A stretch of 64,000 nt of DNA from Methanofollis sp. W23 (GCF_017875325.1 NZ_JAGGMN010000001.1:2562140-2626139), one strand, 5' to 3'; positions 1-64,000 are shown, counted from the stretch's first letter. Notes: a model not told the origin generated them from the letters alone. Program-made: numbers and translations.

Positions 1-911
1 TGCCCTGCGGCGCCCTTGACAAGATTGTCGATCGCCGAGACAACGACGACCCGTTCGTCCTGTGCCTCGAACCAGATGTCGCAGAAGTTGCTCCCGCGCA
101 CCGCTGGCAAGGAAGGCTTCTGGAGACGGACAAAGAACTCGTCCTTGTAGAACTCCTGGTAGCGCCCCTCGATCTCCTCCTGGGTGAGGGGTTCGTCTGT
201 GATGATATGGGCGGTGGTGAGGATCCCCCGATTCACCGGGACGAGGTGGGGGGTGAAGAAACAGTGCGCCTTCGACCCGAGACGCCCGAGTTCCTGCTTC
301 ATCTCGGCGAGGTGGCGGTGACTGGTCCACTTATAGGGGGTCACCCCGTCGGCCACATTCGGGTAGTGGGAGGAGGACGAAGGGTTGACACCTGAACCCG
401 AGACGCCGGTCTTCGAGTCATAGATCACATAGCGTGCCTTGTCGGCAAGCGGCGCCGCGGCAAGGGTGGCCCCGGTCGGGAAACATCCGGGGTTTGAGAC
501 AAATTGCTTCCCCTTCACCTCTTCCCGGTGGAGTTCGGGAAGGCCGTACGGTGCCTCAAAATAGTCGGTATGGGTGACGCCGTAGACTTTTTCGTAGACT
601 TCCCTTGGCAGACGGTAGTCGGCAGAGAGGTCGACGACCTTCATCCCCTGTTCCAGGAGCCCGCCGGCATAATGCATCGCGGCGGTATGCGGCACCGCAA
701 GGAAGGCGACGTCGGCGTCGATTTCTTCGACGGCAGGGTTGGTGAAGGTGAGGTCGGTATATCCTGTGAGATGGGGGTGGACCGCGCTGACCGGTCGGCC
801 CTCCTCTTTCCTTGAGGTGGCCATGACCACCTCGGCCGAGGAGTGGCCCTGGAGGAGGCGGATCAACTCGCCGCCTGTATAGCCAGATGCCCCGACAATA
901 GCAACATCCAT
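1..911 (-). CDS. argC: N-acetyl-gamma-glutamyl-phosphate reductase (3' end outside window)
   Basis: The minus-strand frame from the ATG at 911 stays open to the window edge, so the C-terminus is missing. The product starts [20 protein letters not shown], a Rossmann nucleotide-binding loop typical of ArgC. Further on it has [10 protein letters not shown], which contains the catalytic cysteine of the family. ArgC reduces N-acetylglutamyl phosphate to the semialdehyde in cytoplasmic arginine biosynthesis. The intergenic gap to the next gene is only 26 bp, and both genes lie on the same strand, but I see no other arginine genes here. Confidence 0.93.
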
Positions 912-937
912 ACAGGACACTATACCGGAGGGAAAAT

Positions 938-1840
938 TTAATGCTTTGGAGTAGCCAGGAGGAGTTCTCCGGCTAACTGTCTGATCTCGTCCCGATTTTC
1001 AAGTCCTTTGAGAAGATCAGGGGGAAGCGCACTCTCCCCGTACTTCGCTCCCACATATGCCCCGCAGATGAAGGCGATGGTGTCAGTGTTCCCGCCGATG
1101 TTGGCCGCGATGTAGAGGAGGTTTTCAGGGTTCTCATACCTGCTGATGAGGAAGAAGGTGATCGGGACGGTCTGGTAGACCGAGACGTCGTTCCCGATCA
1201 CGGTGAGAGCACTCTCAAGACTGATCCCTTCATGTTCGAGTTCGACGGCACGCCTGGTCCGTGTCCCGAACTCGGGGTCTTCGGCCGCCGCAGTCCGCAG
1301 GGCGACGTCGAGGGGGTCTGCGGCAGAACGGAGTGCGGCCGAGAGGAACAGTCCTACAGTCACGGTCCCGGCGAGGGCGGCGGGATGGGTATGGGTGACG
1401 GAGCAGGCCTTTGCAAGTCGTCCTGAGAGTTCGACCTGGTCCGCATATTTGAGGGCGAAGGGGACGGCGAGGGGGATGCATCCGGCGGTATCTGAGTTCA
1501 CGCCGCTCTGGTCGGGTCCGACAGTGACCAGGCGTTCGCAGGCCGCCATCAGCGACCCGTCAGGGAACCTCAGGTCTCCTGAGAGACAGAGGCGCGCGAG
1601 GGCGTCGGCATAATGTCCCTCTGAATAGGTACCTGATGCAAGGAGAGATGTCACGAGGAGCATGACCTGGGTGTCGTCGGTGTACTGTCCGGGGTCGAGT
1701 CTGGCATTTGGGTGCCATTTCCATGGCTTGCGGTAGCCACGGTAGAGGTGCGAGAGGTTCGTGGGGCCACTCTCCCCTGGCATTCCGAGGGCGTCGCCGA
1801 TGGCCGCCCCGAGCAGACATCCCCTGAAACGGTCCAGCAT
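938..1840 (-). CDS. ADP-ribosylglycohydrolase (DraG/ARH-like) family protein
   Basis: The start [19 protein letters not shown] is the classic N-terminus of the ADP-ribosylglycohydrolase fold. The metal-binding signature YTDDTQ follows near residue 55 and GNTDT is near the C-terminus. Such enzymes hydrolyse ADP-ribose from proteins, nucleic acids or small metabolites; the substrate here cannot be told. I chose the ATG at 1840 because a TATA-like TTATTATATC is centred about 26 bp upstream, so the transcript would be leaderless. An in-frame ATG at 1882 would add 14 residues and lies upstream of that TATA box. No partner ADP-ribosyltransferase is visible. Confidence 0.85.
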
Positions 1841-2089
1841 CAGTGTCCTATTCACCGGGCGATATAATAAGTTCTTCGACATATCTCAGATAATACTGGC
1901 GTCTTACAGAAAAATGATTGAATTCAACTCTGGAAATATCTCTGTGCCGCCTCTCTCTGGCGGAATGCGGGCTATGAAATGGGGCGGGGGAGGATACAGT
2001 CCTGTCCAGAAAATTCGGTGCTGCCTTCCTGCCCCGCTTTCCCTCCCCTGGACGCGGGGGGCGCGCCTCGGGCCTGATCTCAGGTCAGG

Positions 2090-5000
2090 TCAGAGGGAGA
2101 GCACGCGCCTGACCTCAGCAAAGAGTTCATCGATGGGGTAAGGTTTCCTGACCACACCGGCAAAACCGTATTCCTGGTATGCACTCATCACCGGATCAGT
2201 AGAGTAACCGCTTGAGACGATCGCTCTCACTGAGGGGTCAATCTTTCTGAGTTCTGCAATCGCCTCGACCCCTCCCATCCCCCCAGGAACGGTCAGGTCC
2301 ATGATGACAAGATCATATGGGCGGCCTGATTCAGAGGCTGTGATATATTCTCTGACTGCTTCACTCCCTTCAGATGCTGCAGTGACACAATATCCCTCAC
2401 TCTCCAGAAGGGGTACGATCGATGAGAGCACTCCTCTGTCGTCGTCCATGAAGAGGATGCGTGCTTCACGCTTATGGGGACGTTCTCCCTTCTCTCTGTC
2501 GCCTGCGAACTCTCTTTGCCCCTGGGTCGAGGTCGCGGGGAGGTAGACCGTGAAGACCGAACCCTGCAGGCCAGATGCTGCAGTGATGTACCCCCCATGA
2601 TTCCTGACGATCGAACGGACTGTGGCAAGTCCGAGGCCGTACCCGTCCCCCCTGGTGGTAAAGTAGGGGTCAAAGATCCTGGGGAGGTGTTCGGTCGGGA
2701 TTCCTGTGCCAGTATCGGCGACAGAGAGGACGACATACCGTCCTGGCGGCACAGGGCCGTCTTCCTCGACCACCCGATTATGTACGTTGATCTGGATCTT
2801 CCCGCCGTCTGGCATCGCCTGATCGGCGTTGACCGCCAGGTGCTGGATCACCTGGGAGAACTGTGCCTGATCGATACTCACCTGCCAGAGGCCTGGATCA
2901 AAGGCGGCCTCAAAGGAGGACCTGGTCCCCCTGAGAACAAACTCTGCCGTTTCAAGGACCAGAGAGGAAAAATCGAGGGGTTCAACCGTTTCAAGGATCG
3001 GAGCACCCCCTTGTGAGAAGGTGAGGAGCTGCTGGGTGATGGCGCGCGCTTTTTTTACAGTATTCTCCGCCTCTTCCAGATTGGTATCAGGAGAAGACCC
3101 TTCCCTGATCTTCATCCTGGATAGGGTGATATTTCCAAGGACCGAGGTGAGGATGTTGTTGAAGTCGTGGGCGATCCCGCCGGCAAGGAGTCCGATCGAC
3201 TCAAGTTTTTCATTTCTCAGGTACTCCTCCTCCATGGCCTTCTCCATGGTCACGTCCCTGATCGACTCGATCCTTCCCACCACTCTGCCGTCATGGTCGA
3301 CGATGGGGGACGCCGTTGCAGAGAGGTGAAGAGCACGCCCATCTCCGGCATGGAGATCTGCGGTCACGTAGGAATGGATCAGCCCGTCCATACGCCTGGC
3401 CATGGGGTACATCTCCCGCACCTCCTCCTCTCCAGCCTCGGCCATATCGATGAGTATGGGACGCCGTATCCCATAGAATGGGACGGCGTAGGCGTAGTCT
3501 CCTTCTCCCAGGATCTCGTCTTTCCTGATACCACTGAGTTCTTCCATCGCACAGTTCCAGGAGACGACGCGTCCGTCGGTGTCGGTGACCAGGATCGCGT
3601 CTGGGAGATGTTCGATAGTGTTGTTGAGATAACGGTTTGCGACCATCAGTGCCTCTTCTGCTCGCCTGGAGTCGGTGATGTCCCTGATAAAGACGGCAAA
3701 TCCTGTTACTTCACGGTCAGGGCCACTGACCGGAGAGACTCTCACAAGACAGACCTGTTCCTTCCATGTCATCTCCAATTGAGTGGACTTCCCTGACCCT
3801 GCCACAGTGTCGAAAGCCTCGTGCAGTCCCGGGACACATCCCGGACCGGCGATGTCCCCGATCTTCTGACGGATAAAGGTGTTTTTTCTCCTGAATGCGA
3901 GACGGGCCGCTTCGTTGTAGGAGATCACCCGCCCCTTTCGATCAGTGAGAAAGGCGAGGTCAGGGGTTGCATCCAGGAGCGCCCGCGCAGTCTTCTCGCT
4001 CTCCTTGAGGGCCTCTCCGACATGATGGCGCTGGAGTGCGACTGCGGTCTGGTTCATAAAGGCTTCGATAATGTCTGGATTCCTGAGCCTGGGGCTCTCT
4101 TTTGTCAGGACGATTGCAACTCCAAAGACCTGATCTCTTCTGACAAAAGGAATGACATATGTCCCCAAAATCCCGAGTTTCTCCTCAAGGACGGTGCAGA
4201 CGTCAGGGGGACATGTCATGAGCATGGCCTCATGCAGGCCAGGAGCCCTGATGATCCCTCGCTCTGTGGTAATGAGTGTCTCCACCTCGTCGGGGATCAG
4301 GAAACTGGACCCCACCACATCTGACCCCAACGCATTCATATAGGCCGCGCGTTCGGTGTCTTCGGCGAGAACAACCTGTGGGGAGAAGGACCGGTCTTGT
4401 GAACTGTAGGCACTCACGACTACGATACTTCTCCCGGCCAGGGACTGGATCTGCTTCCCGACAAACCCATAGATGTCTGACCCATCGTCCATCTCGACGA
4501 AGGCCATTGCCGTACCAGAAAGGAGGGCGATGTTCCTGGCATAACGTATCTGCTGGCATTCGGCCTCCCTGTCCAGGGTAAGGGCCCTGATGGCAATCAC
4601 GACCCCCTCTGAGAAGGGGGATGTGGGCACGCCAGGTCCCGGGATGACTGATAATTCTACAGGGAATCGTGTGCCGTCTTTTTTAAGACAGATCCCCTGG
4701 CGGTATCCATGACCACGGATGAATCCCCTGATCCAGGACTGTGCGTCCTGAACTGCCGTCACGATCTTGCGGTGGAGTTCGCGTCTGCTCTCAGGGACGA
4801 TGAGGTCGATGAAGTCAGAGCCGAGCACCTCGGACTCTGAGTACCCGAAGATCTCGGTGGCGACGCCGTCCCATGCCGTTACCTTCCCTTCTCTTGAGAC
4901 TGATATGACTGCATGGCGAGAGTCCGGGTGGGGCGGAGCCCCTCCTTGTTCCCTGATCTCTGAACCTACTGAGAGATACTCTACCACTTCCCCATCAGAC

Positions 5001-5683
5001 CCCCTGAGATTCCGCGAGAACCATATGATACGCGCCCGTGTCCCGTCTTTCTTGATCACCTCGGCTTCATAGGGGGAGTTCTCTTCTGGATCGCGAATGA
5101 TCGTCTCGACTATAGGGAGGAGGGACCGTCCGTCTGATTCATACTCGGGGAGGAAGGTCTTGAGAAGTGGTTTTCCCAGGAGTTCTTCAGGGATGTATCC
5201 GAGATAATCAGCGCTCGACCTCTCGATATAGGTGATCCTGAGATCAGGGGTCCATTTCAGGATGATATTCCCTGCATGCCTGGCTTGAATTGAGGGGTCA
5301 AATGATCCCTCCCATCCAAGAAGTCCCTCTTCCTCGAAGGTGTCGAGGATATACTTGGTCCCATGGGAGACGATCCGATGACTCTTCCAGGAGAAAAATT
5401 TCTCTTTGCCTGAGAGGAAACGGCATAGGGTGCCGTCTGGTGCCCCTCCCGGCATCCCGACCCCTCCTCCGGGCAGTACAAGATACTGGAAGAATTGCGA
5501 GGCATCAGAACCCGCAAGAGTGTGGTAGTGTGTGCCGAGGATCCCGGCCATGGAAGGACTGAGATAGACGATCTCTGGGTCATCCGGTCGTGTGACCAGA
5601 GACCCGAAGGGGAGGACGCCCAGGACGATCTCCCATGGGGGGCCATCTTCTTCAGGTCCGCGCTCCTCTTCACCTGGGGGCAT
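2090..5683 (-). CDS. PAS/GAF hybrid sensor histidine kinase with receiver domain
   Basis: This is a 1197-residue cytoplasmic sensor with no membrane segments. It has PAS-like regions at about 20-120, 130-245, 250-370, 570-675 and 685-815, and a GAF-like region at about 380-555. The dimerisation/phosphoacceptor box is GGIAHDFNNIL (His839). The HATPase has its N-box near Asn952 and the G1 box DTGTGIP at 991-997. The C-terminal receiver domain has the acidic triad at 1079-1081, phosphoacceptor Asp1129 and Lys1180. The architecture suits a multi-signal redox or ligand sensor that phosphorylates its own receiver. No separate response regulator or output gene is adjacent. A TATA-like AATTTATAATTT lies near 5768-5778, about 90 bp upstream of the start. 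Confidence 0.93.
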   Translation of the reverse strand: MPPGEEERGPEEDGPPWEIVLGVLPFGSLVTRPDDPEIVYLSPSMAGILGTHYHTLAGSDASQFFQYLVLPGGGVGMPGGAPDGTLCRFLSGKEKFFSWKSHRIVSHGTKYILDTFEEEGLLGWEGSFDPSIQARHAGNIILKWTPDLRITYIERSSADYLGYIPEELLGKPLLKTFLPEYESDGRSLLPIVETIIRDPEENSPYEAEVIKKDGTRARIIWFSRNLRGSDGEVVEYLSVGSEIREQGGAPPHPDSRHAVISVSREGKVTAWDGVATEIFGYSESEVLGSDFIDLIVPESRRELHRKIVTAVQDAQSWIRGFIRGHGYRQGICLKKDGTRFPVELSVIPGPGVPTSPFSEGVVIAIRALTLDREAECQQIRYARNIALLSGTAMAFVEMDDGSDIYGFVGKQIQSLAGRSIVVVSAYSSQDRSFSPQVVLAEDTERAAYMNALGSDVVGSSFLIPDEVETLITTERGIIRAPGLHEAMLMTCPPDVCTVLEEKLGILGTYVIPFVRRDQVFGVAIVLTKESPRLRNPDIIEAFMNQTAVALQRHHVGEALKESEKTARALLDATPDLAFLTDRKGRVISYNEAARLAFRRKNTFIRQKIGDIAGPGCVPGLHEAFDTVAGSGKSTQLEMTWKEQVCLVRVSPVSGPDREVTGFAVFIRDITDSRRAEEALMVANRYLNNTIEHLPDAILVTDTDGRVVSWNCAMEELSGIRKDEILGEGDYAYAVPFYGIRRPILIDMAEAGEEEVREMYPMARRMDGLIHSYVTADLHAGDGRALHLSATASPIVDHDGRVVGRIESIRDVTMEKAMEEEYLRNEKLESIGLLAGGIAHDFNNILTSVLGNITLSRMKIREGSSPDTNLEEAENTVKKARAITQQLLTFSQGGAPILETVEPLDFSSLVLETAEFVLRGTRSSFEAAFDPGLWQVSIDQAQFSQVIQHLAVNADQAMPDGGKIQINVHNRVVEEDGPVPPGRYVVLSVADTGTGIPTEHLPRIFDPYFTTRGDGYGLGLATVRSIVRNHGGYITAASGLQGSVFTVYLPATSTQGQREFAGDREKGERPHKREARILFMDDDRGVLSSIVPLLESEGYCVTAASEGSEAVREYITASESGRPYDLVIMDLTVPGGMGGVEAIAELRKIDPSVRAIVSSGYSTDPVMSAYQEYGFAGVVRKPYPIDELFAEVRRVLSL

Positions 5684-5792
5684 ATGGATGATGGGGGATC
5701 CTGGCTACAAAAAAATATCGAAACGACACCGGATGCTGGAAATAACAATCATCCTGTATAATCCAGGTTAAATTATAAATTTTGGCGAACCC

Positions 5793-6246
5793 GCCCCTGT
5801 AGACTCTGGTACGGGACGGGAGCAGCCTTATCAGGATCGTACAGATAGTGTTCTGGAAACCATGGAAGATCCTCTGGATTGGTGACCTGGCAGGACCGTG
5901 CACGAACTTTGGGCTCAGGCATACAGGATGAACATGATCATGGGTCTCCCGCTCGTGCACTGATCTGGTTCCTTCCTCCTTGGGTGCACGACACCGCGCG
6001 GGGATTACTGAATCGTTGCCCCTGTCTATGCTTGTCGTGTGGGTCCGGGGGGTGGGCCACCCCCCAGCGCGATCAACCGCCTTCCCCCATCTTCTCGCCC
6101 GGGGCTCTGCCCTCGGGCCCCGTGCCCCTGGGATGAAGATAGGGGTGGGAAGGCAGAATATTCCTCGACCTTTTCGTGTGGCGGGGTGTTCGGGGGGCGG
6201 CACGCCCCCCGCCAGAGAGATCCATCCAGAGGATTTCTACAGAGCC
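5793..6246. mobile_element. Dispersed inverted-repeat (MITE-like) element, 454-bp copy
   Basis: The left end is a weak copy of the terminal repeat (GCCCCTGTAGACTC). The right end is strong: GGATTTCTACAGAGCC. The flanking 8-mers are GCGAACCC and GTGAATTC, 5/8 identical with all differences C/T. The interior contains CGCCTTCCCC paired at a distance with GGGAAGGCAG, and a GC-rich tail GGGGGGCGGCACGCCCCCC, as in other copies. It lies between the kinase and flippase genes. No gene is supported inside it. Confidence 0.6.
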
Positions 6247-6299
6247 GTGAATTCAAACCATTCTGTGAAATCAGAGAGATGATATTTGTGATCATTTTC

Positions 6300-6500
6300 A
6301 TTGAGATCATCCCAAACTCTCCAGCCATTCCCTTTTCGGAAGAGAACAATGGATGTAGTGAGGCGTTCCTCCTCTTTTCGTTGCGCAACCATGCATTCAC
6401 ATTCATGCTCTCCCTCGCCTCCGCGCCGGGGCCACGGTTCCCGGATCGCCAGGGTTACGATTGGGGCGGGAAGGCAGAGCGATGTTCGTAACAATGGGTG
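6300..6500. repeat. Fragment of the dispersed intergenic repeat family
   Basis: Near 6308 is the short motif CATCCCAAACTCTCC, found in related forms in five other intergenic gaps. Around 6417-6490 is a degenerate copy of the family core (CGCCGGGGCC and then GATTGGGGCGGGAAGGCAG). No intact element ends were seen. The rest of the gap up to 6553 shows nothing I can name. Confidence 0.45.
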
Positions 6501-6553
6501 CGTTCTCCTGCCGATTTTCATCAGGGTGGCCCTGGAAGAAATTCTTCAGAGTC

Positions 6554-8158
6554 TTAGTACTTATCCAGAGGCGACGACCCCTCTCCCCGGGTCGAAGGCA
6601 ACAAAAATTTTCTGATCTGGGGGGGCAGGAGAGACCCGAAGATGACCCTTTCTTCGTCGGTGAAGAGGCAGCACCAGACGAGCAGGAGATACACCACCCC
6701 GATCGCCCCCGAGATCACCCCGAGTTCAAGCCAGGTCTGGATCGGGACCAGGCGGTCGAGTGCGAAGGCGGTGAGGGTGATGGCGAAGGTGGCTGATGCC
6801 CCCGCGAGAAGGGGCCTGAAGAACGCCTTCACCGGGATGGAGAGCACCTTTGCGGTGTACCATGGCATGAAGATGCTGCTCTTGAGGGTGAAAAAGATCG
6901 CACCGGCGGCCGCGACGCCATAAACCCCCCACCCGGCACCGACCACGAGCCAGAGTGCAAGGAGGACATTTGCAATGCCGAGCGCAATGGTTACAAGTCC
7001 GGGAACCTTCACTCTGGAATACGAGACATTGACATGGTTGAGCGGGAGCACCGCAAGGTTCACTGCCAGGTGAATGGTCAGGAGAGCGAGGAGCGGGGCG
7101 AGACCTGCGTGCTCTGCACCGACCCAGAGGGTCAGGAGTTCGAACCCGAACCCGCAGATGAGTCCGACTGGAAGGGCAAGGGCGAGACCCATACATTTCA
7201 CCGAGGAGAGGGCCATGCGCTTGATCTCTGCAAACATTTCCTTGGCATAATAGATGAAGATCATCGGGGCGAGCACCCCGGCGAGAACGCCGCCCATGGT
7301 CCTGAGGAGAATACTCAAGGTGAGCGCGACGGCATATTCCCCGCCGGCAAATGAACCGAGAAAGATGTTGACGATGATCAGGTCGACCTGGAGGAAGAGC
7401 AGAGACCCGATCTCGTTGACGAGCATCCAGCTCCCGAAGGCCGACATCTCCTTGAGGGTGCCTCTGTGAAAGGATCTGATCCTGACCGCGAGCTGGGGAG
7501 TGAGCACCCGCCAGGCGCCGACCATGAGGAACAGGAGAAAGAAGGAGGTCACAAGATAGGCGACCCCAACATAACCAAGGCGGGGTGAGACCAAAAGGAA
7601 GAGTGCGACGATGAGCCCGACCTCAAGGATACGGCCGAAGGCCTCGACGATGTTGTAGAGGTCCAGGCGGTTGTGAGCAAAGAATGAGACACTGAAGGTG
7701 CTCCCTATCGTCCTGATCAGAAATGAGAGATGGATCCCGAGAAAGAGATAGACGACGTCGGTCAGTTCGCCTGAAGGGACATTGAAGACGGCGTTGACGT
7801 TGAATGCCAGGAGGAAGACGATCGGGACGATCAGGAAGAGGGTGAGCCCGAGGATCCCGAAGAAGGCAGTATTGAAGGTGTTGTTGGCACGGTCATATTC
7901 CTGGCGCTGGAGGTCGACGGTGAGGTAGCGTGCGACCGTGAAATTGAGTGACCGCGTGGCGAGGCCAAGATAGGTCGTGATGGTGATGGCCAGAGGTATA
8001 AGGCCATACGCGGCGATCCCGAGGGTCGAGATGAAGAAGGGTGCGAGCCAGAACCCGGTGACGACATTCACCACAAACAGAAGAATGTTGGAGATCAGGT
8101 TGAGGGGGAACTGCCCCGCAAAACTTCTGCTCACCTCGGTGTGATCATGATCGTCCAT
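6554..8158 (-). CDS. Polysaccharide/lipid-linked oligosaccharide flippase (Wzx/MOP type)
   Basis: The 534-residue polytopic protein has about 12-14 hydrophobic helices, beginning FPLNLISNILLFVVNVVTGFWLAPF. This is the usual size and N-terminal form of prokaryotic MOP-superfamily O-antigen/exopolysaccharide exporters. It probably moves a polyprenyl-linked glycan across the cytoplasmic membrane for S-layer or exopolysaccharide glycosylation. It is encoded next to glycosyltransferase genes, which supports that role. The substrate is not predictable from sequence. The start is the ATG at 8158. Confidence 0.85.
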   Translation of the reverse strand: MDDHDHTEVSRSFAGQFPLNLISNILLFVVNVVTGFWLAPFFISTLGIAAYGLIPLAITITTYLGLATRSLNFTVARYLTVDLQRQEYDRANNTFNTAFFGILGLTLFLIVPIVFLLAFNVNAVFNVPSGELTDVVYLFLGIHLSFLIRTIGSTFSVSFFAHNRLDLYNIVEAFGRILEVGLIVALFLLVSPRLGYVGVAYLVTSFFLLFLMVGAWRVLTPQLAVRIRSFHRGTLKEMSAFGSWMLVNEIGSLLFLQVDLIIVNIFLGSFAGGEYAVALTLSILLRTMGGVLAGVLAPMIFIYYAKEMFAEIKRMALSSVKCMGLALALPVGLICGFGFELLTLWVGAEHAGLAPLLALLTIHLAVNLAVLPLNHVNVSYSRVKVPGLVTIALGIANVLLALWLVVGAGWGVYGVAAAGAIFFTLKSSIFMPWYTAKVLSIPVKAFFRPLLAGASATFAITLTAFALDRLVPIQTWLELGVISGAIGVVYLLLVWCCLFTDEERVIFGSLLPPQIRKFLLPSTRGEGSSPLDKY

Positions 8159-8290
8159 CTGCCCCCCTGCGGAAAAATGGCAGTCTCATACAGGGGATGT
8201 ACGATACCTCTCAGTCACTCCCCCCGGTGGAAGAGATGTGGAAGGTAAATAAATACATTTCTGTCCTCCGTCTGGGCACGGGACTGAGAA

Positions 8291-8302
8291 AAAGTATATA
8301 TG
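8291..8302 (+). promoter_or_regulatory. TATA box of the 8332 glycosyltransferase
   Basis: AAAGTATATATG, preceded by a purine-rich GAGAAA (BRE-like), lies about 40 bp before the ATG at 8332. Transcription would begin near 8320, leaving a very short leader. Confidence 0.55.
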
Positions 8303-8331
8303 TCAGGATGGCAGCCAGAAATGTCTGATGC

Positions 8332-9306
8332 ATGAATCCTGAAGGGGGGGTACCTGGGGTCTCGGTGGTCGTCCCTCTCTATAACAAAGGTCGATATATC
8401 GGGCGGGCACTTCGATCGGTTCTTTCTCAGACGTTCCCCGACTTTGAGGTCATCGTAGTGGATGATGGTTCCACTGACGGGGGTGACCTCCTGGTCGGAG
8501 AGGTGTGTGATCCCAGGGTGAGACTTGTCACCCAGGATAATAGGGGAGTTTCTGCAGCACGCAACCGGGGGGTCAGCGAGGCGCGGGCCGGGTGGATCGC
8601 TTTTCTTGATGCCGATGATGAATGGATGCCTGTGTTTCTTGCGAATGTGATGCGGCTGCGAGAGGTGTTTCCAGGGGCCGGGGCCTATGCCACTGCATGG
8701 ATGAAGGTGGAACAGGAGGGGGGAGAGAGACGACCGGCGACCTACCGGAGGTTGCCCCCCCCGCCGTGGGAGGGATATCTCCCCAGTTATTTTCTTGCCG
8801 CCGCAAATGCTACGCAACCGGTGATCTCGTCGGCGGTGATGGTACCCCGGGAGGTCATCCTTGAGGTCGGGGGGTTCCCTGAAGATGCTCAGGTCGGGGA
8901 AGACCTGACCACCTGGTTCAGGATCGCCCTCACCAGGGAGATTGTCTTCACATGGGAGTATGGGGCGGTCTATCATATGGAGGCGGCAAATCGGACCACA
9001 GAACTGGGGCGAGACCCGTACTGGACCCACAATATCATCGATGAGGCGCGGAAGGCCTTGAAAGAGGATCTGGTCCCTGAGAAGAAAATCTCTGAGGTAA
9101 AGGAGTTTATCGCGGGGAAACAACTCTATCTTGCCGCGTCCATGCTCAACCTGGGAATGCGGATGGAGGCGCAGGAATATTTGAAGGCATGCGTGACCGA
9201 ATCCTTTTCCACAGAAAAGATGCGTCTCTCCCTCCTGGCCGCCCTGCCCACCTGGGCCTATTTTGCCATTTCGGGGGTGCACCAGCGGTCCCGCGGGATG
9301 GAGTGA
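8332..9306 (+). CDS. Family 2 glycosyltransferase (GT-A)
   Basis: The 324-residue cytoplasmic enzyme opens with VSVVVPLYNKGRYIGRALRS and then EVIVVDDGSTDGG, the GT2 nucleotide-sugar binding core. FLDADDEW contains the metal-binding DxD-type motif. The second half (VISSAVMVPREVILEVGGF, then GEDLTTW) matches the acceptor region of processive-like GT2 enzymes. It probably adds a sugar to a lipid-linked glycan later exported by the divergently encoded flippase. Donor and acceptor are unknown. A mobile-element copy begins 10 bp after the stop codon. Confidence 0.9.
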   Translation: MNPEGGVPGVSVVVPLYNKGRYIGRALRSVLSQTFPDFEVIVVDDGSTDGGDLLVGEVCDPRVRLVTQDNRGVSAARNRGVSEARAGWIAFLDADDEWMPVFLANVMRLREVFPGAGAYATAWMKVEQEGGERRPATYRRLPPPPWEGYLPSYFLAAANATQPVISSAVMVPREVILEVGGFPEDAQVGEDLTTWFRIALTREIVFTWEYGAVYHMEAANRTTELGRDPYWTHNIIDEARKALKEDLVPEKKISEVKEFIAGKQLYLAASMLNLGMRMEAQEYLKACVTESFSTEKMRLSLLAALPTWAYFAISGVHQRSRGME

Positions 9307-9316
9307 GGCTTCTTTC

Positions 9317-9488
9317 GGCTCTGTAGAAATCCTCCTGACTCCTCTCAGTGGCGGGGGGGTTGTACTCCCGGTCCCCACGCCGCACGAAAAGGTCGAGGAC
9401 GACAGCACTCGCCCCTGGCGAGAGACAGTGGGAAGGCAGGCGGCATATATTCTCCTCCTCAATAGGGGAGGGGGGATTCTATAAGACC
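9317..9488. mobile_element. MITE-like element, 172-bp copy
   Basis: The left end is GGCTCTGTAGAAATCCTCC and the right end is a worn inverted copy (GGATTCTATAAGACC). The flanks are CTTCTTTC (9309-9316) and CTTCTTTT (9489-9496), identical at 7 of 8 positions, as expected for a target duplication. It lies immediately downstream of the GT2 gene. Confidence 0.75.
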
Positions 9489-9659
9489 CTTCTTTTCAGC
9501 GTTCGAGAAGAGGATTGTGCGGTCTTTGACCTGATCGTGCAGTGGGGGGACTGGGGGTGGCATAGTTCCTGCACAATGATCAGGAGGTGGTCTCTCCACA
9601 GCCCCGGAAGACCTTCTCTCCCCATGTGTCATGTTCTGGTTCTCTGGAAGGCGATCATT

Positions 9660-10310
9660 CTGATCTCCTTTACAGGGGGGAGGGTATTCTCCTCTCTCAC
9701 GCTCGCCTTCCCACTCAGGCCGACGACCTTCACTCTCGTGGTGGACTGGTGCAAGTCTTTGAGACTCCGTTCTGTCGCCAGAGTCCGCGATCGGTGCTCC
9801 CACTCCTTTCGAGAAGGTAAGGACGTCGGCGTTCACCCATCCTTATGGGGGGGGTGAGCCGGATGACATGGAGCCCTGACCGGAGATCGATCCCTGTCTT
9901 GACGGTCTTGAGGGTGTCCCCCCTTCTGGTGATCGGGGCGGTGACGCGGCCGACTTCGGTGCCGTCCACCGAAAGGACGCACTCTTTGCCGTCCTCGGGC
10001 GTGGCGAGATTGAAGACCGCGGTGTACCTCCATGCCTCCGTGATTTTGACGGTGTATTCGAACTATTCGCCTGGATAGGCGTAAGTGGCGGAATGCCGCT
10101 GTTCACGACGATATATTCCTGCTTCACCTCTCCTGCAGTCTCGCGGCTGTCAGTGAATTTGAGAGAGACGGTGTAACGGCCAGGAGAGGTATGGGTATAG
10201 GTATATTCTGCGTCTTTCTAGGTCGAGTAAGAACCCGGTCTCCGTCAAAGTCCCACGCCTATTCAAAAGGGGATGGGGATCGCCTCCAGGGAATCAGGTG
10301 AACCACACAT
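9660..10310 (-). pseudogene. Decayed PKD + CBM6-like C-terminal region of the SGNH hydrolase gene
   Basis: Reading the minus strand across frames recovers a PKD-like domain: AWDFDGD near 10250, then after a frameshift YTYTHTSPGRYTVSLKFTD to about 10090. A CBM6-like half-domain follows: YAYPGE, then a TAG stop, then FEYTVKITEAWRYTAVF to about 9850. The stop sits exactly where the intact CBM6 modules at 12.4-14.2 kb have Trp (PGEWLQY). A further frameshift leads into WVNADVLTFSKG near 9835. Several independent lesions argue for real decay rather than one sequencing error. It lies directly downstream of the SGNH hydrolase on the same strand and was probably once its C-terminal half. Confidence 0.7.
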
Positions 10311-10323
10311 TGAAAGCCCTCTT

Positions 10324-11112
10324 TCAATTCCGCAGCTCTTCGGAAAAATCGACCGAATTAGTTGAAGAGGGGATAGTAAGGACCGGAGAAAGAACTTCGT
10401 ACCATCGCTCGGCCATCTTGTGCTCTCCCAGGTGGTTTGGATGCAGGTGGTCCCTGAGGTCGGTCCTGGTATCAAACCCGGTGTTCTGATCGACATGGAA
10501 GACCCGTGACTGGGAGGTGTCCAGGGATCTGACCAGACCAGGGATCTCTGTGTTGAATGCGTCTACATATTGCGTGAAAAATGAAAATTTCATCGGGATG
10601 ATCTCGGCGATATAGATCGTGACTCCGGGGTTGTACTCCCTGAGTGTCCTGACGACCGCTCTGAGATCTTCGATGGTGGCGGCGGCCACCGCCTCCGGGG
10701 TGTCCGGGTACCCCTGCTGGAGGATGTCGTTGGTGCCGAGGTGGATGAGGACATGATCAGGAACCTCCCCCCTCGTCTCAAGACTCTCCAGCCAGGTCGA
10801 GAGATCTCCATTCTGTGGTTCATAGTCGGAGTTTCCGGAGGCGATATGGTCCGCCCGCCATCCTGAACGCCCTTCATTGTCCCTGTCAAAATCAAACTGG
10901 GAATCGGGTCCAGATCGTGTCCCGACAAAATTTACCCTGTAGCCGTTCTCCTGCAGGAGGTTCCAGAGATGGTAGCGATAACTGGGATAGTTCACTCCGC
11001 TCTGCGTATCGGTCCCCCCTGCGGTAACCGAATCTCCAAGAGGCATGATCTTTATCATATCATCTGCCGCCAGGCCCGTGCCGATGACTGCAGTACAGGA
11101 TAAAATTACCAA
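10324..11112 (-). CDS. Secreted SGNH/GDSL-type hydrolase (probably truncated)
   Basis: The 262-residue product has the SGNH esterase blocks: PLGDSVTAGG (nucleophile Ser), GTND (block III) and DHLHPN (catalytic Asp and His). It is probably an extracellular carbohydrate esterase or lipase-like hydrolase acting on cell-surface glycans. A hydrophobic leader ending GTGLAADD suggests secretion. The start is doubtful: the only in-frame start is TTG at 11112. Upstream the frame reads VTRRILSLL, the expected basic part of a signal peptide, while the nearby ATG is one base out of frame. The reading frame ends just before remnants of PKD and CBM6 domains, so the gene may be a decaying fragment of a longer one. 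Confidence 0.7.
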   Translation of the reverse strand: MVILSCTAVIGTGLAADDMIKIMPLGDSVTAGGTDTQSGVNYPSYRYHLWNLLQENGYRVNFVGTRSGPDSQFDFDRDNEGRSGWRADHIASGNSDYEPQNGDLSTWLESLETRGEVPDHVLIHLGTNDILQQGYPDTPEAVAAATIEDLRAVVRTLREYNPGVTIYIAEIIPMKFSFFTQYVDAFNTEIPGLVRSLDTSQSRVFHVDQNTGFDTRTDLRDHLHPNHLGEHKMAERWYEVLSPVLTIPSSTNSVDFSEELRN

Positions 11113-11350
11113 TAATGAAAGAATGCGTCTCGTAACCCATCCCCCCCATAACCATCAGAGTAGGGGAATGATACGACCACGATTATATATAAATTTCCCG
11201 AGATCTCGCCAGTTCAGGCAGATAAGATCGGGTATATTGCCAGAACGCCCGAAAATAATTGGTTAGAACGATGATCACGCAGTTTATTTCTGGCTGATGC
11301 GGGATTTAAGAATTTCTGGTAATATCATGTGGGGCCGGGATCGCCGCAAT

Positions 11351-11360
11351 GCATATATAC
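11351..11360 (+). promoter_or_regulatory. TATA box of the 11402 glycosyltransferase
   Basis: GCATATATAC lies about 45 bp before the GTG at 11402. It falls inside the longer open frame that begins at 11297, so it argues for the internal start. Confidence 0.5.
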
Positions 11361-11401
11361 GAAGCATCTCCCCAAAGAGAGATCCAGACGGGGGAGACAA
11401 G

Positions 11402-12319
11402 GTGGAGAGAGATAACGTTGCCATCCTGATCATCAACTGGAACGGCAGGGAGGACACGCTGGAGTGTATCAGGTCACTGCAGGAACAGGACTATCCGGCC
11501 TGCGAGATCATCGTCGTCGACAATGGATCGACCGACGGTTCGGCCGATGCCTTCAGGGCCGTCGACCCCCCGGTGGTGCTCATCGAGACCGGGGAGAACC
11601 TGGGGTTTGCAGGCGGGATCAATCTCGGCGTCAGGTACGCGATGGAGCATGGGATCCCCTACACCCTCATCTACAACAACGACACCATCGCTGACTCAAG
11701 GATGGTGAGCAGTCTGGTCGAGGTCCTGGAATCTGACCCGACGGTGGGGATCGTCACCGGCAAGGTCTATGACTACTATGTTCCAGACCGTCTCCTCGTG
11801 GTGGGCAAAAAGATCAACTTCTCCACCGGTCAGATGATCAATGAAGGGTATTCAGAGACAGACCATGGGCAGCACGACGAGGTCCGTGAATATTCCTACA
11901 TCGACGGGGTCTACTGGTTGTCAAGGACCGAAGTCTTTGAAAATGTCGGGTTCTTTGACACCGGATATTTTTATCAGTTCGAAGAGGTGGATTTCTGTGC
12001 CCGGGCAAACCGGCAGTACCGGATCCTCTATACGCCGCATGCAAAGATCTGGCACAAGGGAGGGAGGAGTGTCGGCGGGCGGAAGAGTCCGACAGAGGTC
12101 TACTACTTTGCCAGGAACAAGTTCATCTTCATGCGCCGGTATGCGACCCAGAAACAGTTCCTGACATTTCTCCTCCATCAGGCCATCGTGGACAACCCCA
12201 GGGAACTCGGTGGGGCGGTGGTAAAAGGGCGGTTCAACACATGTGTACCGCAGATCCGGGGAGTGGTGGACGGGATCCGCCATGTCATGGCAGGGCCCGG
12301 GTCAGTTCCTGGAAAATAA
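11402..12319 (+). CDS. Family 2 glycosyltransferase (rhamnosyltransferase-like)
   Basis: The core VAILIINWNGREDTLECIRS and EIIVVDNGSTDGSADAF is typical of GT2 enzymes of the WbbL/rhamnosyltransferase group. YNNDT holds the metal-binding acidic pair, and the region around YIDGVYWLSRTEVFENVGF is the usual acceptor loop. I chose the GTG at 11402 because it follows a GGGGGA ribosome-binding site by 7 bases and lies downstream of a TATA box. The frame itself is open back to 11297. The enzyme probably acts in the same surface-glycan pathway as its neighbours. Confidence 0.88.
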   Translation: MERDNVAILIINWNGREDTLECIRSLQEQDYPACEIIVVDNGSTDGSADAFRAVDPPVVLIETGENLGFAGGINLGVRYAMEHGIPYTLIYNNDTIADSRMVSSLVEVLESDPTVGIVTGKVYDYYVPDRLLVVGKKINFSTGQMINEGYSETDHGQHDEVREYSYIDGVYWLSRTEVFENVGFFDTGYFYQFEEVDFCARANRQYRILYTPHAKIWHKGGRSVGGRKSPTEVYYFARNKFIFMRRYATQKQFLTFLLHQAIVDNPRELGGAVVKGRFNTCVPQIRGVVDGIRHVMAGPGSVPGK

Positions 12320-12361
12320 GGGGGATGAAGTCCAACGGCAGAACGCCGGACTGCCCCCCGC

Positions 12362-15300
12362 TCAAGAACCGGATGCGCTGGCAAAGGAGAACTTGTCGAG
12401 GTTCAGGGAACCGTCGAATGCCACCCTGATGGTGTGCTCGCCGCCAGGGAGCGGAATGCTCTTCTTCACCGTGGTGAATGTGCCCCACGACCCTGTGTTC
12501 GGCGAGGTCACGGTCGCGACCTCTTTCCCGTCGACGAGGACCTTCATGGCCTGCCCATTCATGGCTGAGGCGACAGTGAATGTGGCGTCATAGGTCCCTG
12601 CTCGTGGGACGTCAACGGTGTACTGGAGCCATTCGCCAGGGAAGGCATAGGCGACGGTGGTAACACCATTCTTCTCCCAATACTCGATGTCGACACCTTC
12701 TTGACGGTACGCACCGCCCCTGTTCTCCGCGTCTCTGTCATGATAGGCGACACCCTCGCCGCCCTCGTCATAGTCTTCGGCCTGGACCGTAAAGGAGACT
12801 GCGTCCTGACCCTTCGTGACCGCGACCCTGTCGAGGTTCAGGGAACCGTCAAAGACAAGCCTGAGGGTGTGCTCACCTGCAGGGAGTTCGACGCTCTTTT
12901 TCACTGTGGTGAACGTGCCCCACGAACCGGTGTTTGGCGAGGTCATGGTCGCGACCTCTTCGCCGTCGACGAGGACCTTCATGGCCTGCCCGTCCATGGC
13001 TGAGGCGACGGTGCACGCCATATCATACGTCCCTGCTTCGGCAACGTCAACGGTGTACTGGAGCCACTCGCCTGCATAGGCGTAGGCGATGGTGGTGACG
13101 CCGACCTTCTCCCAGTTCTCGATATCGACACCATCTTTGCGGTATGCCCCGCCTTCGTTCACGGCGTCGGTGTCATGATAGGCGACGCCCTCGCCGCCTT
13201 CGTTATAATCTTCGGCTTCAAATGATCCAGGGAGTGCAATTGCTGCCTTGTCTCCTGAGTCAGAACCTGACGATTCAGATGCTGAGAGCACCATCTTGTC
13301 GAAGTTCAGGGATCCTTCAAAGACCACCTTGATGACATGTGTCCCGGCAGGGAGTTCGACACTCTTCTTCACCGCGGTGAATTTTCCCCAGGATCCGGTG
13401 TTCGGCGAGGTCATGGTCGCGACTTCTTCGTCGTCGACGAGAACCTTCATGGCCTGCCCGTCCATGGCTGAAGCAACGGTGCACGCCACATCGTACGTCC
13501 CTGCTTCGGCGACGTCGACGGTGTACTGGAGCCACTCGCCAGGGAATGCATAGGCGATGGTAGTGATATCACTGGCTTTCCAGTATTCAATATCGACGCC
13601 GTCTTTGCGGTATGCCCCGCCTTCGTTCACGTCGTCGGTGTCATGATAGGCGACGCCTTCGCCGCCTTCGTCATAATCTTCGGCCTCAATGGTGCCAGGG
13701 ACGGCGGCACCCATATCAGTGCCTGACCCGTCCTCTGAGCCTGAGTCGCCGCCAGAGCCGTCATCAGGGTTTGAACCGGAGGTGGTGTTCCTGGCAAAGG
13801 CGATCTTGTCCAGGTTCAGCGATCCGTCGAAGGCGACTTTGAATGTGTGGTCTCCTTCGGAGAGGTCGAAGGTCTTTCTCATTGTCGTGAACGTACCCCA
13901 TGACCCGGTGTTCGGGGCTTCAACAGCGGCGATCTCCTCGCCATCGACGAGCACCATCATAGACTGCCCGTTCATGGCGGATGCGACGGTGAAGTCGGCG
14001 TCATAGGTCCCTGCCTCGGTGACATTGACCGAGTACTGGAGCCACTCGCCCGGATATGCATAGGCGATGGTGGTCGCGCCGTTCTTCGCCCAGTATTCAA
14101 TATCAACGCCGTCCTCGCGGTATTCTCCGCCTTCGTTCACGGCATCGGTGTCATGATAACCGACCCCTTCTCCGCCCTGGTCATAGTCCTCGGCCTCGAC
14201 CGTGCCAGGGAGAGTGTGCCTCTCCACCGGCTTAGGGGTTGGGTCAGGATCTGGGGTTGGGGTTGGGGTCGGGGTGGGGTCCACCGGGTCGGTGGACCGC
14301 GTGATCTTCAGTCCTGCAGTGTCCATACCTGACGACGGCGAGACAACCTTGTACGGGTTCTCCGCATAGTTGCCGGTTGCCGTCCCTTCGAGGACGCTGT
14401 TCACACCATAGTGCGAATACAGGATGTTCTCAGGCCCGCCTTCGATAGTCAGGTCGAAGTACGAGTTCTGGCATGGCAGGTCTCGACCGATTGCCGGGTA
14501 GTACTTCCCGAGCCTGATCATGTAGCCGTCGACACCCTCTGCGTCGATGATCTTGAAGTTCTCGAACCTCACGTCATTGGTGTTCGAGGCATCGATGGCA
14601 TACCCGCCTGCGTTCTCGCTCACACAGTTGGTGAAGACATTCGGAGATTTGAAGCCGTTCCAGTGGATCAGGAAGTAGTCAGAGGCTTCCGAGTCCTTGG
14701 AGTAGCAGTTCTCGAACTTCGCACCATTCGACGACCAGATCATGAACCCGTGATGGTTCCCGATCGCCGTGCAGTCCTTCACCGTGACCCCGTTGTTGAG
14801 GAAGAACCCTGCACCGAAGATGAGGTTCATGTCCTGCTGGGTGTCAGATTCAGGGAACCGTGCCTGTTTTCTGAGACCGTTGTTCTTGCTTGTACAGTTC
14901 TCGAAGACAACGTTCTTTGTGGTGGGGGCCGCTTCGATGTGGAAGCCGGATTCCCAGTTGTCCTCTGCGTAGCAGTCTTTGATCAGTGCGTTCTCAAGGT
15001 CGTTGTGCTCTACGAAGATGAATCCTGCAGACCAGGGGTGCGAGTTGTCGTCGGCACCACACCGGATCGCCTTGCAGTTCTCATACGTGATGTCGGAGAC
15101 CTTCAGGCCAGCACTGGTCGCATCGATGTTGAACCCTGTCCAGGTCAGGTCGATGGCAGTGCAGTCCTTGAACGAGATGTCGGTGAGGCTGTGTCCAGGA
15201 CACCAGACCGTGAACCCGCCGTTCATCCGGGTGTCACCGGTCACGGTCACACTCTGGACTGAGACGTGGCTGTACTGGATCCAGACGGCACCTTGGCCTG

Positions 15301-15667
15301 ATACGGTGAACCCCTCGAGGTGGGTATTCTCGTTGGCGAATACACCGTCCCAGTTACCTTGGATATCGATCCTGGTCTTGTCTTCGCCAGAGCCCATGAG
15401 TGTTGTCCCAGGTGCCATCTTGATACTGCCTTGTGTGCTGTACGTCCCGGCGGCAAGGTGAACCGTGCCGCCGTTCCCGGCCGCGTTGAGCGCATTTGTG
15501 ATCTCAACCTGGTCGGAATTACCGTCACAGACATAATCTGCCTGTGCCTTTGCATCCTGCGAACTGTCAGATGCAGCCACGTTGAGGGTGGCAGCAGCAC
15601 TGACCGCTGGCATCAGGCATATGAGCACTGAAGCCAGGAGCAGGAGGCGCAACATTGATCTGTTCAT
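12362..15667 (-). CDS. Secreted right-handed beta-helix protein with four CBM6-like modules
   Basis: The 1101-residue protein has a clear signal peptide (MNRSMLRLLLLASVLICLMP, ending VSAAA). Residues about 25-455 form a parallel beta-helix of the pectate-lyase/NosD type, with many short repeats and the motif GADDNSHPWSAGFI. A PTPTPTPDPDP linker follows. Four CBM6-like modules of about 140 residues then follow, from about residue 483; each has EAEDYD, YHDTD, GGxYRxDGVDIEYW, PGEWLQY and NTGSWGTFTT. The modules are separated by Ser/Gly/Asp-rich linkers. It is likely an extracellular polysaccharide-binding or cleaving protein. A TATA-like TTTAAAAG near 15722 and a GAGG ribosome-binding site precede the ATG. 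Confidence 0.88.
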   Translation of the reverse strand: MNRSMLRLLLLASVLICLMPAVSAAATLNVAASDSSQDAKAQADYVCDGNSDQVEITNALNAAGNGGTVHLAAGTYSTQGSIKMAPGTTLMGSGEDKTRIDIQGNWDGVFANENTHLEGFTVSGQGAVWIQYSHVSVQSVTVTGDTRMNGGFTVWCPGHSLTDISFKDCTAIDLTWTGFNIDATSAGLKVSDITYENCKAIRCGADDNSHPWSAGFIFVEHNDLENALIKDCYAEDNWESGFHIEAAPTTKNVVFENCTSKNNGLRKQARFPESDTQQDMNLIFGAGFFLNNGVTVKDCTAIGNHHGFMIWSSNGAKFENCYSKDSEASDYFLIHWNGFKSPNVFTNCVSENAGGYAIDASNTNDVRFENFKIIDAEGVDGYMIRLGKYYPAIGRDLPCQNSYFDLTIEGGPENILYSHYGVNSVLEGTATGNYAENPYKVVSPSSGMDTAGLKITRSTDPVDPTPTPTPTPDPDPTPKPVERHTLPGTVEAEDYDQGGEGVGYHDTDAVNEGGEYREDGVDIEYWAKNGATTIAYAYPGEWLQYSVNVTEAGTYDADFTVASAMNGQSMMVLVDGEEIAAVEAPNTGSWGTFTTMRKTFDLSEGDHTFKVAFDGSLNLDKIAFARNTTSGSNPDDGSGGDSGSEDGSGTDMGAAVPGTIEAEDYDEGGEGVAYHDTDDVNEGGAYRKDGVDIEYWKASDITTIAYAFPGEWLQYTVDVAEAGTYDVACTVASAMDGQAMKVLVDDEEVATMTSPNTGSWGKFTAVKKSVELPAGTHVIKVVFEGSLNFDKMVLSASESSGSDSGDKAAIALPGSFEAEDYNEGGEGVAYHDTDAVNEGGAYRKDGVDIENWEKVGVTTIAYAYAGEWLQYTVDVAEAGTYDMACTVASAMDGQAMKVLVDGEEVATMTSPNTGSWGTFTTVKKSVELPAGEHTLRLVFDGSLNLDRVAVTKGQDAVSFTVQAEDYDEGGEGVAYHDRDAENRGGAYRQEGVDIEYWEKNGVTTVAYAFPGEWLQYTVDVPRAGTYDATFTVASAMNGQAMKVLVDGKEVATVTSPNTGSWGTFTTVKKSIPLPGGEHTIRVAFDGSLNLDKFSFASASGS

Positions 15668-16182
15668 GGAATGTTCCTCATGTTCATCCCCCCGTCTAGA
15701 TCACTTTTCACACATTGTACTTTTAAACATTGTGATAGGGGATTATTCAATCTCCAAAAATATTTTCGGAATTTGGTGTCAAACGAAGGAAATGCAAAAT
15801 AATTTTCACAAAATCATGGTCTGGCTATCGTTGAATTCTCATCTGGTGTGGGGGCGGTTTCAGGCAGGATATTGGGTATGGATCTGGAATTTGTTGTTGG
15901 AATGACCATCTAATGATCGGGATCTTATGCAACGCGACATCAGCAATAAAACGATTTGAATATATGCAAAATAACGTCTATTTTGACAGATGTGGGCATG
16001 GGCGCTCGGATCATCCCGGAGCGCAAGTAGATATAATCTTCGGAAAAAAATGGAATATTCATGGAGATGCATAATCAAAATGTATGGAATTATGATAGAT
16101 ACGAGGTTCTGGATCTGATCTCTTTGGGATACTGTCGTCCAGGATGGAGAAAAGACAGATAAAACACACAATATTCTTTATT
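15668..16182. other. AT-rich intergenic region
   Basis: This 515-bp gap is distinctly more AT-rich than its surroundings. Apart from the promoter of the 15667 gene I see no gene, no element ends and no strong hairpin. Confidence 0.5.
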
Positions 16183-17841
16183 TTATGTATTAAAAATAGG
16201 GGAAATCCGTGAAAAGATTTCTCGAATAACATCAATCATTGGGCCGACAATCGCTATCCCAGGACGGGTTTCATCTCCATCTCTCTCGATATGGTCTTTG
16301 ATAGAGAAATTCGATACCATAACGGTCCCCAGGGCATCGTTTCTTATTCCTGGGGAAACTGAATTTCCAAATATCATGGTATCTCGCACACTCACGCTAC
16401 CCGCATCAGGGAGTGTCTCGCTGATGCGGACCGCTGCTCCCGGCCCCTCCATCACGATCCGCATCCCCTCGATGGTCACCCCCTGTGTCGTCTTTCCCCC
16501 GACCGCTCGCTGCCCGTCACTGGCGATCAGGATGGGGCATGACCCCGAGGTTTCGATCCCCCCGGAGAGGGTGAGGTCACGCCCGAGGTACACATAGACG
16601 ATATTTGGGGAGCTCCCTCCGATGATATTCATATCGAAGGAAGATGACTCGCACGGGTAATCATAGTCAAGAGAAGGCTCATATCCGCCGATCTGGATGC
16701 ATGAGTGCCCGTCTCCAACAGGGGAACATACCGTGAAGTTCTCAAATTTGAGGTTTGCCGCATTCCGGATTGAGAGGGCGTGTCGTCCTGCCTCAGTGCT
16801 TATACAATCTATAAACGAGTTGCCTGCGGTGTAACCACTGTGATGAACGATGGAATAGTCGTCCGCGAATGATCGTACTGCAGAGCAGTCTTCAAGATAT
16901 GCTCCGTCTGTTGACCAGAGGAAAAAACCACGATAATTTTCCTGGGCAGTACAGTCCTTCAAGGTGGATGCTTCGATCCCGGTAAACCCGGCACCGAAGG
17001 TGAGGCCTTTCGTCTCAGGTGAATTTGATTCTGGAAAAAGTTGACTTTTTCTGATGCCGTTCTTTACCGCCGTGCAGTTCTCGATCAGTACATTGCGTAC
17101 CGAGATCGCGGCCTCGATATGAAACCCTGATTCCCAGTTGTCTTCAGCATGGCAATCCCTGACCACCACATCTTCGAGGTCATTGTGTTCTGCAAGGATG
17201 AACCCCGCGGACCATGGATGTGAATTGTCGTCCGCGCCGCACCTGATCGCCTGGCAGCGCTCGTACCGCAGATCCCGTACCAGAATCGGATCCCCTCTCC
17301 CATCCACATTGAACCCTGTCCAGGTCAGGTCGACGGCAGTGCAGTCCTCAAAGACCACGTCCTCGATGACCTGCCCTTCTGCCCAGACCGTGTAGCCTCC
17401 ATTCATCTGGGGGGCGCCGGTGACGGTCACCCGCTGGACCAGGACATGACTCCCCTGGACCCAGACCGCACCATGCCCGGTGATCGTCAGGTCGGAGAGG
17501 GAGGTGTGATCATTTGCCACCGCCCCGATCCACCCGTCTGCAAATGTCAGGGTTGTCTGTTCCTCACCGGTCCCCTCAAGATGCCGGCCATCCTTGAGCG
17601 TGACCGAGTCGTCGCAATAGTAGGTTCCAGGCCTGAGGAGAACTTTCCCGCCGTCTCCGGCCATTTCCAACGCGGCATGGATCTCGACCTGATCTGAGAC
17701 TCCGTCGCAGACAATATCGACTCCTCGTACCTCTGAGGATCCCCCGGCGGCAATGGTGATAACACCTGCAGATACTGGAGCTCCAGAGAGGATCGGGAGC
17801 ATCAGCACAACAAAGAACCAGGGCGTGCTTTGCCGGCCCAT
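16183..17841 (-). CDS. Secreted right-handed beta-helix protein, paralogue of the 12362 product
   Basis: The 552-residue protein has a signal peptide (PWFFVVLMLPILSGAPVSA) and a single beta-helix domain. It closely follows the N-terminal half of the neighbouring 1101-residue protein, for example DIVCDGVSDQVEIHAALEMA, GADDNSHPWSAGFI and CHAEDNWESGFHIEAA. It has no CBM modules. The two genes are tandem on the same strand and probably arose by duplication, followed by gain or loss of the CBM tail. The function is likely binding or modification of an extracellular glycan. A TATA box (GGATTTATATTC) lies about 28 bp upstream, so the transcript may be nearly leaderless. Confidence 0.85.
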   Translation of the reverse strand: MGRQSTPWFFVVLMLPILSGAPVSAGVITIAAGGSSEVRGVDIVCDGVSDQVEIHAALEMAGDGGKVLLRPGTYYCDDSVTLKDGRHLEGTGEEQTTLTFADGWIGAVANDHTSLSDLTITGHGAVWVQGSHVLVQRVTVTGAPQMNGGYTVWAEGQVIEDVVFEDCTAVDLTWTGFNVDGRGDPILVRDLRYERCQAIRCGADDNSHPWSAGFILAEHNDLEDVVVRDCHAEDNWESGFHIEAAISVRNVLIENCTAVKNGIRKSQLFPESNSPETKGLTFGAGFTGIEASTLKDCTAQENYRGFFLWSTDGAYLEDCSAVRSFADDYSIVHHSGYTAGNSFIDCISTEAGRHALSIRNAANLKFENFTVCSPVGDGHSCIQIGGYEPSLDYDYPCESSSFDMNIIGGSSPNIVYVYLGRDLTLSGGIETSGSCPILIASDGQRAVGGKTTQGVTIEGMRIVMEGPGAAVRISETLPDAGSVSVRDTMIFGNSVSPGIRNDALGTVMVSNFSIKDHIERDGDETRPGIAIVGPMIDVIREIFSRISPIFNT

Positions 17842-17863
17842 GCCCCCTGGATGGATGGGGGAG

Positions 17864-17900
17864 AATATAAATCCTCTCTCCCCTGTGGGAGAAGATATTT
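17864..17900. promoter_or_regulatory. Divergent TATA boxes between the beta-helix and acetyltransferase genes
   Basis: The minus-strand TATA (ATTTATATT, about 17866-17874) serves the gene starting at 17841. The plus-strand TATA (AGATATTTATGG, about 17889-17900) serves the gene starting at 17930. Both put transcription starts within a few bases of the start codons. Confidence 0.45.
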
Positions 17901-17929
17901 ATGGTGACAGATGTGGATAAGGGCATACG

Positions 17930-18547
17930 ATGTCCTCGAAAGGGCTCTCGACGGTCATACTCGCTGACCTGAATAGGTATTATTCCTATCATGGCAGGGA
18001 CATCACCACTGAAGGAAAGACCGCCATCATCAGGGGGGCCATCATTCACCTTGTCTTTTCCAGGGGATTCAGGGCAATCTTCTATTACCGTCTCAGAAAT
18101 CATGCAGAAAAAAAGAATATCCGTTTTCTCGGCGGGGTGATCGGCATTATCGATGTGTTGTCAAACAGTATCGAGATCCACCCCCGTGCCAGGATTGGTC
18201 CTGGTCTTTTTATGCCGCATCCCCAATGCATCGTCATCGGCGCCGGGGCCGTCCTTGGTTCAAATGTCACCATAAACCAGGGCGTCACCGTCGGGGCTTC
18301 GCCGGGCAAGGAGATAGAGGGGCAGACTGAACCGGTGGTCGAGGACAATGTCCTCCTCGGGGCAGGTGCGAAGGTTCTCGGACCGGTCACCATCGGAGCA
18401 AATGCCATGATCGGGGCGAATGCTGTGGTGGTCAGAGATATCCCTGCCTGGGCGGTTGCAGTCGGGGTGCCTGCAGAGGTCGTCAACAGGGTGGAGACCC
18501 CCTATCATGAACTCCTCGAACGTGCCTATCAGAGAGAAATTATCTGA
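17930..18547 (+). CDS. Hexapeptide-repeat acyltransferase, serine O-acetyltransferase (CysE)-like
   Basis: The 205-residue protein has a helical N-terminus (DLNRYYSYHGRD) and a left-handed beta-helix of hexapeptide repeats. The conserved CysE/WcaB segment is IHPRARIGPGLFMPHPQCIV, followed by GSNVTINQGVTVG. It transfers an acetyl group from acetyl-CoA, either to serine for cysteine synthesis or to a sugar in a surface glycan. Its place inside a glycosyltransferase island favours the sugar role, but the sequence alone does not decide. It converges with and overlaps the next gene by 8 bp. Confidence 0.82.
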   Translation: MSSKGLSTVILADLNRYYSYHGRDITTEGKTAIIRGAIIHLVFSRGFRAIFYYRLRNHAEKKNIRFLGGVIGIIDVLSNSIEIHPRARIGPGLFMPHPQCIVIGAGAVLGSNVTINQGVTVGASPGKEIEGQTEPVVEDNVLLGAGAKVLGPVTIGANAMIGANAVVVRDIPAWAVAVGVPAEVVNRVETPYHELLERAYQREII

Positions 18548-20738
18548 ACGCCGTAGCGGTGCCTGCGTCGTAGATCTTCCCTCTCCCGAGAATGATCTGG
18601 TCCAGGGGGAGATGGACCGGCATCCTGACCGCCTTCAGTGAGGTGGTCGCGGTGACAGATCGATCTCTGAGATTTTGATCTCCAAAAAAGAGGTATGAAT
18701 CCTCTGGCGCGTGCGTTCCTTCGGCAGAGATCATCCAGGAGTTCATCGCCGCAAACCCTCTGACCACCAACCAGGAGATGTCGTCCCCATACAGGTAGCG
18801 GTCTTTGCGTGCCTGGTCATCGGTCGCGGCGACAAGCCAGGATGCACCCACGACCTCAGGTTCTGAAAAAATGGGGTATTCTTTGAGTTCGGAGAGTGAA
18901 GGGGATGTTGGCCCGTCATTTGCAATTTCAAAGATGAAACCGGTGTTGAAAAGGAAAAAAACTGCAAGAAAGAGTGCTATAAGGGTGCGTCCCCAGGTGA
19001 TGGCGGCTCCGTTCCAATCTTTTCGGAACAGTCTTGTGATGAAGCCGACGACCACCATGGCGCCAAATACAAAGAAAGGTGAGATGAAAATAAGCGAGAT
19101 CTGGTAGAGCCGCGAGGTGTTCAGGGCGCTTGAGAAGTATGGAAGTGCAATCCCGGCTATACAGAGCCCGAGGAACATGATGGAGAGGGCATAATAATCT
19201 TTTGAGAACCTGGACTTCAAGAGGGCGAAGACCGGTATTGAGAGCAGTCCAAGGACGATCAGGCCCTGCGAGATGAGCTGGAGGATCTTGTAGAGTTCAT
19301 GGAGTGGGGTCTGTGTGGGGGAGAGGATGATATGCAATCCCTGTGAGGTGTCTGTCGTGAACAGTTCTTCTTGAAGACTGCTCAATACATTCTCCCCGAT
19401 TTCTGCAGCGGCCCTGAGTGCGGCGGCTTCGCTGGTGAAAAAATACCAACTGAGAATAAATGCACAGAAGAGCATGACAAAAGAGATACTGATTACCCGC
19501 ACTCCCTTACCGGTCAGGACCGGGGAGAAATGCGTCCACCATCCCAGGATCCCCTTCACCGTCCTGCCGACGGCGTCGCGTTCTGCGATGAGGAGGAGGA
19601 TGACCGAAGGGATGAGAGTGAGGAGAAAGAGGTACGTAAGTCCATAGTGTGAGGTCACCAGGCCAAAGGCGAAGAGCCCCATTAGGAATGCACGGTGCGG
19701 GCGGTCGAGTGCATGGTCCAGGAAGACGAGTATGATGAGAACGAGAAAGAGTTCCGCGATCTGTTGGCGTGCAAGCTGGACCATCTCGATGAAAAAGACA
19801 TAGAACGAGACAAAGAAGAACGCCCCGAAAAAGGCGGTGAGTGGTGACGTCTGCTGCCGGTAGGCTGCATAGAGTCCAAGGGGGACGAGTGAGAAGAAAA
19901 ATGGATAGATCAGTTTGAGTACCCAGACCGGCGTGATCGCACAGACTCCTGAATAGAGAGGGATGAGCATCACGATCGAGAGCATGGCATTGACATTTGA
20001 GTACAGGGTATGGTCCCAGAGCCCGTGCTGGGCGGCAAGTGTCCCGAAATAGAGTTCTTCATTGATGTCCCACCCCCAGATATGTCCTGAGATCAGGGCG
20101 GTGTGGAGGAGGAGGGAGAGGGCGATGGAGAAGATGGCAAGCCCATAGATCTCCCTGGGTGCATCTCTCCACGCTCCGATCACGATCGGGATACAGGCGA
20201 TCACGAGGACGACCCCTATTAACACGAGATTTGTCCCCCAGATCTCCTTTGCATAGACACCCAGTCCGGTGAGCAGGGGGAGAAGGGTGAAGAAGAGGAG
20301 GGATTTGCCGGGCGGGAGAGCCCTCCCTGGTACATGCACCACACCTGCACGGCGGTCGGTGACGGCCGCCATGATCAGGAGGACGACCAGGGCTGTGCTT
20401 GTCCAGAGGAGAAGAAAAGGCCCAGCAAGCGGACTCATGATCCCAAAGGCGGGGAGGACCATATTGATGAGAAATCCGAGGACCATCCAGAATATCAGGC
20501 TGATCCCGACGGTATAGACCAGGGTTCTTACGCCAATGGGTCGTCTGATCCCCATGACCCGGAGAAGGCAGAGCCCTGGGACAAAAGTAAGGAGTATAAA
20601 TCCGCTAATTTGCCTAAGAAGAGGGATGCCTGCCCCTATTCCTTCAAGGAAGAGCGATCCCCAGAAGACAGAGAGGAGGGAAAGCGAGATGATGACAAAA
20701 CGCTGCCATGACCAGCGGCGGAGTTCAAGGCCCGACAT
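18540..20738 (-). CDS. Large polytopic membrane protein (DUF2206-like), probable glycan-assembly protein
   Basis: This protein of about 732 residues has some 14-16 transmembrane segments in the first 620 residues and a C-terminal soluble domain of about 110 residues. It resembles archaeal DUF2206-type membrane proteins and, in layout, GT-C glycosyltransferases or polymerases, but no catalytic motif can be assigned. I start it at the ATG at 20738 (MSGLELRRWSWQRF), which overlaps the end of the upstream GT4 gene by 14 bp. The frame is open to 20798 but that extension is low-complexity. A run of nine CT repeats lies directly upstream of the start codon. Confidence 0.72.
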   Translation of the reverse strand: MSGLELRRWSWQRFVIISLSLLSVFWGSLFLEGIGAGIPLLRQISGFILLTFVPGLCLLRVMGIRRPIGVRTLVYTVGISLIFWMVLGFLINMVLPAFGIMSPLAGPFLLLWTSTALVVLLIMAAVTDRRAGVVHVPGRALPPGKSLLFFTLLPLLTGLGVYAKEIWGTNLVLIGVVLVIACIPIVIGAWRDAPREIYGLAIFSIALSLLLHTALISGHIWGWDINEELYFGTLAAQHGLWDHTLYSNVNAMLSIVMLIPLYSGVCAITPVWVLKLIYPFFFSLVPLGLYAAYRQQTSPLTAFFGAFFFVSFYVFFIEMVQLARQQIAELFLVLIILVFLDHALDRPHRAFLMGLFAFGLVTSHYGLTYLFLLTLIPSVILLLIAERDAVGRTVKGILGWWTHFSPVLTGKGVRVISISFVMLFCAFILSWYFFTSEAAALRAAAEIGENVLSSLQEELFTTDTSQGLHIILSPTQTPLHELYKILQLISQGLIVLGLLSIPVFALLKSRFSKDYYALSIMFLGLCIAGIALPYFSSALNTSRLYQISLIFISPFFVFGAMVVVGFITRLFRKDWNGAAITWGRTLIALFLAVFFLFNTGFIFEIANDGPTSPSLSELKEYPIFSEPEVVGASWLVAATDDQARKDRYLYGDDISWLVVRGFAAMNSWMISAEGTHAPEDSYLFFGDQNLRDRSVTATTSLKAVRMPVHLPLDQIILGRGKIYDAGTATAFR

Positions 20739-21828
20739 CTCTCTCTCTCTCTCTCTCCTTTCTGATCTCGCGGTATACCGCACGTGTCCGTTCGGCAACG
20801 ATCTCCCATGAGAGTTCAGTCCGCATCTTCTGGTACCCGGCCTCCCCCATCTCCGTGCACCTCCTGGGATCGGTGAGAAGGTCTATCAATGCCTCTTCGA
20901 GTGCGCCCGCGTCCCTGGGTCGTACGATGTGTCCGGTCTTCCCCTCCTCCACGACCTCGGGAATGCTCCCGACCGCGGTCACGACCACCGGTTTCTTGAG
21001 GGCATAGGCGATCGGGACGATCCCGGTCTGGGTGCCCTCGATGTACGGAAGAGCCACCACCGACGCCCGCCTGAAGAGGCCTGCGACTTCGTCGTCCATG
21101 ATATACCGGTTGTGCACCTCGCACCAGGCCGGGTCGACGGCGTCCTGGTAGGGTGAGAAGTCGCCGTTCCCGGCGATGATGAGTCTGGCGCCGGGGACGC
21201 GTTCTGCAACGCCGGGCATCGCGTCAAGAAGATAGGAAAGCCCTTTGTACTCCTCGAGTCTCCCGAAAAAAAGAATTGTTCCCTTTTCTTCTTCGGCAGG
21301 GGAGGGGTGGTCCTTATAGTCCCCGAAGAAGGCATAGTCGCCGTGCGGGATCACATGGCACTTCTCGCCTGCACCGAGCACCTCTTTTGCCCACCGCCCG
21401 TGAACGATGACAGCGTCAGAGTGGGCGAGATAGGCGTCGTTGCTGAGAACCTGGTCGAACGCCCTGCTCCCGGCGTGAGGCCTGACATCATGGATGGTGG
21501 TCACCATTGGATACTGCCGCAGGAACGGGAAAAAGAGCAGGAACCATGGCGGGGTGAGCTGGAAATGGATCACTTCGGGTTTTTCCCTGCGGACCGCCGC
21601 AAGAAATCGGGCCGCCCTCGGGAACAGGGCGGTGTTTATAATAAAATTCCTGAGCGTATTCCCGACCGGCAGTTCTTCCACCCTCACCTTTGGCGAGAAG
21701 TGCTGCTTTTCTATCCCGATGGGGGCGAAGAGCACGGTCTCGTCCTCTTCGGCTAGGGCGTTTGTAAGCTGGGAGACATAGTGGACGATCCCCCCTGCGA
21801 CATTGTCGGTGACCATCAACACCTTCAC
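20725..21828 (-). CDS. Family 4 glycosyltransferase (GT-B)
   Basis: The 367-residue product begins VKVLMVTDNVAGGIVHYVSQ. It has the GT4 donor site with GTILFFGRLEEYKGLSYLLDA and the ExE-type region PYIEGTQTGIVPIAYALKKP. I chose the GTG at 21828 because it overlaps the stop of the upstream GT4 gene as GTGA, a translational-coupling arrangement, and has GAGGTGG upstream. The open frame extends to 21882. It probably acts in sequence with the two other GT4 enzymes encoded upstream. Sugar specificity is unknown. Confidence 0.9.
   Translation of the reverse strand: MKVLMVTDNVAGGIVHYVSQLTNALAEEDETVLFAPIGIEKQHFSPKVRVEELPVGNTLRNFIINTALFPRAARFLAAVRREKPEVIHFQLTPPWFLLFFPFLRQYPMVTTIHDVRPHAGSRAFDQVLSNDAYLAHSDAVIVHGRWAKEVLGAGEKCHVIPHGDYAFFGDYKDHPSPAEEEKGTILFFGRLEEYKGLSYLLDAMPGVAERVPGARLIIAGNGDFSPYQDAVDPAWCEVHNRYIMDDEVAGLFRRASVVALPYIEGTQTGIVPIAYALKKPVVVTAVGSIPEVVEEGKTGHIVRPRDAGALEEALIDLLTDPRRCTEMGEAGYQKMRTELSWEIVAERTRAVYREIRKERERERDVGP
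20739..20756. repeat. (CT)9 dinucleotide microsatellite at a start codon
   Basis: Nine CT units (GA on the coding strand) lie immediately before the ATG of the membrane-protein gene. They form its purine-rich ribosome-binding region and at the same time encode the RERERE tail of the upstream glycosyltransferase. Confidence 0.85.
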
Positions 21829-22940
21829 GAGCGGGCCACCTCTTTGAAGGTCGCGAGGTAATGGTCTGCGATCCCTGACCACTTGAGATTTTCAAGAGCG
21901 TAACGGCGTGCATTTGCGGCGTGGGCCGAGATGCCGTTCTCGAGATAGGTGGCTACCGAACGGGCGGCGGCCGCGGGGTGGGTGGGATCGATGACCAGCC
22001 CGGCGTCTGCCTCTTTTACCAGGCGAAGGGTGGGAATGTCTGAGACGATGCAGGGCAGACCTGAAGAAAGGGCCTCAAGAAGGGTAAGCGGTTGTCCTTC
22101 ATACCGCGAGGTCATCATATAGAGGTCTGCGCTGGCATAAAGATGAGGCATATCTTCCCACCGTATTTTTCCTGTAAATATCGCATTTTTCACCCCTTTT
22201 TCTGCGGCATATGCCCTGGTCTCCTCAAGGAGCGCCCCATACCCTACTGCGACGAGCGTGAGGTCGTCACGCAGATGTTCAAGTGCTGAGAAGAGATCGA
22301 TCATGCCGAATGGGTTCTTCTGCGGGATGAACCGTCCGACCGAGAGGACGACTGTTCGGTCGTCAGGGATATCGAACTGTTCCCTGAGGTCTCCTGGATC
22401 TGTTGACGGAGAAAAACGTTCTGTGTCGACACCGTTCGGGATATATCTCACGTGGTGTGCATCGACCCCCATTCCCACGATCTCTTCACAGACGCCACGG
22501 CTCACCCCGGTGAAGATGGCATTTTCAGGGAAAGATTGGAGACACCGGCGTTCGCATCTGGAGGAGAATCTCTTGTAGGCCTTGACATGCCGGGCGGTGC
22601 CGGGCGGCCAGTGGGTATATTCCCCATATGAGGTGGAGTGCAGGGTTGCCACCCCTTGCTTGAACGGCACCTTGCCGGGGAACAAGGGTTGGTGCATCCA
22701 TACGGCATCAAAATCATCCTCCTTGAGGTGTCTCGCAACAGTATGCCAGTAATGGGAGATCCCGACGATCCCCGACCGCATGATGAGTGCGCGGTTCCCC
22801 AGTCTGATGTCGGGCCCGGTCGGGGTGGCCACGGTGCATGTGACCCCCTGTTCTTCCAATTTTTTCACCACATTATAGGTGACATTGGCGATCCCTGTCC
22901 CGTACGGATAATACTCAAAACTGCAGATCAGCACATTCAT
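21825..22940 (-). CDS. Family 4 glycosyltransferase (GT-B)
   Basis: The product is 371 residues from the ATG at 22940 (MNVLICSFEYYPYGTGIANV), which is preceded by GGAGAT. The donor domain carries VVLSVGRFIPQKNPFGMIDL and the EGQPLTLLEALSSGLP motif with the conserved acidic pair of GT4 retaining enzymes. The open frame continues to 23009, but the extra residues do not look like a GT4 N-terminus. It is the middle gene of three consecutive GT4 genes on the minus strand, 13 bp from the one before and overlapping the one after by 4 bp. Confidence 0.9.
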   Translation of the reverse strand: MNVLICSFEYYPYGTGIANVTYNVVKKLEEQGVTCTVATPTGPDIRLGNRALIMRSGIVGISHYWHTVARHLKEDDFDAVWMHQPLFPGKVPFKQGVATLHSTSYGEYTHWPPGTARHVKAYKRFSSRCERRCLQSFPENAIFTGVSRGVCEEIVGMGVDAHHVRYIPNGVDTERFSPSTDPGDLREQFDIPDDRTVVLSVGRFIPQKNPFGMIDLFSALEHLRDDLTLVAVGYGALLEETRAYAAEKGVKNAIFTGKIRWEDMPHLYASADLYMMTSRYEGQPLTLLEALSSGLPCIVSDIPTLRLVKEADAGLVIDPTHPAAAARSVATYLENGISAHAANARRYALENLKWSGIADHYLATFKEVARS

Positions 22941-22953
22941 GATCTCCCTCCAT

Positions 22954-24261
22954 TTAACCGCCTTTTTTTGGGGAATGAGTGCCAGGGGGGGTGATACCCT
23001 CCTGGGCATGCGTCTCTGTCTTCAGGGCTGGCCTGACCATGGTCTCGATCTCATGCGACCACTGCTCCCTGATGACATCCCAGGAAAAACGTTCGGTCAC
23101 CGATTGTTGTGCCGAAGCCCCGATTTTTCTGGCGACCTCGGGGTGTTCGATGAGAAAGGTGATCCGTTGTGCAAGTGTCTCCCTGTCCCTGGGACAGACA
23201 AGAAATCCGTTCTTCCCGTCGGTGATGATCTCGCGTGTCCCGCCCACATCGGTTGCCACCACGGCGCACCCTGCTGCGCACGCCTCGATCACCGAGGTGG
23301 GCAGGCCCTCGGAGTACGAGGGGTTGACAAAAATTGTGGTCGAGGTAAGGACCTTGGGGATCTCATCATGGGAGATGGTCCCGAGGAACGAGACGCCTTT
23401 CATCCCGGCCGCCATCTCCTCAAGGTCGTATCTGTACGGGCCGTCGCCCACGATCGTCAGGTTCGCCCCCTCAGGGAGTGAGGGATAGACTGCAAGCAGG
23501 TCCTGGACGCCTTTCCCATAGACCAATCGTCCGATGAAGGTGATGTCAGCTGGGGAGTGGGTGCCGTTGCCGTTGTCTCTGGTGCGTGCAGCCCTGAATG
23601 GCGTGAGATCAATGCCGTTGTGAAGCACTCGCGGGTTTTCTGCTCCGAGGTGGTCGAGGAATGCAACCGCGGCGGCTGAGACCCCAAAGGTGGCGGCGGC
23701 GTCTTTGACAATCAGCGTGCCGACGGTGTGATCATAGGCCTCGGCGAGTGTCGAGGCCACTCGCCCTTCCAGGTAGACGTGGGACGACCCGTGTTCAAGG
23801 TGGACGAGCGGGATATCTTTGATCATTGCCACACACCACCCAAGCAGGGTGATCGAGAAGAAACGGGTATTGGTGCAGACTGCCTGGTAGTTCCCTTTGA
23901 GAACCCTGATGAAGAGGCGGAGGGCGGCGGGAGAGAGTAGAGGTACCGGGTATCGTGCTCCAAGGAGGTTGAGGGAGGGGAACCGCAGGACGTGTACCTC
24001 GCCGTATTCTTCGGTCAGGGGTGCGTGGTCGGTGTTGCAGGTGACCACGTCCACCTGATACCCGGCCCTGACAAGGTTCTGGGAGAGTTCATAGATGATC
24101 TTTTCGAGTCCCCCGATCCTGGGGGGGAACCCGGCGGTAAAGATGACAATATGATCTTTTTTGATGATACCTTGCGGTGCTGGATCTCCTGATATTGGCC
24201 CCTGAATTGCCTTCCCCCCCTGTGCGAAGCCACTCTCCTGTGAGTGGTACTGGTGCTTCAT
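22954..24261 (-). CDS. Family 4 glycosyltransferase (GT-B)
   Basis: The GT-B enzyme has an N-terminal Rossmann start HIVIFTAGFPPRIGGLEKII, the donor-site segment ADITFIGRLVYGKGVQDLLA, and NPSYSEGLPTSVIEACAAGC. The start is uncertain: the ATG at 24261 has a TATA-like TTTATATAAA close upstream but no clear ribosome-binding site, and the frame is open to 24330. It is the first gene of the GT4 trio. Its role is probably extension of a lipid-linked surface glycan. Confidence 0.86.
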   Translation of the reverse strand: MKHQYHSQESGFAQGGKAIQGPISGDPAPQGIIKKDHIVIFTAGFPPRIGGLEKIIYELSQNLVRAGYQVDVVTCNTDHAPLTEEYGEVHVLRFPSLNLLGARYPVPLLSPAALRLFIRVLKGNYQAVCTNTRFFSITLLGWCVAMIKDIPLVHLEHGSSHVYLEGRVASTLAEAYDHTVGTLIVKDAAATFGVSAAAVAFLDHLGAENPRVLHNGIDLTPFRAARTRDNGNGTHSPADITFIGRLVYGKGVQDLLAVYPSLPEGANLTIVGDGPYRYDLEEMAAGMKGVSFLGTISHDEIPKVLTSTTIFVNPSYSEGLPTSVIEACAAGCAVVATDVGGTREIITDGKNGFLVCPRDRETLAQRITFLIEHPEVARKIGASAQQSVTERFSWDVIREQWSHEIETMVRPALKTETHAQEGITPPGTHSPKKGG

Positions 24262-24330
24262 GGGGGATATTTTATATAAACATTCCTCTCTATATTCCGA
24301 GATCTCTGTCCCAATATCGATTATACTCAC

Positions 24331-24782
24331 ATATTGTCGAGAACTGCCTGTACATTATTTGAAATGGCCGGGGGAAGGGGCTGGAGATGGTGTCCAGGGA
24401 AACTATCTGTTCATGTCCCGGGGAACCATTGCTACCTGAAACACTCTCTCTGCGTGTTTCAGACATGTCTTGATCAGGACCATCATCTGGAAGAAGGGAG
24501 GGGGAGGGGGGCATCATTACTTTTCAGGACCGATATCTCGGCCGTCCGGGCCCACTCTCTACCCCAGGACTTCTGAGGGCAGCGCCCCCGGCGTGACTGA
24601 TGGGGAATACACATTGATCAGAGAGATCCTATCAAAAGCGTGCGGGATTTTCCAGGGTGATACCCTCAGGCGTGCAGATTATTGGATGTCAAGTTCGATC
24701 CAGGCCCTGTCCCCCCTTTGTCTCGTCCTGCATGCATCCCATGACCTAAAGAGGGGAGATAAGATCCCTGAAGGGATCTTCA
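24331..24782. other. Intergenic region without recognised features
   Basis: About 450 bp separate the glycan genes from the coenzyme M operon, whose last gene ends here. I see no gene, no element ends and no strong hairpin. Confidence 0.4.
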
Positions 24783-25904
24783 TCAGCCCTTGAGGGCGGC
24801 GACAAACCTGGCCCTGATCTCCTGAGGCGTCATGGGGATGTTTTTGACCGGCGCGTTCCCTGGCCTGAGCACCACATGGATGAAGTTTGGGCCCCCACCG
24901 GCCGACGCGGCCATCACTCCCCCGCACTCTTCAGGGCGCTGGATCTTCCAGGTCCTGCGAAACCCGGTCGCACGGGCGAGGAGTTCGAGGTCGAGGTTCG
25001 CGGCTGCATAGGTGGGCTGGTTGCCGGTGGACCCGAAGGCCCCGTTGTCCAGACCGATCACCGTGAGATTTTCAGGGGCGGCGGCGGCCGCCACAGAGAG
25101 GACCGACGAGCCCAGGAGACTGCCGTCGCCATCGAGGATGACCACCCGCCGGTCGGTCCCGAGGGCGATGCCGAGGCCGATAGGCGTCGCCTGGGTGTAC
25201 GAGCCGAGCATGTAGAAGGTGAGGGGCCGGTCCATGACCGCATACAGTTCCTTGCTCGGGACCCCGATGTTTGCGACGACGGCGGCGTCCCCAAAGTGGG
25301 GGGCAAGGGCCCTGATGGCGTCATACCGTGCCATCGTCGGTTCCCTGATCTCCCTCTCATAGGTGAGTGCCGAGTGCCGTGCGCGTGTCGGGACGGTGCG
25401 GGAGACCGCAGGGCATGCCTCGCCTTCCCAGACCTTCGGCGAGATGAGGGCGACATGGGGGCGTGAGTGGGTGTAGGCGTCCTTGACCACCTCGCCGATC
25501 TGCGGAAGGTCTGAGGGCTCGGCGATGATGGTGGAGGTGATCCCGAGGGCGTCGAGCACGCCAGGGAGCTGGCTGTTGAACGGGATCTGGGCCGGGATCC
25601 GTTCCTCGTAGACTCCGCGCCAGCTCGCGAGCACAGGGAGGGGGAGGCTGAAGGTGACGGAGAGTGACATGATCGCGTTGAGCATATTCCCGAGGCCGGA
25701 ACTCTGGATGACCACCACCGGGTGCAGCCCGGCCATCACCGCCCCGGCGGCGATCCCGACACCGTCCTCCTCGCGGGTGAGGCCGACGGTCCTGATCCTA
25801 TCGGGCAGGAGAAAACAGAGGTCGCCGGCACGGTCGCAGGGGAGGGTGAGGGTGAGGTCGACCCCGGCCTTCTCGAGAATTTCGCAGACGAGATCTTCAT
25901 GCAT
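24783..25904 (-). CDS. comDE: Sulfopyruvate decarboxylase, fused alpha and beta subunits (ComDE)
   Basis: The 373-residue ThDP enzyme converts 3-sulfopyruvate to sulfoacetaldehyde in coenzyme M biosynthesis. Residues about 1-165 form the pyrimidine-binding half (ComD), with the ThDP-activating Glu in GLTREEDGVGIAAGA. Residues about 185-373 form the pyrophosphate half (ComE), with GDGSLLGSS followed about 25 residues later by GLDNGAFGSTG, the GDG-N motif. In some methanogens these are separate subunits; here they are one chain. It overlaps cysteate synthase by 8 bp and is the last gene of the operon. Confidence 0.92.
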   Translation of the reverse strand: MHEDLVCEILEKAGVDLTLTLPCDRAGDLCFLLPDRIRTVGLTREEDGVGIAAGAVMAGLHPVVVIQSSGLGNMLNAIMSLSVTFSLPLPVLASWRGVYEERIPAQIPFNSQLPGVLDALGITSTIIAEPSDLPQIGEVVKDAYTHSRPHVALISPKVWEGEACPAVSRTVPTRARHSALTYEREIREPTMARYDAIRALAPHFGDAAVVANIGVPSKELYAVMDRPLTFYMLGSYTQATPIGLGIALGTDRRVVILDGDGSLLGSSVLSVAAAAAPENLTVIGLDNGAFGSTGNQPTYAAANLDLELLARATGFRRTWKIQRPEECGGVMAASAGGGPNFIHVVLRPGNAPVKNIPMTPQEIRARFVAALKG

Positions 25905-27168
25905 GGTCTCTCACCCATGAGAGGACGTCCCTGGTCAGAGAGGCGGTCTCGACGTCGGCCGCAACCTCGAAGGCCGGTGCGATCGGGTAGTGCTCGTGCT
26001 CTTCGGCGACCCGCCGATACCCCCCGCCGGTGAGGTTGAGGAGGACCGTCTCGTCGGGGCCGACGGTCCCGGTCTCGACGGCGTCGGCCAGGGCGGCGAG
26101 GGCGACCGCGGCCGCCGGGTCGAGGTCGATCCCTTCGGCCTCCTCGCACCAGCGTGCCGCCGCCTCCGCGGCAGGGTTGGTGACCGCGTGCATCGTCCCC
26201 TTCGTGGCGGTGAGGGCGTCGAAGACCCCGCCTCTGGTCCCATAGGGGGGTTTGCGGTTGGTGAGCACGTCGGCGTAGACCGCGGCGACGGCAGTGCGGG
26301 CGTCAGGCATGTCGGTCGCGGGCACGATCTCCCGCCGCCCGGCCTCCCATGCCCTGACCATCGGGACAAAGGGGAGGTTCTGGACAAGGTGGAGACGTGG
26401 GAGGGCTGAGCCGAACCGTCCGTCCCCGACCAGTCGCATCGCCGCTTCCCATGCGGCGATCCCGCCGGTCCCGCTCCCGACCGCCTGGAAGTAGCGGTCA
26501 GGGAGGCGGCCGATGGTGACCGCGGCGTCGAGCATCACCGTGCCCATCCCGTCACGTCGTGCGACATTTTTGGCCCCGCCCTCAGGGAGGAGAGAGGGAT
26601 GGGTGCAGAGGGCGTCGGCGACGGCGATGGTGTCTGAGTAGTCGCCGTCCACCAGGACTATACAGGCCTGGTCGGTCTCGACGGTCGTCCAGAGGCGGTC
26701 CGCGGCCTTCCCTGGCACCACCACCACGACCTGCTCTCCGGTCGTGGCCGCGGTCTGGCAGAAAGCCCGGCCGGTGTTCCCGGCCGAGGCCACGACCAGC
26801 GTGCCTTCTCCGGTCTCCCTGACCCTGACCATGGTGGGCAGGGCTTCCAGTTCTTTGAACGAGCAGGTATGGATCTGGGCGTCCCGCTCGGGCCAGTAGC
26901 CATTGAAACCGATGTACAGATTTTTCAGCCCGAGGTCGCGGGCCAGGCCCTCGCTCTGGTAGGTCACCGGCCCGGCGGGGCTCTTTAGGGCCCCTTCGAC
27001 AGGGAGCCATTCAGCAAAACGGAATATCCCGGGCTCCTCCCTGAGTTTCAACATTTTACTCTGATATCTGGTCCTGATCAGTGCGTCGCACCCCTGCGGA
27101 CACGAAAGTGTGTAGTGGTCCTCATGGATTGTGCCGCATCCAGGGCAGACGAGTTCATAGTGTCGCAT
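25897..27168 (-). CDS. Cysteate synthase (threonine synthase-like PLP enzyme)
   Basis: The 423-residue fold-type II PLP enzyme starts MRHYELVCPGCG with a Cys-rich N-terminus. The probable Schiff-base lysine is K105 in TCSFKELEA. The loop ASAGNTGRAF binds substrate, and GSGTGG binds the cofactor phosphate. It is related to threonine synthase. Its position overlapping sulfopyruvate decarboxylase and next to methanogenesis marker 16 identifies it as the enzyme making L-cysteate from phosphoserine and sulfite, the first step of the coenzyme M route known from Methanosarcinales and Methanomicrobiales. An aminotransferase would then give sulfopyruvate; none is encoded in this window. Confidence 0.9.
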   Translation of the reverse strand: MRHYELVCPGCGTIHEDHYTLSCPQGCDALIRTRYQSKMLKLREEPGIFRFAEWLPVEGALKSPAGPVTYQSEGLARDLGLKNLYIGFNGYWPERDAQIHTCSFKELEALPTMVRVRETGEGTLVVASAGNTGRAFCQTAATTGEQVVVVVPGKAADRLWTTVETDQACIVLVDGDYSDTIAVADALCTHPSLLPEGGAKNVARRDGMGTVMLDAAVTIGRLPDRYFQAVGSGTGGIAAWEAAMRLVGDGRFGSALPRLHLVQNLPFVPMVRAWEAGRREIVPATDMPDARTAVAAVYADVLTNRKPPYGTRGGVFDALTATKGTMHAVTNPAAEAAARWCEEAEGIDLDPAAAVALAALADAVETGTVGPDETVLLNLTGGGYRRVAEEHEHYPIAPAFEVAADVETASLTRDVLSWVRDHA

Positions 27169-27185
27169 CTTCTTTTCACCTCCGA

Positions 27186-28409
27186 TTATAATTCAAACGA
27201 CCCTTCGAGGAGGGCGTCTTTGAGACGTACGCAGAGTTCTTCAGCCTTCTTCCTGTCAGACTGCCGCATCGTGATCGGGACAGTCATGCCGTCAGGATGG
27301 ATGGCGCCGAGGTCGGCATGCACCGCCCTGCCTGTGCACGCCATGGCACAGGCCCCGCACGAGGCGCAGAGGCATGGGTCGATCCCCTTGCCGGTCATGA
27401 AGGCGCCGGTCGGGCAGATCCCGGCCGCCGTGCAGGGCTCACAGGAGAGGCAGGCCGCGGGGCGATAGGTCACCTCGTGGTCGGTCCCCTGCCAGACCTC
27501 TGCGTAGGTGGCCCTCGCAAAGGGCCGGCGGTCAGTGATGTCGGCGACCGGCAGGACGACCTCCTCGTCCAGGACTGAGAGGGCGTCGATGGAAGCCTGG
27601 TCCAGGACCGGGATCGGGGCGGCGATGCTGGTGATGCACTCAGGGCCTGCCGCCGTGACAAACCCGCCGCAGGTGCAGGGGTCCATCCCTTTCATCCCGG
27701 CAAAGACCGAGAGGTTCGGTTTCTCCGGAGTGCTCCTCGTCCCCTCGCCCATCACCATGCCGGGTGCGCCGTTCACCAGCACCCGCGCTCCCGGCCCGAA
27801 CACCCTGAGATCGGGATCGTTTTCCAGCGGACTGATCTCGCCGCACCCACTGATCGAAGCCTCGGCACAGGGCCCTTTCAGCCCGGTCACCGAGAAGATC
27901 GTCTTCTCTGCCCCGACCGCGCGGTTCACGAAGGCGGTGTAGTTCCTGAAGGCGCTCCTGGTGGTGAAGAGGCGGGCGGTATCGCAGTCGTCGAGGGTGA
28001 AGTCGGCCTCATAGGTTCGGCCCCCCGCTTCGACCTCCAGGTGAACCTCTTTCCCGGCCGCAAGGTCGGCGAAGAGGTGGCCGCCGCCGTAACGTGTCCC
28101 GACATGGGCCGTGCCATAGACGATCATATCGACGAGACCGAGACGTTCGTTCGGGCATGGGCCTGGATAGGCAGGGACACCGTTGAGCCGCGCCGCCTCG
28201 GCCCGACCAAAAGTGCCGGGCGGGGCGGCCTGGACCGAGAGGAGGGCGGCGGTCCCTGACATCACCCCGCAGGTCCCGCAGGTGACTACGTCCACCTCCT
28301 CGGGCGCCGGATGATCCCCGTCCCTGACCCGCCTCTTGAACTCAGGCGCCGTCAGGACGACGGCGGTCCCCCCTCTGATCCGCTCCCTGATCTCTGCAAT
28401 CGTCTTCAT
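27186..28409 (-). CDS. Methanogenesis marker 16 metalloprotein (DUF39 + 2x[4Fe-4S])
   Basis: The 407-residue protein has a DUF39 (sulfur-insertion family) domain over about residues 1-320, with CGTCGVMSGTAA and the conserved CTCGGF. A C-terminal ferredoxin-like domain carries CLSCEPCTAAGICPTGAF and CLCASCGACAMACTGR, enough cysteines for two clusters. DUF39 proteins insert sulfide into aldehydes, as in homocysteine formation from aspartate semialdehyde. Between cysteate synthase and Fe-S factors, the natural inference is the final thiolation of sulfoacetaldehyde to coenzyme M. It overlaps the next upstream gene as ATGA. Confidence 0.88.
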   Translation of the reverse strand: MKTIAEIRERIRGGTAVVLTAPEFKRRVRDGDHPAPEEVDVVTCGTCGVMSGTAALLSVQAAPPGTFGRAEAARLNGVPAYPGPCPNERLGLVDMIVYGTAHVGTRYGGGHLFADLAAGKEVHLEVEAGGRTYEADFTLDDCDTARLFTTRSAFRNYTAFVNRAVGAEKTIFSVTGLKGPCAEASISGCGEISPLENDPDLRVFGPGARVLVNGAPGMVMGEGTRSTPEKPNLSVFAGMKGMDPCTCGGFVTAAGPECITSIAAPIPVLDQASIDALSVLDEEVVLPVADITDRRPFARATYAEVWQGTDHEVTYRPAACLSCEPCTAAGICPTGAFMTGKGIDPCLCASCGACAMACTGRAVHADLGAIHPDGMTVPITMRQSDRKKAEELCVRLKDALLEGSFEL

Positions 28410-29017
28410 ATGATGACGTCCTCCACTCGCACGTGCACTCCTTCAGATCGTTCCACGATCATATTGACCAGTCCGGTATGGGCGAGGGCCATCATGCAGA
28501 ACCCGGGGAGAAAACGCTGGCGTTTCCCGAAGACCGGCGGCGAGGAGATATGGGTGGCAAGCCCCTCGAAGCCGAGCATATGGTAGGCCCTGACGTCGTG
28601 GTACTCCCTGTCCCTGGAGAAGGCGGGACCGACGACATGCCCGGTGATCACCCCGGTGATGGGATCGGCCTCGATCACCCTGATCACGTGCTGGACCGGG
28701 CACCCGGCCCCCATCGGTCGGCCGACGACGATCTCGCCCTCCGCGATCCCCCGCCGCTCCACCAGGTCGGGCCTGAAGGGAAGGACGATCTTCCTGACCG
28801 TGGGCTCGCCTGGCAGGGGATCGATGACAAAGTCGTAGGCATTGCCGAGGATGTCTCGCCCGGTATAGACGGCGTCATGGACGGAGATGCAGGACCCGGC
28901 CTCGGAAAAGGGGCAGTCGGCGAGAGAGCGTTCCCCCGCGGCGACCATCTCCATGAACACCTCACAGGTCCGCGCCCCGCAGAGCCCGCAGTTCTTGCCA
29001 GGTGGTGTCCAGTCCAT
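28406..29017 (-). CDS. Fe-S domain protein of the coenzyme M operon
   Basis: The 203-residue protein begins with a four-Cys domain, CGLCGARTC then DCPF about 20 residues on. This is the cluster type seen at the N-terminus of corrinoid/Fe-S and CO-dehydrogenase gamma proteins. The rest (about 60-203) is a compact domain of unknown function containing GRPMGAGCPVQHV. No enzymatic motif is recognised. Its stop abuts the upstream GTPase (1-bp spacing) and its end overlaps marker 16 by 4 bp, so the three are probably made in fixed ratio. It may donate electrons or a cluster to marker 16. Confidence 0.75.
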   Translation of the reverse strand: MDWTPPGKNCGLCGARTCEVFMEMVAAGERSLADCPFSEAGSCISVHDAVYTGRDILGNAYDFVIDPLPGEPTVRKIVLPFRPDLVERRGIAEGEIVVGRPMGAGCPVQHVIRVIEADPITGVITGHVVGPAFSRDREYHDVRAYHMLGFEGLATHISSPPVFGKRQRFLPGFCMMALAHTGLVNMIVERSEGVHVRVEDVII

Positions 29018-29725
29018 CTACTCCCCCCTGAAGAAGAGGTCGGTCCCTTCGAGTCTCCTCACCACGCCAAAGTGGTGCTGCCACCCGATCTCCTTTTTCC
29101 CGACACAGACGGTGCAGACCCCAAGCGGCGGGACGCCGCGGAGCACGACCCTGTCCGGGTCTCCGATCGCAGGGGTCCCCGCGACCCGCCTGAACAGGTA
29201 GCGCAACCCGGTCCCCTGCACGGCGTTCGTCTCGACGATCTCGATCTCTGGGGCCACCTCCCTGATCCGCTCGCGGAAGACCTCTTTTTCGGCCTGGGAG
29301 ACGAGGTCTGTCCTGGTGACGACCGCCATGTCGGCGAGGGCGATCATGGGCCCCATCTTGAGCGGGGCATGGGTGCCTGAGATCGCGCTGAGGACGACGA
29401 TCCCGAGGGACTGGGTGACGTACGGCGAGCATCTGAGACAGAGCCCGGCACTCTCCACGATGAGGAGGTCGGCCCCCTCCCTCCCTGCCCATTCCATCGC
29501 TTCCCGCATGATCATGATCCCGGCATGGTCTGGGCAGAGGTCGCCAGAATATACTTTTTTTGTGGGGATGCCGAACTCCCGCGCGATCTCCTCGTCTTCA
29601 AAGGCCCTGACCACGTCGATCTTCAGGTAGGCGGGCTGCATCTCGCCGCCGAGATGCCTGATCACCTGCTTCACGACCGCGGTCTTCCCTGCAGACGGGG
29701 GCCCAGCAACGACCAGGAGTCTCAC
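29018..29725 (-). CDS. HypB/CooC-like P-loop GTPase
   Basis: The 235-residue protein starts MRLLVVAGPPSAGKTAVVKQ (Walker A) and has the SIMIBI-class acidic switch IVESAGLC. TRTDL is in the place of NKxD, and NAVQGTG follows it. Cysteine pairs CLRC (about residue 97) and CTVC (about 205), with a nearby HH, suggest metal or cluster binding. Such GTPases insert metals or assist Fe-S protein maturation (HypB, UreG, CobW). In this operon it probably matures the marker 16 or Fe-S protein. It overlaps the upstream ABC ATPase gene by 4 bp. Confidence 0.8.
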   Translation of the reverse strand: MRLLVVAGPPSAGKTAVVKQVIRHLGGEMQPAYLKIDVVRAFEDEEIAREFGIPTKKVYSGDLCPDHAGIMIMREAMEWAGREGADLLIVESAGLCLRCSPYVTQSLGIVVLSAISGTHAPLKMGPMIALADMAVVTRTDLVSQAEKEVFRERIREVAPEIEIVETNAVQGTGLRYLFRRVAGTPAIGDPDRVVLRGVPPLGVCTVCVGKKEIGWQHHFGVVRRLEGTDLFFRGE

Positions 29726-30528
29726 GCCGCGTTCACCTCTCCAGGGGGCGAGAGGTGGTGCAGGTCGCCGGTGATGATCTTTCCTGCCCTGATCTCTTCC
29801 CTGAGCATGCAGAGGAATCCGTCGACTGCCCTGACCTGTTCGAGGGCCTCGAGCTCGACACCTGTCGCTTCGATGACCCTGACGACCGTGCCGTTCCGCA
29901 TCACGACCCTCCGGTCGCAGAGGAGGGCGACGAGCGGGTCGTGGGTGACGAAGACCACGGCCTTCTGGTAGGTTCTCAGAACCTCGATCACCCGGTCCTT
30001 GAAGATCCCGGCATTCTCGACCTCGTCGAGGATGATCACAGGAGTGTTGCTGATGAGGATCGCGTCGGCGACCATCAGGGAACGCGTCTGTCCCCCTGAG
30101 AGCGAGGTCATCCTGGCGCCGGGCGTGATCTTCTCGCCGGTGAACTCGTTTGCAAGGGCGATCGTCTCCTCGACGACTCCTTCCTCCTCGATCTTTCGTG
30201 ACCTGAGATGCATCTCAAGAAATTCCTGCACCTGGAGGTCGGCGAGACACTTGGTGTTCTGGGTGATGAGGGCGACCGGTTTTTTTGCAGGGTCACGGAC
30301 ATATTCCTCGGGCGGCGCCCGGCCATTGACCAGCACGGTCCGTCCGGTGACGGTGTCCTTCTGGGCAAAGACTTCGATGTCGTTGATCAGGGCGCTCTTC
30401 CCAGAGCCTGTCGGGCCGACGATGGCAAGGGTCTCGCCTGGCCTGATCACGATCTGATCGAAGTGTTCGGTCTCGCCGTTCTTGTCGCTTCCAGGGAGGA
30501 GGGTGATCTCGGTGGCCTGGTGGTCCAT
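29722..30528 (-). CDS. Orphan ABC-type ATPase of the coenzyme M operon
   Basis: The 268-residue single ABC cassette has Walker A GPTGSGKSA, signature LSGGQTRSLMVADA, Walker B VIILDEVENAG and the switch histidine in FVTHDP. No permease gene lies nearby, and there is no membrane segment, so it is unlikely to be a simple importer. It is the first gene of the six-gene operon and may drive assembly or activation, by analogy with soluble ABC ATPases such as SufC or the methyl-coenzyme M reductase activator A2. A TATA-like AAGATATACTT lies near 30560-30570. Confidence 0.78.
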   Translation of the reverse strand: MDHQATEITLLPGSDKNGETEHFDQIVIRPGETLAIVGPTGSGKSALINDIEVFAQKDTVTGRTVLVNGRAPPEEYVRDPAKKPVALITQNTKCLADLQVQEFLEMHLRSRKIEEEGVVEETIALANEFTGEKITPGARMTSLSGGQTRSLMVADAILISNTPVIILDEVENAGIFKDRVIEVLRTYQKAVVFVTHDPLVALLCDRRVVMRNGTVVRVIEATGVELEALEQVRAVDGFLCMLREEIRAGKIITGDLHHLSPPGEVNAA

Positions 30529-30742
30529 GGAGGGGCGGTTATCTTATGGATGTGATAAGTATATCTTTTCGTCTCGCTTTTATGGACAAAGAGGAATTAT
30601 GTTGGCATAGTTTTCCCTAAAATGCTGATAATATGTCCCAATATGTGGGGTGACCTGTCCCTGCTCTGGCTGATTGGGGAGGAGAGGTTCTGACTGTGGA
30701 CAGGTGTCCTGAAAGGAAGAAAAGGGTGCGGTCCCTCTGTGG

Positions 30743-31834
30743 TCACTCAGGCCTGACCAGCGGGACCACCTGCGCGAGGTGGTAACCGCAGATGACCCGG
30801 ACCCTCTCCCCGAAAGCGGCGTCGAGGGCCGGGTCTCCGGTGTCCATGAAGAGCGTGGGGGTGGCGGCGAGTTTGCCGGGGGTGGCGACGACGATGAGGT
30901 GGTCGGGCCCCACGGCTCTCAGCACCGCAGGGGTGATCGGCCCGGTGCCCCGGCCGAGGACCGCGCCCTGCGCTCCGATCGGGCTGATGATGATCCAGGA
31001 TCTTTTCGCCCATTCGAGATGTGCGAGGAGCGCCGCCTCGTCGGCATCGGCGACGACGAGTTTTCTGTCCACGATGATATCCACCCCGAGGAGGGTCGCC
31101 GTGATCCCGGCCTCCCGTGCGATCGCGGCGGTGGTGCTCCCGGCGCCGAGGACCACGCACCCGCCCGCCCTGATCAGGTCGGCCATGAACCTGGCGATGC
31201 CGGCGAGGGCCGCCGCCTCGTCCCTGAACGAGGCTTCTTTCCCAGACTGCACGCGGCCAGGAAGGAAGGGCACTCGCACCGTCGCATAAAGGCGGGCCCG
31301 CAACTCCCCCCGCCGATATGCTTCCTCATCGATGTCCATCACCTCGGCCTCGCGGAGGGCATAGTCGCCGCCAAGGACCTCGCCCACCATGGCCGGGCGG
31401 ACTGCAAAGACCCCAGAGTACATCTTCACGCCTGCAGGGATGCCGAGGACAGGGATCTCTCCCGCGGCCGCGACGACGTCCCGCGCCGTGCCGTCGCCGC
31501 CGCAGAAGAGGACGAGGTCGGCCCCGGCGGCGATACAGGCCCTGACCGCGGTGCGAGTGTCGTCGGCCGTCGTCTCAGGGCCTTTGGGGACATGGACGAT
31601 CCTGTAGTCCCTGACGCCCGCGGCTTCCAGGGCGTCGGCCCCCATCGGTCCGGCAGAGGTGAGGATCAGGAGGGGGAGGTTCTTGAGCGTACGGAGGGCC
31701 TCGACGGCACGTCCCTCTGCCTTCGGCACCGCCCCGCGCCGTCTTGCCTCGGCGGCTCTCCCGTCGGTCCCCTTCAATCCGACCGTGCCGCCGAGGCCGG
31801 CGACCGGGTTGATGACCAGGCCGATTATCGTCAT
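30743..31834 (-). CDS. ATP-NAD kinase-like protein (archaeal COG3199 type)
   Basis: The product is 363 residues from the ATG at 31834 (MTIIGLVINPVAGLGG). The signature VLFCGGDGTARDV is the phosphate-donor site of NAD and diacylglycerol kinases. The C-terminal half (LGAGSTTAAIAREAG, GRGTGPITPAVL) is typical of the longer archaeal family. It probably phosphorylates NAD to NADP. The open frame begins at 31897, but the extra residues are low-quality. It is separated from the coenzyme M operon by 214 bp in which I see only that operon's promoter. Confidence 0.85.
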   Translation of the reverse strand: MTIIGLVINPVAGLGGTVGLKGTDGRAAEARRRGAVPKAEGRAVEALRTLKNLPLLILTSAGPMGADALEAAGVRDYRIVHVPKGPETTADDTRTAVRACIAAGADLVLFCGGDGTARDVVAAAGEIPVLGIPAGVKMYSGVFAVRPAMVGEVLGGDYALREAEVMDIDEEAYRRGELRARLYATVRVPFLPGRVQSGKEASFRDEAAALAGIARFMADLIRAGGCVVLGAGSTTAAIAREAGITATLLGVDIIVDRKLVVADADEAALLAHLEWAKRSWIIISPIGAQGAVLGRGTGPITPAVLRAVGPDHLIVVATPGKLAATPTLFMDTGDPALDAAFGERVRVICGYHLAQVVPLVRPE

Positions 31835-31976
31835 GGATGAGGCAGGGTATGCCGTCATGAAGAAAAAAAGATGTGTCATAGAAGGAGAGGGAGTCACGCA
31901 TGCCTGTCAGGAAAGGGGTCAGAGAGGGAAGGTCATGGCGAGGTCTTCCAGGGTGTGAGAAATGAACCGAAATGGT

Positions 31977-32135
31977 GGCCCTGTAGAACCCCTCACTTCT
32001 TCTTGGTGCAAGGGTGACTCAATCGCTTTCCCACCCGATCACGCCGGGGGCGCTGTCCCCGGAGCCTCCAGGTCACGATGGGGCCGGGAAGGCGCAAAAA
32101 ATGATCATGAAGAGGGAGGTGCTGTCCCTGGCCTC
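31977..32135. repeat. Partial copy of the MITE-like element (left end and core)
   Basis: The left end GGCCCTGTAGAACCCCTC is followed by GTGACTCAATCGCTTTCCC and the core CGCCGGGGGCGCTGTCCCCGG. GATGGGGCCGGGAAGGC and GATCATGAAGAGG come next. No right inverted end or matching flank was found before the stop of the glutamate synthase gene at 32159, so this copy is truncated. Confidence 0.65.
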
Positions 32136-32158
32136 TCCATTGTACACATTTCTCCTTC

Positions 32159-33643
32159 CTACACATGCCTGATCCCGGTGTGATCCGAGATCTCTGTATT
32201 TGTCGTGCAGAGATCGTCGACAGAGAGGGCGTGGACATCATCGTGACCGGTGAGGCGTGCGAAGGTCCTGAGCTCTTCGGTCGAGACGGTGAGATAGTTT
32301 TCCAGCATCCTGGCCGAGATATCCACCCGCAACCGCCTCCTCAATGCCGGGTCCTGGGTGGTCACCCCGACCGGGCAGGTGCCGGTGGAACAGAGGCGGT
32401 ACTGCTGGCAGGCGCAGGCCATCAGGGCGGCGGTGCCGATCGCGACGGCGTCGGCCCCCATGGCCAGGGCCCTGGCGAAGTCCGCGGAGATGCGCAGGCC
32501 CCCGGTGGCCACCAGGGAGATGTCATCGGCGCCATGTCGGTCGAGGAAGGCCCTGACCCGGTGGAGGGCGAAGGGCGTCGGGACCGAGGTGGCGTCCTTC
32601 ACGACGCGGGGGGCGGCCGCAGTCGCCCCTGGGCGCCCGTCGACAGTGACAAAGTCGGCGCCTGCAGGGAGGACCACCGCCAGGTCGTCCTCGATGCGGC
32701 CCGCGGCAAGTTTCACCCCGACCGGACGGCCGTCGGTGGCGTCACGTAGATGTTCTATCGTTTCCCTGAGGGTTTCAGCGTCCCTGATCTCCTCGAACCT
32801 TGCGGGGCTCGTGATCTCGCGCCCTGGCGGGAATCCCCGTACCGCCGCGATCTCGGGCGTCACCTTCTCTGCAGGCAGGTGGCCGCCCATCCCTGGTTTG
32901 GCGGACTGCCCGATCTTTATCTCGACGGCGTCCACCATCCTGAGGTCTTCAGGGGTGGTGGTGTAGTGGTTCGGGACGTACTCGAGGATGTAGCGGTACG
33001 AGGCGTCCCGCACTTCTTCAAGCATCCCTCCCTCTCCCGAGCACATCGCCGTCCCCACCGCGGCGCTCCCCCGTGCGAGGGCGAGTTTGATCTCGCGCGA
33101 GAGCGCCCCGAATGACATGTGGGTGACATAGATAGGCGTCTCGATGACAAGTGGATGGTCGGCGCGGGGGCCGATGACCGTCCTGGTGTCCACCGGTTCG
33201 TCGTGGTTAAGAGGGAGGCGTGCCAGCTGTGCCCCGAGAATAAGGATCTCGTCCCACGAGAGGACCGGACGCTGGGTGCGCATCGGTTCGACGACCGACG
33301 CGCCGGTGGCGGCGATCTGGTGGATCTCGGCCATGTGCACTTCGAGAAGGTCGGCCTCCCGCCGCCACTCCCCAAGATAGCCCTCAGCATACCCGAGGCC
33401 GTAATGAGAGACCGTGATGGCGTGGGTGGCGCCGCAGACCGGGCAGACGACTGTCTGCTCCACCGTCTTCTTCGGTTCCACCTCGACGATGTGCAGGTGG
33501 GAACGGTCTGAGCGGCATATCGGACACTGCCAGTCCTCGGGAAACTCCGGAGGTTCGGTGCCTGGAGTGACCCCGGTGGCCTGGTCACCATGTGCGGGGT
33601 CATACTCAAAGACCTGGCAGACATCACAGCGGTACCTCGCCAT
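32159..33643 (-). CDS. Rubredoxin-fused glutamate synthase large domain (archaeal GltB-type)
   Basis: The product is 494 residues from the ATG at 33643, which has GGGGGGA upstream. Residues 1-50 are a rubredoxin-like domain (YRCDVCQVFEYDP, then WQCPICRSD). A second Cys pair (CPVCGA) follows at about 65. From about 150 on is the FMN-binding glutamate synthase barrel with KIGQSAKPGMGGHLP, SLVATGGLR and the 3Fe-4S cysteine segment CACQQYRLCSTGTCPVG. It makes glutamate from 2-oxoglutarate and glutamine-derived ammonia, with electrons probably entering through the rubredoxin domain. No amidotransferase subunit is adjacent. The frame is open to 33781 but that part is not homologous-looking. Confidence 0.88.
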   Translation of the reverse strand: MARYRCDVCQVFEYDPAHGDQATGVTPGTEPPEFPEDWQCPICRSDRSHLHIVEVEPKKTVEQTVVCPVCGATHAITVSHYGLGYAEGYLGEWRREADLLEVHMAEIHQIAATGASVVEPMRTQRPVLSWDEILILGAQLARLPLNHDEPVDTRTVIGPRADHPLVIETPIYVTHMSFGALSREIKLALARGSAAVGTAMCSGEGGMLEEVRDASYRYILEYVPNHYTTTPEDLRMVDAVEIKIGQSAKPGMGGHLPAEKVTPEIAAVRGFPPGREITSPARFEEIRDAETLRETIEHLRDATDGRPVGVKLAAGRIEDDLAVVLPAGADFVTVDGRPGATAAAPRVVKDATSVPTPFALHRVRAFLDRHGADDISLVATGGLRISADFARALAMGADAVAIGTAALMACACQQYRLCSTGTCPVGVTTQDPALRRRLRVDISARMLENYLTVSTEELRTFARLTGHDDVHALSVDDLCTTNTEISDHTGIRHV

Positions 33644-33659
33644 GCCAGTCCCCCCATCC

Positions 33660-33914
33660 TTACTTCCCGGCCTGATCCTTCTCCGAACCGCGGGAACAGT
33701 AGTAGATATGTTCGAGTCCCATCTTCTCGTAAACTGGGCACCCGCCGCAGATACATCCCTTTTCCGCCGTAATGCACGCACTCATTCCGATCGACGGGAA
33801 GCAGTAGCCCCCCTCTTCGCCGCAGTCCTCAAAACTTGGGCACTCGGTGCAGGTGCAGAGCGAGAGGACCATCTGCTTCTTCTCTTCCATCTCGGTCGTC
33901 ATGATAGGTTTCAT
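33660..33914 (-). CDS. DUF2769 Cys-rich small protein
   Basis: The 84-residue protein from the ATG at 33914 (GGGGGA ribosome-binding site) contains about ten cysteines: LCTCTECPSFEDC, YCFPS, ACITAEKGCICGGCPVYEK and YYC. The CICGGCPVY segment marks the archaeal DUF2769 family, whose function is unknown. The cysteines probably bind an iron-sulfur cluster or zinc. It is 16 bp upstream of the rubredoxin-fused glutamate synthase gene on the same strand, so the two are probably cotranscribed and it may supply electrons to it. Confidence 0.75.
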   Translation of the reverse strand: MKPIMTTEMEEKKQMVLSLCTCTECPSFEDCGEEGGYCFPSIGMSACITAEKGCICGGCPVYEKMGLEHIYYCSRGSEKDQAGK

Positions 33915-34856
33915 CCACGTCCCCCAACTCTGCCATACGCCCGGGCTTATAATAATGTTGTGATGCTCTGGAGTGCCGTCTTGATGGGCTTTCGGTGTCG
34001 TGATAGGCAGGGGTCTGGGGAGGATGAGGACGGATGGAGGGGTAGACGGTCCTGGAGAGATCCTCTGGATTGAAGTCTCTCCAGATCTCTGGCCGCTTGA
34101 ATTCTTCGATCTTCTGGCTCTGGAGAACTGCTCATGAAGCGAACGCACATCTCGCGCATGTGGGGTGAACATTTCTCGTCACGTGCGTTCTCCCTCTTTT
34201 CAAGACAGGAAAACCGGTGAAGACCATGCTCACTTCACCGTCCCCTTCTCCTCCTCGTGGGAGATTCCAGGGGGTAAAAGCCTCCAGGTGCGAGATGGTG
34301 GTGAAGACCCGATGGTTGAGGTCGGCACACTCTCCCGCCAGAGAGGGTCACTGTGAGGATTTACTATGAGCATATCCCAAAACTCTCTTGGGGCAACATC
34401 TCCTCGAACTGAAATGTATTCTTCCAGAAATTCTTCAGTCTCTTCTCCGCTGGGCGGCGTGCCGCCTCCCTGACCCCTGGCGGATGGCGATTGGAGGGGA
34501 ATCGCTGAAGGATAGATCTGGCAAGGGTCATCTATTCTGGATCGAGTGCATGCCGTCTGCTTCAAGGTTACCTTCATTCTCCCAATCGTGTGGCGGAGGA
34601 CCGGGGGGCGGCGAGCCCCCCAGCAGAAGATATGCATTCAAAATTCCTGGAAAGGAACTCCGGTTTGAGGGAATGTTCAGACTTCAGAGAGTGTATGGAT
34701 ATGCGCGTCGCGAGACATGTGTCGCCGTCTCGCGCCTGGGGACTCCACCCCTGGCAGGAGCGTAGGGAAAGGTCAGAGAGTTTTGGGATGACCTTGATGA
34801 TAATGATCCAGAAGATTGGCTCAATGGTCCGTGCGAAAAAAGGATCTGGCCGGGGA
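33915..34856. repeat. Intergenic patchwork of repeat fragments
   Basis: There is no supported gene in about 940 bp. A stretch at 34152-34220 (TGAACATTTCTCGTCACGTG) matches the interior of the element at 59150. CATATCCCAAAACTCTC at about 34373 and its inverse GAGAGTTTTGGGATG at about 34779 belong to a second short dispersed motif. Near 34580-34620, TCGTGTGGCGGAGGACCGGG and GGCGAGCCCCCCAG match the right part of the main element. No intact element was delimited. Confidence 0.5.
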
Positions 34857-36215
34857 TCACCCCACCTCTGGCAGGTGCGCCAGCGACTCCCTGATCAACT
34901 CGGCCGGGTAGTCGTAGTCAGGGAGGCCGCCCGCGAGATAGGTGTCATAACTTGCAAAGTCGAAATTGCCGTGGCCAGAATTGTTGAAGAGGATCACCTT
35001 CTCCTCCCCGGTCTTCCGGCAGGCCAGGGCGGCTTCGATCGCCGCCTTCACTGCATGGGCCGCTTCAGGGGCGACGATGACTCCTTCAGTCCGTGCGAAG
35101 GTGAGGGCCGCCTCGAAGACCTCGTTCTGGTGATATGATTCGGCCCGCATCGTCCCGGCGTCGGCAAGATGGGCAACGAGGGGTGAGACCCCGTGGTAGC
35201 GCAGCCCGCCCGCATGGATCGCCGGCGGCACAAAGTCGTGGCCAAGGGTGAACATCTTGAGGAGCGGGGTGAGCCCTGCGATGTCGCCGTAGTCATAGGC
35301 ATAGAGTCCTTTCGTGAGGGTCGGGCAGGCCGCCGGTTCGACCCCGACGACCTCGGTCTCAGGATGGGTGCCGCGGAGTTTTTCCCCGGCGAACGGGAAG
35401 GCGAGTCCGGCGAAGTTCGACCCGCCGCCGACGCACCCGATGACCATGTCTGGATAGGCGTCTTCACGCGCGAGTTGCTCCCGCGCCTCGAGCCCGATGA
35501 TTGTCTGGTGGAGGCAGACATGGTTCAGGACCGAGCCGAGGGCATAGTTGGTGTCGGCATGGTTCACGGCATCCTCCACCGCCTCCGAGATCGCGATTCC
35601 CAGGCTCCCCGGCGTGTCAGGATGATCGGCGAGCACCTTCTTGCCCGCGGCGGTCATCTCGCTCGGTGACGGGATGCATTCGGCTCCATAGACCTGCATC
35701 ATGCTCTTCCTGTACGGCTTCTGGGCATAGGACGACCTCACCATGTAGACCGTGCACTCCATCCCGAAGAGGGCGGTCGCAAAGGCGAGGGAAGACCCCC
35801 ACTGCCCTGCCCCGGTCTCGGTGGCGAGCCGCTCGATCCCCTCCTTCATGTTGTAATAGGCCTGCGGCACTGCAGTGTTTGGCTTGTGCGAACCAGGCGG
35901 GCTGACCCCCTCCCACTTGTAGTAGATCTTTGCCGGGGTCTTGAGGTGCTCCTCGAGGCGCCGCGCCCTGTACAGGGGACTCGGCCTCCAGAGTTTCAGG
36001 ATCTCCTGGACCTCGTCGGGAATGGGGACCGAACGCGTGGTTGCCATCTCCTGCCTGATCAATTCGCGGGGGAAGATGGCTGCAAGGTCGTCGGGTTTTA
36101 CCGGGTTTCCTGTGCTGGGGTGGAGAGGCGGGGCAAGCGGCGTCGGCAGGTCGGCCTGGATGTTGTACCAGGCCTTCGGCATCGCGTCCTCATCCAGGAG
36201 GATCTTGGTGCGCAT
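34857..36215 (-). CDS. trpB2: Tryptophan synthase beta chain, TrpB2 type
   Basis: The 452-residue PLP enzyme has the N-terminal extension typical of TrpB2 ([20 protein letters not shown]) and the Schiff-base lysine K111 in [23 protein letters not shown] and the phosphate loop [11 protein letters not shown] follow. It condenses indole (or O-phosphoserine/serine-derived aminoacrylate) to tryptophan; TrpB2 enzymes often stand alone without TrpA, as here. It is monocistronic, with repeat-rich gaps on the downstream side. Confidence 0.92.
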
Positions 36216-36454
36216 ACCACAACTGTGTGATGATCATAAATATACATTATCGTACTTTTCTCGGCATTCTGATGATCTCAGCTTCTGGCGATTTCAGCCT
36301 CTGAGAGATCGTAAAAAAATGAATAGAGTCCCTCGACCTGATTGATAGGTGAGGAAATGAGATATTCAAGAGAGGAGTTTCTTCTCCTGCCCCTGTTTTT
36401 TCTCTGACTTTTGTCTGGCCTCTTGACCGGATCACCTTTTTGCGCCGCAGAACC

Positions 36455-36661
36455 TCACCCGAGATCCTCTTCCCCGAAGATGAAGATCTCTTCGATCGGC
36501 GCCCCCAGTTCACGGGAGACCCGCCAGGCAAGGCGGAGAGAAGGGTTGTACTTCCCCTTCTCCAGGAAGACGATCGTCTCCCGTCTGACCCCAACTCGTG
36601 TGGCCAGTTCTTCCTGGGTGAGTCCGAGGCGGGCCCGGTATTCACGCATCCGTGTCTGCAT
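36455..36661 (-). CDS. XRE-family HTH transcriptional regulator
   Basis: The 68-residue protein consists almost entirely of one helix-turn-helix of the Cro/XRE class ([30 protein letters not shown]). This is the YozG-like type common in archaea. It is encoded 6 bp downstream of an ABC exporter permease and in the same neighbourhood as a DUF2178 membrane protein, a common partner of such regulators. It probably controls this small locus. Confidence 0.87.
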
Positions 36662-36667
36662 CTGAGA

Positions 36668-37372
36668 TCATGGGATGGTGGTCACGATACGCTCTTTGTC
36701 CAGGAACCGGGTAGCCCATGCAAGGATGCCCAGGAGGGCGGCGGCGACGGCGAGCAGGGTTCCAATCACTCCCCACCCGACCGAGAACGAGGAGCCCATA
36801 AACCCTGTCACGAGCGAGAAGGAGAAGATCACCACGAAGATGACGACCACGTTGACGATCTGGTTCTCCTTCAACCCGAGGAGGAGTTGAATAAATCCAA
36901 GTCCTCCGGTGGCAAACGCGATGTAGGCCGGCACCACCACCAGCAGGTGGACGATGATCTGGAGAGACGGAAGGACGACTCCTCCTCCAAGACTGGAGGC
37001 CGCCCCGATGATCAGCACCACCCCGATGAGTGTGAGGGCGTAGGCCGGGATGACAGTCCCGACGACCTTCCCTGCCCAGAGGTTCCTGAGCGAGATCGGG
37101 GCGCAGAGGAGGGTCTCGATGGTCCCGTCGGTCTTCTCGCGCAGGAAGACCTGGCCGGCGAAGATGTAGCCAAGGAAGACCCCGATGAGCACCGGGAACA
37201 TGAAGAGCGCCTGGTCGATCGGGGCGCCTCCCTCGGTGGTACCAAGGGCCGTGATGGCCGGGGCCATCGGGAGCGAGAAGAGGACGACGACGATGATCGC
37301 CGAGATGATCGTCTGTCTGGACGTGAGGATCGCTTTCACCTCTTTTCGCGCCACGGTTATGACACTGCTCAT
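36668..37372 (-). CDS. ABC-2 type transporter permease
   Basis: The 234-residue membrane protein has six predicted helices. It begins MSSVITVARKEVKAILTSRQ, the usual start of ABC-2 and Nat/Ybh-type exporters. VFLREKTDGTIETLLCAPIS is the conserved cytoplasmic coupling segment. It overlaps the stop of the ATPase gene by 4 bp and should form the export channel with that ATPase. The substrate is unknown; drugs, peptides or lipids are usual for this group. Confidence 0.87.
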   Translation of the reverse strand: MSSVITVARKEVKAILTSRQTIISAIIVVVLFSLPMAPAITALGTTEGGAPIDQALFMFPVLIGVFLGYIFAGQVFLREKTDGTIETLLCAPISLRNLWAGKVVGTVIPAYALTLIGVVLIIGAASSLGGGVVLPSLQIIVHLLVVVPAYIAFATGGLGFIQLLLGLKENQIVNVVVIFVVIFSFSLVTGFMGSSFSVGWGVIGTLLAVAAALLGILAWATRFLDKERIVTTIP

Positions 37373-38298
37373 GCCGACCCCTCCGCCTGCTGCACGGCCG
37401 CAAGATAGATCTCTTCGAGGGACCGCCGCGCCTTCCTGACCTCTTCAACGCCACATCCCGCTTGGACCAGTGCCCTGACCGTCGCCGATGCACTCCCGTC
37501 GGTGAGAGTGGCGGTGACATGTTTGCCCTCTCTTGCGACCTCGGTGATCCCGGGCACGCCCCGCATAACTTCGGCGGCCTTCTCGGCAGATGCCAGGTCC
37601 GCTAGGACGACCTCAAGGTGGGTGCCCTTCTCTCCTTCCCTCAGTTTTTCGACGGTGTCGAACGCCCTGATCCGCCCCTGGTGAAGGATGGCGACCGAGG
37701 TGCAGATCCGCTGGACTTCGGCGAGGTTGTGGGAGTTGAGGAAGACCGTCATTCCTTCGATCTTGGAGAGGTCGAGGATGAGGTCGCGGACCATCTTCTG
37801 GGCCTCAGGATCGAGGCCTGAAGAGGGTTCGTCCAGGAAGAGGACTTCGGGGTCATGGAGGACGGCCCGCGCGATCCCGATTTTCCGTTTCATTCCGGTT
37901 GAGAAGGTGCCGACAAGACTGTCCTTGCGTTCTTCGAGCCCGACAAACCTGAGCATCTCGGCGACTCTCTCTTCAGGGTCCTGGACATCATAGAGCCTCG
38001 CATAGTAGTCGAGGTTCTCCTGTGCCGTGAGCCTGTCAGAGAGCCCGTTTTGTTCAAGAAGTACGCCGACGCGCCGGCGCACCTGGTCGTCGGTCCCAAG
38101 GTCGCCGCCGAGCACGGTGGCGTCCCCTGCGTCAGGATGCAGGAGACCCAGGATACAGCGGACTGTCGTGGTCTTGCCAGCGCCGTTCGGGCCGAGGAAC
38201 CCGAAGACCTCCCCTTTCTCGACAGAGAAGGAGAGGTCCTGCAGGACCGTGGCTTTATCAAAGGTTTTTTTCAGGTTGTGTACGGTTATGACACTCAT
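37369..38298 (-). CDS. ABC transporter ATP-binding protein
   Basis: The 309-residue protein has Walker A GPNGAGKTT and signature region FSTGMKRKIGIARA (STGMK instead of LSGGQ, as in many CcmA/NatA-type ATPases). Walker B is VLFLDEPSSGLDP and the switch is NSHNLAEV. The C-terminal 80 residues form the small ACT-like domain usual in this subfamily. It energises the ABC-2 permease encoded immediately downstream. Confidence 0.92.
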   Translation of the reverse strand: MSVITVHNLKKTFDKATVLQDLSFSVEKGEVFGFLGPNGAGKTTTVRCILGLLHPDAGDATVLGGDLGTDDQVRRRVGVLLEQNGLSDRLTAQENLDYYARLYDVQDPEERVAEMLRFVGLEERKDSLVGTFSTGMKRKIGIARAVLHDPEVLFLDEPSSGLDPEAQKMVRDLILDLSKIEGMTVFLNSHNLAEVQRICTSVAILHQGRIRAFDTVEKLREGEKGTHLEVVLADLASAEKAAEVMRGVPGITEVAREGKHVTATLTDGSASATVRALVQAGCGVEEVRKARRSLEEIYLAAVQQAEGSA

Positions 38299-38380
38299 GG
38301 TGCATCATCCCATTTGCCGTACCGGCGGTTTTTTTCTCATGCCTGAGCATATCTGATCGTTTCATATGTACCTTCCTTTC

Positions 38381-38497
38381 GGCTCTGTAGAAATCCTCTG
38401 GACAGGTATCTTTGGCGGGGCTGCACCCCCGGCCGAAGTGGTGCGAAGGCGGGCGACATCCATCCCCCCCACAATAGGTGAGGGTTTCTACATGGCC
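38381..38497. mobile_element. MITE-like element, 117-bp copy between ABC exporter and DUF2178 gene
   Basis: The left end GGCTCTGTAGAAATCCTC and the right end GAGGGTTTCTACATGGCC are inverted repeats. The interior has GGCGGGGCTGCACCCCCGGCC. The flanks TTCCTTTC and CTTCTTTC agree at 6 of 8 positions. This is the shortest copy with both ends and separates genes that are likely to have been one operon. Confidence 0.78.
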
Positions 38498-38546
38498 CTT
38501 CTTTCTGTCTTCATGCGGCGTGCCTGCTCTTCGCCCTGTGCCGTTC

Positions 38547-38955
38547 TCATTCGGCATCCCCTCTACGCGTGTACCCCCACATGAGCCCTGTCGCACTGAT
38601 GCCCCTCATCAAAAACACCGTCATTAGGACCTCGGTGCCCCCGAGGTCGGGGATACCAGTGAATTCGATCAGGAAGAGCACGATGATGAGACAGAATGTC
38701 ATCGCCCATGACTTCGATCGCGTGGTCTGTTCGATTTTTTCTGTCACGCTCGTCCGGGTTCTCGGCGGTCTTTCCCCGTGAACAGAGGAGAAGCCCTGTC
38801 AGACTCGTGACGATCAGGGCCGACCCGGCCACGATGACAGAGAGGACGATCCTCTCCTGGTCCCTGACGACGGCCGGGGGGATGACCCCCAGCAGGAGGA
38901 GGATCACCCCGGCAAGGAGTCCTGCCAAGCATTTACTCTTCGAGTGTTGCATCAT
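38547..38955 (-). pseudogene. DUF2178 membrane protein gene, frameshifted at an A6 run
   Basis: The first frame gives MMQHSKSKCLAGLLAGVILL, a second helix and NPDERDRKN. The other frame continues KIEQTTRSKSWAMTFCLIIV, a fourth helix and YTRRGDAE. Removing one A from the A6 run (T6 at 38735-38740 on the plus strand) joins them as NPDERDRKIEQTTRSKSW, matching the DERxRKI segment and four-helix plan of DUF2178. So the gene is interrupted by a 1-bp expansion, unless this is a sequencing error or a slippage site. DUF2178 genes often pair with XRE regulators, as here. Confidence 0.75.
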
Positions 38956-39209
38956 CTCACCTCGCCCTTTCGGGATGACCCAGGACCTTCCCCTGGTCCA
39001 GATCGTTCTGCTCTTTCTTCGGAGGGTCTGTCCCACTGGTCTTTCTGATGGCTCTGCAATGGCAGGTGAGAGGATGAAAATATCCATGGTCCGGTGATCC
39101 AGGCGGAGATCTCTGTGCGGGGGGTCACGGGCGCGTCCATGACCCGGAGTGATCTCTCAGGGATCGGTGGTATGGAGTCTTTCCTTCGGGGCGTGCAGTC
39201 CCCCGCATA

Positions 39210-39262
39210 TGTGATATATATCTCACATCCTCTATTTGGGCCTTGTGACATATATCTAACAA
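39210..39262. promoter_or_regulatory. Two operator-like dyads spaced 33 bp
   Basis: ATGTGATATATATCTCACAT (39210-39229) has perfect ATGTGA/TCACAT arms. TTGTGACATATATCTAACAA (39243-39262) is a weaker version. Starts are 33 bp apart, about three helical turns, so both would lie on one face of the DNA. They lie 18 bp upstream of the TATA box of the 39312 gene and could also affect the divergent DUF2178 gene. Confidence 0.6.
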
Positions 39263-39280
39263 CCCTACGAAATTCGATGA

Positions 39281-39289
39281 ATATATACT
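39281..39289 (+). promoter_or_regulatory. TATA box of the 39312 gene
   Basis: ATATATACT lies about 28 bp before the ATG at 39312, so the transcript is probably leaderless or has only a few leader bases. Confidence 0.5.
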
Positions 39290-39311
39290 TTGGAAAAATA
39301 TATGGCAATTT

Positions 39312-39617
39312 ATGATTGAAGTAAAACGTTTAGGTGTTCTTTCGATCGCAAAAGTTCATGCTGCAATTGCTCTTGTCATCGGACTGATAGGGAGCATTTT
39401 CTGGATCGGGATGATCACAGTGGCAGGGGTTGCCGGTGCTATGGGAGGGGTGCCTGTGGGTGGCCTGATGATGACCGGGGTCGGCGGGGTGTTGATGCTT
39501 GTGTTTCTTGTAGTCCTGTGTACAGTCATCGGGTTTATTGCCGGCGCAGTCATTGCCTTGATATACAATTTTGCCTCAGGATGGCTCGGGGGGATCGAGG
39601 TGGAACTGTCTCAGTGA
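39312..39617 (+). CDS. Small membrane protein, DUF3566-like
   Basis: The 101-residue protein has two long hydrophobic segments (about 17-40 and 50-85) and a short charged N-terminus (MIEVKRLGVLSIAKVHAAIA). The layout resembles DUF3566-type small membrane proteins; no function is known. The gene has a strong TATA box and paired dyads upstream, so it is likely regulated. A C-terminal GGIEVELSQ ends the protein. Confidence 0.7.
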   Translation: MIEVKRLGVLSIAKVHAAIALVIGLIGSIFWIGMITVAGVAGAMGGVPVGGLMMTGVGGVLMLVFLVVLCTVIGFIAGAVIALIYNFASGWLGGIEVELSQ

Positions 39618-40083
39618 CATTTTTCATCAGGCCTCCTGTGTGTACAACGGTCTGAAACAGAGATCTCGTCAATGGGTTCTGGAGAGATCTTTACCCCCTT
39701 CTGGTGTGAACGTGATGCACCCCCCTTCCTACATGCATCGCGCCTGGGGGCCCTGCCCCCTGGCCCCTGGGATGACGATGGGGCCAGGGAGGCAGAGTAG
39801 ACAGACATGGAGCATATCTCAAAATTTTCCGGTCTCCCTTTCGGAGAAGATGGTGATGGATGAAGGTTGAGAGATCCTCACCTCTTTGGTGCACAAACCT
39901 GTATCTATACCCCCTCTCCATGCTCGCGCTGGGGGTCGAGTGCCGCCCTGACCCCAGGGACGATGATTGGGGCGGGAAGGCGGAGCGGTGATCGTGACTC
40001 GCCCCCCTTCCCCATCATCTCATCGGGGGCGCCGCCCCCGCGAAGATGGTCATCAAGAGGGATTTTACACAGGCCCTGACCCA
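39618..40083. repeat. Intergenic repeat fragments with a right element end
   Basis: Two core segments are seen: 39745-39800 (GGGGGCCCTGCCCCCTGG, then GATGGGGCCAGGGAGGCAG) and 39925-39990 (GATTGGGGCGGGAAGGCGG). A right end, GAGGGATTTTACACAGGCC, ends at 40075. The CATATCTCAAAATTTTCC motif is at about 39812. No matching left end or target duplication was found. Confidence 0.5.
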
Positions 40084-41610
40084 TTATGCCGGGAGAATCG
40101 CAACTTCGACAATCCCGCGCACTGAGACTCCAGCAGCCGAAGGATACTGTATCCCTTCGGTCCAGTAATGCGTCCATGAGGTATTCTCCAGACAGAGACG
40201 CATGTCCTCGTTCCCGAACGTGTGGTCTTGGGGAAGGAAGAAGAGACGGGGGCCGTCCCGGTACGCAGGAGCATACCCGGACCTGGCACTCCACCAGGCG
40301 AGCACCGCCTCCCCCTGCCTGGGTGCGGGTGCATAGATATTCTCGTACGTCAGTTCGGTCATGTAGCCGTCCGACGCCCTCAACCTGATCTGTTCGCCCG
40401 GTGACATCCCGCCGATCAGATCGCAGAGATCAGAGATCCTCGTCCCCAACACGGCATCCTCGATCTTCACGAGATTTTTATTCTCCGCAGGGTTCCAGAG
40501 GTCTTCGGGGTCAAAGGTCGGGCCCTGGAAACGGTATGGATCTTTTTCGTCTCCCAGGGCCTCGAAGTGTGTTTCCATCCAGGAGGTGTTCACGACAGTC
40601 TCGTTCACAGGAGTGACCCCGTCCCCGGCATAACGGACGATCCTGACTTCTGGAGGTGCCGGCGGTTTTTCAAAACCGGTCAACTCGATTGCCGCGACCC
40701 CGCCAAAGACCTGGCCATGCATGCCCGCCCCGGTAAGCGCAAGGGGGCCGAGGCCCGGGTCTCCAGAGAGGAGTTCCCCATCTTTCATGTACGCCAGGAG
40801 ATAGGTGTCGTTCCTGACCAGATCGGTACTATTCAGGGTGAGCGTACTGTCATCTGCAGCTGTGAACCTGACCTGATATCCTGACGCTGCGAGGTGCGAA
40901 CTGAGCATTGGGTGATGAGGGGACTCCTCCCCGTCCACCAGCCCGATATAGAACCAGACCGGGACGCCGCTCCAGGTCACCCCGTTGGCATCGGTATATG
41001 CCCCGCCATGACACCGCAGTGCACTGGCATACATCGCCGGCCCGGTTGCCATCTCAGAGACGCCCCTGAGTGCGAGGGTCCAGGTCTCTGTGGTATCGTC
41101 GTGCCCGGAAAGTGTGTGTACCTTAAGATGGAGAAGAGCATCGGCTTCATCAGACCTGCAGCCCTTTGTACCATAGAAGACGACGACGTCATCGCCATCA
41201 TTGAGGAGATGACTGCAGACCCCGTCCTCCGCAGAACTCAGAAGGACCGGCGCATCGTTCACGGTGCAGTTCCATTCCATCTCTTTGGTCTCGCGATATC
41301 CGGCGATCTCGGTCATCACCTGGGAGTGAAGACGGGGGTTCCAGTCCTGGTCTTCGACTGAAAGGACAAGGCCCTTCTCAGCGGTGGATGCTGCAAGGGC
41401 GCCATACAGAGTCGTATTCTCGACACAGTACTGGATCCCCGAATTGGGAGCAGAATAAAGGATGGTGCCTGCGGTGAGGTTCACCTGACCGTCATAGAGC
41501 ACCTCGGGTCCTGCACCTTGCCCTGCGGAGGGAAGGAAGAATACCGCACACAATGCCGCTACAACGAGTGTGATCGATCCTAATAGGAGATATATTGTTT
41601 TTCTTTCCAA
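40084..41610 (-). CDS. Secreted/membrane-anchored protein with sulfite-oxidase-like folds
   Basis: The 508-residue protein starts at TTG 41610 (AGGTGAT ribosome-binding site) with one N-terminal helix (TIYLLLGSITLVVAALCAVF). Residues about 40-95 resemble a DUF4430-type segment (ILYSAPNSGIQYCVENTTLY). Residues about 195-315 and 395-508 each resemble the cofactor-less molybdopterin-oxidoreductase (SUOX-like) fold found in methanogen surface proteins (GVPVWFYIGLVD, LRASDGYMTELTY). No Moco-ligating Cys is evident. It is probably an extracellular binding or structural protein. Some databases name relatives misleadingly. Confidence 0.7.
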   Translation of the reverse strand: MERKTIYLLLGSITLVVAALCAVFFLPSAGQGAGPEVLYDGQVNLTAGTILYSAPNSGIQYCVENTTLYGALAASTAEKGLVLSVEDQDWNPRLHSQVMTEIAGYRETKEMEWNCTVNDAPVLLSSAEDGVCSHLLNDGDDVVVFYGTKGCRSDEADALLHLKVHTLSGHDDTTETWTLALRGVSEMATGPAMYASALRCHGGAYTDANGVTWSGVPVWFYIGLVDGEESPHHPMLSSHLAASGYQVRFTAADDSTLTLNSTDLVRNDTYLLAYMKDGELLSGDPGLGPLALTGAGMHGQVFGGVAAIELTGFEKPPAPPEVRIVRYAGDGVTPVNETVVNTSWMETHFEALGDEKDPYRFQGPTFDPEDLWNPAENKNLVKIEDAVLGTRISDLCDLIGGMSPGEQIRLRASDGYMTELTYENIYAPAPRQGEAVLAWWSARSGYAPAYRDGPRLFFLPQDHTFGNEDMRLCLENTSWTHYWTEGIQYPSAAGVSVRGIVEVAILPA

Positions 41611-41685
41611 AAAATCACCTTGATTTCGTAAATACAGAATTATTACTTATCAGCATAGATAAAGGAGAGACCTTGAACCATCTCA

Positions 41686-42232
41686 GGGCCCTGTAGAATC
41701 CCTCACTTATTGTGTGGGGAGAATGCATGTCGCCCCCCTCCCCCTCCCCCTCCTCTATCTTCCCGCCGGGGGTTCTCGGATCCCTGAGATCACGAAGAGG
41801 TTGGGAAGGCACGTGATCAGAAGGCTATACTGACAGACCTATGAAGGGCTACCATGAAAATGATCCTGACGATAATTTCTCCGGGTTTTTATGAGAATTT
41901 GAACCGTCAAGATATCGTTGAATATTATCTGCAGATGAGAGAGACGCCCCCATCATGATCGGGATTCTGCCTTCCCGCTCTTATCGCCATTTCGGGGGTC
42001 CGGGGGAGCTGTGCGCCCCCGGCGTGAAGGTGTGGGAAGGCGCGATGATCGGATGTGCCGCCCCCCGGTCCCTTCCACGGAGAGAGGATATGCGGGGGCG
42101 GCGGGTGAGTGGTGTTCCCCCTGCGGTGTCCTGTGCGAAAGGAGGAGCACGGGTCCACACACCAGGAGACCCACGATCATGTTCAATCGCGTATGCGTGA
42201 GCCCTCAGTTTCATGCTTGATTCTACAGAGCC
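41686..42232. mobile_element. MITE-like element, longest two-ended copy (547 bp)
   Basis: The left end is GGCCCTGTAGAATCCCTC and the right end is GATTCTACAGAGCC. The flanks CATCTCAG and CACTTCAG agree at 6 of 8 positions, both differences being transitions. The interior includes ATGAAAATGATCCTGACGAT at about 41853 (also present inverted near 50750), a GGGGGTCCGGGGG core at about 41995, and CGCGTATGCGTGA at 42189, which recurs near other right ends. Confidence 0.68.
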
Positions 42233-42658
42233 CACTTCAGGGCATCACAATCCTGGCCACACTGGCACACCCTTCATGACCCCACTGGAGGGAGACGACC
42301 TTCGTGATCTGCGAGGGGTCTCTATGCTTTGAGCAGATCTCAAGACTCTCTCAGGATGACCTCATGGTAATCCCTCATAGCCCTGTCAGAGACTTCTCTG
42401 GTCACGTGCTTCCCCCTGATCGCGCCAGAGGTGCACCCCCGCCTGAGGGTGTGGGAAGGCGACGAATGCGTGGTTGTCTCCTGTAGAATGGAAGACTTCT
42501 CTACCATTATTCATCGCTCTCTTCGAAGAGTATATGCATGGGGAGTTTTGGGCTGTCCTCTTTGCTGGTCATCACACCAGGCAAAGATCTCATGCTCTCT
42601 TCGCAACCTTTTCATAACCCTGCACCATATTCACGGGAACCGCGGGGGGCGGGCACCG
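42233..42658. repeat. Intergenic repeat fragments upstream of the MFS gene
   Basis: A core piece (GTGCACCCCCGCCTGAGG, GGGAAGGC) with TCCTGTAGAATGG is at about 42425-42490. The second short motif (GGGGAGTTTTGGGCTGTCC) is at about 42538. The open frame of the MFS gene runs through this DNA, but the residues it encodes look like noise. Confidence 0.45.
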
Positions 42659-44170
42659 GTGTTTCCAGACTTCAAACCGAAACCGGCATTGAGCAAGGCC
42701 GAAAAGAAGCGAGGTCTCTCCATGGTCCTCTGGGACGGCCTGGCCACCCAGGCGATGGTCACCCTCACCGGTGGGATCTTCCTCGTCGCCTTCGCCCTGG
42801 AACTGGGCGCATCCAACACTGTCATTGGTCTCCTCGCCGCCATCCCCCCACTTGCCGAACTCCTCCAGGTCCCGTCGGTTTATATCATCAGAAAACTCCG
42901 GAACCGGCGGCTCATAACCGTCACCGCTTCGACCGCCGCCAGGCTCTTCTGGCTCCTCATCGCCGCCATCCCTTTTCTCTTCGGGACAGGGTCGGGGGTC
43001 TGGGTGCTGGTCGGGGCGATGCTCTGTTACTCGACCATCTCCTCGATTTCGCACTGCTCCTGGAACTCCTGGATGCACGACCTGATCCCGCAGCAGAAAA
43101 TCGGAGCCTTTTTCTCGCGCCGGATGGGTCTTTCGACCGCCGTTGCAGTACCGCTCTCGGTCGCCGCCGCCCTCTTCGTCGACACATTGGAGGTCAGTCC
43201 TGGAGGAGAGATTACGGCCTACGCCCTGCTCTTTTTTGGGGGATGCATCGCCGGGTTGATCGGGGTACTCTTCCTTGCCAGGACGCCCGAACCGGTGCTT
43301 GGCGAAGACCTGGAGCCCAACTTCGGTGAGATATTGAAGGAACCCTTTGCCGACAAAAATTTCAAGAACCTGCTGATATTCCTTGGGTCCTGGAACTTTG
43401 CGATCAACCTCGCTGCCCCCTTTTTCACCGTCTATATGCTCCAGCGGATCGGGCTCGACATCTCCTGGGTGATCGCCCTTGCCGTGATGAGCCAGATCGT
43501 CTCCATCATCTTCTTCACGGTCTGGGGCGAGGTCGCCGACCTCTTCAGCCATAAATCGGTTCTCCAGATCAGCGGTCCGATCTTTATCCTGGCCATCATC
43601 GCCTGGACCTTCACCACCCTCCCCGACACCTACGTCCTCACCGTACCCCTCCTCATCGCCATCCACATCTTTATCGGTCTCTCGACCGCGGGGGTCACGC
43701 TCTCGACCAACTACATCGGCCTCAAACTTGCCCCCAAGGCGCATGCGACCTCATATCTCATGGCCTCAAGCATCACCACCTATCTCGCGGCCGGGATCGC
43801 CCCCATTCTCGGCGGAGTCTTTGTCGACTACTTCGCCTCGCGCGAGGTCGCCCTCACCATCACCTTCAGCGACCCTACAGGCGTCCTCATCCTCCACCCC
43901 CTCGACTTCCAGCACTGGGACTTTTTCTTCTTCTTTGCCTTCCTCATCGGGCTCTACTCTCTCCATCGCCTCTCCTTTGTCAGGGAGGAAGGCGAGGAGA
44001 AGAAGCGGGTCGTCGTCCACGAACTCTTCACCGAGGTGCGTCGGGAGATGCGCAACCTCTCCACTGCCGGCGGCCTGCGGATGATGGCCAGTCCTCCGGT
44101 CTCCGAGTACCTCAAGCCCCCGAAGAAGGCAAAGAGACGGCGCCGTCCGGTCTGGGAGGAGGAGGCATAG
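42659..44170 (+). CDS. Major facilitator superfamily permease
   Basis: This membrane protein of about 503 residues has 12 helices. The conserved start is LSKAEKKRGLSMVLWDGLATQAMV, a pattern seen in a family of archaeal MFS proteins. HDLIPQQKIGAFFSRRMG is the cytoplasmic loop motif. I use the GTG at 42659 (GGGGGGCGG upstream); a TTG at about 42689 and an ATG at 42722 are possible, while the frame is open back to 42431 through repeat DNA. The substrate is unknown. The C-terminal tail is basic (KKAKRRRRP). Confidence 0.82.
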   Translation: MFPDFKPKPALSKAEKKRGLSMVLWDGLATQAMVTLTGGIFLVAFALELGASNTVIGLLAAIPPLAELLQVPSVYIIRKLRNRRLITVTASTAARLFWLLIAAIPFLFGTGSGVWVLVGAMLCYSTISSISHCSWNSWMHDLIPQQKIGAFFSRRMGLSTAVAVPLSVAAALFVDTLEVSPGGEITAYALLFFGGCIAGLIGVLFLARTPEPVLGEDLEPNFGEILKEPFADKNFKNLLIFLGSWNFAINLAAPFFTVYMLQRIGLDISWVIALAVMSQIVSIIFFTVWGEVADLFSHKSVLQISGPIFILAIIAWTFTTLPDTYVLTVPLLIAIHIFIGLSTAGVTLSTNYIGLKLAPKAHATSYLMASSITTYLAAGIAPILGGVFVDYFASREVALTITFSDPTGVLILHPLDFQHWDFFFFFAFLIGLYSLHRLSFVREEGEEKKRVVVHELFTEVRREMRNLSTAGGLRMMASPPVSEYLKPPKKAKRRRRPVWEEEA

Positions 44171-44201
44171 TGAGACGGCATGTTGCGGGGGTGTTTGCAT
44201 C

Positions 44202-44454
44202 AGGTCTGTGGAATTCTTATTCATGATCGCACATGGTTGGGGCCTGACCGTTCGAAGGGTTTCGAGGTTTGGGGGTGACGGTTCCCAGGACCGTCCAGTA
44301 CAGTCTGCGGGGGCGGGCGGAAATTGAACAGTGTCCCTGCCAAGATGTTCTGTTGCGACGAGAGGGGATCATCCGCCCTTCGAGCCGCCACTCTGAATGA
44401 ATATCACTTGCGTATGCGTGAAACCGGGGGTCATGCCTGATTCTCCAGGGGGCC
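44202..44454. mobile_element. MITE-like element, 253-bp copy with worn ends
   Basis: The left end GGTCTGTGGAATTCTT and the right end GATTCTCCAGGGGGCC are divergent inverted repeats. The flanks TTGCATCA and TTACAGCA agree at 6 of 8. The interior ends with TGCGTATGCGTGAAACC, as in the 41686 copy. It begins 31 bp after the MFS stop codon. Confidence 0.6.
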
Positions 44455-44650
44455 TTACAGCAGATCGCCCCTCTTTTCAACAATTTTCAGCCGCTTTCGG
44501 AAGGTGCTGACACTCTATAACGGGCTAAAAGTCATTCGATTCTGATTTTATCCGTCAAGTGATGAGATCACGCGGTCGCTTACAACATTTCGCATTGTGC
44601 ACACACCCTGACACCTGGAGACCGAGACCATATGCTGTGGGTGTGTATTG

Positions 44651-44700
44651 CTGTACTAAGTACAGAGAGAGACGCGTCTCTTTCTCTGTACTTAGTACAG
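44651..44700. repeat. 50-bp near-perfect palindrome made of two nested dyads
   Basis: The outer arms are CTGTACTAAGTACAG (44651-44665) and CTGTACTTAGTACAG (44686-44700), each itself a 15-bp dyad. The centre is GAGACGCGTCTC. Only a 2-bp shift breaks whole symmetry. It lies in a gene-free gap, about 480 bp after the MFS gene and 1.0 kb before the end of the DUF1015 gene. Confidence 0.85.
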
Positions 44701-44796
44701 TACGATCCAACCCCCCTCCTTGCCATTTGATCTTCGCGGCACCTGCTGAAAACCTACTGAAAATGCTGTAAGTATCGGCCTGGGCCACCTGTTGTC

Positions 44797-44952
44797 ATGA
44801 AGAAAAAACAATTGAACCTGGAGATGAGGGAGAACCTGCGCCTCCTGTTCATCCTGATGCGTCACTCACTCCGGATACATCTCTCGCCCTTGATGTTCGC
44901 GGCTGTTTGGCGGTGCGTCGAGAACAAAAGGCTACCAATATTATTTGAATGA
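44797..44952 (+). CDS. Possible 51-residue ORF, unsupported by homology
   Basis: An ATG at 44797 opens a short frame, MKKKQLNLEMRENLRLLFIL, that is basic with a hydrophobic stretch and ends at TGA 44952. It starts about 100 bp after the 50-bp palindrome. There is no good ribosome-binding site and I recognise no family. It may be chance, but the codon pattern is less GC-biased than the surrounding repeats. Confidence 0.2.
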   Translation: MKKKQLNLEMRENLRLLFILMRHSLRIHLSPLMFAAVWRCVENKRLPILFE

Positions 44953-45190
44953 TAACTCTCGCGATAGAATGCGTCGGGAACGATACCATCTTCTCTCCCC
45001 TCTCGTCTCTCTATAACTTCTCGCCAGGGCTCAATTGAAGACTCTCGTCTTCTCACTGACGCTCGTTCCCCCCGGACCTCCGGGATGAAGAGTGGGCCGA
45101 GAAGGCGGAATAGACGAACATGAAGAGGGCGTTGCAGTACTCGGCCCTATCGTGTGGTGAGGGTGTGACCGGAGGGAGGTTGAGAACGTC

Positions 45191-45437
45191 GGCTCTGTAG
45201 AAACCGTCTTGAAACCGTCTTGATGGGTCTCCTCGCCGAGGGGCTCGCCGCCCCCCCCCACACCCCCGCACGAGGCTAGGCAGAGGATGGCAATCCCCTC
45301 TTTATGATCATTGATAGTGCCTTCCCTGCTCTCTCTTCATCCTGGGGGTGCGGGGGGCACTCGCCCCCAGCGAGAAGATGGGGGAAGGCGATAGAATCAC
45401 GCCCGCACGAAAAATAGATGAGGGTTTCTACAGGGCC
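45191..45437. mobile_element. MITE-like element, 247-bp copy
   Basis: The left end is GGCTCTGTAGAAACCGTC and the right end is GAGGGTTTCTACAGGGCC. The flanks AGAACGTC and AGAATATC agree at 6 of 8 with transition differences. The core CCTTCCC to GGGGGAAGGC is present in the opposite orientation to most copies. An AAACCGTCTTG duplication lies just inside the left end. Confidence 0.75.
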
Positions 45438-45745
45438 AGAATATCTTTGATCTTCAAGGGGTGAGCGGAGCGAACATGAGATAATTTTCGATTTATGAGG
45501 GATCATGGGGCGGCCACCCCCCGCCAAAGAAAACTTCCAGAGGGATTCTACTACAAAGCCAGATTTTCTTTCAGCAGAACTCTTTGATGCCCCTGTTCCC
45601 CGTGTTGCGGTGCCGTGAAAAGAGGGATTGTCATGAGAAAGGGGATCAAGGATCCCTCATCTCCTGGGAGTTCTCTCCTGAACAGTTGTTCATGAGGTAT
45701 ACGTGAGGGGAGGTGTCCGCTTTACGGACACGTCTACACGCCAGG
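45438..45745. repeat. Second right end of the element and gene-free spacer
   Basis: GAGGGATTCTACTACAAAGCC ends at 45560, preceded by GGGGCGGCCACCCCCCGCC. Its right flank AGATTTTC resembles the target sequence of the adjacent copy (AGAATATC), so this may be a rearranged double insertion. Nothing else is recognised up to the DUF1015 gene. Confidence 0.45.
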
Positions 45746-47017
45746 TTATTCCTTCTTCCCCTCGCCCAGGGTGTGGATCACCAGGCCTGAGAGGAGTTTT
45801 GGCTCAAACCAGGTCGACTTCGGGGGCATGACCATCCCGGCGTCGGCGATCTCCATCACTGTCTCGACGTCGACCGGCTGCATCGAGAAGGCAAGGGCGA
45901 ACTCGCCTGAATCGACCCTGGCTTCGAGGTCGGCCAGCGGCCTGGCCCCACCGAGGTACTGGAGCCTGGGGTCGGCGCGGGGGTCGGTGACGCCGAGCAT
46001 CCCCTCGAGCGCCTCTTTCTGGAGGGCCGAGACGTCAAGGGAACCGGTAAGATCCTCGGGGTTCTCGATCGGGCTCGAGATCTCGTACCACTCACCGCCG
46101 AGGTACATATGGACGACATGCGCCCCTTCGACCTCGCGCAGGGGGGCGATCTTAAAGACCGTGTCGTCGATCTCGCCGTATGGCCGCACCTCGAACTTCT
46201 CCTTGAGGGCGGCAAGGAAGGACTCAGGGGTATACTTGCCCAGGTCGGTGACCAGCCTGGAATAGCCGTGGATCTTCACCCGCTTGTGGGCGAAGAGGAT
46301 CGTCATGATCCGCCCGTCCTCTGGCTCGTAGGTCCCGGCCTTTCTCCGCTCCTCGGCGACGGTCACCGCGGACCGTGCCCGGTGGTGACCGTCGGCGATA
46401 TAGAGGGCCGGCACCCTGGTGAAGGCGTCCTCCAGATAACTGAGGCTGACGGGATCGCTGACCTTGAAGAGTTCATGGACCACGCCGTTCTCGGTCTTGA
46501 CGACCGCATCGGGTTTGCCGTCAGGGAGGATCGAATCAAGGTACCCAAAGATCTCGCCTTCGTCCGGGTACAGCATGACGACCAGTCCGGTGTTGGCGTT
46601 CGTGGCGGCGATGTGTCGCGTCCGGTCCCGCTCCTTGTCGTAGCGCGTGTGCTCGTGTTTCTTGATGGTGTCTTCAAGATAGTCGTCGACGTCCACACAG
46701 GCGACAAGCCCGAGATAGAGGTTGCCGCCCTGTTTTACGCGGTACAGGTACATCGAAGGTTTTTCGTCGCGGCAGAGGATCCCCTGGTCTTCCATCTCCT
46801 GGAGGTTCTCGCGGGCGGTCTCGTAGATCTTCTCGTCGTCGGCCGGGATGTCCCTGAGCAGGGCGTCAGTCCTGACGACCCGCAGGAACGACTTCGGATT
46901 TTTCTTGAGGATCTCTTCGGCTTCGTCTGTCGTCACCACATCGTACGGCACTGAGGCGGTCGCTGCGGCCTGTGCGCGTGCTGGCCGAAGTCCTGAGAAT
47001 CGGTATATCTTCACCAT
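45746..47017 (-). CDS. DUF1015 family protein
   Basis: The product is 423 residues from the ATG at 47017 (MVKIYRFSGLRPARAQAAAT); a GTG at 47026 would add three residues. Conserved DUF1015 features are VPYDVVTTDEAEE near the start, KKHEHTRYDKERDRT at about 130, and ALYIADGHHRARSA at about 215. The DGHHR motif is reminiscent of ParB/SerK-like nucleotide enzymes, but no activity is established for this family to my knowledge. It is widespread in methanogens and bacteria. It diverges from the RimI-like gene. Confidence 0.87.
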   Translation of the reverse strand: MVKIYRFSGLRPARAQAAATASVPYDVVTTDEAEEILKKNPKSFLRVVRTDALLRDIPADDEKIYETARENLQEMEDQGILCRDEKPSMYLYRVKQGGNLYLGLVACVDVDDYLEDTIKKHEHTRYDKERDRTRHIAATNANTGLVVMLYPDEGEIFGYLDSILPDGKPDAVVKTENGVVHELFKVSDPVSLSYLEDAFTRVPALYIADGHHRARSAVTVAEERRKAGTYEPEDGRIMTILFAHKRVKIHGYSRLVTDLGKYTPESFLAALKEKFEVRPYGEIDDTVFKIAPLREVEGAHVVHMYLGGEWYEISSPIENPEDLTGSLDVSALQKEALEGMLGVTDPRADPRLQYLGGARPLADLEARVDSGEFALAFSMQPVDVETVMEIADAGMVMPPKSTWFEPKLLSGLVIHTLGEGKKE

Positions 47018-47095
47018 GGGGATCACAGTCTCCTGAAAGGTGGTAGTAGTTTCACCTGCGTCAATATATTAGCTCATGGGGTGTACTCTACTGCA

Positions 47096-47557
47096 ATGTC
47101 TGAGACCAGGGTGTTCCTGCGGCGAGCGGTGGTTGCCGACCTCCCCACTGTCGCCGCCATCGAGCGGGAGTCCTTTGTCGACCCATGGAGCGAGGAGACC
47201 TTTCTTCAGGCGCTGGAGGTCTGGGCCGATATGTTCTTTGTGGCCCAGGTGGGCAATGAGATCGCGGGGTTCATCGTCGGAGGCCTGGAAGATACCGGGG
47301 ATGCAATCTATGGGCATGTCTGCAATTTCGCGGTGACAAGGACCTACCAGGGGCACGGGATCGGCCGTCTCCTCCTCCGCCGTGCCGAGCACCAGTTCGC
47401 CATCCGCCTGGCCGAGGGGGTGCAGCTGGAAGTGCGGGTCTCGAACACCCATGCACAGTCATTTTACCAGAAAAACGGGTATCAGCCGGTGTTCGTCGTC
47501 GCAGGATATTATGCCAACGGCGAGGACGCCATCCTGATGATGAAGTGGTTTTTTTAG
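47096..47557 (+). CDS. rimI: RimI/Ard1-like protein N-alpha-acetyltransferase (GNAT)
   Basis: The product is 153 residues from the ATG at 47096. The acetyl-CoA loop is TRTYQGHGIGRLLLRRAE, and the C-terminal LEVRVSNTHAQSFYQKNGYQ is the hallmark of RimI/Naa10-type N-acetyltransferases. It acetylates the N-termini of ribosomal or other cytoplasmic proteins. The frame is open from 47081. It diverges from the DUF1015 gene with a TATA-like CAATATATT in the short gap. Confidence 0.88.
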   Translation: MSETRVFLRRAVVADLPTVAAIERESFVDPWSEETFLQALEVWADMFFVAQVGNEIAGFIVGGLEDTGDAIYGHVCNFAVTRTYQGHGIGRLLLRRAEHQFAIRLAEGVQLEVRVSNTHAQSFYQKNGYQPVFVVAGYYANGEDAILMMKWFF

Positions 47558-47579
47558 GGGGATCGGGTGGGGCACCTCC

Positions 47580-47759
47580 TGTTCTTGAGGACATCCCAAA
47601 ACTCCCTATCCATACATTTTTCAAAAATCGCGATGAAGATGGTGGAGACTCCTCCCTCCTCCATGACATGCCCACGCCTTCGTTGCCTTCCCATACCCTC
47701 ACGCTAGGGGCGTGCCGCCCCCCGTCAGAGAGTTTCATCAAGAGGATTTCTACAGGGCC
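47580..47759. repeat. Repeat fragment with right element end
   Basis: The short motif GACATCCCAAAACTCCC (about 47591) is followed by the core piece GCCTTCCCATACCCTCACGC, GGGGCGTGCCGCCCCCCG and the right end AGAGGATTTCTACAGGGCC at 47741-47759. No left end was identified; it may have been lost into the 3' end of rimI. Confidence 0.55.
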
Positions 47760-47858
47760 CAAAGAACGCAGCCCTCAGCTATGACATCAGGTGGAAAACC
47801 CGTAATTCGTTCCATCTCACCCGGAACGAATGGATAACCTGCACAAAAATGAAAAATT

Positions 47859-47980
47859 GGTTTTGTAGAAACCCTTGCGTATCCTGGTGTGAGCGTGATG
47901 TATCCGCTTTCTCCCCTGCTCCCGCCGGGGGCGGCCCGCCCCCCGGCGAAGAGAACGATCAAGAGGATTTCTACAAAGCC
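47859..47980. mobile_element. MITE-like element, 122-bp best-preserved copy
   Basis: The ends GGTTTTGTAGAAACCCTT and AAGAGGATTTCTACAAAGCC are inverted repeats. The centre is a strong hairpin, CGCCGGGGGCGG paired with CCGCCCCCCGGCG. It is flanked by a perfect 8-bp direct repeat GAAAAATT (47851-47858 and 47981-47988). This is the clearest evidence that the family transposes. Confidence 0.88.
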
Positions 47981-48124
47981 GAAAAATTATTATTTTTACC
48001 TGGTCTCCGATGCAAAATCGTCAGAACCAGAGATCCACTTTTTCAGAGGAGAACGCCCGACTGAAGAGTATCTCATGCCCAGTGAATATATTGCATCGGT
48101 CCCGTACACCTAGGAGCGAACCCC

Positions 48125-49051
48125 TCATTCCCTGACCACGATCTCGTACACCGCATGCCACTCTGCTGGCGAATAACTCCGCACCCGACGTTCACGCACC
48201 TCCGCGACCGGGAAGGTTTTGATGGCATCGAGATGCTTCCCTTCCTCGTCCACCAGGGCATAGAAGTGGATCGTCCCCCCTGGGCGGCAGAGGGCGAAGG
48301 CGGCCTTGAGGAACTGGACCGACTCCATCGGGAGGTTCATGATCACCCGGTCGAAGGTCCGGCCAAAGACGCCAGGGAGGTGGGCGGCGTCGGCATAGAC
48401 TGGGATGACATTGGTCTTATGGTTCTTCTCGATATTCTCGCAGAGGAGGGAGACCGCCGCGGGGTTGAGGTCGGCGGCCACGACACGACTGGCATGGTCG
48501 GCAAGGGTGAGGGCGAAGGGTCCGACGCCGGCAAACATATCGACGACCCGCTCGCCTTCGTCCATCTCGGCACAGACCCGCTGGCGTTCGGTGGAGAGGC
48601 GGGCCGAGAAGTAGGCACCGGCAAGGTCGACGACAAAGTGGTGGCCGTGCTCGGTGACCACGGTCCTGGTCGTCTCCTCGCCGGCGAGGACCAGGAACTC
48701 TCTGGTCCTGAACTCCCCTTCCACCGGTGAGGTGGGGTAGAGGACGGTGTGGAGTGAGGGACGGGAGGCAAGGAGGTGGGCGGCACCAGCCCGGTCCTCC
48801 TCCTGCATGATCGCGATCCCGCCGACAAGTTCGTGCCTGGGCAGGACCTCGTGATGGGGGAAGGGTTTGAATTCCGCTTCCTCGGCCCCTTCCACCTCTT
48901 CGACGAGCGGGAGGAGGAGGTCGTCGCCGTCGGCACAGGGGCGCACGCTCCGGTCAAGGAGTCCTCCGGCGATGAGGGCCTGCCTCTCGTCTTCCGCACG
49001 CTTTTTCTCCACCCGCAGACACCATCGCCGCACTCTCTCTTCGTCCTCCAT
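48125..49051 (-). CDS. trm5: tRNA (guanine37-N1)-methyltransferase, Trm5-like
   Basis: The 308-residue class I methyltransferase has the SAM site VVDMFAGVGPFALTLA and the acidic loop VVAADLNPAAVSLLCENI. The Trm5 signature VIMNLPMESVQFL carries the catalytic Asn-Leu-Pro. The N-terminal half has the Met-10+ fold with LVGGIAIMQEEDRAG. It adds the N1-methyl group to G37 of tRNAs, guarding the reading frame. It is a single gene; the upstream gap to hmgA is divergent and about 100 bp. Confidence 0.9.
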   Translation of the reverse strand: MEDEERVRRWCLRVEKKRAEDERQALIAGGLLDRSVRPCADGDDLLLPLVEEVEGAEEAEFKPFPHHEVLPRHELVGGIAIMQEEDRAGAAHLLASRPSLHTVLYPTSPVEGEFRTREFLVLAGEETTRTVVTEHGHHFVVDLAGAYFSARLSTERQRVCAEMDEGERVVDMFAGVGPFALTLADHASRVVAADLNPAAVSLLCENIEKNHKTNVIPVYADAAHLPGVFGRTFDRVIMNLPMESVQFLKAAFALCRPGGTIHFYALVDEEGKHLDAIKTFPVAEVRERRVRSYSPAEWHAVYEIVVRE

Positions 49052-49155
49052 CGTATACTATCTCTCCCTGGCTCAGTCACCAAGAGGGCTCAGATATCCT
49101 CATCGAAACGGGTGGAAACCCCGGATTAAAGGATTCCATAAATTCAAAAGGTATC

Positions 49156-50382
49156 ATGTCCCTCTATACTTCCATGGAAGATGCTCTTGCAAGACTAAAA
49201 AAAGGAACCCTCAAACTCTATGCCCTGGAAAAGGAACTTCCGCCCAAAGAGGCGGTTCAGGTGCGGCGGACCTTTGTCGAGGAAGAGAGGGGGGCGGACC
49301 TGGCGGCTCTCGGTAGTTTTTCCATCGGGCTCGACCGGGTGGTCAGGCGGAACATCGAGAATATGATCGGGGCGATCCAGGTGCCGGTCGGGGTGGCAGG
49401 GCCGGTGCAGGTGAACGGCGAGTACGCGAGGGGCGAGTACTATCTGCCGCTTGCCACCACCGAAGGGGCGCTCGTCGCCTCCGCCAACCGGGGAGCCTCG
49501 GCGATCACGAAGGCGGGCGGTGCCGAGGTCAGGGTGGTCAGGGACGGGATGACCCGGGCGCCGGTCTTTGCGGCCCGTGACGTGGTGCACGCAAAAGAGG
49601 TGGCAGACTGGACGACCGCACACATCGCCGACCTTGCCGCGGCCGCCGAGAAGACCACCTCGCGGGGTAAACTCCTCTCGGTCACTCCTTATGTCACCGG
49701 CACCAGCGTCTTCCTCCGTTGCGCCTACGACACCAAGGACGCGATGGGGATGAATATGGCGACCATCGCCACCGCCGCGATCGCCGATCTCGTCGAGGCC
49801 AGGACCGGGGCGCGGCTCATCGCTCTTTCGGGCAATATGTGCGTGGATAAGAAACCGGCGGCGATCAACCTCATCGAGGGGCGGGGCAAGACGGTCGTCG
49901 CGGGGGTCAGTCTCTCCGCCGACCTGATCCAGCGGGTCTTCAAGACCGACGCGGCGACCCTGGTCGAGGTCAACTACCGCAAGAACCTCATCGGGTCAGC
50001 GCGTGCCGGGGCGCTGGGGTTCAACGCCCATGCGGCGAACTTGGTCGCCGCTATGTACCTTGCCTGCGGCCAGGACCCGGCCCATGTCGTCGAGGGGAGC
50101 AGCGCGATCACCACCGTCGAGGCGACCGATGACGGGGTCTATATCTCGGTCACCCTCCCGGCCGTCCAGGTGGGGACGGTCGGCGGCGGGACCGGGATCG
50201 ATACCCAGGCGGCGTGTCTCCGTCTCCTGGACGTGGCAGGTGGCGGCGAGCCAGAAGGAACGAACGCAAAGGCCTTTGCGGAACTGGTGGGGGTCGGGGT
50301 GCTTGCCGGTGAACTCTCGCTCCTCGGGGCCCTTGCCGCTCATCATCTTGCACGAGCACACAAAGAGCTCGGGCGCGGATAG
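49156..50382 (+). CDS. hmgA: HMG-CoA reductase (class I)
   Basis: The 408-residue enzyme has the class I signatures ENMIGAIQVPVGVAGPV, ATTEGALVAS with the catalytic Glu, DAMGMNMA, NMCVDKKPAAIN with the catalytic Lys, CGQDPAHVVE with the catalytic Asp, and GTVGGGTGIDTQ. The C-terminal His is in LAAHHLARAHKELGRG. It reduces HMG-CoA to mevalonate with NADPH, the committed step to archaeal isoprenoid lipids. A possible hairpin terminator and element DNA follow directly. Confidence 0.96.
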   Translation: MSLYTSMEDALARLKKGTLKLYALEKELPPKEAVQVRRTFVEEERGADLAALGSFSIGLDRVVRRNIENMIGAIQVPVGVAGPVQVNGEYARGEYYLPLATTEGALVASANRGASAITKAGGAEVRVVRDGMTRAPVFAARDVVHAKEVADWTTAHIADLAAAAEKTTSRGKLLSVTPYVTGTSVFLRCAYDTKDAMGMNMATIATAAIADLVEARTGARLIALSGNMCVDKKPAAINLIEGRGKTVVAGVSLSADLIQRVFKTDAATLVEVNYRKNLIGSARAGALGFNAHAANLVAAMYLACGQDPAHVVEGSSAITTVEATDDGVYISVTLPAVQVGTVGGGTGIDTQAACLRLLDVAGGGEPEGTNAKAFAELVGVGVLAGELSLLGALAAHHLARAHKELGRG

Positions 50383-50398
50383 GTCGCTCACCGTTTGG

Positions 50399-50429
50399 AT
50401 GGGGGCCGTCCCCCCGCACCACTTTTTTT
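50399..50429 (+). terminator. Possible hairpin/T-run terminator after hmgA
   Basis: GGGGGCCGTCCCCCC is followed by GCACCACTTTTTTT, 17 bp after the hmgA stop. The hairpin resembles the GC-rich tail of the repeat family, so it may be an element remnant that now serves as a terminator. Confidence 0.4.
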
Positions 50430-50430
50430 G

Positions 50431-50922
50431 GGCTCTGTAGAATTTTTCATGAGGCGAGCGCCCCCCTCAAGCATACGCGATGAAAAATCAGATCAGATCT
50501 GGATCGATTCTTGACCTTCATCCTTGCGTTCGTGGAGTGAATCGAAGTCGAGTGTCATGCCGCCCCTACCTATCCTCGTCGTGGGGGTCCGGGGGCATGG
50601 CCCCCGGCGCGAGATTGCGGGAAAGATTTGATGATTTGAGGCGGCAGTTCCATCTGAATAATTATCTATCCTCTGCTTATCGGCTTCAACGGAATATGGC
50701 GAGTTCACACTCTCATGCAAACCTGAAGAAAGGATCGTCAGGATCATTTTCATAGTAAATTCCCTGGATGGTCATCTCTACGGGGGACTTGCCGCCCTCA
50801 TCGCAGAATCTTCACTGCCCTCTCACGCCGGGGGGTTTCACCCCCCGGGCTCCCACGGAGCGAGGATAGGTGGGGGCGGCACAATGATTGAGTTCTGTTC
50901 GCTCACCGGACGTAGGGAGATC
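50431..50922. repeat. Intergenic repeat mosaic with a left element end
   Basis: A left end GGCTCTGTAGAATTTTTC begins at 50431 directly after the T run. CATACGCGAT (about 50474) is the inverse of the CGCGTATGCG module. A core GGGGGTCCGGGGGCATGGCC is at about 50583, and GTCAGGATCATTTTCAT near 50740 inverts a segment of the 41686 element. No right end or target duplication was paired with it. Confidence 0.5.
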
Positions 50923-51157
50923 GGCTTTGTAGAAACCCATATCTCTTCCAGGTGTGAGTGTAACCTGATCACCTTCCCTCATGCTCTCGCCGCGGGCGCT
51001 GCCTGCCCCCGGACCCCCGGGATGAAGATAGAGACGGGAAGGCAGAGTACATGGTTCTTGAAGAAGAGATTTGCCGCCCTCGACCCATCGTGCGGCGGGG
51101 GGACCGGGGGGTGCACCCCCCGCCACCGAGAGGGATCAGGAGGAATTCTACAGAGCC
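50923..51157. mobile_element. MITE-like element, 235-bp full-structure copy
   Basis: The ends are GGCTTTGTAGAAACCC and GGAATTCTACAGAGCC. The flanks GGGAGATC and GGAAAATC agree at 6 of 8. The interior shows the full module order: GTGAGTGTAACCTGATCACC, CTTCCC, CGCCGCGGGCGCTGCC, GATAGAGACGGGAAGGCAG, then CATCGTGCGGCGGGGGGACC and the GGGGGGTGCACCCCCCGCC hairpin. Confidence 0.8.
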
Positions 51158-51199
51158 GGAAAATCAAAGATCGATCTGTTCTCACACCGCGGAGTTACA

Positions 51200-51255
51200 T
51201 GGATGTCCATCACGTATGCGTGAGTCCAGGGCCCGTGCCTGGTATCTACAGAGCG
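51200..51255. repeat. Right-end module of the repeat family
   Basis: CACGTATGCGTGAGTCC (about 51207) followed by TATCTACAGAGCGG is the same pair of modules that closes the copies at 41686 and 44202. The rest of 51158-51325 holds only the end of the FmdE-like gene's downstream region. Confidence 0.5.
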
Positions 51256-51325
51256 GATGTAACAACGTCTTCCCGCTGTCGTGTAGCGGCACACAATCTT
51301 CATCTGCTGTTCATGGGGCGTGCGT

Positions 51326-51946
51326 TCACCACCCGCGGGTGTACTCCCCGGCGCAGGGCATGCAGAGGACCTTGCCGTCGACGAGTCGCGCCCTTGCCTC
51401 TGAGACCTGCTCGCCGCATTTCGCACAGGTATAGGACCGAAAGATCCTGGCCCGCTCAGGCACCTTGGGGGTGACTTCATGGACCAGGAAGATCTCCTCT
51501 GCGGGCCGCGTCTTGATCGCCTCGCAGAGGGTGTGCAGGTGATGGACATAGGCCTCACGCTCCTCCTGTGTCGCCTCACCTGAGCGCACCTTCCCCTTGA
51601 GGGAGTGGAACTCGGGGTCGAGCGAGTCCATCGTGACGTCTCCTCTGCTTGCCACCCGCACGGCCTTGCCGTTCGTCCTGTTGATGAAGGTCCAGGCGTT
51701 CTTCCCGAAGTCCCTGAGGATCAGGTTCCCCTTCCCGACCGTGCACCCGGTCATCACCTGCACGGCGTCGACCCCGCAGGCATCGTTCTCCACGATGGTG
51801 ACCAGTTCTTCGTCAGGGGCACGGGTGGCGCCGACCTGCTCCATCCCAATGAGGGCGGCCCGGTAGCCGATAGTGACGCCAGGGCAGAGATGGCCATGGA
51901 AACGGACAACATCGTCAAAGTCAGGGCATGCACAATCCATGTTCAT
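51326..51946 (-). CDS. FmdE-like protein with C-terminal zinc ribbon
   Basis: The product is 206 residues from the ATG at 51946 (a second ATG at 51940 is possible). The N-terminal FmdE domain has FHGHLCPGVTIGYRAAL and DACGVDAVQVMTGCTVGKGNL, with conserved His and Cys residues that bind metal. The C-terminus carries YTCAKCGEQVSEAR and CMPCAGEY, a treble-clef zinc ribbon. FmdE copurifies with formylmethanofuran dehydrogenase in methanogens, but its role is not settled. No other fmd/fwd genes are in the window. The gene diverges from the pilin-like operon. Confidence 0.88.
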   Translation of the reverse strand: MNMDCACPDFDDVVRFHGHLCPGVTIGYRAALIGMEQVGATRAPDEELVTIVENDACGVDAVQVMTGCTVGKGNLILRDFGKNAWTFINRTNGKAVRVASRGDVTMDSLDPEFHSLKGKVRSGEATQEEREAYVHHLHTLCEAIKTRPAEEIFLVHEVTPKVPERARIFRSYTCAKCGEQVSEARARLVDGKVLCMPCAGEYTRGW

Positions 51947-52210
51947 AGATCTTGCCTGATCAAAGATACTCTTTGTGATCGATGGCGGCACCAGTCATAT
52001 TTGGTCACACCGTCCCTCGTTAAAATAGAACATGCCCTCCTTCCTGCCCCCTGGTATCCCTGTCCGACCAGGGTCTTTCTCTTGCAGGCACAGGGCAGGG
52101 ACCAGACCATACAGGGCGTCGTCGTGGCCCCAGGCCGTGGGGAGATCACGCACAGATCTACGAAAAACAATGAATTAAGGCCATAGGAGAAGCAATCAAA
52201 TTTCGAATAT

Positions 52211-52220
52211 CTTATATAGC
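52211..52220 (+). promoter_or_regulatory. TATA box of the pilin-like operon
   Basis: CTTATATAGC lies about 30 bp before the ATG at 52246, so the operon mRNA probably starts within a few bases of the first codon. Confidence 0.55.
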
Positions 52221-52245
52221 AATCTTCCCAAAATGGATCATTCAT

Positions 52246-52785
52246 ATGAAACTCGCGCACCTCGCCCCCCTCCTTGGCCTCTGCATCCTCGTCCTTTCCT
52301 GGACCTGCGGCTGCACCTCGGCGCCAGACGGCGGGGGCGGGATCCAGGACATTACTACCGAGCCCACCGTGGAGCGGATCGGACTCGAAGAGGCACTTCG
52401 AGATCTTGAAGTCCTCGACGGTGAGGGACTCGAGGATCTGACCGGGATGGAGATCGTCACGGTGAGCGGGTCTGGTGTGGACTCAACCGGGAACGCGACC
52501 ACATGGACGCTTGGGGTGCGGCAGGCCGAGAACACCTCGCTCATGGTCCATTCCCAGAGTGGATGGTCGCGGTATGTCTGGCATGGTCCGCTCCCTGATG
52601 GACGGGTGGAGATGGAGGCAACCGTCATGCCCGCGGCCCTGTACCAGGGGCATGCCGACGAGATCAAGGGCCTCGGCGAGGTGACCGACCTCACGCTCAT
52701 CGACGGGGTCTACACGATCAGGTCTGAGGAAGACCAGACCAGGTCTCTCACCTTTGATGCGCAGGGCACGGAGGCGGCTGCATGA
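52246..52785 (+). CDS. Lipoprotein, first gene of the pilin-like operon
   Basis: The 179-residue protein starts MKLAHLAPLLGLCILVLSWT with a lipobox-like cysteine in TCGCTSAP, so it is probably a lipid-anchored extracytoplasmic protein. The mature part has no family I recognise; it is acidic and beta-rich in appearance (ATTWTLGVRQAENTSLMVHS). The stop overlaps the next start as ATGA, which ties it to the five following genes. It may act as a pilotin-like or surface subunit for them, which is inference from position only. Confidence 0.72.
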   Translation: MKLAHLAPLLGLCILVLSWTCGCTSAPDGGGGIQDITTEPTVERIGLEEALRDLEVLDGEGLEDLTGMEIVTVSGSGVDSTGNATTWTLGVRQAENTSLMVHSQSGWSRYVWHGPLPDGRVEMEATVMPAALYQGHADEIKGLGEVTDLTLIDGVYTIRSEEDQTRSLTFDAQGTEAAA

Positions 52786-53813
52786 GCCTGCGAGACGACG
52801 ACTCGGCCCTCCTCTCCATCGACTTTCTCGCGGGGTTCACGGTCTTTCTCCTCGCCTTCATCGTGGCGGCCTCGATGGTCCCTGGCATGCTTGCCTCGCT
52901 CCAGAGTTCGACCGTCGACCACGACGCCGTCGCCTACCGGACCGGGGTGATCCTGGCCGAGGATCCAGGGTGGTGGTTCGACGAGGTGACGATGACCGGG
53001 CACACCCACTGGGAAGGTGAGCGGACCGCACTCGACTCCATCAAGCGGATGGGACTTGCGATCTCAAAGGACACTCCAGGCATCCTCTCGATGGGGAAGG
53101 TGGACCGGTTCTTCAACCAGACCGAGTACAATGCCAACCCGGAGTTTTATTCCAGCAATCTCTTCTTCTCTGACTACCCGTACGCCTTCAACATCTCGCT
53201 GAAGGAGGTGGAGAGTGGCGACACCTATACCATCGGGTCGCCTGTCCCGAAGGACACCACCGACTATGGGTCGATCAGGCGGATGGTGATGCTGAAGGAG
53301 GTGGGGCCGGTGGTCCTGAACTCTTCAACCCTGAATAGTTCAGGTATTACCGGCGCCAAGACCTTCGCGATCAGGCTGGACTTCTCTGAGATCATGAATC
53401 AATCCCTGGCCTACCGGGTCGACCCCTATGAGGACAGGATCGAGGTGAGACTTGAAGATCTCGATCATTATTCTGGCAGCGAAGATGTCATGTTAGAGGA
53501 TTTAGATCTCTACCGGGGACCAAGCAAGATCCCCACCAACCGGCTCAAGGACACACGGTACTCCATCTTGAAAGTCGGCGATGAGATAAAAAATCCAGAT
53601 ACAAAGCCGTCTATTATAGCCAATAACATCTCCCTCATCCTGGAGCCAGGCTTCTTCACCTATGACATCGTCAAGCCGAGCCAGACTGTGGACATAAAGT
53701 TCACCTTCAACAAAACTGCCGACGCTAGTTGGACATATCTCAACGGCACCTATGATTACGCGTCCACCCCCTCCCCCCTCAAACCCGCCGTCCTGGAGGT
53801 GGCCATATGGTAG
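52782..53813 (+). CDS. Pilin-like membrane-anchored protein A (343 aa)
   Basis: The short charged N-terminus MSLRDDDSALLSIDFLAG is followed by a single hydrophobic helix (FTVFLLAFIVAASMVPGML), the usual plan of archaeal type IV pilin-like proteins. A large extracellular part rich in Asn/Ser/Thr has many N-glycosylation sequons such as NQTE, NISL, NSST, NQSL and NKTA. I see no catalytic motif. It starts inside the upstream stop (ATGA) and overlaps the next gene by 7 bp. It is probably the largest subunit of a surface filament or complex. Related haloarchaeal gene sets exist as uncharacterised DUF families. Confidence 0.72.
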   Translation: MSLRDDDSALLSIDFLAGFTVFLLAFIVAASMVPGMLASLQSSTVDHDAVAYRTGVILAEDPGWWFDEVTMTGHTHWEGERTALDSIKRMGLAISKDTPGILSMGKVDRFFNQTEYNANPEFYSSNLFFSDYPYAFNISLKEVESGDTYTIGSPVPKDTTDYGSIRRMVMLKEVGPVVLNSSTLNSSGITGAKTFAIRLDFSEIMNQSLAYRVDPYEDRIEVRLEDLDHYSGSEDVMLEDLDLYRGPSKIPTNRLKDTRYSILKVGDEIKNPDTKPSIIANNISLILEPGFFTYDIVKPSQTVDIKFTFNKTADASWTYLNGTYDYASTPSPLKPAVLEVAIW

Positions 53814-54313
53814 ACGACTCGGCCCAACTCTACACCATCGAGGGATTTGCCGCCGCATTCATCATCCTGGCGACTGCCTATCTCATCTCAGGGACGACGA
53901 GCATCTACACTCCGGGCGATTCGCATATCACCGACATGCAGCTTGAGCAGATCGGCAACGACGTCCTGGCGGTGATGGACACGCCGACGATGGAGGACGG
54001 CGAGAGCGAACTTGTGGGATATCTCAAAGATTGGAACACTAATGATTTTAACACCACTTTCCTGAATCGTCTGAACAGTCGAACATCAGGAAAAGACACC
54101 CTCCAGTTCGCTGCCTCGATCTCGTACCGTGACGTCGACAATGTTGTACAGAACACACCGTTCATCTCATCGCAAACACGGACCGGCTACGAGCAGGCGG
54201 TGCGGGTGACGCGGCTGGTGACGGTGCCAGAAGATAATCCCAGGCCGGAGGGGTGTCCACTCCAAAATCGTGAGCAGGTCGTCCTCCTGGAGGTGTTGAT
54301 ATGGAGAAGTTAA
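53807..54313 (+). CDS. Pilin-like membrane-anchored protein B (168 aa)
   Basis: The N-terminus MVDDSAQLYTIEGFAAAFII resembles the pilin-like plan 'charged, then QxxTxEGF, then helix' of a haloarchaeal family (DUF7288-like). The extracellular part of about 130 residues is of unknown fold, with RDVDNVVQNTPFISSQTRTG near the middle. It overlaps its neighbours by 7 and 13 bp. It probably assembles with the other small subunits. Confidence 0.68.
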   Translation: MVDDSAQLYTIEGFAAAFIILATAYLISGTTSIYTPGDSHITDMQLEQIGNDVLAVMDTPTMEDGESELVGYLKDWNTNDFNTTFLNRLNSRTSGKDTLQFAASISYRDVDNVVQNTPFISSQTRTGYEQAVRVTRLVTVPEDNPRPEGCPLQNREQVVLLEVLIWRS

Positions 54314-54663
54314 ACGACGAGGCACAATGGATCGTGCTGATGGGTTTCATGGTGGCGGCGGCCTTCTTCTTCCTGGCCCTTGTCATCAACCAGTCCACCC
54401 TGGTCGGGCAGACCACCGCCGAAGGGGTGCTCGAGTTCCCGAAAGAGGAGATCAGGGACGTGAAGAGCGAGGTGGCCGCGATCGTCGCCGCCGACAACGC
54501 CGACGAAGAACTCTGGGAAGACATCGAGGCGCTCTATATTGCACGCAAGAACGCCGTCGTGGATATTAGCGAATCTGTGAACATTGGTGATACCACATTC
54601 ACCGAGGTCAAGATCCACTTCAACAACGGGGTGACCGAGTATGATGAGACTGCACACTACTGA
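54301..54663 (+). CDS. Pilin-like membrane-anchored protein C (120 aa)
   Basis: The N-terminus MEKLNDEAQWIVLMGFMVAA runs into one hydrophobic helix (FFFLALVINQSTLVG), like the DUF7261-type haloarchaeal small pilins. A compact acidic domain with EEIRDVKSEVAAIVAAD follows, probably a helix. It overlaps the next gene by 23 bp, an unusually long overlap in another frame. Confidence 0.68.
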   Translation: MEKLNDEAQWIVLMGFMVAAAFFFLALVINQSTLVGQTTAEGVLEFPKEEIRDVKSEVAAIVAADNADEELWEDIEALYIARKNAVVDISESVNIGDTTFTEVKIHFNNGVTEYDETAHY

Positions 54664-55087
54664 CGAGGAAGGGGTCTCCAACCTGGTGGAGTACATGATC
54701 ATCTCGGGGATCCTGGTGGTCCTCCTCATCGTCATGACCTTTGCGGTGAACGCGATCTTCATGGAAGGCCCTTCTGACCGCCTCGCCTACCACTCCTTCA
54801 CCGATATCGGCAACGGGATCTCGACGCGGATCGTCGATGTCTACGTGCTCGCCCCTGACAATGGCTCGATCGTCACCGCCTTCGACATCCCAGACGACGT
54901 CGCCGGGCAGGACTACCAGGTCAGCCTCGATGTGGGACACACTGCCGACCAGCAGGTCATGGTCTCGCGGGACAATGTCATGAGCGAGATCTCCATCGCC
55001 GGGATAGGGGCGACGATGGGGGTGGCCGGGGACACCACCGGGAGCGGGGTCAACAGGATCACCTACAATTCTGAGGGGTTTGAATGA
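54641..55087 (+). CDS. Pilin-like membrane-anchored protein D (148 aa)
   Basis: The N-terminus MMRLHTTDEEGVSNLVEYMI contains a Glu five residues after a Gly, as in type IV pilin signal peptides cleaved by PibD-like peptidases. The following helix is IISGILVVLLIVMTFAVNAIF. The beta-rich extracellular domain (DYQVSLDVGHTADQQVMVSR) is about 110 residues. Either of two adjacent ATGs (54641, 54644) may be used. Its stop overlaps the next start as ATGA. Confidence 0.7.
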   Translation: MMRLHTTDEEGVSNLVEYMIISGILVVLLIVMTFAVNAIFMEGPSDRLAYHSFTDIGNGISTRIVDVYVLAPDNGSIVTAFDIPDDVAGQDYQVSLDVGHTADQQVMVSRDNVMSEISIAGIGATMGVAGDTTGSGVNRITYNSEGFE

Positions 55088-55902
55088 TGAGGTCAGGTGA
55101 AATCAAGAACGAAGACGGGGTCTCAGAGGCGATTGGGTTCATCATCATCTTCGGACTGGTGATGACCGGGATCGCCCTGATCACCCTGTACGGCTACCCG
55201 ATGCTCCTGCAGCAGCAGAGCAACGCCGACGTGCGCAACATGGAACAGACTGCAGTGGTACTCCAGAACGACATCAAGAGTCTCTGCTACAAGAACGTCC
55301 CCTACAAGGAGACCTCCCTCCAGGTGGGCGGCGGGGTGCTCGCTGTGGAGAACCGCACCGAGACCGGGGAGCGGTTCAATATCAGTATATTCAGGAGTGG
55401 TGAAACCATCAATGAATCAGCCACAGATCTCATCCATAGAAAAGAATACTCGCCCTTCAGCCCTGGCGCCTTCGTCTACTCCGCCGACTCTCAGGATGCC
55501 ACCATCGCCATTGAGAACGGGGCGGTGATCAGGGCGCAGGCAGGTGGGTCCTCGATGCTTGCCGAACCGCGGTGGTACATCGATGAACAGGAGAACAAGA
55601 AGACCTTTGTCATCAACCTCGTCGCCCTGAACACAAGCGGCCCTATGGCCAGGAGCGGGATGGGGAACGTGCGAATGAAACTTGAATCCTCGGCGCCGCC
55701 GCTGATCCTTGACCTGCCCGACGGAGAGACTGTGAAGGTCACATATCCCACAGATAAGACAGAAGGGTTGAGCTTCTCAAAGGCCTGGGAGAACTATCTC
55801 ACCGGCACACTGGGAATGGCAAAAGGTGGGAACTCTTACACCCTCGAAAATGTCAACAAACTCATCGTCAAAAAATATGAGATCCAGGTGCTCGGTATCT
55901 GA
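55084..55902 (+). CDS. Pilin-like membrane-anchored protein E (272 aa)
   Basis: The N-terminus NEDGVSEAIGFIIIFGLVMT is a class III/pilin-type signal ('G-V-S-E-x-I-G') followed by one helix; it resembles the DUF7289 family of haloarchaea. Residues about 60-270 form an extracellular beta-rich domain. As in true pilins, the conserved Glu lies at about +5 from a possible cleavage site. It is the last gene of the operon and has a T7 run 15 bp after the stop. Confidence 0.74.
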   Translation: MMRSGEIKNEDGVSEAIGFIIIFGLVMTGIALITLYGYPMLLQQQSNADVRNMEQTAVVLQNDIKSLCYKNVPYKETSLQVGGGVLAVENRTETGERFNISIFRSGETINESATDLIHRKEYSPFSPGAFVYSADSQDATIAIENGAVIRAQAGGSSMLAEPRWYIDEQENKKTFVINLVALNTSGPMARSGMGNVRMKLESSAPPLILDLPDGETVKVTYPTDKTEGLSFSKAWENYLTGTLGMAKGGNSYTLENVNKLIVKKYEIQVLGI

Positions 55903-55925
55903 GCACCAGGAAGAGATCTTTTTTT
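55903..55925 (+). terminator. Possible T-run terminator between convergent genes
   Basis: A GATCTTTTTTTAC run lies 15 bp after the stop of protein E and abuts the end of the convergent aIF1A gene. No strong hairpin precedes it; archaeal termination at T runs does not need one. Confidence 0.35.
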
Positions 55926-56208
55926 ACAGGTATCCGTGACCGCGGAGCCAGTCCACCTGCGGACGGGTATAGCGGTAGATGATATCGCACTTTTCGGCCT
56001 GGAAGTCCCAGGGCACGACGATCAGGGTGTCGCCTTCCCGGATCCAGACGCGCTTTTTGATCTTTCCCTTGATCCTGCCGACACGGGTCGTGCCGTCGAA
56101 ACAGCGGACACGGATATGGTTGGCGCCGAGCATCAAGTCTGCGCTGGCAAACATCTCCTTTTTCTTCCTGTTCGGCAGGCGGACCCGTACGACCTCTCCG
56201 TCATTCAT
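55924..56208 (-). CDS. eif1A: Translation initiation factor 1A (aIF1A)
   Basis: The protein of about 94 residues is an OB-fold initiation factor: GEVVRVRLPNRKKKEMFASA, LGANHIRVRCFDGTTRVGRI, GKIKKRVWIREGDTLIVVPW and RYTRPQVDWLRGHGYL are all aIF1A hallmarks. It helps place initiator tRNA on the small ribosomal subunit. The start is uncertain. The ATG at 56208 has no ribosome-binding site, while 15 codons upstream an in-frame CTG (56253) follows GGAG by 8 bases and would add LSNFRNNRNKKKKKN, the basic tail seen in relatives. Confidence 0.93.
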   Translation of the reverse strand: MNDGEVVRVRLPNRKKKEMFASADLMLGANHIRVRCFDGTTRVGRIKGKIKKRVWIREGDTLIVVPWDFQAEKCDIIYRYTRPQVDWLRGHGYL

Positions 56209-56435
56209 GTTCTTCTTCTTTTTTTTGTTTCTGTTGTTTCGGAAATTACTCAGGTAATCAACTCCAGGTATCAGATCTATTCCTGCACCCTTTTTCTGCT
56301 GAAAGAATATAAGGGTATCTTCTTCATGGGGTGATCCGGCCATCCTCTGCATGAAGTTTGCCAGAACATGGGAGAAAACCCGGAACGATGAAAAAAGTGG
56401 GTACATAACCCCATCTCGCTCTCCTGAAGAGGTGG

Positions 56436-57533
56436 TCACGAGTGACGGTGGCTGTGACGGTGATGGATGTCAGGGACATGGGGGTGGTCATGGACCATCT
56501 CCTGGTGGGCGTGGCGGTGGGAGTGGTAGCCCCAGGCATCGAGCGGCGGGGTGCCAGGCGGATGGGGGTGGCCGTCATGGTGAAGGTCGTCGTGCCGGTG
56601 CCGGTGCTCGTGGACCACCGCCTCGTGCCGGTGGGGATGGGAGTGTTTCTCGGTGACGAGGAGCCAGGCACCGACGGCCATCACCGGGAGGGCGAGGTAG
56701 AAGGCAGGCTCGATCGGGACCGCGTACAGCAGGAACGACGCCGCGACTCCGAAGAAGGGGGCGATGGCCACGATCGACCCGGTCCGTGCTGTCCCGACGG
56801 TCCGCAACGAGAGGATGAAGAGGATGCTGGTCAGGCCCCCATAACTGATGCACCCGACCGCCATCGCCGCAAGACAGACCCGCGGGGTGGGGAAGGGTTC
56901 GGCGAGGAAGAAGGCGACGATGAGGGAGAGCACCCCGGCGCCAAGACCCTTGACGGTCACGATGGCAAGGGGATCCCGGGCTGAGAGGTTTCTTGCAAAG
57001 TTGTTGTCTATGCCCCAGAAGGTGGCGGCAAGGAGTACGCCGAGGGCGGCAAGAGAGAACCCTGCGGCACCGTTGCCTTCCCAGGAGAGGATCGCACACG
57101 AGGCGGTGATCAGCCCGAGCGCCGCCCAGGTCCGCTTCCCGACGGCTTCGGCAAAGACAAACGCGGCGATCCCTGCGGTGGCCACGGCCTCGAAATTGAG
57201 GAGGAGGGAGGCGGTCGCGGCCGGGGTGGACGCAAGGGAGCACATGAGCGTGACCGGCGCAAGGAACCCACCGAAGACGACGACCCCTGCAAGCCAGGGG
57301 AGGTCGCCCCGGGCGAGAGGGGCCTCGGTCTCGTCCCGGTCGCGGCCAAGGGCGCGGCAGGCAAGGAGGTAGAAGGCAAGGGCAAGCCCGCTCCCGAGGT
57401 AGAAGAGCCCGGCCAGGGTGACTGGGGCCACATCGCCGAGGAAGAGTTTGGCCACAGGCGCTCCGCTCCCGAAGAGAAAGGCCGCGACAATGGCATAGAG
57501 ATAGGAGAGACGACGGGTGTCGAGCGTACGCAT
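56436..57533 (-). CDS. EamA/DMT-family transporter with histidine-rich tail
   Basis: The 365-residue protein has ten helices in two EamA repeats (LYAIVAAFLFGSGAPVAKLF and GVLLAATFWGIDNNFARNLS). The last approximately 70 residues hold about two dozen histidines in HxH runs (HEHRHRHDDLHHDGHPHP, HHRHSHRHS). The tail is probably cytoplasmic and metal-binding. It suggests export or sensing of zinc, nickel or cobalt, or metal storage, rather than the amino-acid efflux usual for this family. The gene does not overlap its neighbours. Confidence 0.88.
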   Translation of the reverse strand: MRTLDTRRLSYLYAIVAAFLFGSGAPVAKLFLGDVAPVTLAGLFYLGSGLALAFYLLACRALGRDRDETEAPLARGDLPWLAGVVVFGGFLAPVTLMCSLASTPAATASLLLNFEAVATAGIAAFVFAEAVGKRTWAALGLITASCAILSWEGNGAAGFSLAALGVLLAATFWGIDNNFARNLSARDPLAIVTVKGLGAGVLSLIVAFFLAEPFPTPRVCLAAMAVGCISYGGLTSILFILSLRTVGTARTGSIVAIAPFFGVAASFLLYAVPIEPAFYLALPVMAVGAWLLVTEKHSHPHRHEAVVHEHRHRHDDLHHDGHPHPPGTPPLDAWGYHSHRHAHQEMVHDHPHVPDIHHRHSHRHS

Positions 57534-57648
57534 GAGTATCTATCAATGGGTTTCTCATGTCAATCAATATTCGTGGCAGGCCGCCATCTCACGGCGGTCT
57601 GGCCCGATGATATTTTATCGCCAGAGGTCATGGGTGGAGGGACAGATC

Positions 57649-58374
57649 ATGAGCCCATTGACACGATACCTCCCTGGAGCGGTGGTGCTGCTCGTCCTCG
57701 TGCTGACGGCCGGGTGCACCGTGCCTCCCTGTAGCGTCGGATCGGGAAATGTGATCTCAGAGACGCGAGACCTCGGGACATTTCATAGCGTAGAACTCAA
57801 CACCTTTGCAACGGTGTTGGTGATGCAGGGCACGCCAGGGGCGGTGAAGATCGAGGCCGAGGACAATATCATGCCTCTGCTCAGGACCAGGGTCTCCGAC
57901 GGCGTGCTGGTCATCGACCACGACGCTGTCTGTGTGGAGAACACCACGCCGGTCGTCGTCAGGGTGGCGATGGACGAGGTCCGTGGGCTTGCAGTGAATG
58001 GGGCCGGGTCGGTCCTCGGGGAGAACGAGATCGTCGCGGACCGTCTGTCGACGGCGGTCGGCGGGTCGGGCGCCCTCGACCTTGACGTGAACGTGAGCAC
58101 GCTCGAGAGCGTGATCTCGGGGTCGGGCAAGACCAGGTATGCCGGGACGGCGGCCGAACATAATGTCGTGATCACCGGGTCTGGCACGGTCAAGGGCTTC
58201 GACCTCGCGACTGATCGGACGAACCTCGTGATCAGTGGTTCGGGGAGGGCCGAGGTGCTCGCCACCGAGGCGCTTGACGTCCAGATCACAGGGAACGGGA
58301 TCGTCACCTATCGCGGCGACCCGGCGGTGACCCAGGTGATCACGGGATCAGGAAGCCTGACCAAGGAGGAGTGA
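57649..58374 (+). CDS. DUF2807 (head-GIN) lipoprotein
   Basis: The product is 241 residues from the ATG at 57649 (GGAGGGACAGATC upstream). The signal peptide ends in the lipobox LTAGCTVPP. The rest is a DUF2807 beta-solenoid with repeated GSG turns (AVGGSGALDLDV, VISGSGKTRYAG, VITGSGTVKGFD, VISGSGRAEVLA). It is likely an extracellular lipid-anchored adhesin or binding protein. The open frame begins at 57517 but the upstream part is not protein-like. Confidence 0.87.
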   Translation: MSPLTRYLPGAVVLLVLVLTAGCTVPPCSVGSGNVISETRDLGTFHSVELNTFATVLVMQGTPGAVKIEAEDNIMPLLRTRVSDGVLVIDHDAVCVENTTPVVVRVAMDEVRGLAVNGAGSVLGENEIVADRLSTAVGGSGALDLDVNVSTLESVISGSGKTRYAGTAAEHNVVITGSGTVKGFDLATDRTNLVISGSGRAEVLATEALDVQITGNGIVTYRGDPAVTQVITGSGSLTKEE

Positions 58375-58409
58375 AGACTCTCGCGCAAAAAAGATCTGGA
58401 GGGCGAGGC

Positions 58410-59039
58410 TCAGACCTCGACCCGCCTGACCACCTGCTGCTCCTCGTCGATCTCGAAGTCGCAGAAGACGGTCGGGACCTGTTCCTGAAAGACACGGAGG
58501 AGTGCGATGGCGAGCGCCCTGATCTCCCACTGTGCCCCGCGGCTCCCGCGCAGCCCGACGATGTGGCGCCACTCGCGCATGTTGGCGCTGACGACCATCT
58601 CGGTCTCGGTGGCGTTGGGGAGGACGAAGCGGGCGTCTTCCCTCCGTACGCCGAGGTCGGCGAGCGCCTTGTAGGTCTTGCGCGTCTGTGCAAGATACGT
58701 GCTATAGAGGGCATGCGCCTCCTCGTTCTCCGCGATCGACGTCGGTTCGACGGCTGGGAAGTCGTCTTCCGAGACATAACGCTGCGACTGCTGGGTGATG
58801 GCGCAGAGGCGGTGGCGGACCAGTTGGTGGGAACAGGCGCGAGAGATCCCAGAGATCCGGAACGTCGCGTAGGCGTGTTCGAGCACTGACTCGTGCCCGT
58901 TTCTCACGATCATCCTGATAAATTTCTTTTCACTGCCTGGAGCCTGGCGGTCGAAGGAGCGGTATGCGGTGCGTCCGGCGCTCTCGATCAACCGTTCGGC
59001 GTCAGGGGTGATGGCAAGGAGTTCTACCTTCATCGACAC
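58410..59039 (-). CDS. thyX: FAD-dependent thymidylate synthase ThyX
   Basis: The 209-residue enzyme has the ThyX signature RHRLCAITQQSQRY, a variant of RHRxxSxNxxSxRY. Upstream are NGHESVLEHAYATFRISGIS and downstream SANMREWRHIVGLRGS. It methylates dUMP to dTMP using methylene-tetrahydropterin and a reduced flavin. In the signature, Ala replaces the usual first Ser position, which occurs in several methanogen ThyX proteins as far as I know. It probably starts at ATG 59039 or 59033. Confidence 0.93.
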   Translation of the reverse strand: MSMKVELLAITPDAERLIESAGRTAYRSFDRQAPGSEKKFIRMIVRNGHESVLEHAYATFRISGISRACSHQLVRHRLCAITQQSQRYVSEDDFPAVEPTSIAENEEAHALYSTYLAQTRKTYKALADLGVRREDARFVLPNATETEMVVSANMREWRHIVGLRGSRGAQWEIRALAIALLRVFQEQVPTVFCDFEIDEEQQVVRRVEV

Positions 59040-59149
59040 ACTGATCGGGTATGGTCCAGGGTCAATATAGTATTGTGGGCTCTGAGGGGGCCATGGTCTT
59101 GAGAGAGTGATAGAGGTCGATCTCTCCTCCTGTTCTCATATGAACAGAG

Positions 59150-59328
59150 TGCTCCGTAGAATAGGGTATGAACCTTGGGCTCGGGCATATGGGATGAACA
59201 TTTCTCGTCGCGTGCGTTCTCTCTTTCCTGGATTGGGAAATCGGTGGGGGTTTTGTTCAATGGCCGCCCCTATCATGCCGGGCGGCACGTCCCCTGAGGG
59301 GAGATATCCAGGGGAATTTTACAGAGCC
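59150..59328. mobile_element. MITE-like element, 179-bp copy without target duplication
   Basis: The left end TGCTCCGTAGAATAGG and the right end GGAATTTTACAGAGCC are recognisable. The 8-bp flanks GAACAGAG and GATTTTTG do not match, so one end may be eroded. The interior GGGATGAACATTTCTCGTCG matches a stretch at 34152, and GCCGGGCGGCACGTCCCC replaces the usual hairpin. Confidence 0.5.
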
Positions 59329-59452
59329 GATTTTTGTCCCGAGGTGAACAGCGGCATGGGATGACCTGGCCGGCGGCACCGGGGCCATCATGGCGCTGCG
59401 TCCCCGCACACAAGGGACACCCATTATGCCTCCGCCACGAGATCTCTCTACC

Positions 59453-59680
59453 ATGATCACCATCACCTGCGCTGCCTGCGGCCGTAAATTGTTCAGGTAC
59501 CAGAAGATCGGAAAAGGAAAACTCCTCCACTGCTGGAAGACCAGGATCTCGTCTGACTATACGATCAGAGACGGTGATCAGGTCTACTGCCCGTGTGGCC
59601 ACCATATTGGGGTCGTGGAGGGGCCATGGATCAATCTGCATGGGGGATCGTTTACCGTGCGGGGGTCGGCGTTGAAATAA
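59453..59680 (+). CDS. Small zinc-ribbon protein
   Basis: The product is 75 residues from the ATG at 59453 (MITITCAACGRKLFRYQKIG). Paired CxxC motifs (CAAC near the start and CPCG near residue 48) suggest a zinc ribbon or rubredoxin-like fold. There is also KLLHCWKTRI. The start is not certain; the frame is open from 59390 and ATGs at 59390 and 59426 are possible. No function is known, and the gene stands between two element copies. Confidence 0.62.
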   Translation: MITITCAACGRKLFRYQKIGKGKLLHCWKTRISSDYTIRDGDQVYCPCGHHIGVVEGPWINLHGGSFTVRGSALK

Positions 59681-59842
59681 TAAACTTCGCCTGGTTCTGG
59701 AGAGTCCCTCACCATTCCCAGGCACGGGCGTGAATCAACCACTTTCCGGTCGCACCGCAAAGATCAGGGATACGTGGAAGAAACCCGCCCACCCTGTCTA
59801 GAAAATGTTTCGCATTTATGATGCACAGAAAAAAAATATCCT

Positions 59843-60185
59843 GGTTCTGTAGACCCCCTCATCAAGTCCTGGTTGAGCGTGACTCAATCGCCTTCCGATA
59901 TCTTTGGGCGGGGGGCTCTTCGAAAGACTCTCGTCTTCTCATCTTCGCTCTGCTCACATATCGAAGATCAAAGATCTTCCTGTCATCAGGAATCTTTGAT
60001 TTCCTCTGTTCTCGAACTCGTTGTCATTCGTTTCCTTTGGGCTCCCGGGATGACGATTGAGGGAGAAAGGCAGCATAGATGATCATGACGAGGACGTTGC
60101 AGTCATCGACCGTATTGTGTGGAGGGGTTCGTGGGCCAGCACGCTCCCCGACACAGAGCATCATTTAGAGGATTTCTACAGGGTC
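59843..60185. mobile_element. MITE-like element, 343-bp copy with an inserted palindrome
   Basis: The left end is GGTTCTGTAGACCCCCTC and the right end is GAGGATTTCTACAGGGTC. The flanks AATATCCT and AATAGTCC agree at 5 of 8, or 7 with one gap. The middle (about 59968-60005) holds ATCAAAGATCTTCCTGTC and AGGAATCTTTGATT, an inverted repeat not present in other copies. GTGACTCAATCGCCTTCC is shared with the 31977 copy. Confidence 0.72.
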
Positions 60186-60277
60186 AATAGTCCATATCTT
60201 TCTTTCACACGGAAACATCGAGTGCCTCTGTTTTTGAACTCGTGATTGCCCGGATCCTCCTGATCCCTGTATTTATG

Positions 60278-60622
60278 CTACCTCCTGGCCGGGCGGCGGC
60301 CAGGGATCGCCCTGACGATATTCTCGATACGCTCGGGGTTCAAACGTCCTTTCTTCCCGCGGATCTCACGGACCCTGAGGGTGGAGAGGTGAGCGGCGAG
60401 GACATAACTCTCCTCAAAGAGGTCGAGTCCGCCGCGGACAAAGTCGTCGAGGTCGATGGGGACGAAGGGGGCGTCGGTGGGCGGGGTGCTTGAGACCGGG
60501 CAGACCTCAAGGATCCCGGCCCTCTCGGCCCCGACGACGACGGCGGGCCGCACCTTCGGGCCCTCTCCTCCTCCGAACCTGACCGCGGCCAGCACCACAT
60601 CGCCAGGTGAATACTGCGCCAT
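60278..60622 (-). CDS. MazF/PemK-like endoribonuclease toxin (solitary)
   Basis: The product is 114 residues from the ATG at 60622 (MAQYSPGDVVLAAVRFGGGE). The PemK/MazF fold is indicated by GDVVLAAVRFGGG, GPKVRPAVVVG and VCPVSSTPPTDAPF, with a basic tail. Such toxins cleave mRNA or rRNA in toxin-antitoxin systems. No antitoxin-like gene is next to it; the neighbour upstream is a divergent GNAT at 60716. The long open frame that continues upstream to 61483 is antisense to the GNAT gene and is not protein-like. The organism may supply an antitoxin elsewhere or the gene may be a housekeeping relative. Confidence 0.75.
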   Translation of the reverse strand: MAQYSPGDVVLAAVRFGGGEGPKVRPAVVVGAERAGILEVCPVSSTPPTDAPFVPIDLDDFVRGGLDLFEESYVLAAHLSTLRVREIRGKKGRLNPERIENIVRAIPGRRPARR

Positions 60623-60715
60623 AGCCTGAAATGGTCTGATCTCACCGGTCATAAGCGCACTGGTCGACGCAGAAGGAGAAAGCCCATCTTCCCCACGGGT
60701 GAGATCCTCTGGATC

Positions 60716-61300
60716 ATGATGACGGCCGGCCTTACCTTTACATATCTTACCCGGGACGATCTCCCGGCGATCGCCAGGATGCTTGCAAAGGAACGCGTCT
60801 GCGAGTGGCTCTTCTTCGGGCCGAACACTCCTGAGACGACAGAGAGTTACTTCCTCCCGCTGGTCGAGGGGATCGAGTTGGCCCTGGCAGGCGGACGGGC
60901 CCCTGAGTGCCCGGTCTTCACGATCAGGGAAAAAGAGACCGGCACCTTCGTCGGACAGTGCGCCCTCTTCCAGGTCGAGTTCAGCCCTGGCGTCTATCTC
61001 ATCGGCTACCAGCTCGACGATCCCTTCTGGGGGAAGGGCTACGGGACTGAGGCCTGCGAGTTTCTGGTTCATGTCGGGTTCAACCTCCTCGACGGCTACC
61101 GGTTGAATGGCGACTGCGCCGCGGGGAATGTCGCCTCGGTGCGGGTGATGGAGACGTGCGGGTTCGTCGAGGAGGGGAGGCAACGGAAGTACTGGCACGC
61201 CCGCGGCGGCTACCACGACCGTCTTCTCTTCGGGCTCCTGCGCGAGGACCTCCCGGAGGGGAGGCTTTCGGCGCTCGCGGAGCGGTTCGGGGAGCCTTAA
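60716..61300 (+). CDS. GNAT family N-acetyltransferase (RimJ/RimL-like)
   Basis: The 194-residue protein starts at one of two adjacent ATGs (60716 or 60719). The acetyl-CoA binding region is LDDPFWGKGYGTEACEFLVH, then NGDCAAGNVASVRVMETCGF, the pattern of RimJ/RimL-type or small-molecule GNATs. The substrate is unknown. It diverges from the MazF-like gene with 93 bp between the starts. Confidence 0.85.
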   Translation: MMTAGLTFTYLTRDDLPAIARMLAKERVCEWLFFGPNTPETTESYFLPLVEGIELALAGGRAPECPVFTIREKETGTFVGQCALFQVEFSPGVYLIGYQLDDPFWGKGYGTEACEFLVHVGFNLLDGYRLNGDCAAGNVASVRVMETCGFVEEGRQRKYWHARGGYHDRLLFGLLREDLPEGRLSALAERFGEP

Positions 61301-61719
61301 AGGGACGATCAACGAACCTGAAGAGGGAGGTGCCGACACCGCACGAGAGAGCGGAAAAGATTCTCCAAAAAAGTGCGGCATGGTCTGATCGTCCCGTCGT
61401 CCCGTCGTGATGACTCCGAAGATCGGATCAGGACGGAAGGCGGCTGATCTTTTTTCGGAGAGATCAGGCGTGATGCCACCCATGCCCTATCTTCTCGCGA
61501 GAGAGCAGAACAGATCCGATGAATGGGGACGGCACACCTGATCACCGCACCTCCCTCATCGTCGTGACCCCGGGGATAGATCGGAACGGCAGAGGCCCGA
61601 TCACGTTTCAGCGGGATCACAACCCATGCCATCCTCCCGCTATCTTCGTCGTGGGGGTCTGGGTTCATATCCGTCATCCTTCTTGGGCGACCCCTCTGAT
61701 CGGCCCACCATATTCGCCG
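61301..61719. other. Intergenic region with a weak repeat trace
   Basis: CCCGCTATCTTCGTCGTGGG near 61636 resembles the core entry CCTATCCTCGTCGTGGGGG near 50572 and the matching piece at 41970. No ends are preserved. I see no gene. Confidence 0.35.
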
Positions 61720-62277
61720 TTACTCCTCCCCGGCCCCCGAAGCCGCCTTTCCCTCCCGGTAGCAGTGCGCGAGAACCCCCAGGACCGCATATCCGACCAG
61801 GGCATACGCGCCCGTCTTCAGGGTACTCACGCACCCCTTCACGAGTTCGTCCAGGAACCCCTCAAGCCCCGGAACCGGCGGGGCGACCGGGGTCATGGGC
61901 GACATGAGCGCCCCCTGGGTCAGCCTGACGATGAGCACCACCGCCGCGACGACGGCGGCCCAGGCCCAGGCATGGCCCGGATGGGCGTAGTGCCTGACCA
62001 GCGGGAGGAGGGCGACGACGATCATCGGGTGGAAGACGAAGAAGGCGCTGAGGTTGACGGCGAGGAGGAAGGCGTGGTCCGTGGCGACGGCCGCAGCCCA
62101 GACCATCCAGAGCGCAACGACCGCGACTGGGACGACGGCGGCGAGACGTTTTGACGAGATCTTTTCGAGGAGTACCGTATAGACTGCAGCGCAGACGCCG
62201 CAGAGAAGATAGACTGGGAGATAGAGGAGGAGCACCTGCGGGAAGAGGACGGGGAGGAGGTCGAGGTTCTCAAACAT
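61720..62277 (-). CDS. Polytopic membrane protein of unknown family
   Basis: The 185-residue protein has five or so hydrophobic segments starting VLFPQVLLLYLPVYLLCGVC. A loop with a short basic patch (LEKISSKRLAAV) lies between helices. I do not recognise the family. It is encoded about 100 bp downstream of the acetyl-CoA synthetase gene on the same strand and could be cotranscribed. A small-molecule or acetate permease is conceivable, but nothing in the sequence proves it. Confidence 0.6.
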   Translation of the reverse strand: MFENLDLLPVLFPQVLLLYLPVYLLCGVCAAVYTVLLEKISSKRLAAVVPVAVVALWMVWAAAVATDHAFLLAVNLSAFFVFHPMIVVALLPLVRHYAHPGHAWAWAAVVAAVVLIVRLTQGALMSPMTPVAPPVPGLEGFLDELVKGCVSTLKTGAYALVGYAVLGVLAHCYREGKAASGAGEE

Positions 62278-62376
62278 TATGGATCACCAGAAGTATGAGA
62301 GAAGGACTGGGGCCGACCTGCTTAATGGTGCCGGTTCATATCTGGGGGTCAGGGGAGGGGGTGACGCCCCTCATCC

Positions 62377-64000
62377 CTACACCTCCAACGTCGAGATGTC
62401 GCCGGGGTCGACGCCCATCTCCTGCGCCCGTAACACCCGGCGCATGATCTTGCCGCTCCTGGTCTTGGGAAGCGAGGAGACGAACTTGACCTCTGAAGGC
62501 ATGGCGATAGGGCCGATGCTCATGCGCACATGGTAGATGAGGTCAGTCTTCAGTTTCTCGCTCGGGGCGTAGCCCACCTTCAGGATGACGAAGGCCTTCA
62601 CCGCCTGGCCCTTCACGGCATCGGGGACGCCGATCACCGCCGCCTCGGCCACTGCCTCGTGGGCGACCAGGGCCGACTCCACCTCGGCAGTGCCCAGGTT
62701 GTGCCCGGCGACGATGATGACATCGTCGGCCCGTCCGAGGACCATGATGTAGCCCTCCTCGTCCTTCACCGCGAGGTCGCCGGCAAGATAGAGTTTGTCG
62801 ACCGTGGTCCAGTACTTCCGGTAGCGCTCGTCGTTTTTGTAGACCGTGCGCATCATCGCCGGCCATGGTTCGGTGAGGACCAGGAGGCCGCCGGTGCCGG
62901 GGGGCACCGGGTTGCCCTCGCGGTCCACCACCTCCGCCGAGACCCCCGGGATGGGTCGGCCCACGAACCCTGGCTTCATCGGTTCGCCGACGAGCGTGGC
63001 GAGCATCTGCATCCCGGTCTCGGTCTGCCACCAGGTGTCGAGCACCGGGCAGCGGGACTGGCCGATGACCCGGTGATACCACTCGAAGGCCTCAGGGTTG
63101 AGGGGTTCGCCGACCGACCCGATGACCCGCAGCGAGTCGAGATTGGAGCGGGCGGGCCACTCGTCGCCGAACTTCATGAACATCCGCACCGCCGTCGGGG
63201 CGGTGTAGAAGACCGTCACCCCGAAGTCCTCGATGACCCGCCACCAGACCCCTGGGTCGGGGTAGTCAGGGACCGTCTCGGTGATGAGCACCGTGGCCCC
63301 GGCGGCGAGCGGGCCGTAGATGACGTACGAGTGCCCGGTGATCCATCCTGGATCGGCGGTGCACCAGTAGACGTCGTGCTCCTTGAGGTCGAAGAGGTAC
63401 TTCGCCGTGTAGTAGGTGCCGACCATGTAGCCGCCGCAGGTGTGGACGATCCCCTTGGGCGGGCCGGTGGTGCCGCTGGTGTAGAGGATGAAGAGCGGGT
63501 CTTCGGCGTCCATCACCGCAGGGTCCACATGCGTGGGGGCGTCGGCCATGCACTCCTGGAAGTCGACCTCCATCTCTGGGTGGAGGGCGACGTGCGGGAC
63601 CGTCCGCCTGAGCACGATCACCTTCTCGACGCTCGGGGCATTCCTCACCGCCTCGCCGACGATGGTCTTGAGCGGGATCCGTGTCCCGCGCCGGTAGCTG
63701 ACGTCGGCGGTGACGACAACCTTCGCCCCGGCGTCCCGGATCCTGGCGTTGAGGGCGCCAGCCCCGAACCCGCCGTACACCACCGAGTGGATCGCGCCGA
63801 TCCTGGCGCAACCGAGGATAGCGATGATCTGTTCTGGGACAAGGGGCATGTAGATGCAGACGACGTCCCCGCGCCCGACCCCGAGGTTTTTCAGGGCGCC
63901 GGCAAACCGCATCACCTGCCGGTGGAGTTGGCGGTAGGTGAGCACCCGCTCGACCCCCCCCTCCTCGCCCCGCCAGATGAGCGCCACCTTGTTCCTGCGC
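62377..64000 (-). CDS. acs: Acetyl-CoA synthetase (N-terminus outside window)
   Basis: The frame is open to the edge of the window at 64000, so the start is missing. It is an AMP-forming adenylate enzyme: YTSGTTGPPKGIVHTCGG is the phosphate loop, TWWQTETGMQML the adenine/acetate site, GRADDVIIVAGHNLGTAEVE the hinge region, and SLPKTRSGKIMRR carries the C-terminal catalytic/acetylatable Lys. It activates acetate to acetyl-CoA for biosynthesis. Confidence 0.95.
   Translation of the reverse strand, partial: RRNKVALIWRGEEGGVERVLTYRQLHRQVMRFAGALKNLGVGRGDVVCIYMPLVPEQIIAILGCARIGAIHSVVYGGFGAGALNARIRDAGAKVVVTADVSYRRGTRIPLKTIVGEAVRNAPSVEKVIVLRRTVPHVALHPEMEVDFQECMADAPTHVDPAVMDAEDPLFILYTSGTTGPPKGIVHTCGGYMVGTYYTAKYLFDLKEHDVYWCTADPGWITGHSYVIYGPLAAGATVLITETVPDYPDPGVWWRVIEDFGVTVFYTAPTAVRMFMKFGDEWPARSNLDSLRVIGSVGEPLNPEAFEWYHRVIGQSRCPVLDTWWQTETGMQMLATLVGEPMKPGFVGRPIPGVSAEVVDREGNPVPPGTGGLLVLTEPWPAMMRTVYKNDERYRKYWTTVDKLYLAGDLAVKDEEGYIMVLGRADDVIIVAGHNLGTAEVESALVAHEAVAEAAVIGVPDAVKGQAVKAFVILKVGYAPSEKLKTDLIYHVRMSIGPIAMPSEVKFVSSLPKTRSGKIMRRVLRAQEMGVDPGDISTLEV

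Follow-up and report, generated by a model that had tools for sequence, protein, structure and literature searches.

Positions 52,246 to 55,902 of the window, which is the whole 64,000-nucleotide (nt) stretch of Methanofollis sp. W23 DNA that was analyzed (GCF_017875325.1, NZ_JAGGMN010000001.1:2562140-2626139), contain six open reading frames (ORFs) encoding a lipoprotein and five pilin-like proteins (Table 1). Recomputation of the ORF coordinates gave overlaps of 4, 7, 13, 23, and 4 nt, exactly the values for which the initial annotation had claimed an operon. By sequence reading, a single TATA-like promoter element precedes the whole six-gene unit, which is flanked by a divergent FmdE-like gene on the 5' side and by a convergent eIF-1A gene on the 3' side. 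Several 18-mers (e.g., GTTCTCTTCGCCGGGGGG; window positions 47939, 41855, and 50735), possibly a dispersed repeat, recur at several genome sites outside the operon.

Table 1. Positions and characteristics of the predicted features of the operon, counted from the first nucleotide of the window
Feature	Position	Strand	Basis or characteristics
TATA-like promoter element TTATATAG	52212..52219	+	Sequence; about 30 nt 5' of the first ATG; predicted
Gene 1, lipoprotein, 179 aa	52246..52785	+	Cys23 after a hydrophobic signal; PepSY-like mature domain (from structure model)
Gene 2, pilin-like, 343 aa	52782..53813	+	DUF7287 in the N-terminal part, PF23958, E 2.6e-9; Asp +5
Gene 3, pilin-like, 168 aa	53807..54313	+	DUF7288, PF23959, E 7.8e-14; Glu +6
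Gene 4, pilin-like, 120 aa, candidate cap	54301..54663	+	DUF7261-like, PF23922, E 0.0014 (subthreshold); +1 to +8 without acidic residue
Gene 5, pilin-like, 148 aa	54641..55087	+	DUF7266, PF23928, E 5.1e-7; start DEEG/VSNLVEY
Gene 6, pilin-like, 272 aa	55084..55902	+	DUF7289, PF23960, E 4.4e-23; start NEDG/VSEAIGF
T-run (T7), possible terminator	55919..55925	+	Sequence; just 3' of the last stop codon

Profile searches placed genes 2, 3, 5, and 6 above the Pfam cutoffs in DUF7287, DUF7288, DUF7266, and DUF7289, respectively, as had been guessed from the sequence. The further guess of DUF7261 for gene 4 found a match below the cutoff here and a clear one in the ortholog at locus L085 (E value of 7.5e-12), and gene 4 was assigned to this family because of its operon position and the L085 match. 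No NCBIfam family was found for any of the six genes, a literature search by DUF names returned no paper, a sequence search of genes 1, 2, 3, and 6 against solved structures yielded nothing convincing, and a structure model of the gene 2 product (pLDDT, 76) had no significant match in Foldseek. DUF7288 was found in 36 of 41 relatives and, in a phylum-wide sample of 148 genomes, in 97; Haloferax volcanii, used as a control genome, was positive. All named relatives of gene 3 belong to the order Methanomicrobiales, the nearest three being from Methanofollis. Genes 2 to 6 were adjacent and in the same order at all 20 order-level loci, which indicates that the operon is more than a chance arrangement. 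The proteins were thus neither scattered over unrelated families nor encoded by genes that part company elsewhere, the two outcomes named beforehand as speaking against the grouping. Gene 1 adjoined the set at 17 of the 20 loci, lay about 4 kb away at two, and was not found at one, an incomplete stretch. None of the 20 relatives departed from 7 nt at the gene 2/3 overlap or from 13 nt at the gene 3/4 overlap, and the other overlaps varied, which points to constrained translational coupling at both joints, although part of this constancy may be a mere consequence of conserved end residues. Some genomes (loci L090, L091, and L093) carry two tandem copies of all five pilin genes, with no ATPase found in the fetched 20 kb.

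Alignments of the five families, each with 21 order-level rows and up to 39 distant rows, revealed Gly or Ala at position -1 in 59 of 60, 60 of 60, 51 of 51, 59 of 59, and 59 of 59 rows for genes 2 to 6, respectively (288 of 289 in total), followed by a hydrophobic helix in every family. The residue at -2 is often Lys or Arg in distant relatives and often Asp or Glu within the order. Because the -1 residue is conserved before a hydrophobic helix, all five proteins are considered prepilin-like, with predicted cleavage sites of the class III prepilin type that is characteristic of type IV pili; the initial annotation had recognized such starts in two genes, which was right for those two and too low as a count. 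An early acidic residue is present as Asp at +5 of gene 2 and Glu at +6 of gene 3 (60 of 60 rows each), and within the order as Glu at +3 of gene 6 (21 of 21 rows) and Glu at +6 of gene 5 (18 of 21 rows), the last two being mixed outside the order. Gene 4 alone among the five consistently lacks one (51 of 51 rows). On sequence grounds, genes 2 to 6 are established as encoding five prepilin-type proteins that form one tightly overlapping unit with the lipoprotein gene.

Outside the order, the set was present in whole or in part at 39 of 40 loci, and at 14 of these 39 a PilB-type ATPase and TadC were encoded in the same fetched stretch of approximately 20 kb. The gene order of L085 by Pfam is T2SSE, T2SSF, DUF7287, DUF7288, DUF7261, DUF7266, and DUF7289. 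The location of the set beside PilB and TadC elsewhere, once in the identical order, identifies it as the pilin module of an archaeal type IV pilus of known type. With such motor-linked sets, the case for a pilus is far stronger than one built only on signal sequences. Pilus modules of this kind were described computationally in 2016 (PMC4858521), so that the earlier description of an uncharacterized system with an unknown role was overstated. The kind of module is already known; here its arrangement is split, and a motor and a tip-complex hypothesis are put forward for it. The Euryarchaeal Clade 2 pilus, whose type example is the PilB4 locus of Haloferax volcanii (Makarova et al. 2016, PMC4858521), likewise combines several distinct pilins with a PilB-type ATPase and TadC, and the likeness is read from L085, a presumably haloarchaeal locus of family f23, where the same five DUF families follow PilB and TadC in the same order, rather than from the PilB4 (HVO_1160) locus. 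Unlike the PilB4 type, the present system has its pilins about 1 Mb from the motor, two genes in place of one for TadC, and an operon that opens with a lipoprotein gene.

T2SSE matches in the genome were located at 721, 880, 1561, 1572, and 2002 kb of contig C1, with T2SSF (TadC) matches beside four of them. The operon, at approximately 2614 to 2618 kb of C1, is far from all of these, which bears out the earlier remark that no assembly ATPase lies nearby. The 721-kb match belongs to the archaellum locus and the 880-kb match to the PilA locus; the 1572-kb ATPase resembles the PIN-domain family rather than a pilus motor. Two ATPase/TadC modules have no pilins near them, the 59-type at 1.56 Mb and the 57-type at 2.00 Mb (C1:2000418-2003683). 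The 59-type module (C1, approximately 1559 to 1564 kb) encodes a PilB-like ATPase of 822 aa together with a pair of TadC-type membrane proteins (a split TadC), and 5' of the ATPase gene are two Roadblock/LC7 genes, a weakly DUF4388-like gene, a MinD gene (TIGR01969), and one unknown gene. Relatives share several of these neighboring genes, and in several of them, as here, the peptidase gene is close by. The only prepilin peptidase detected by Pfam (Peptidase_A24/Arc_PepC_II) lies at 1570 kb of C1, about 7 kb from the 59-type motor. Among the components by which archaeal type IV pili are recognized, the peptidase is therefore present, and the ATPase and TadC-type platform are encoded in trans here and linked to the set in other orders. 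The arrangement of the motor genes beside Roadblock/LC7, MinD, and peptidase genes (C1:1553000-1572000) suggests polar placement or regulation. The PilA/PilB3-type adhesion pilus, which has its own locus at approximately 876 to 888 kb of C1, also combines a PilB/TadC motor with class III prepilins and includes a DUF7289-like gene, but it differs in having its own Pilin_N pilins, and genes resembling DUF7287, DUF7288, or DUF7261 were not detected at that locus. The 13 Pilin_N matches in the genome are all away from the operon.

The distribution of the set and the two modules was surveyed in 129 genomes of the order (at least 90% complete), with the set called by a gene 2 search and the ATPases called present at E value cutoffs of 1e-165 (59-type) and 1e-149 (57-type); very divergent motor copies could go unseen because of these cutoffs, and fragmented assemblies could hide genes. 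The 59-type ATPase was present in all 96 set-positive genomes, and the set was absent from all 17 genomes without it (Fisher test, P = 1.6e-12, with the kinship of genomes ignored). These 17 genomes belong to four genera, 12 of them to one genus, and thus perhaps represent four independent events. A more sensitive gene 3 profile recovered only one of the 33 set-negative genomes (G194), in which the 59-type ATPase is present. Fifteen genomes keep the 59-type motor with no set detected, which indicates that the motor has other clients or that the set was lost. The 57-type module had been the first candidate for the partner motor because no pilins lie beside it, and the survey did not support it: it showed no association with the set (P = 0.24), 26 set-positive genomes lacked it, and 14 genomes had it with both the 59-type module and the set absent. 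Since the set and the 59-type module consistently co-occur, the latter is nominated as the distant motor, and dependence of the set on it is strongly supported. The suggestion that the proteins borrow a machine encoded elsewhere is thereby strengthened, and that of a static surface complex is disfavored, because within the order the set was never seen without this one module.

Quick maximum-likelihood trees grouped the set-linked ATPase and TadC sequences with those of the 59-type module (SH-aLRT of 92 and 91, respectively), with the exception of the long branch L098; without L098, the ATPase grouping was recovered with a support of only 61. A grouping of the linked ATPases with the 57-type was rejected by an approximately unbiased (AU) test (P = 0.0025); the clades were tested after the first tree had been inspected. 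Subclade 4F was also weighed as a home for the 59-type ATPase and then abandoned because of N-terminal cysteine content. The subclade 4F systems of methanogens likewise often have motor and pilins apart and a long ATPase N terminus, but their ATPases have a cysteine-rich N-terminal domain, described as frequent and not universal (PMC4858521), whereas the N-terminal part of the 59-type ATPase has 0 to 2 cysteines in all copies examined except an extra copy at L142, which has 4.

We propose that the operon is probably the pilin module of a PilB/TadC-type euryarchaeal type IV pilus and that, in the Methanomicrobiales, module and motor have come apart. The peptidase would trim the five proteins after Gly or Ala, and the motor would draw the trimmed pilins out of the membrane into a filament, the pilus likely having a role in adhesion or contact. 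The five pilins might then form a conserved tip or priming complex, with the gene 4 product perhaps as its cap, and a PilA-like major pilin, with its gene at another site, might build the shaft. In bacteria, type 4 filaments are initiated by a tip complex, whose conserved minor pilins are capped by a subunit without Glu5 (PMC10191384). The bacterial PilHIJK/GspHIJK priming complex also contains several conserved minor pilins, one of them without the early acid, a likeness by analogy, and the archaeal set would match such a complex in part, being conserved and tightly coupled and having one subunit without the acid. The PilA-type pilins of the genome, which start with VSPVVG, lack an early acid as well, so that the cap argument rests on the bacterial analogy. 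A tip complex of the five pilins is therefore offered tentatively, at somewhat less than an even chance.

Probable adhesin modules occur on single members of the set in other lineages. Gene 5 orthologs of family f9 (L098, L100, L101, L102, L112, and L118 to L121) are DUF7266-type pilins of 790 to 960 aa, with a VWA match in at least seven of the nine examined and PKD matches in some, and, judging by these domains, the large protein is a probable adhesin pilin; a VWA domain is likewise present in one gene 4 ortholog. In Streptococcus sanguinis, pilins of bimodular build are reported to function in adhesion (PMC8179133). With the same guarded confidence as the tip complex itself, the DUF7287-7288-7261-7266-7289 set could correspond in archaea to the minor-pilin priming complex of bacteria. 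In this archaeal version, five translationally coupled minor pilins would form the pilus tip, among them a DUF7261 cap without the acid; single members would carry lineage-specific VWA, PKD, or Ig-like adhesin modules, and a PepSY-fold lipoprotein would have been added in the Methanomicrobiales. No archaeal tip complex was found described in the literature searched. Five families of unknown function would become a defined pilus module with a named distant motor locus, and the set is a concrete candidate for the start of archaeal pilus assembly, a step well studied in bacteria.

The five proteins could instead be the filament itself, with one of them (e.g., the gene 6 or gene 5 product) as the major pilin and the others as structural minor subunits along the shaft, as the 2016 census proposed for such extra pilins, to which it gave filament rather than tip roles (PMC4858521). 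A match of a DUF7289 ortholog to Pilin_N at the edge of the cutoff agrees with this, but almost every genome of the order has a single copy of DUF7288, Pilin_N pilins are available elsewhere in the genome, the tight overlaps suit even, coupled output, and the large VWA domains on genes 5 and 4 in other lineages suit a tip better than a shaft; we consider a filament of these five proteins rather unlikely.

The choice of motor and the nature of the structure could also differ. Service by the 57-type module, or by any motor without preference, would accord with the lack of pilins near that module and with the finding that haloarchaeal PilB3-C3 can substitute for PilB1-C1 (PMC6491452); it is very improbable in view of the genomes that have the set without the 57-type or the 57-type without the set, and of the AU test, and occasional sharing of the 57-type motor may nevertheless occur. 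The adhesive pilus is predicted from genes and the lipoprotein could anchor a complex, so a static complex held in the membrane, or else a short substrate-moving pseudopilus, is conceivable, if improbable. The co-occurrence with one motor and the conserved peptidase-type starts speak against a motor-independent static complex, and the 59-type motor may drive a short pseudopilus.

The lipoprotein encoded by gene 1 had no Pfam or NCBIfam match and, among the loci searched, was found only in the order, where its lipid-anchor Cys is conserved in 19 of 20 rows. Its AlphaFold2 (AF2) model (pLDDT, 89.5; core, >90) matched 4exr, a Clostridioides difficile lipoprotein, with a Z score of 10.1 (VIA) over 121 residues, and more weakly YpeB and a DUF2874 protein, which we take to be of the PepSY type. 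The modeled mature domain is a PepSY-like fold. The shared fold gives no function, and any part in regulation or anchoring is conjecture; as part of the proposed detached pilin module, the protein might be an order-specific, membrane-anchored accessory.
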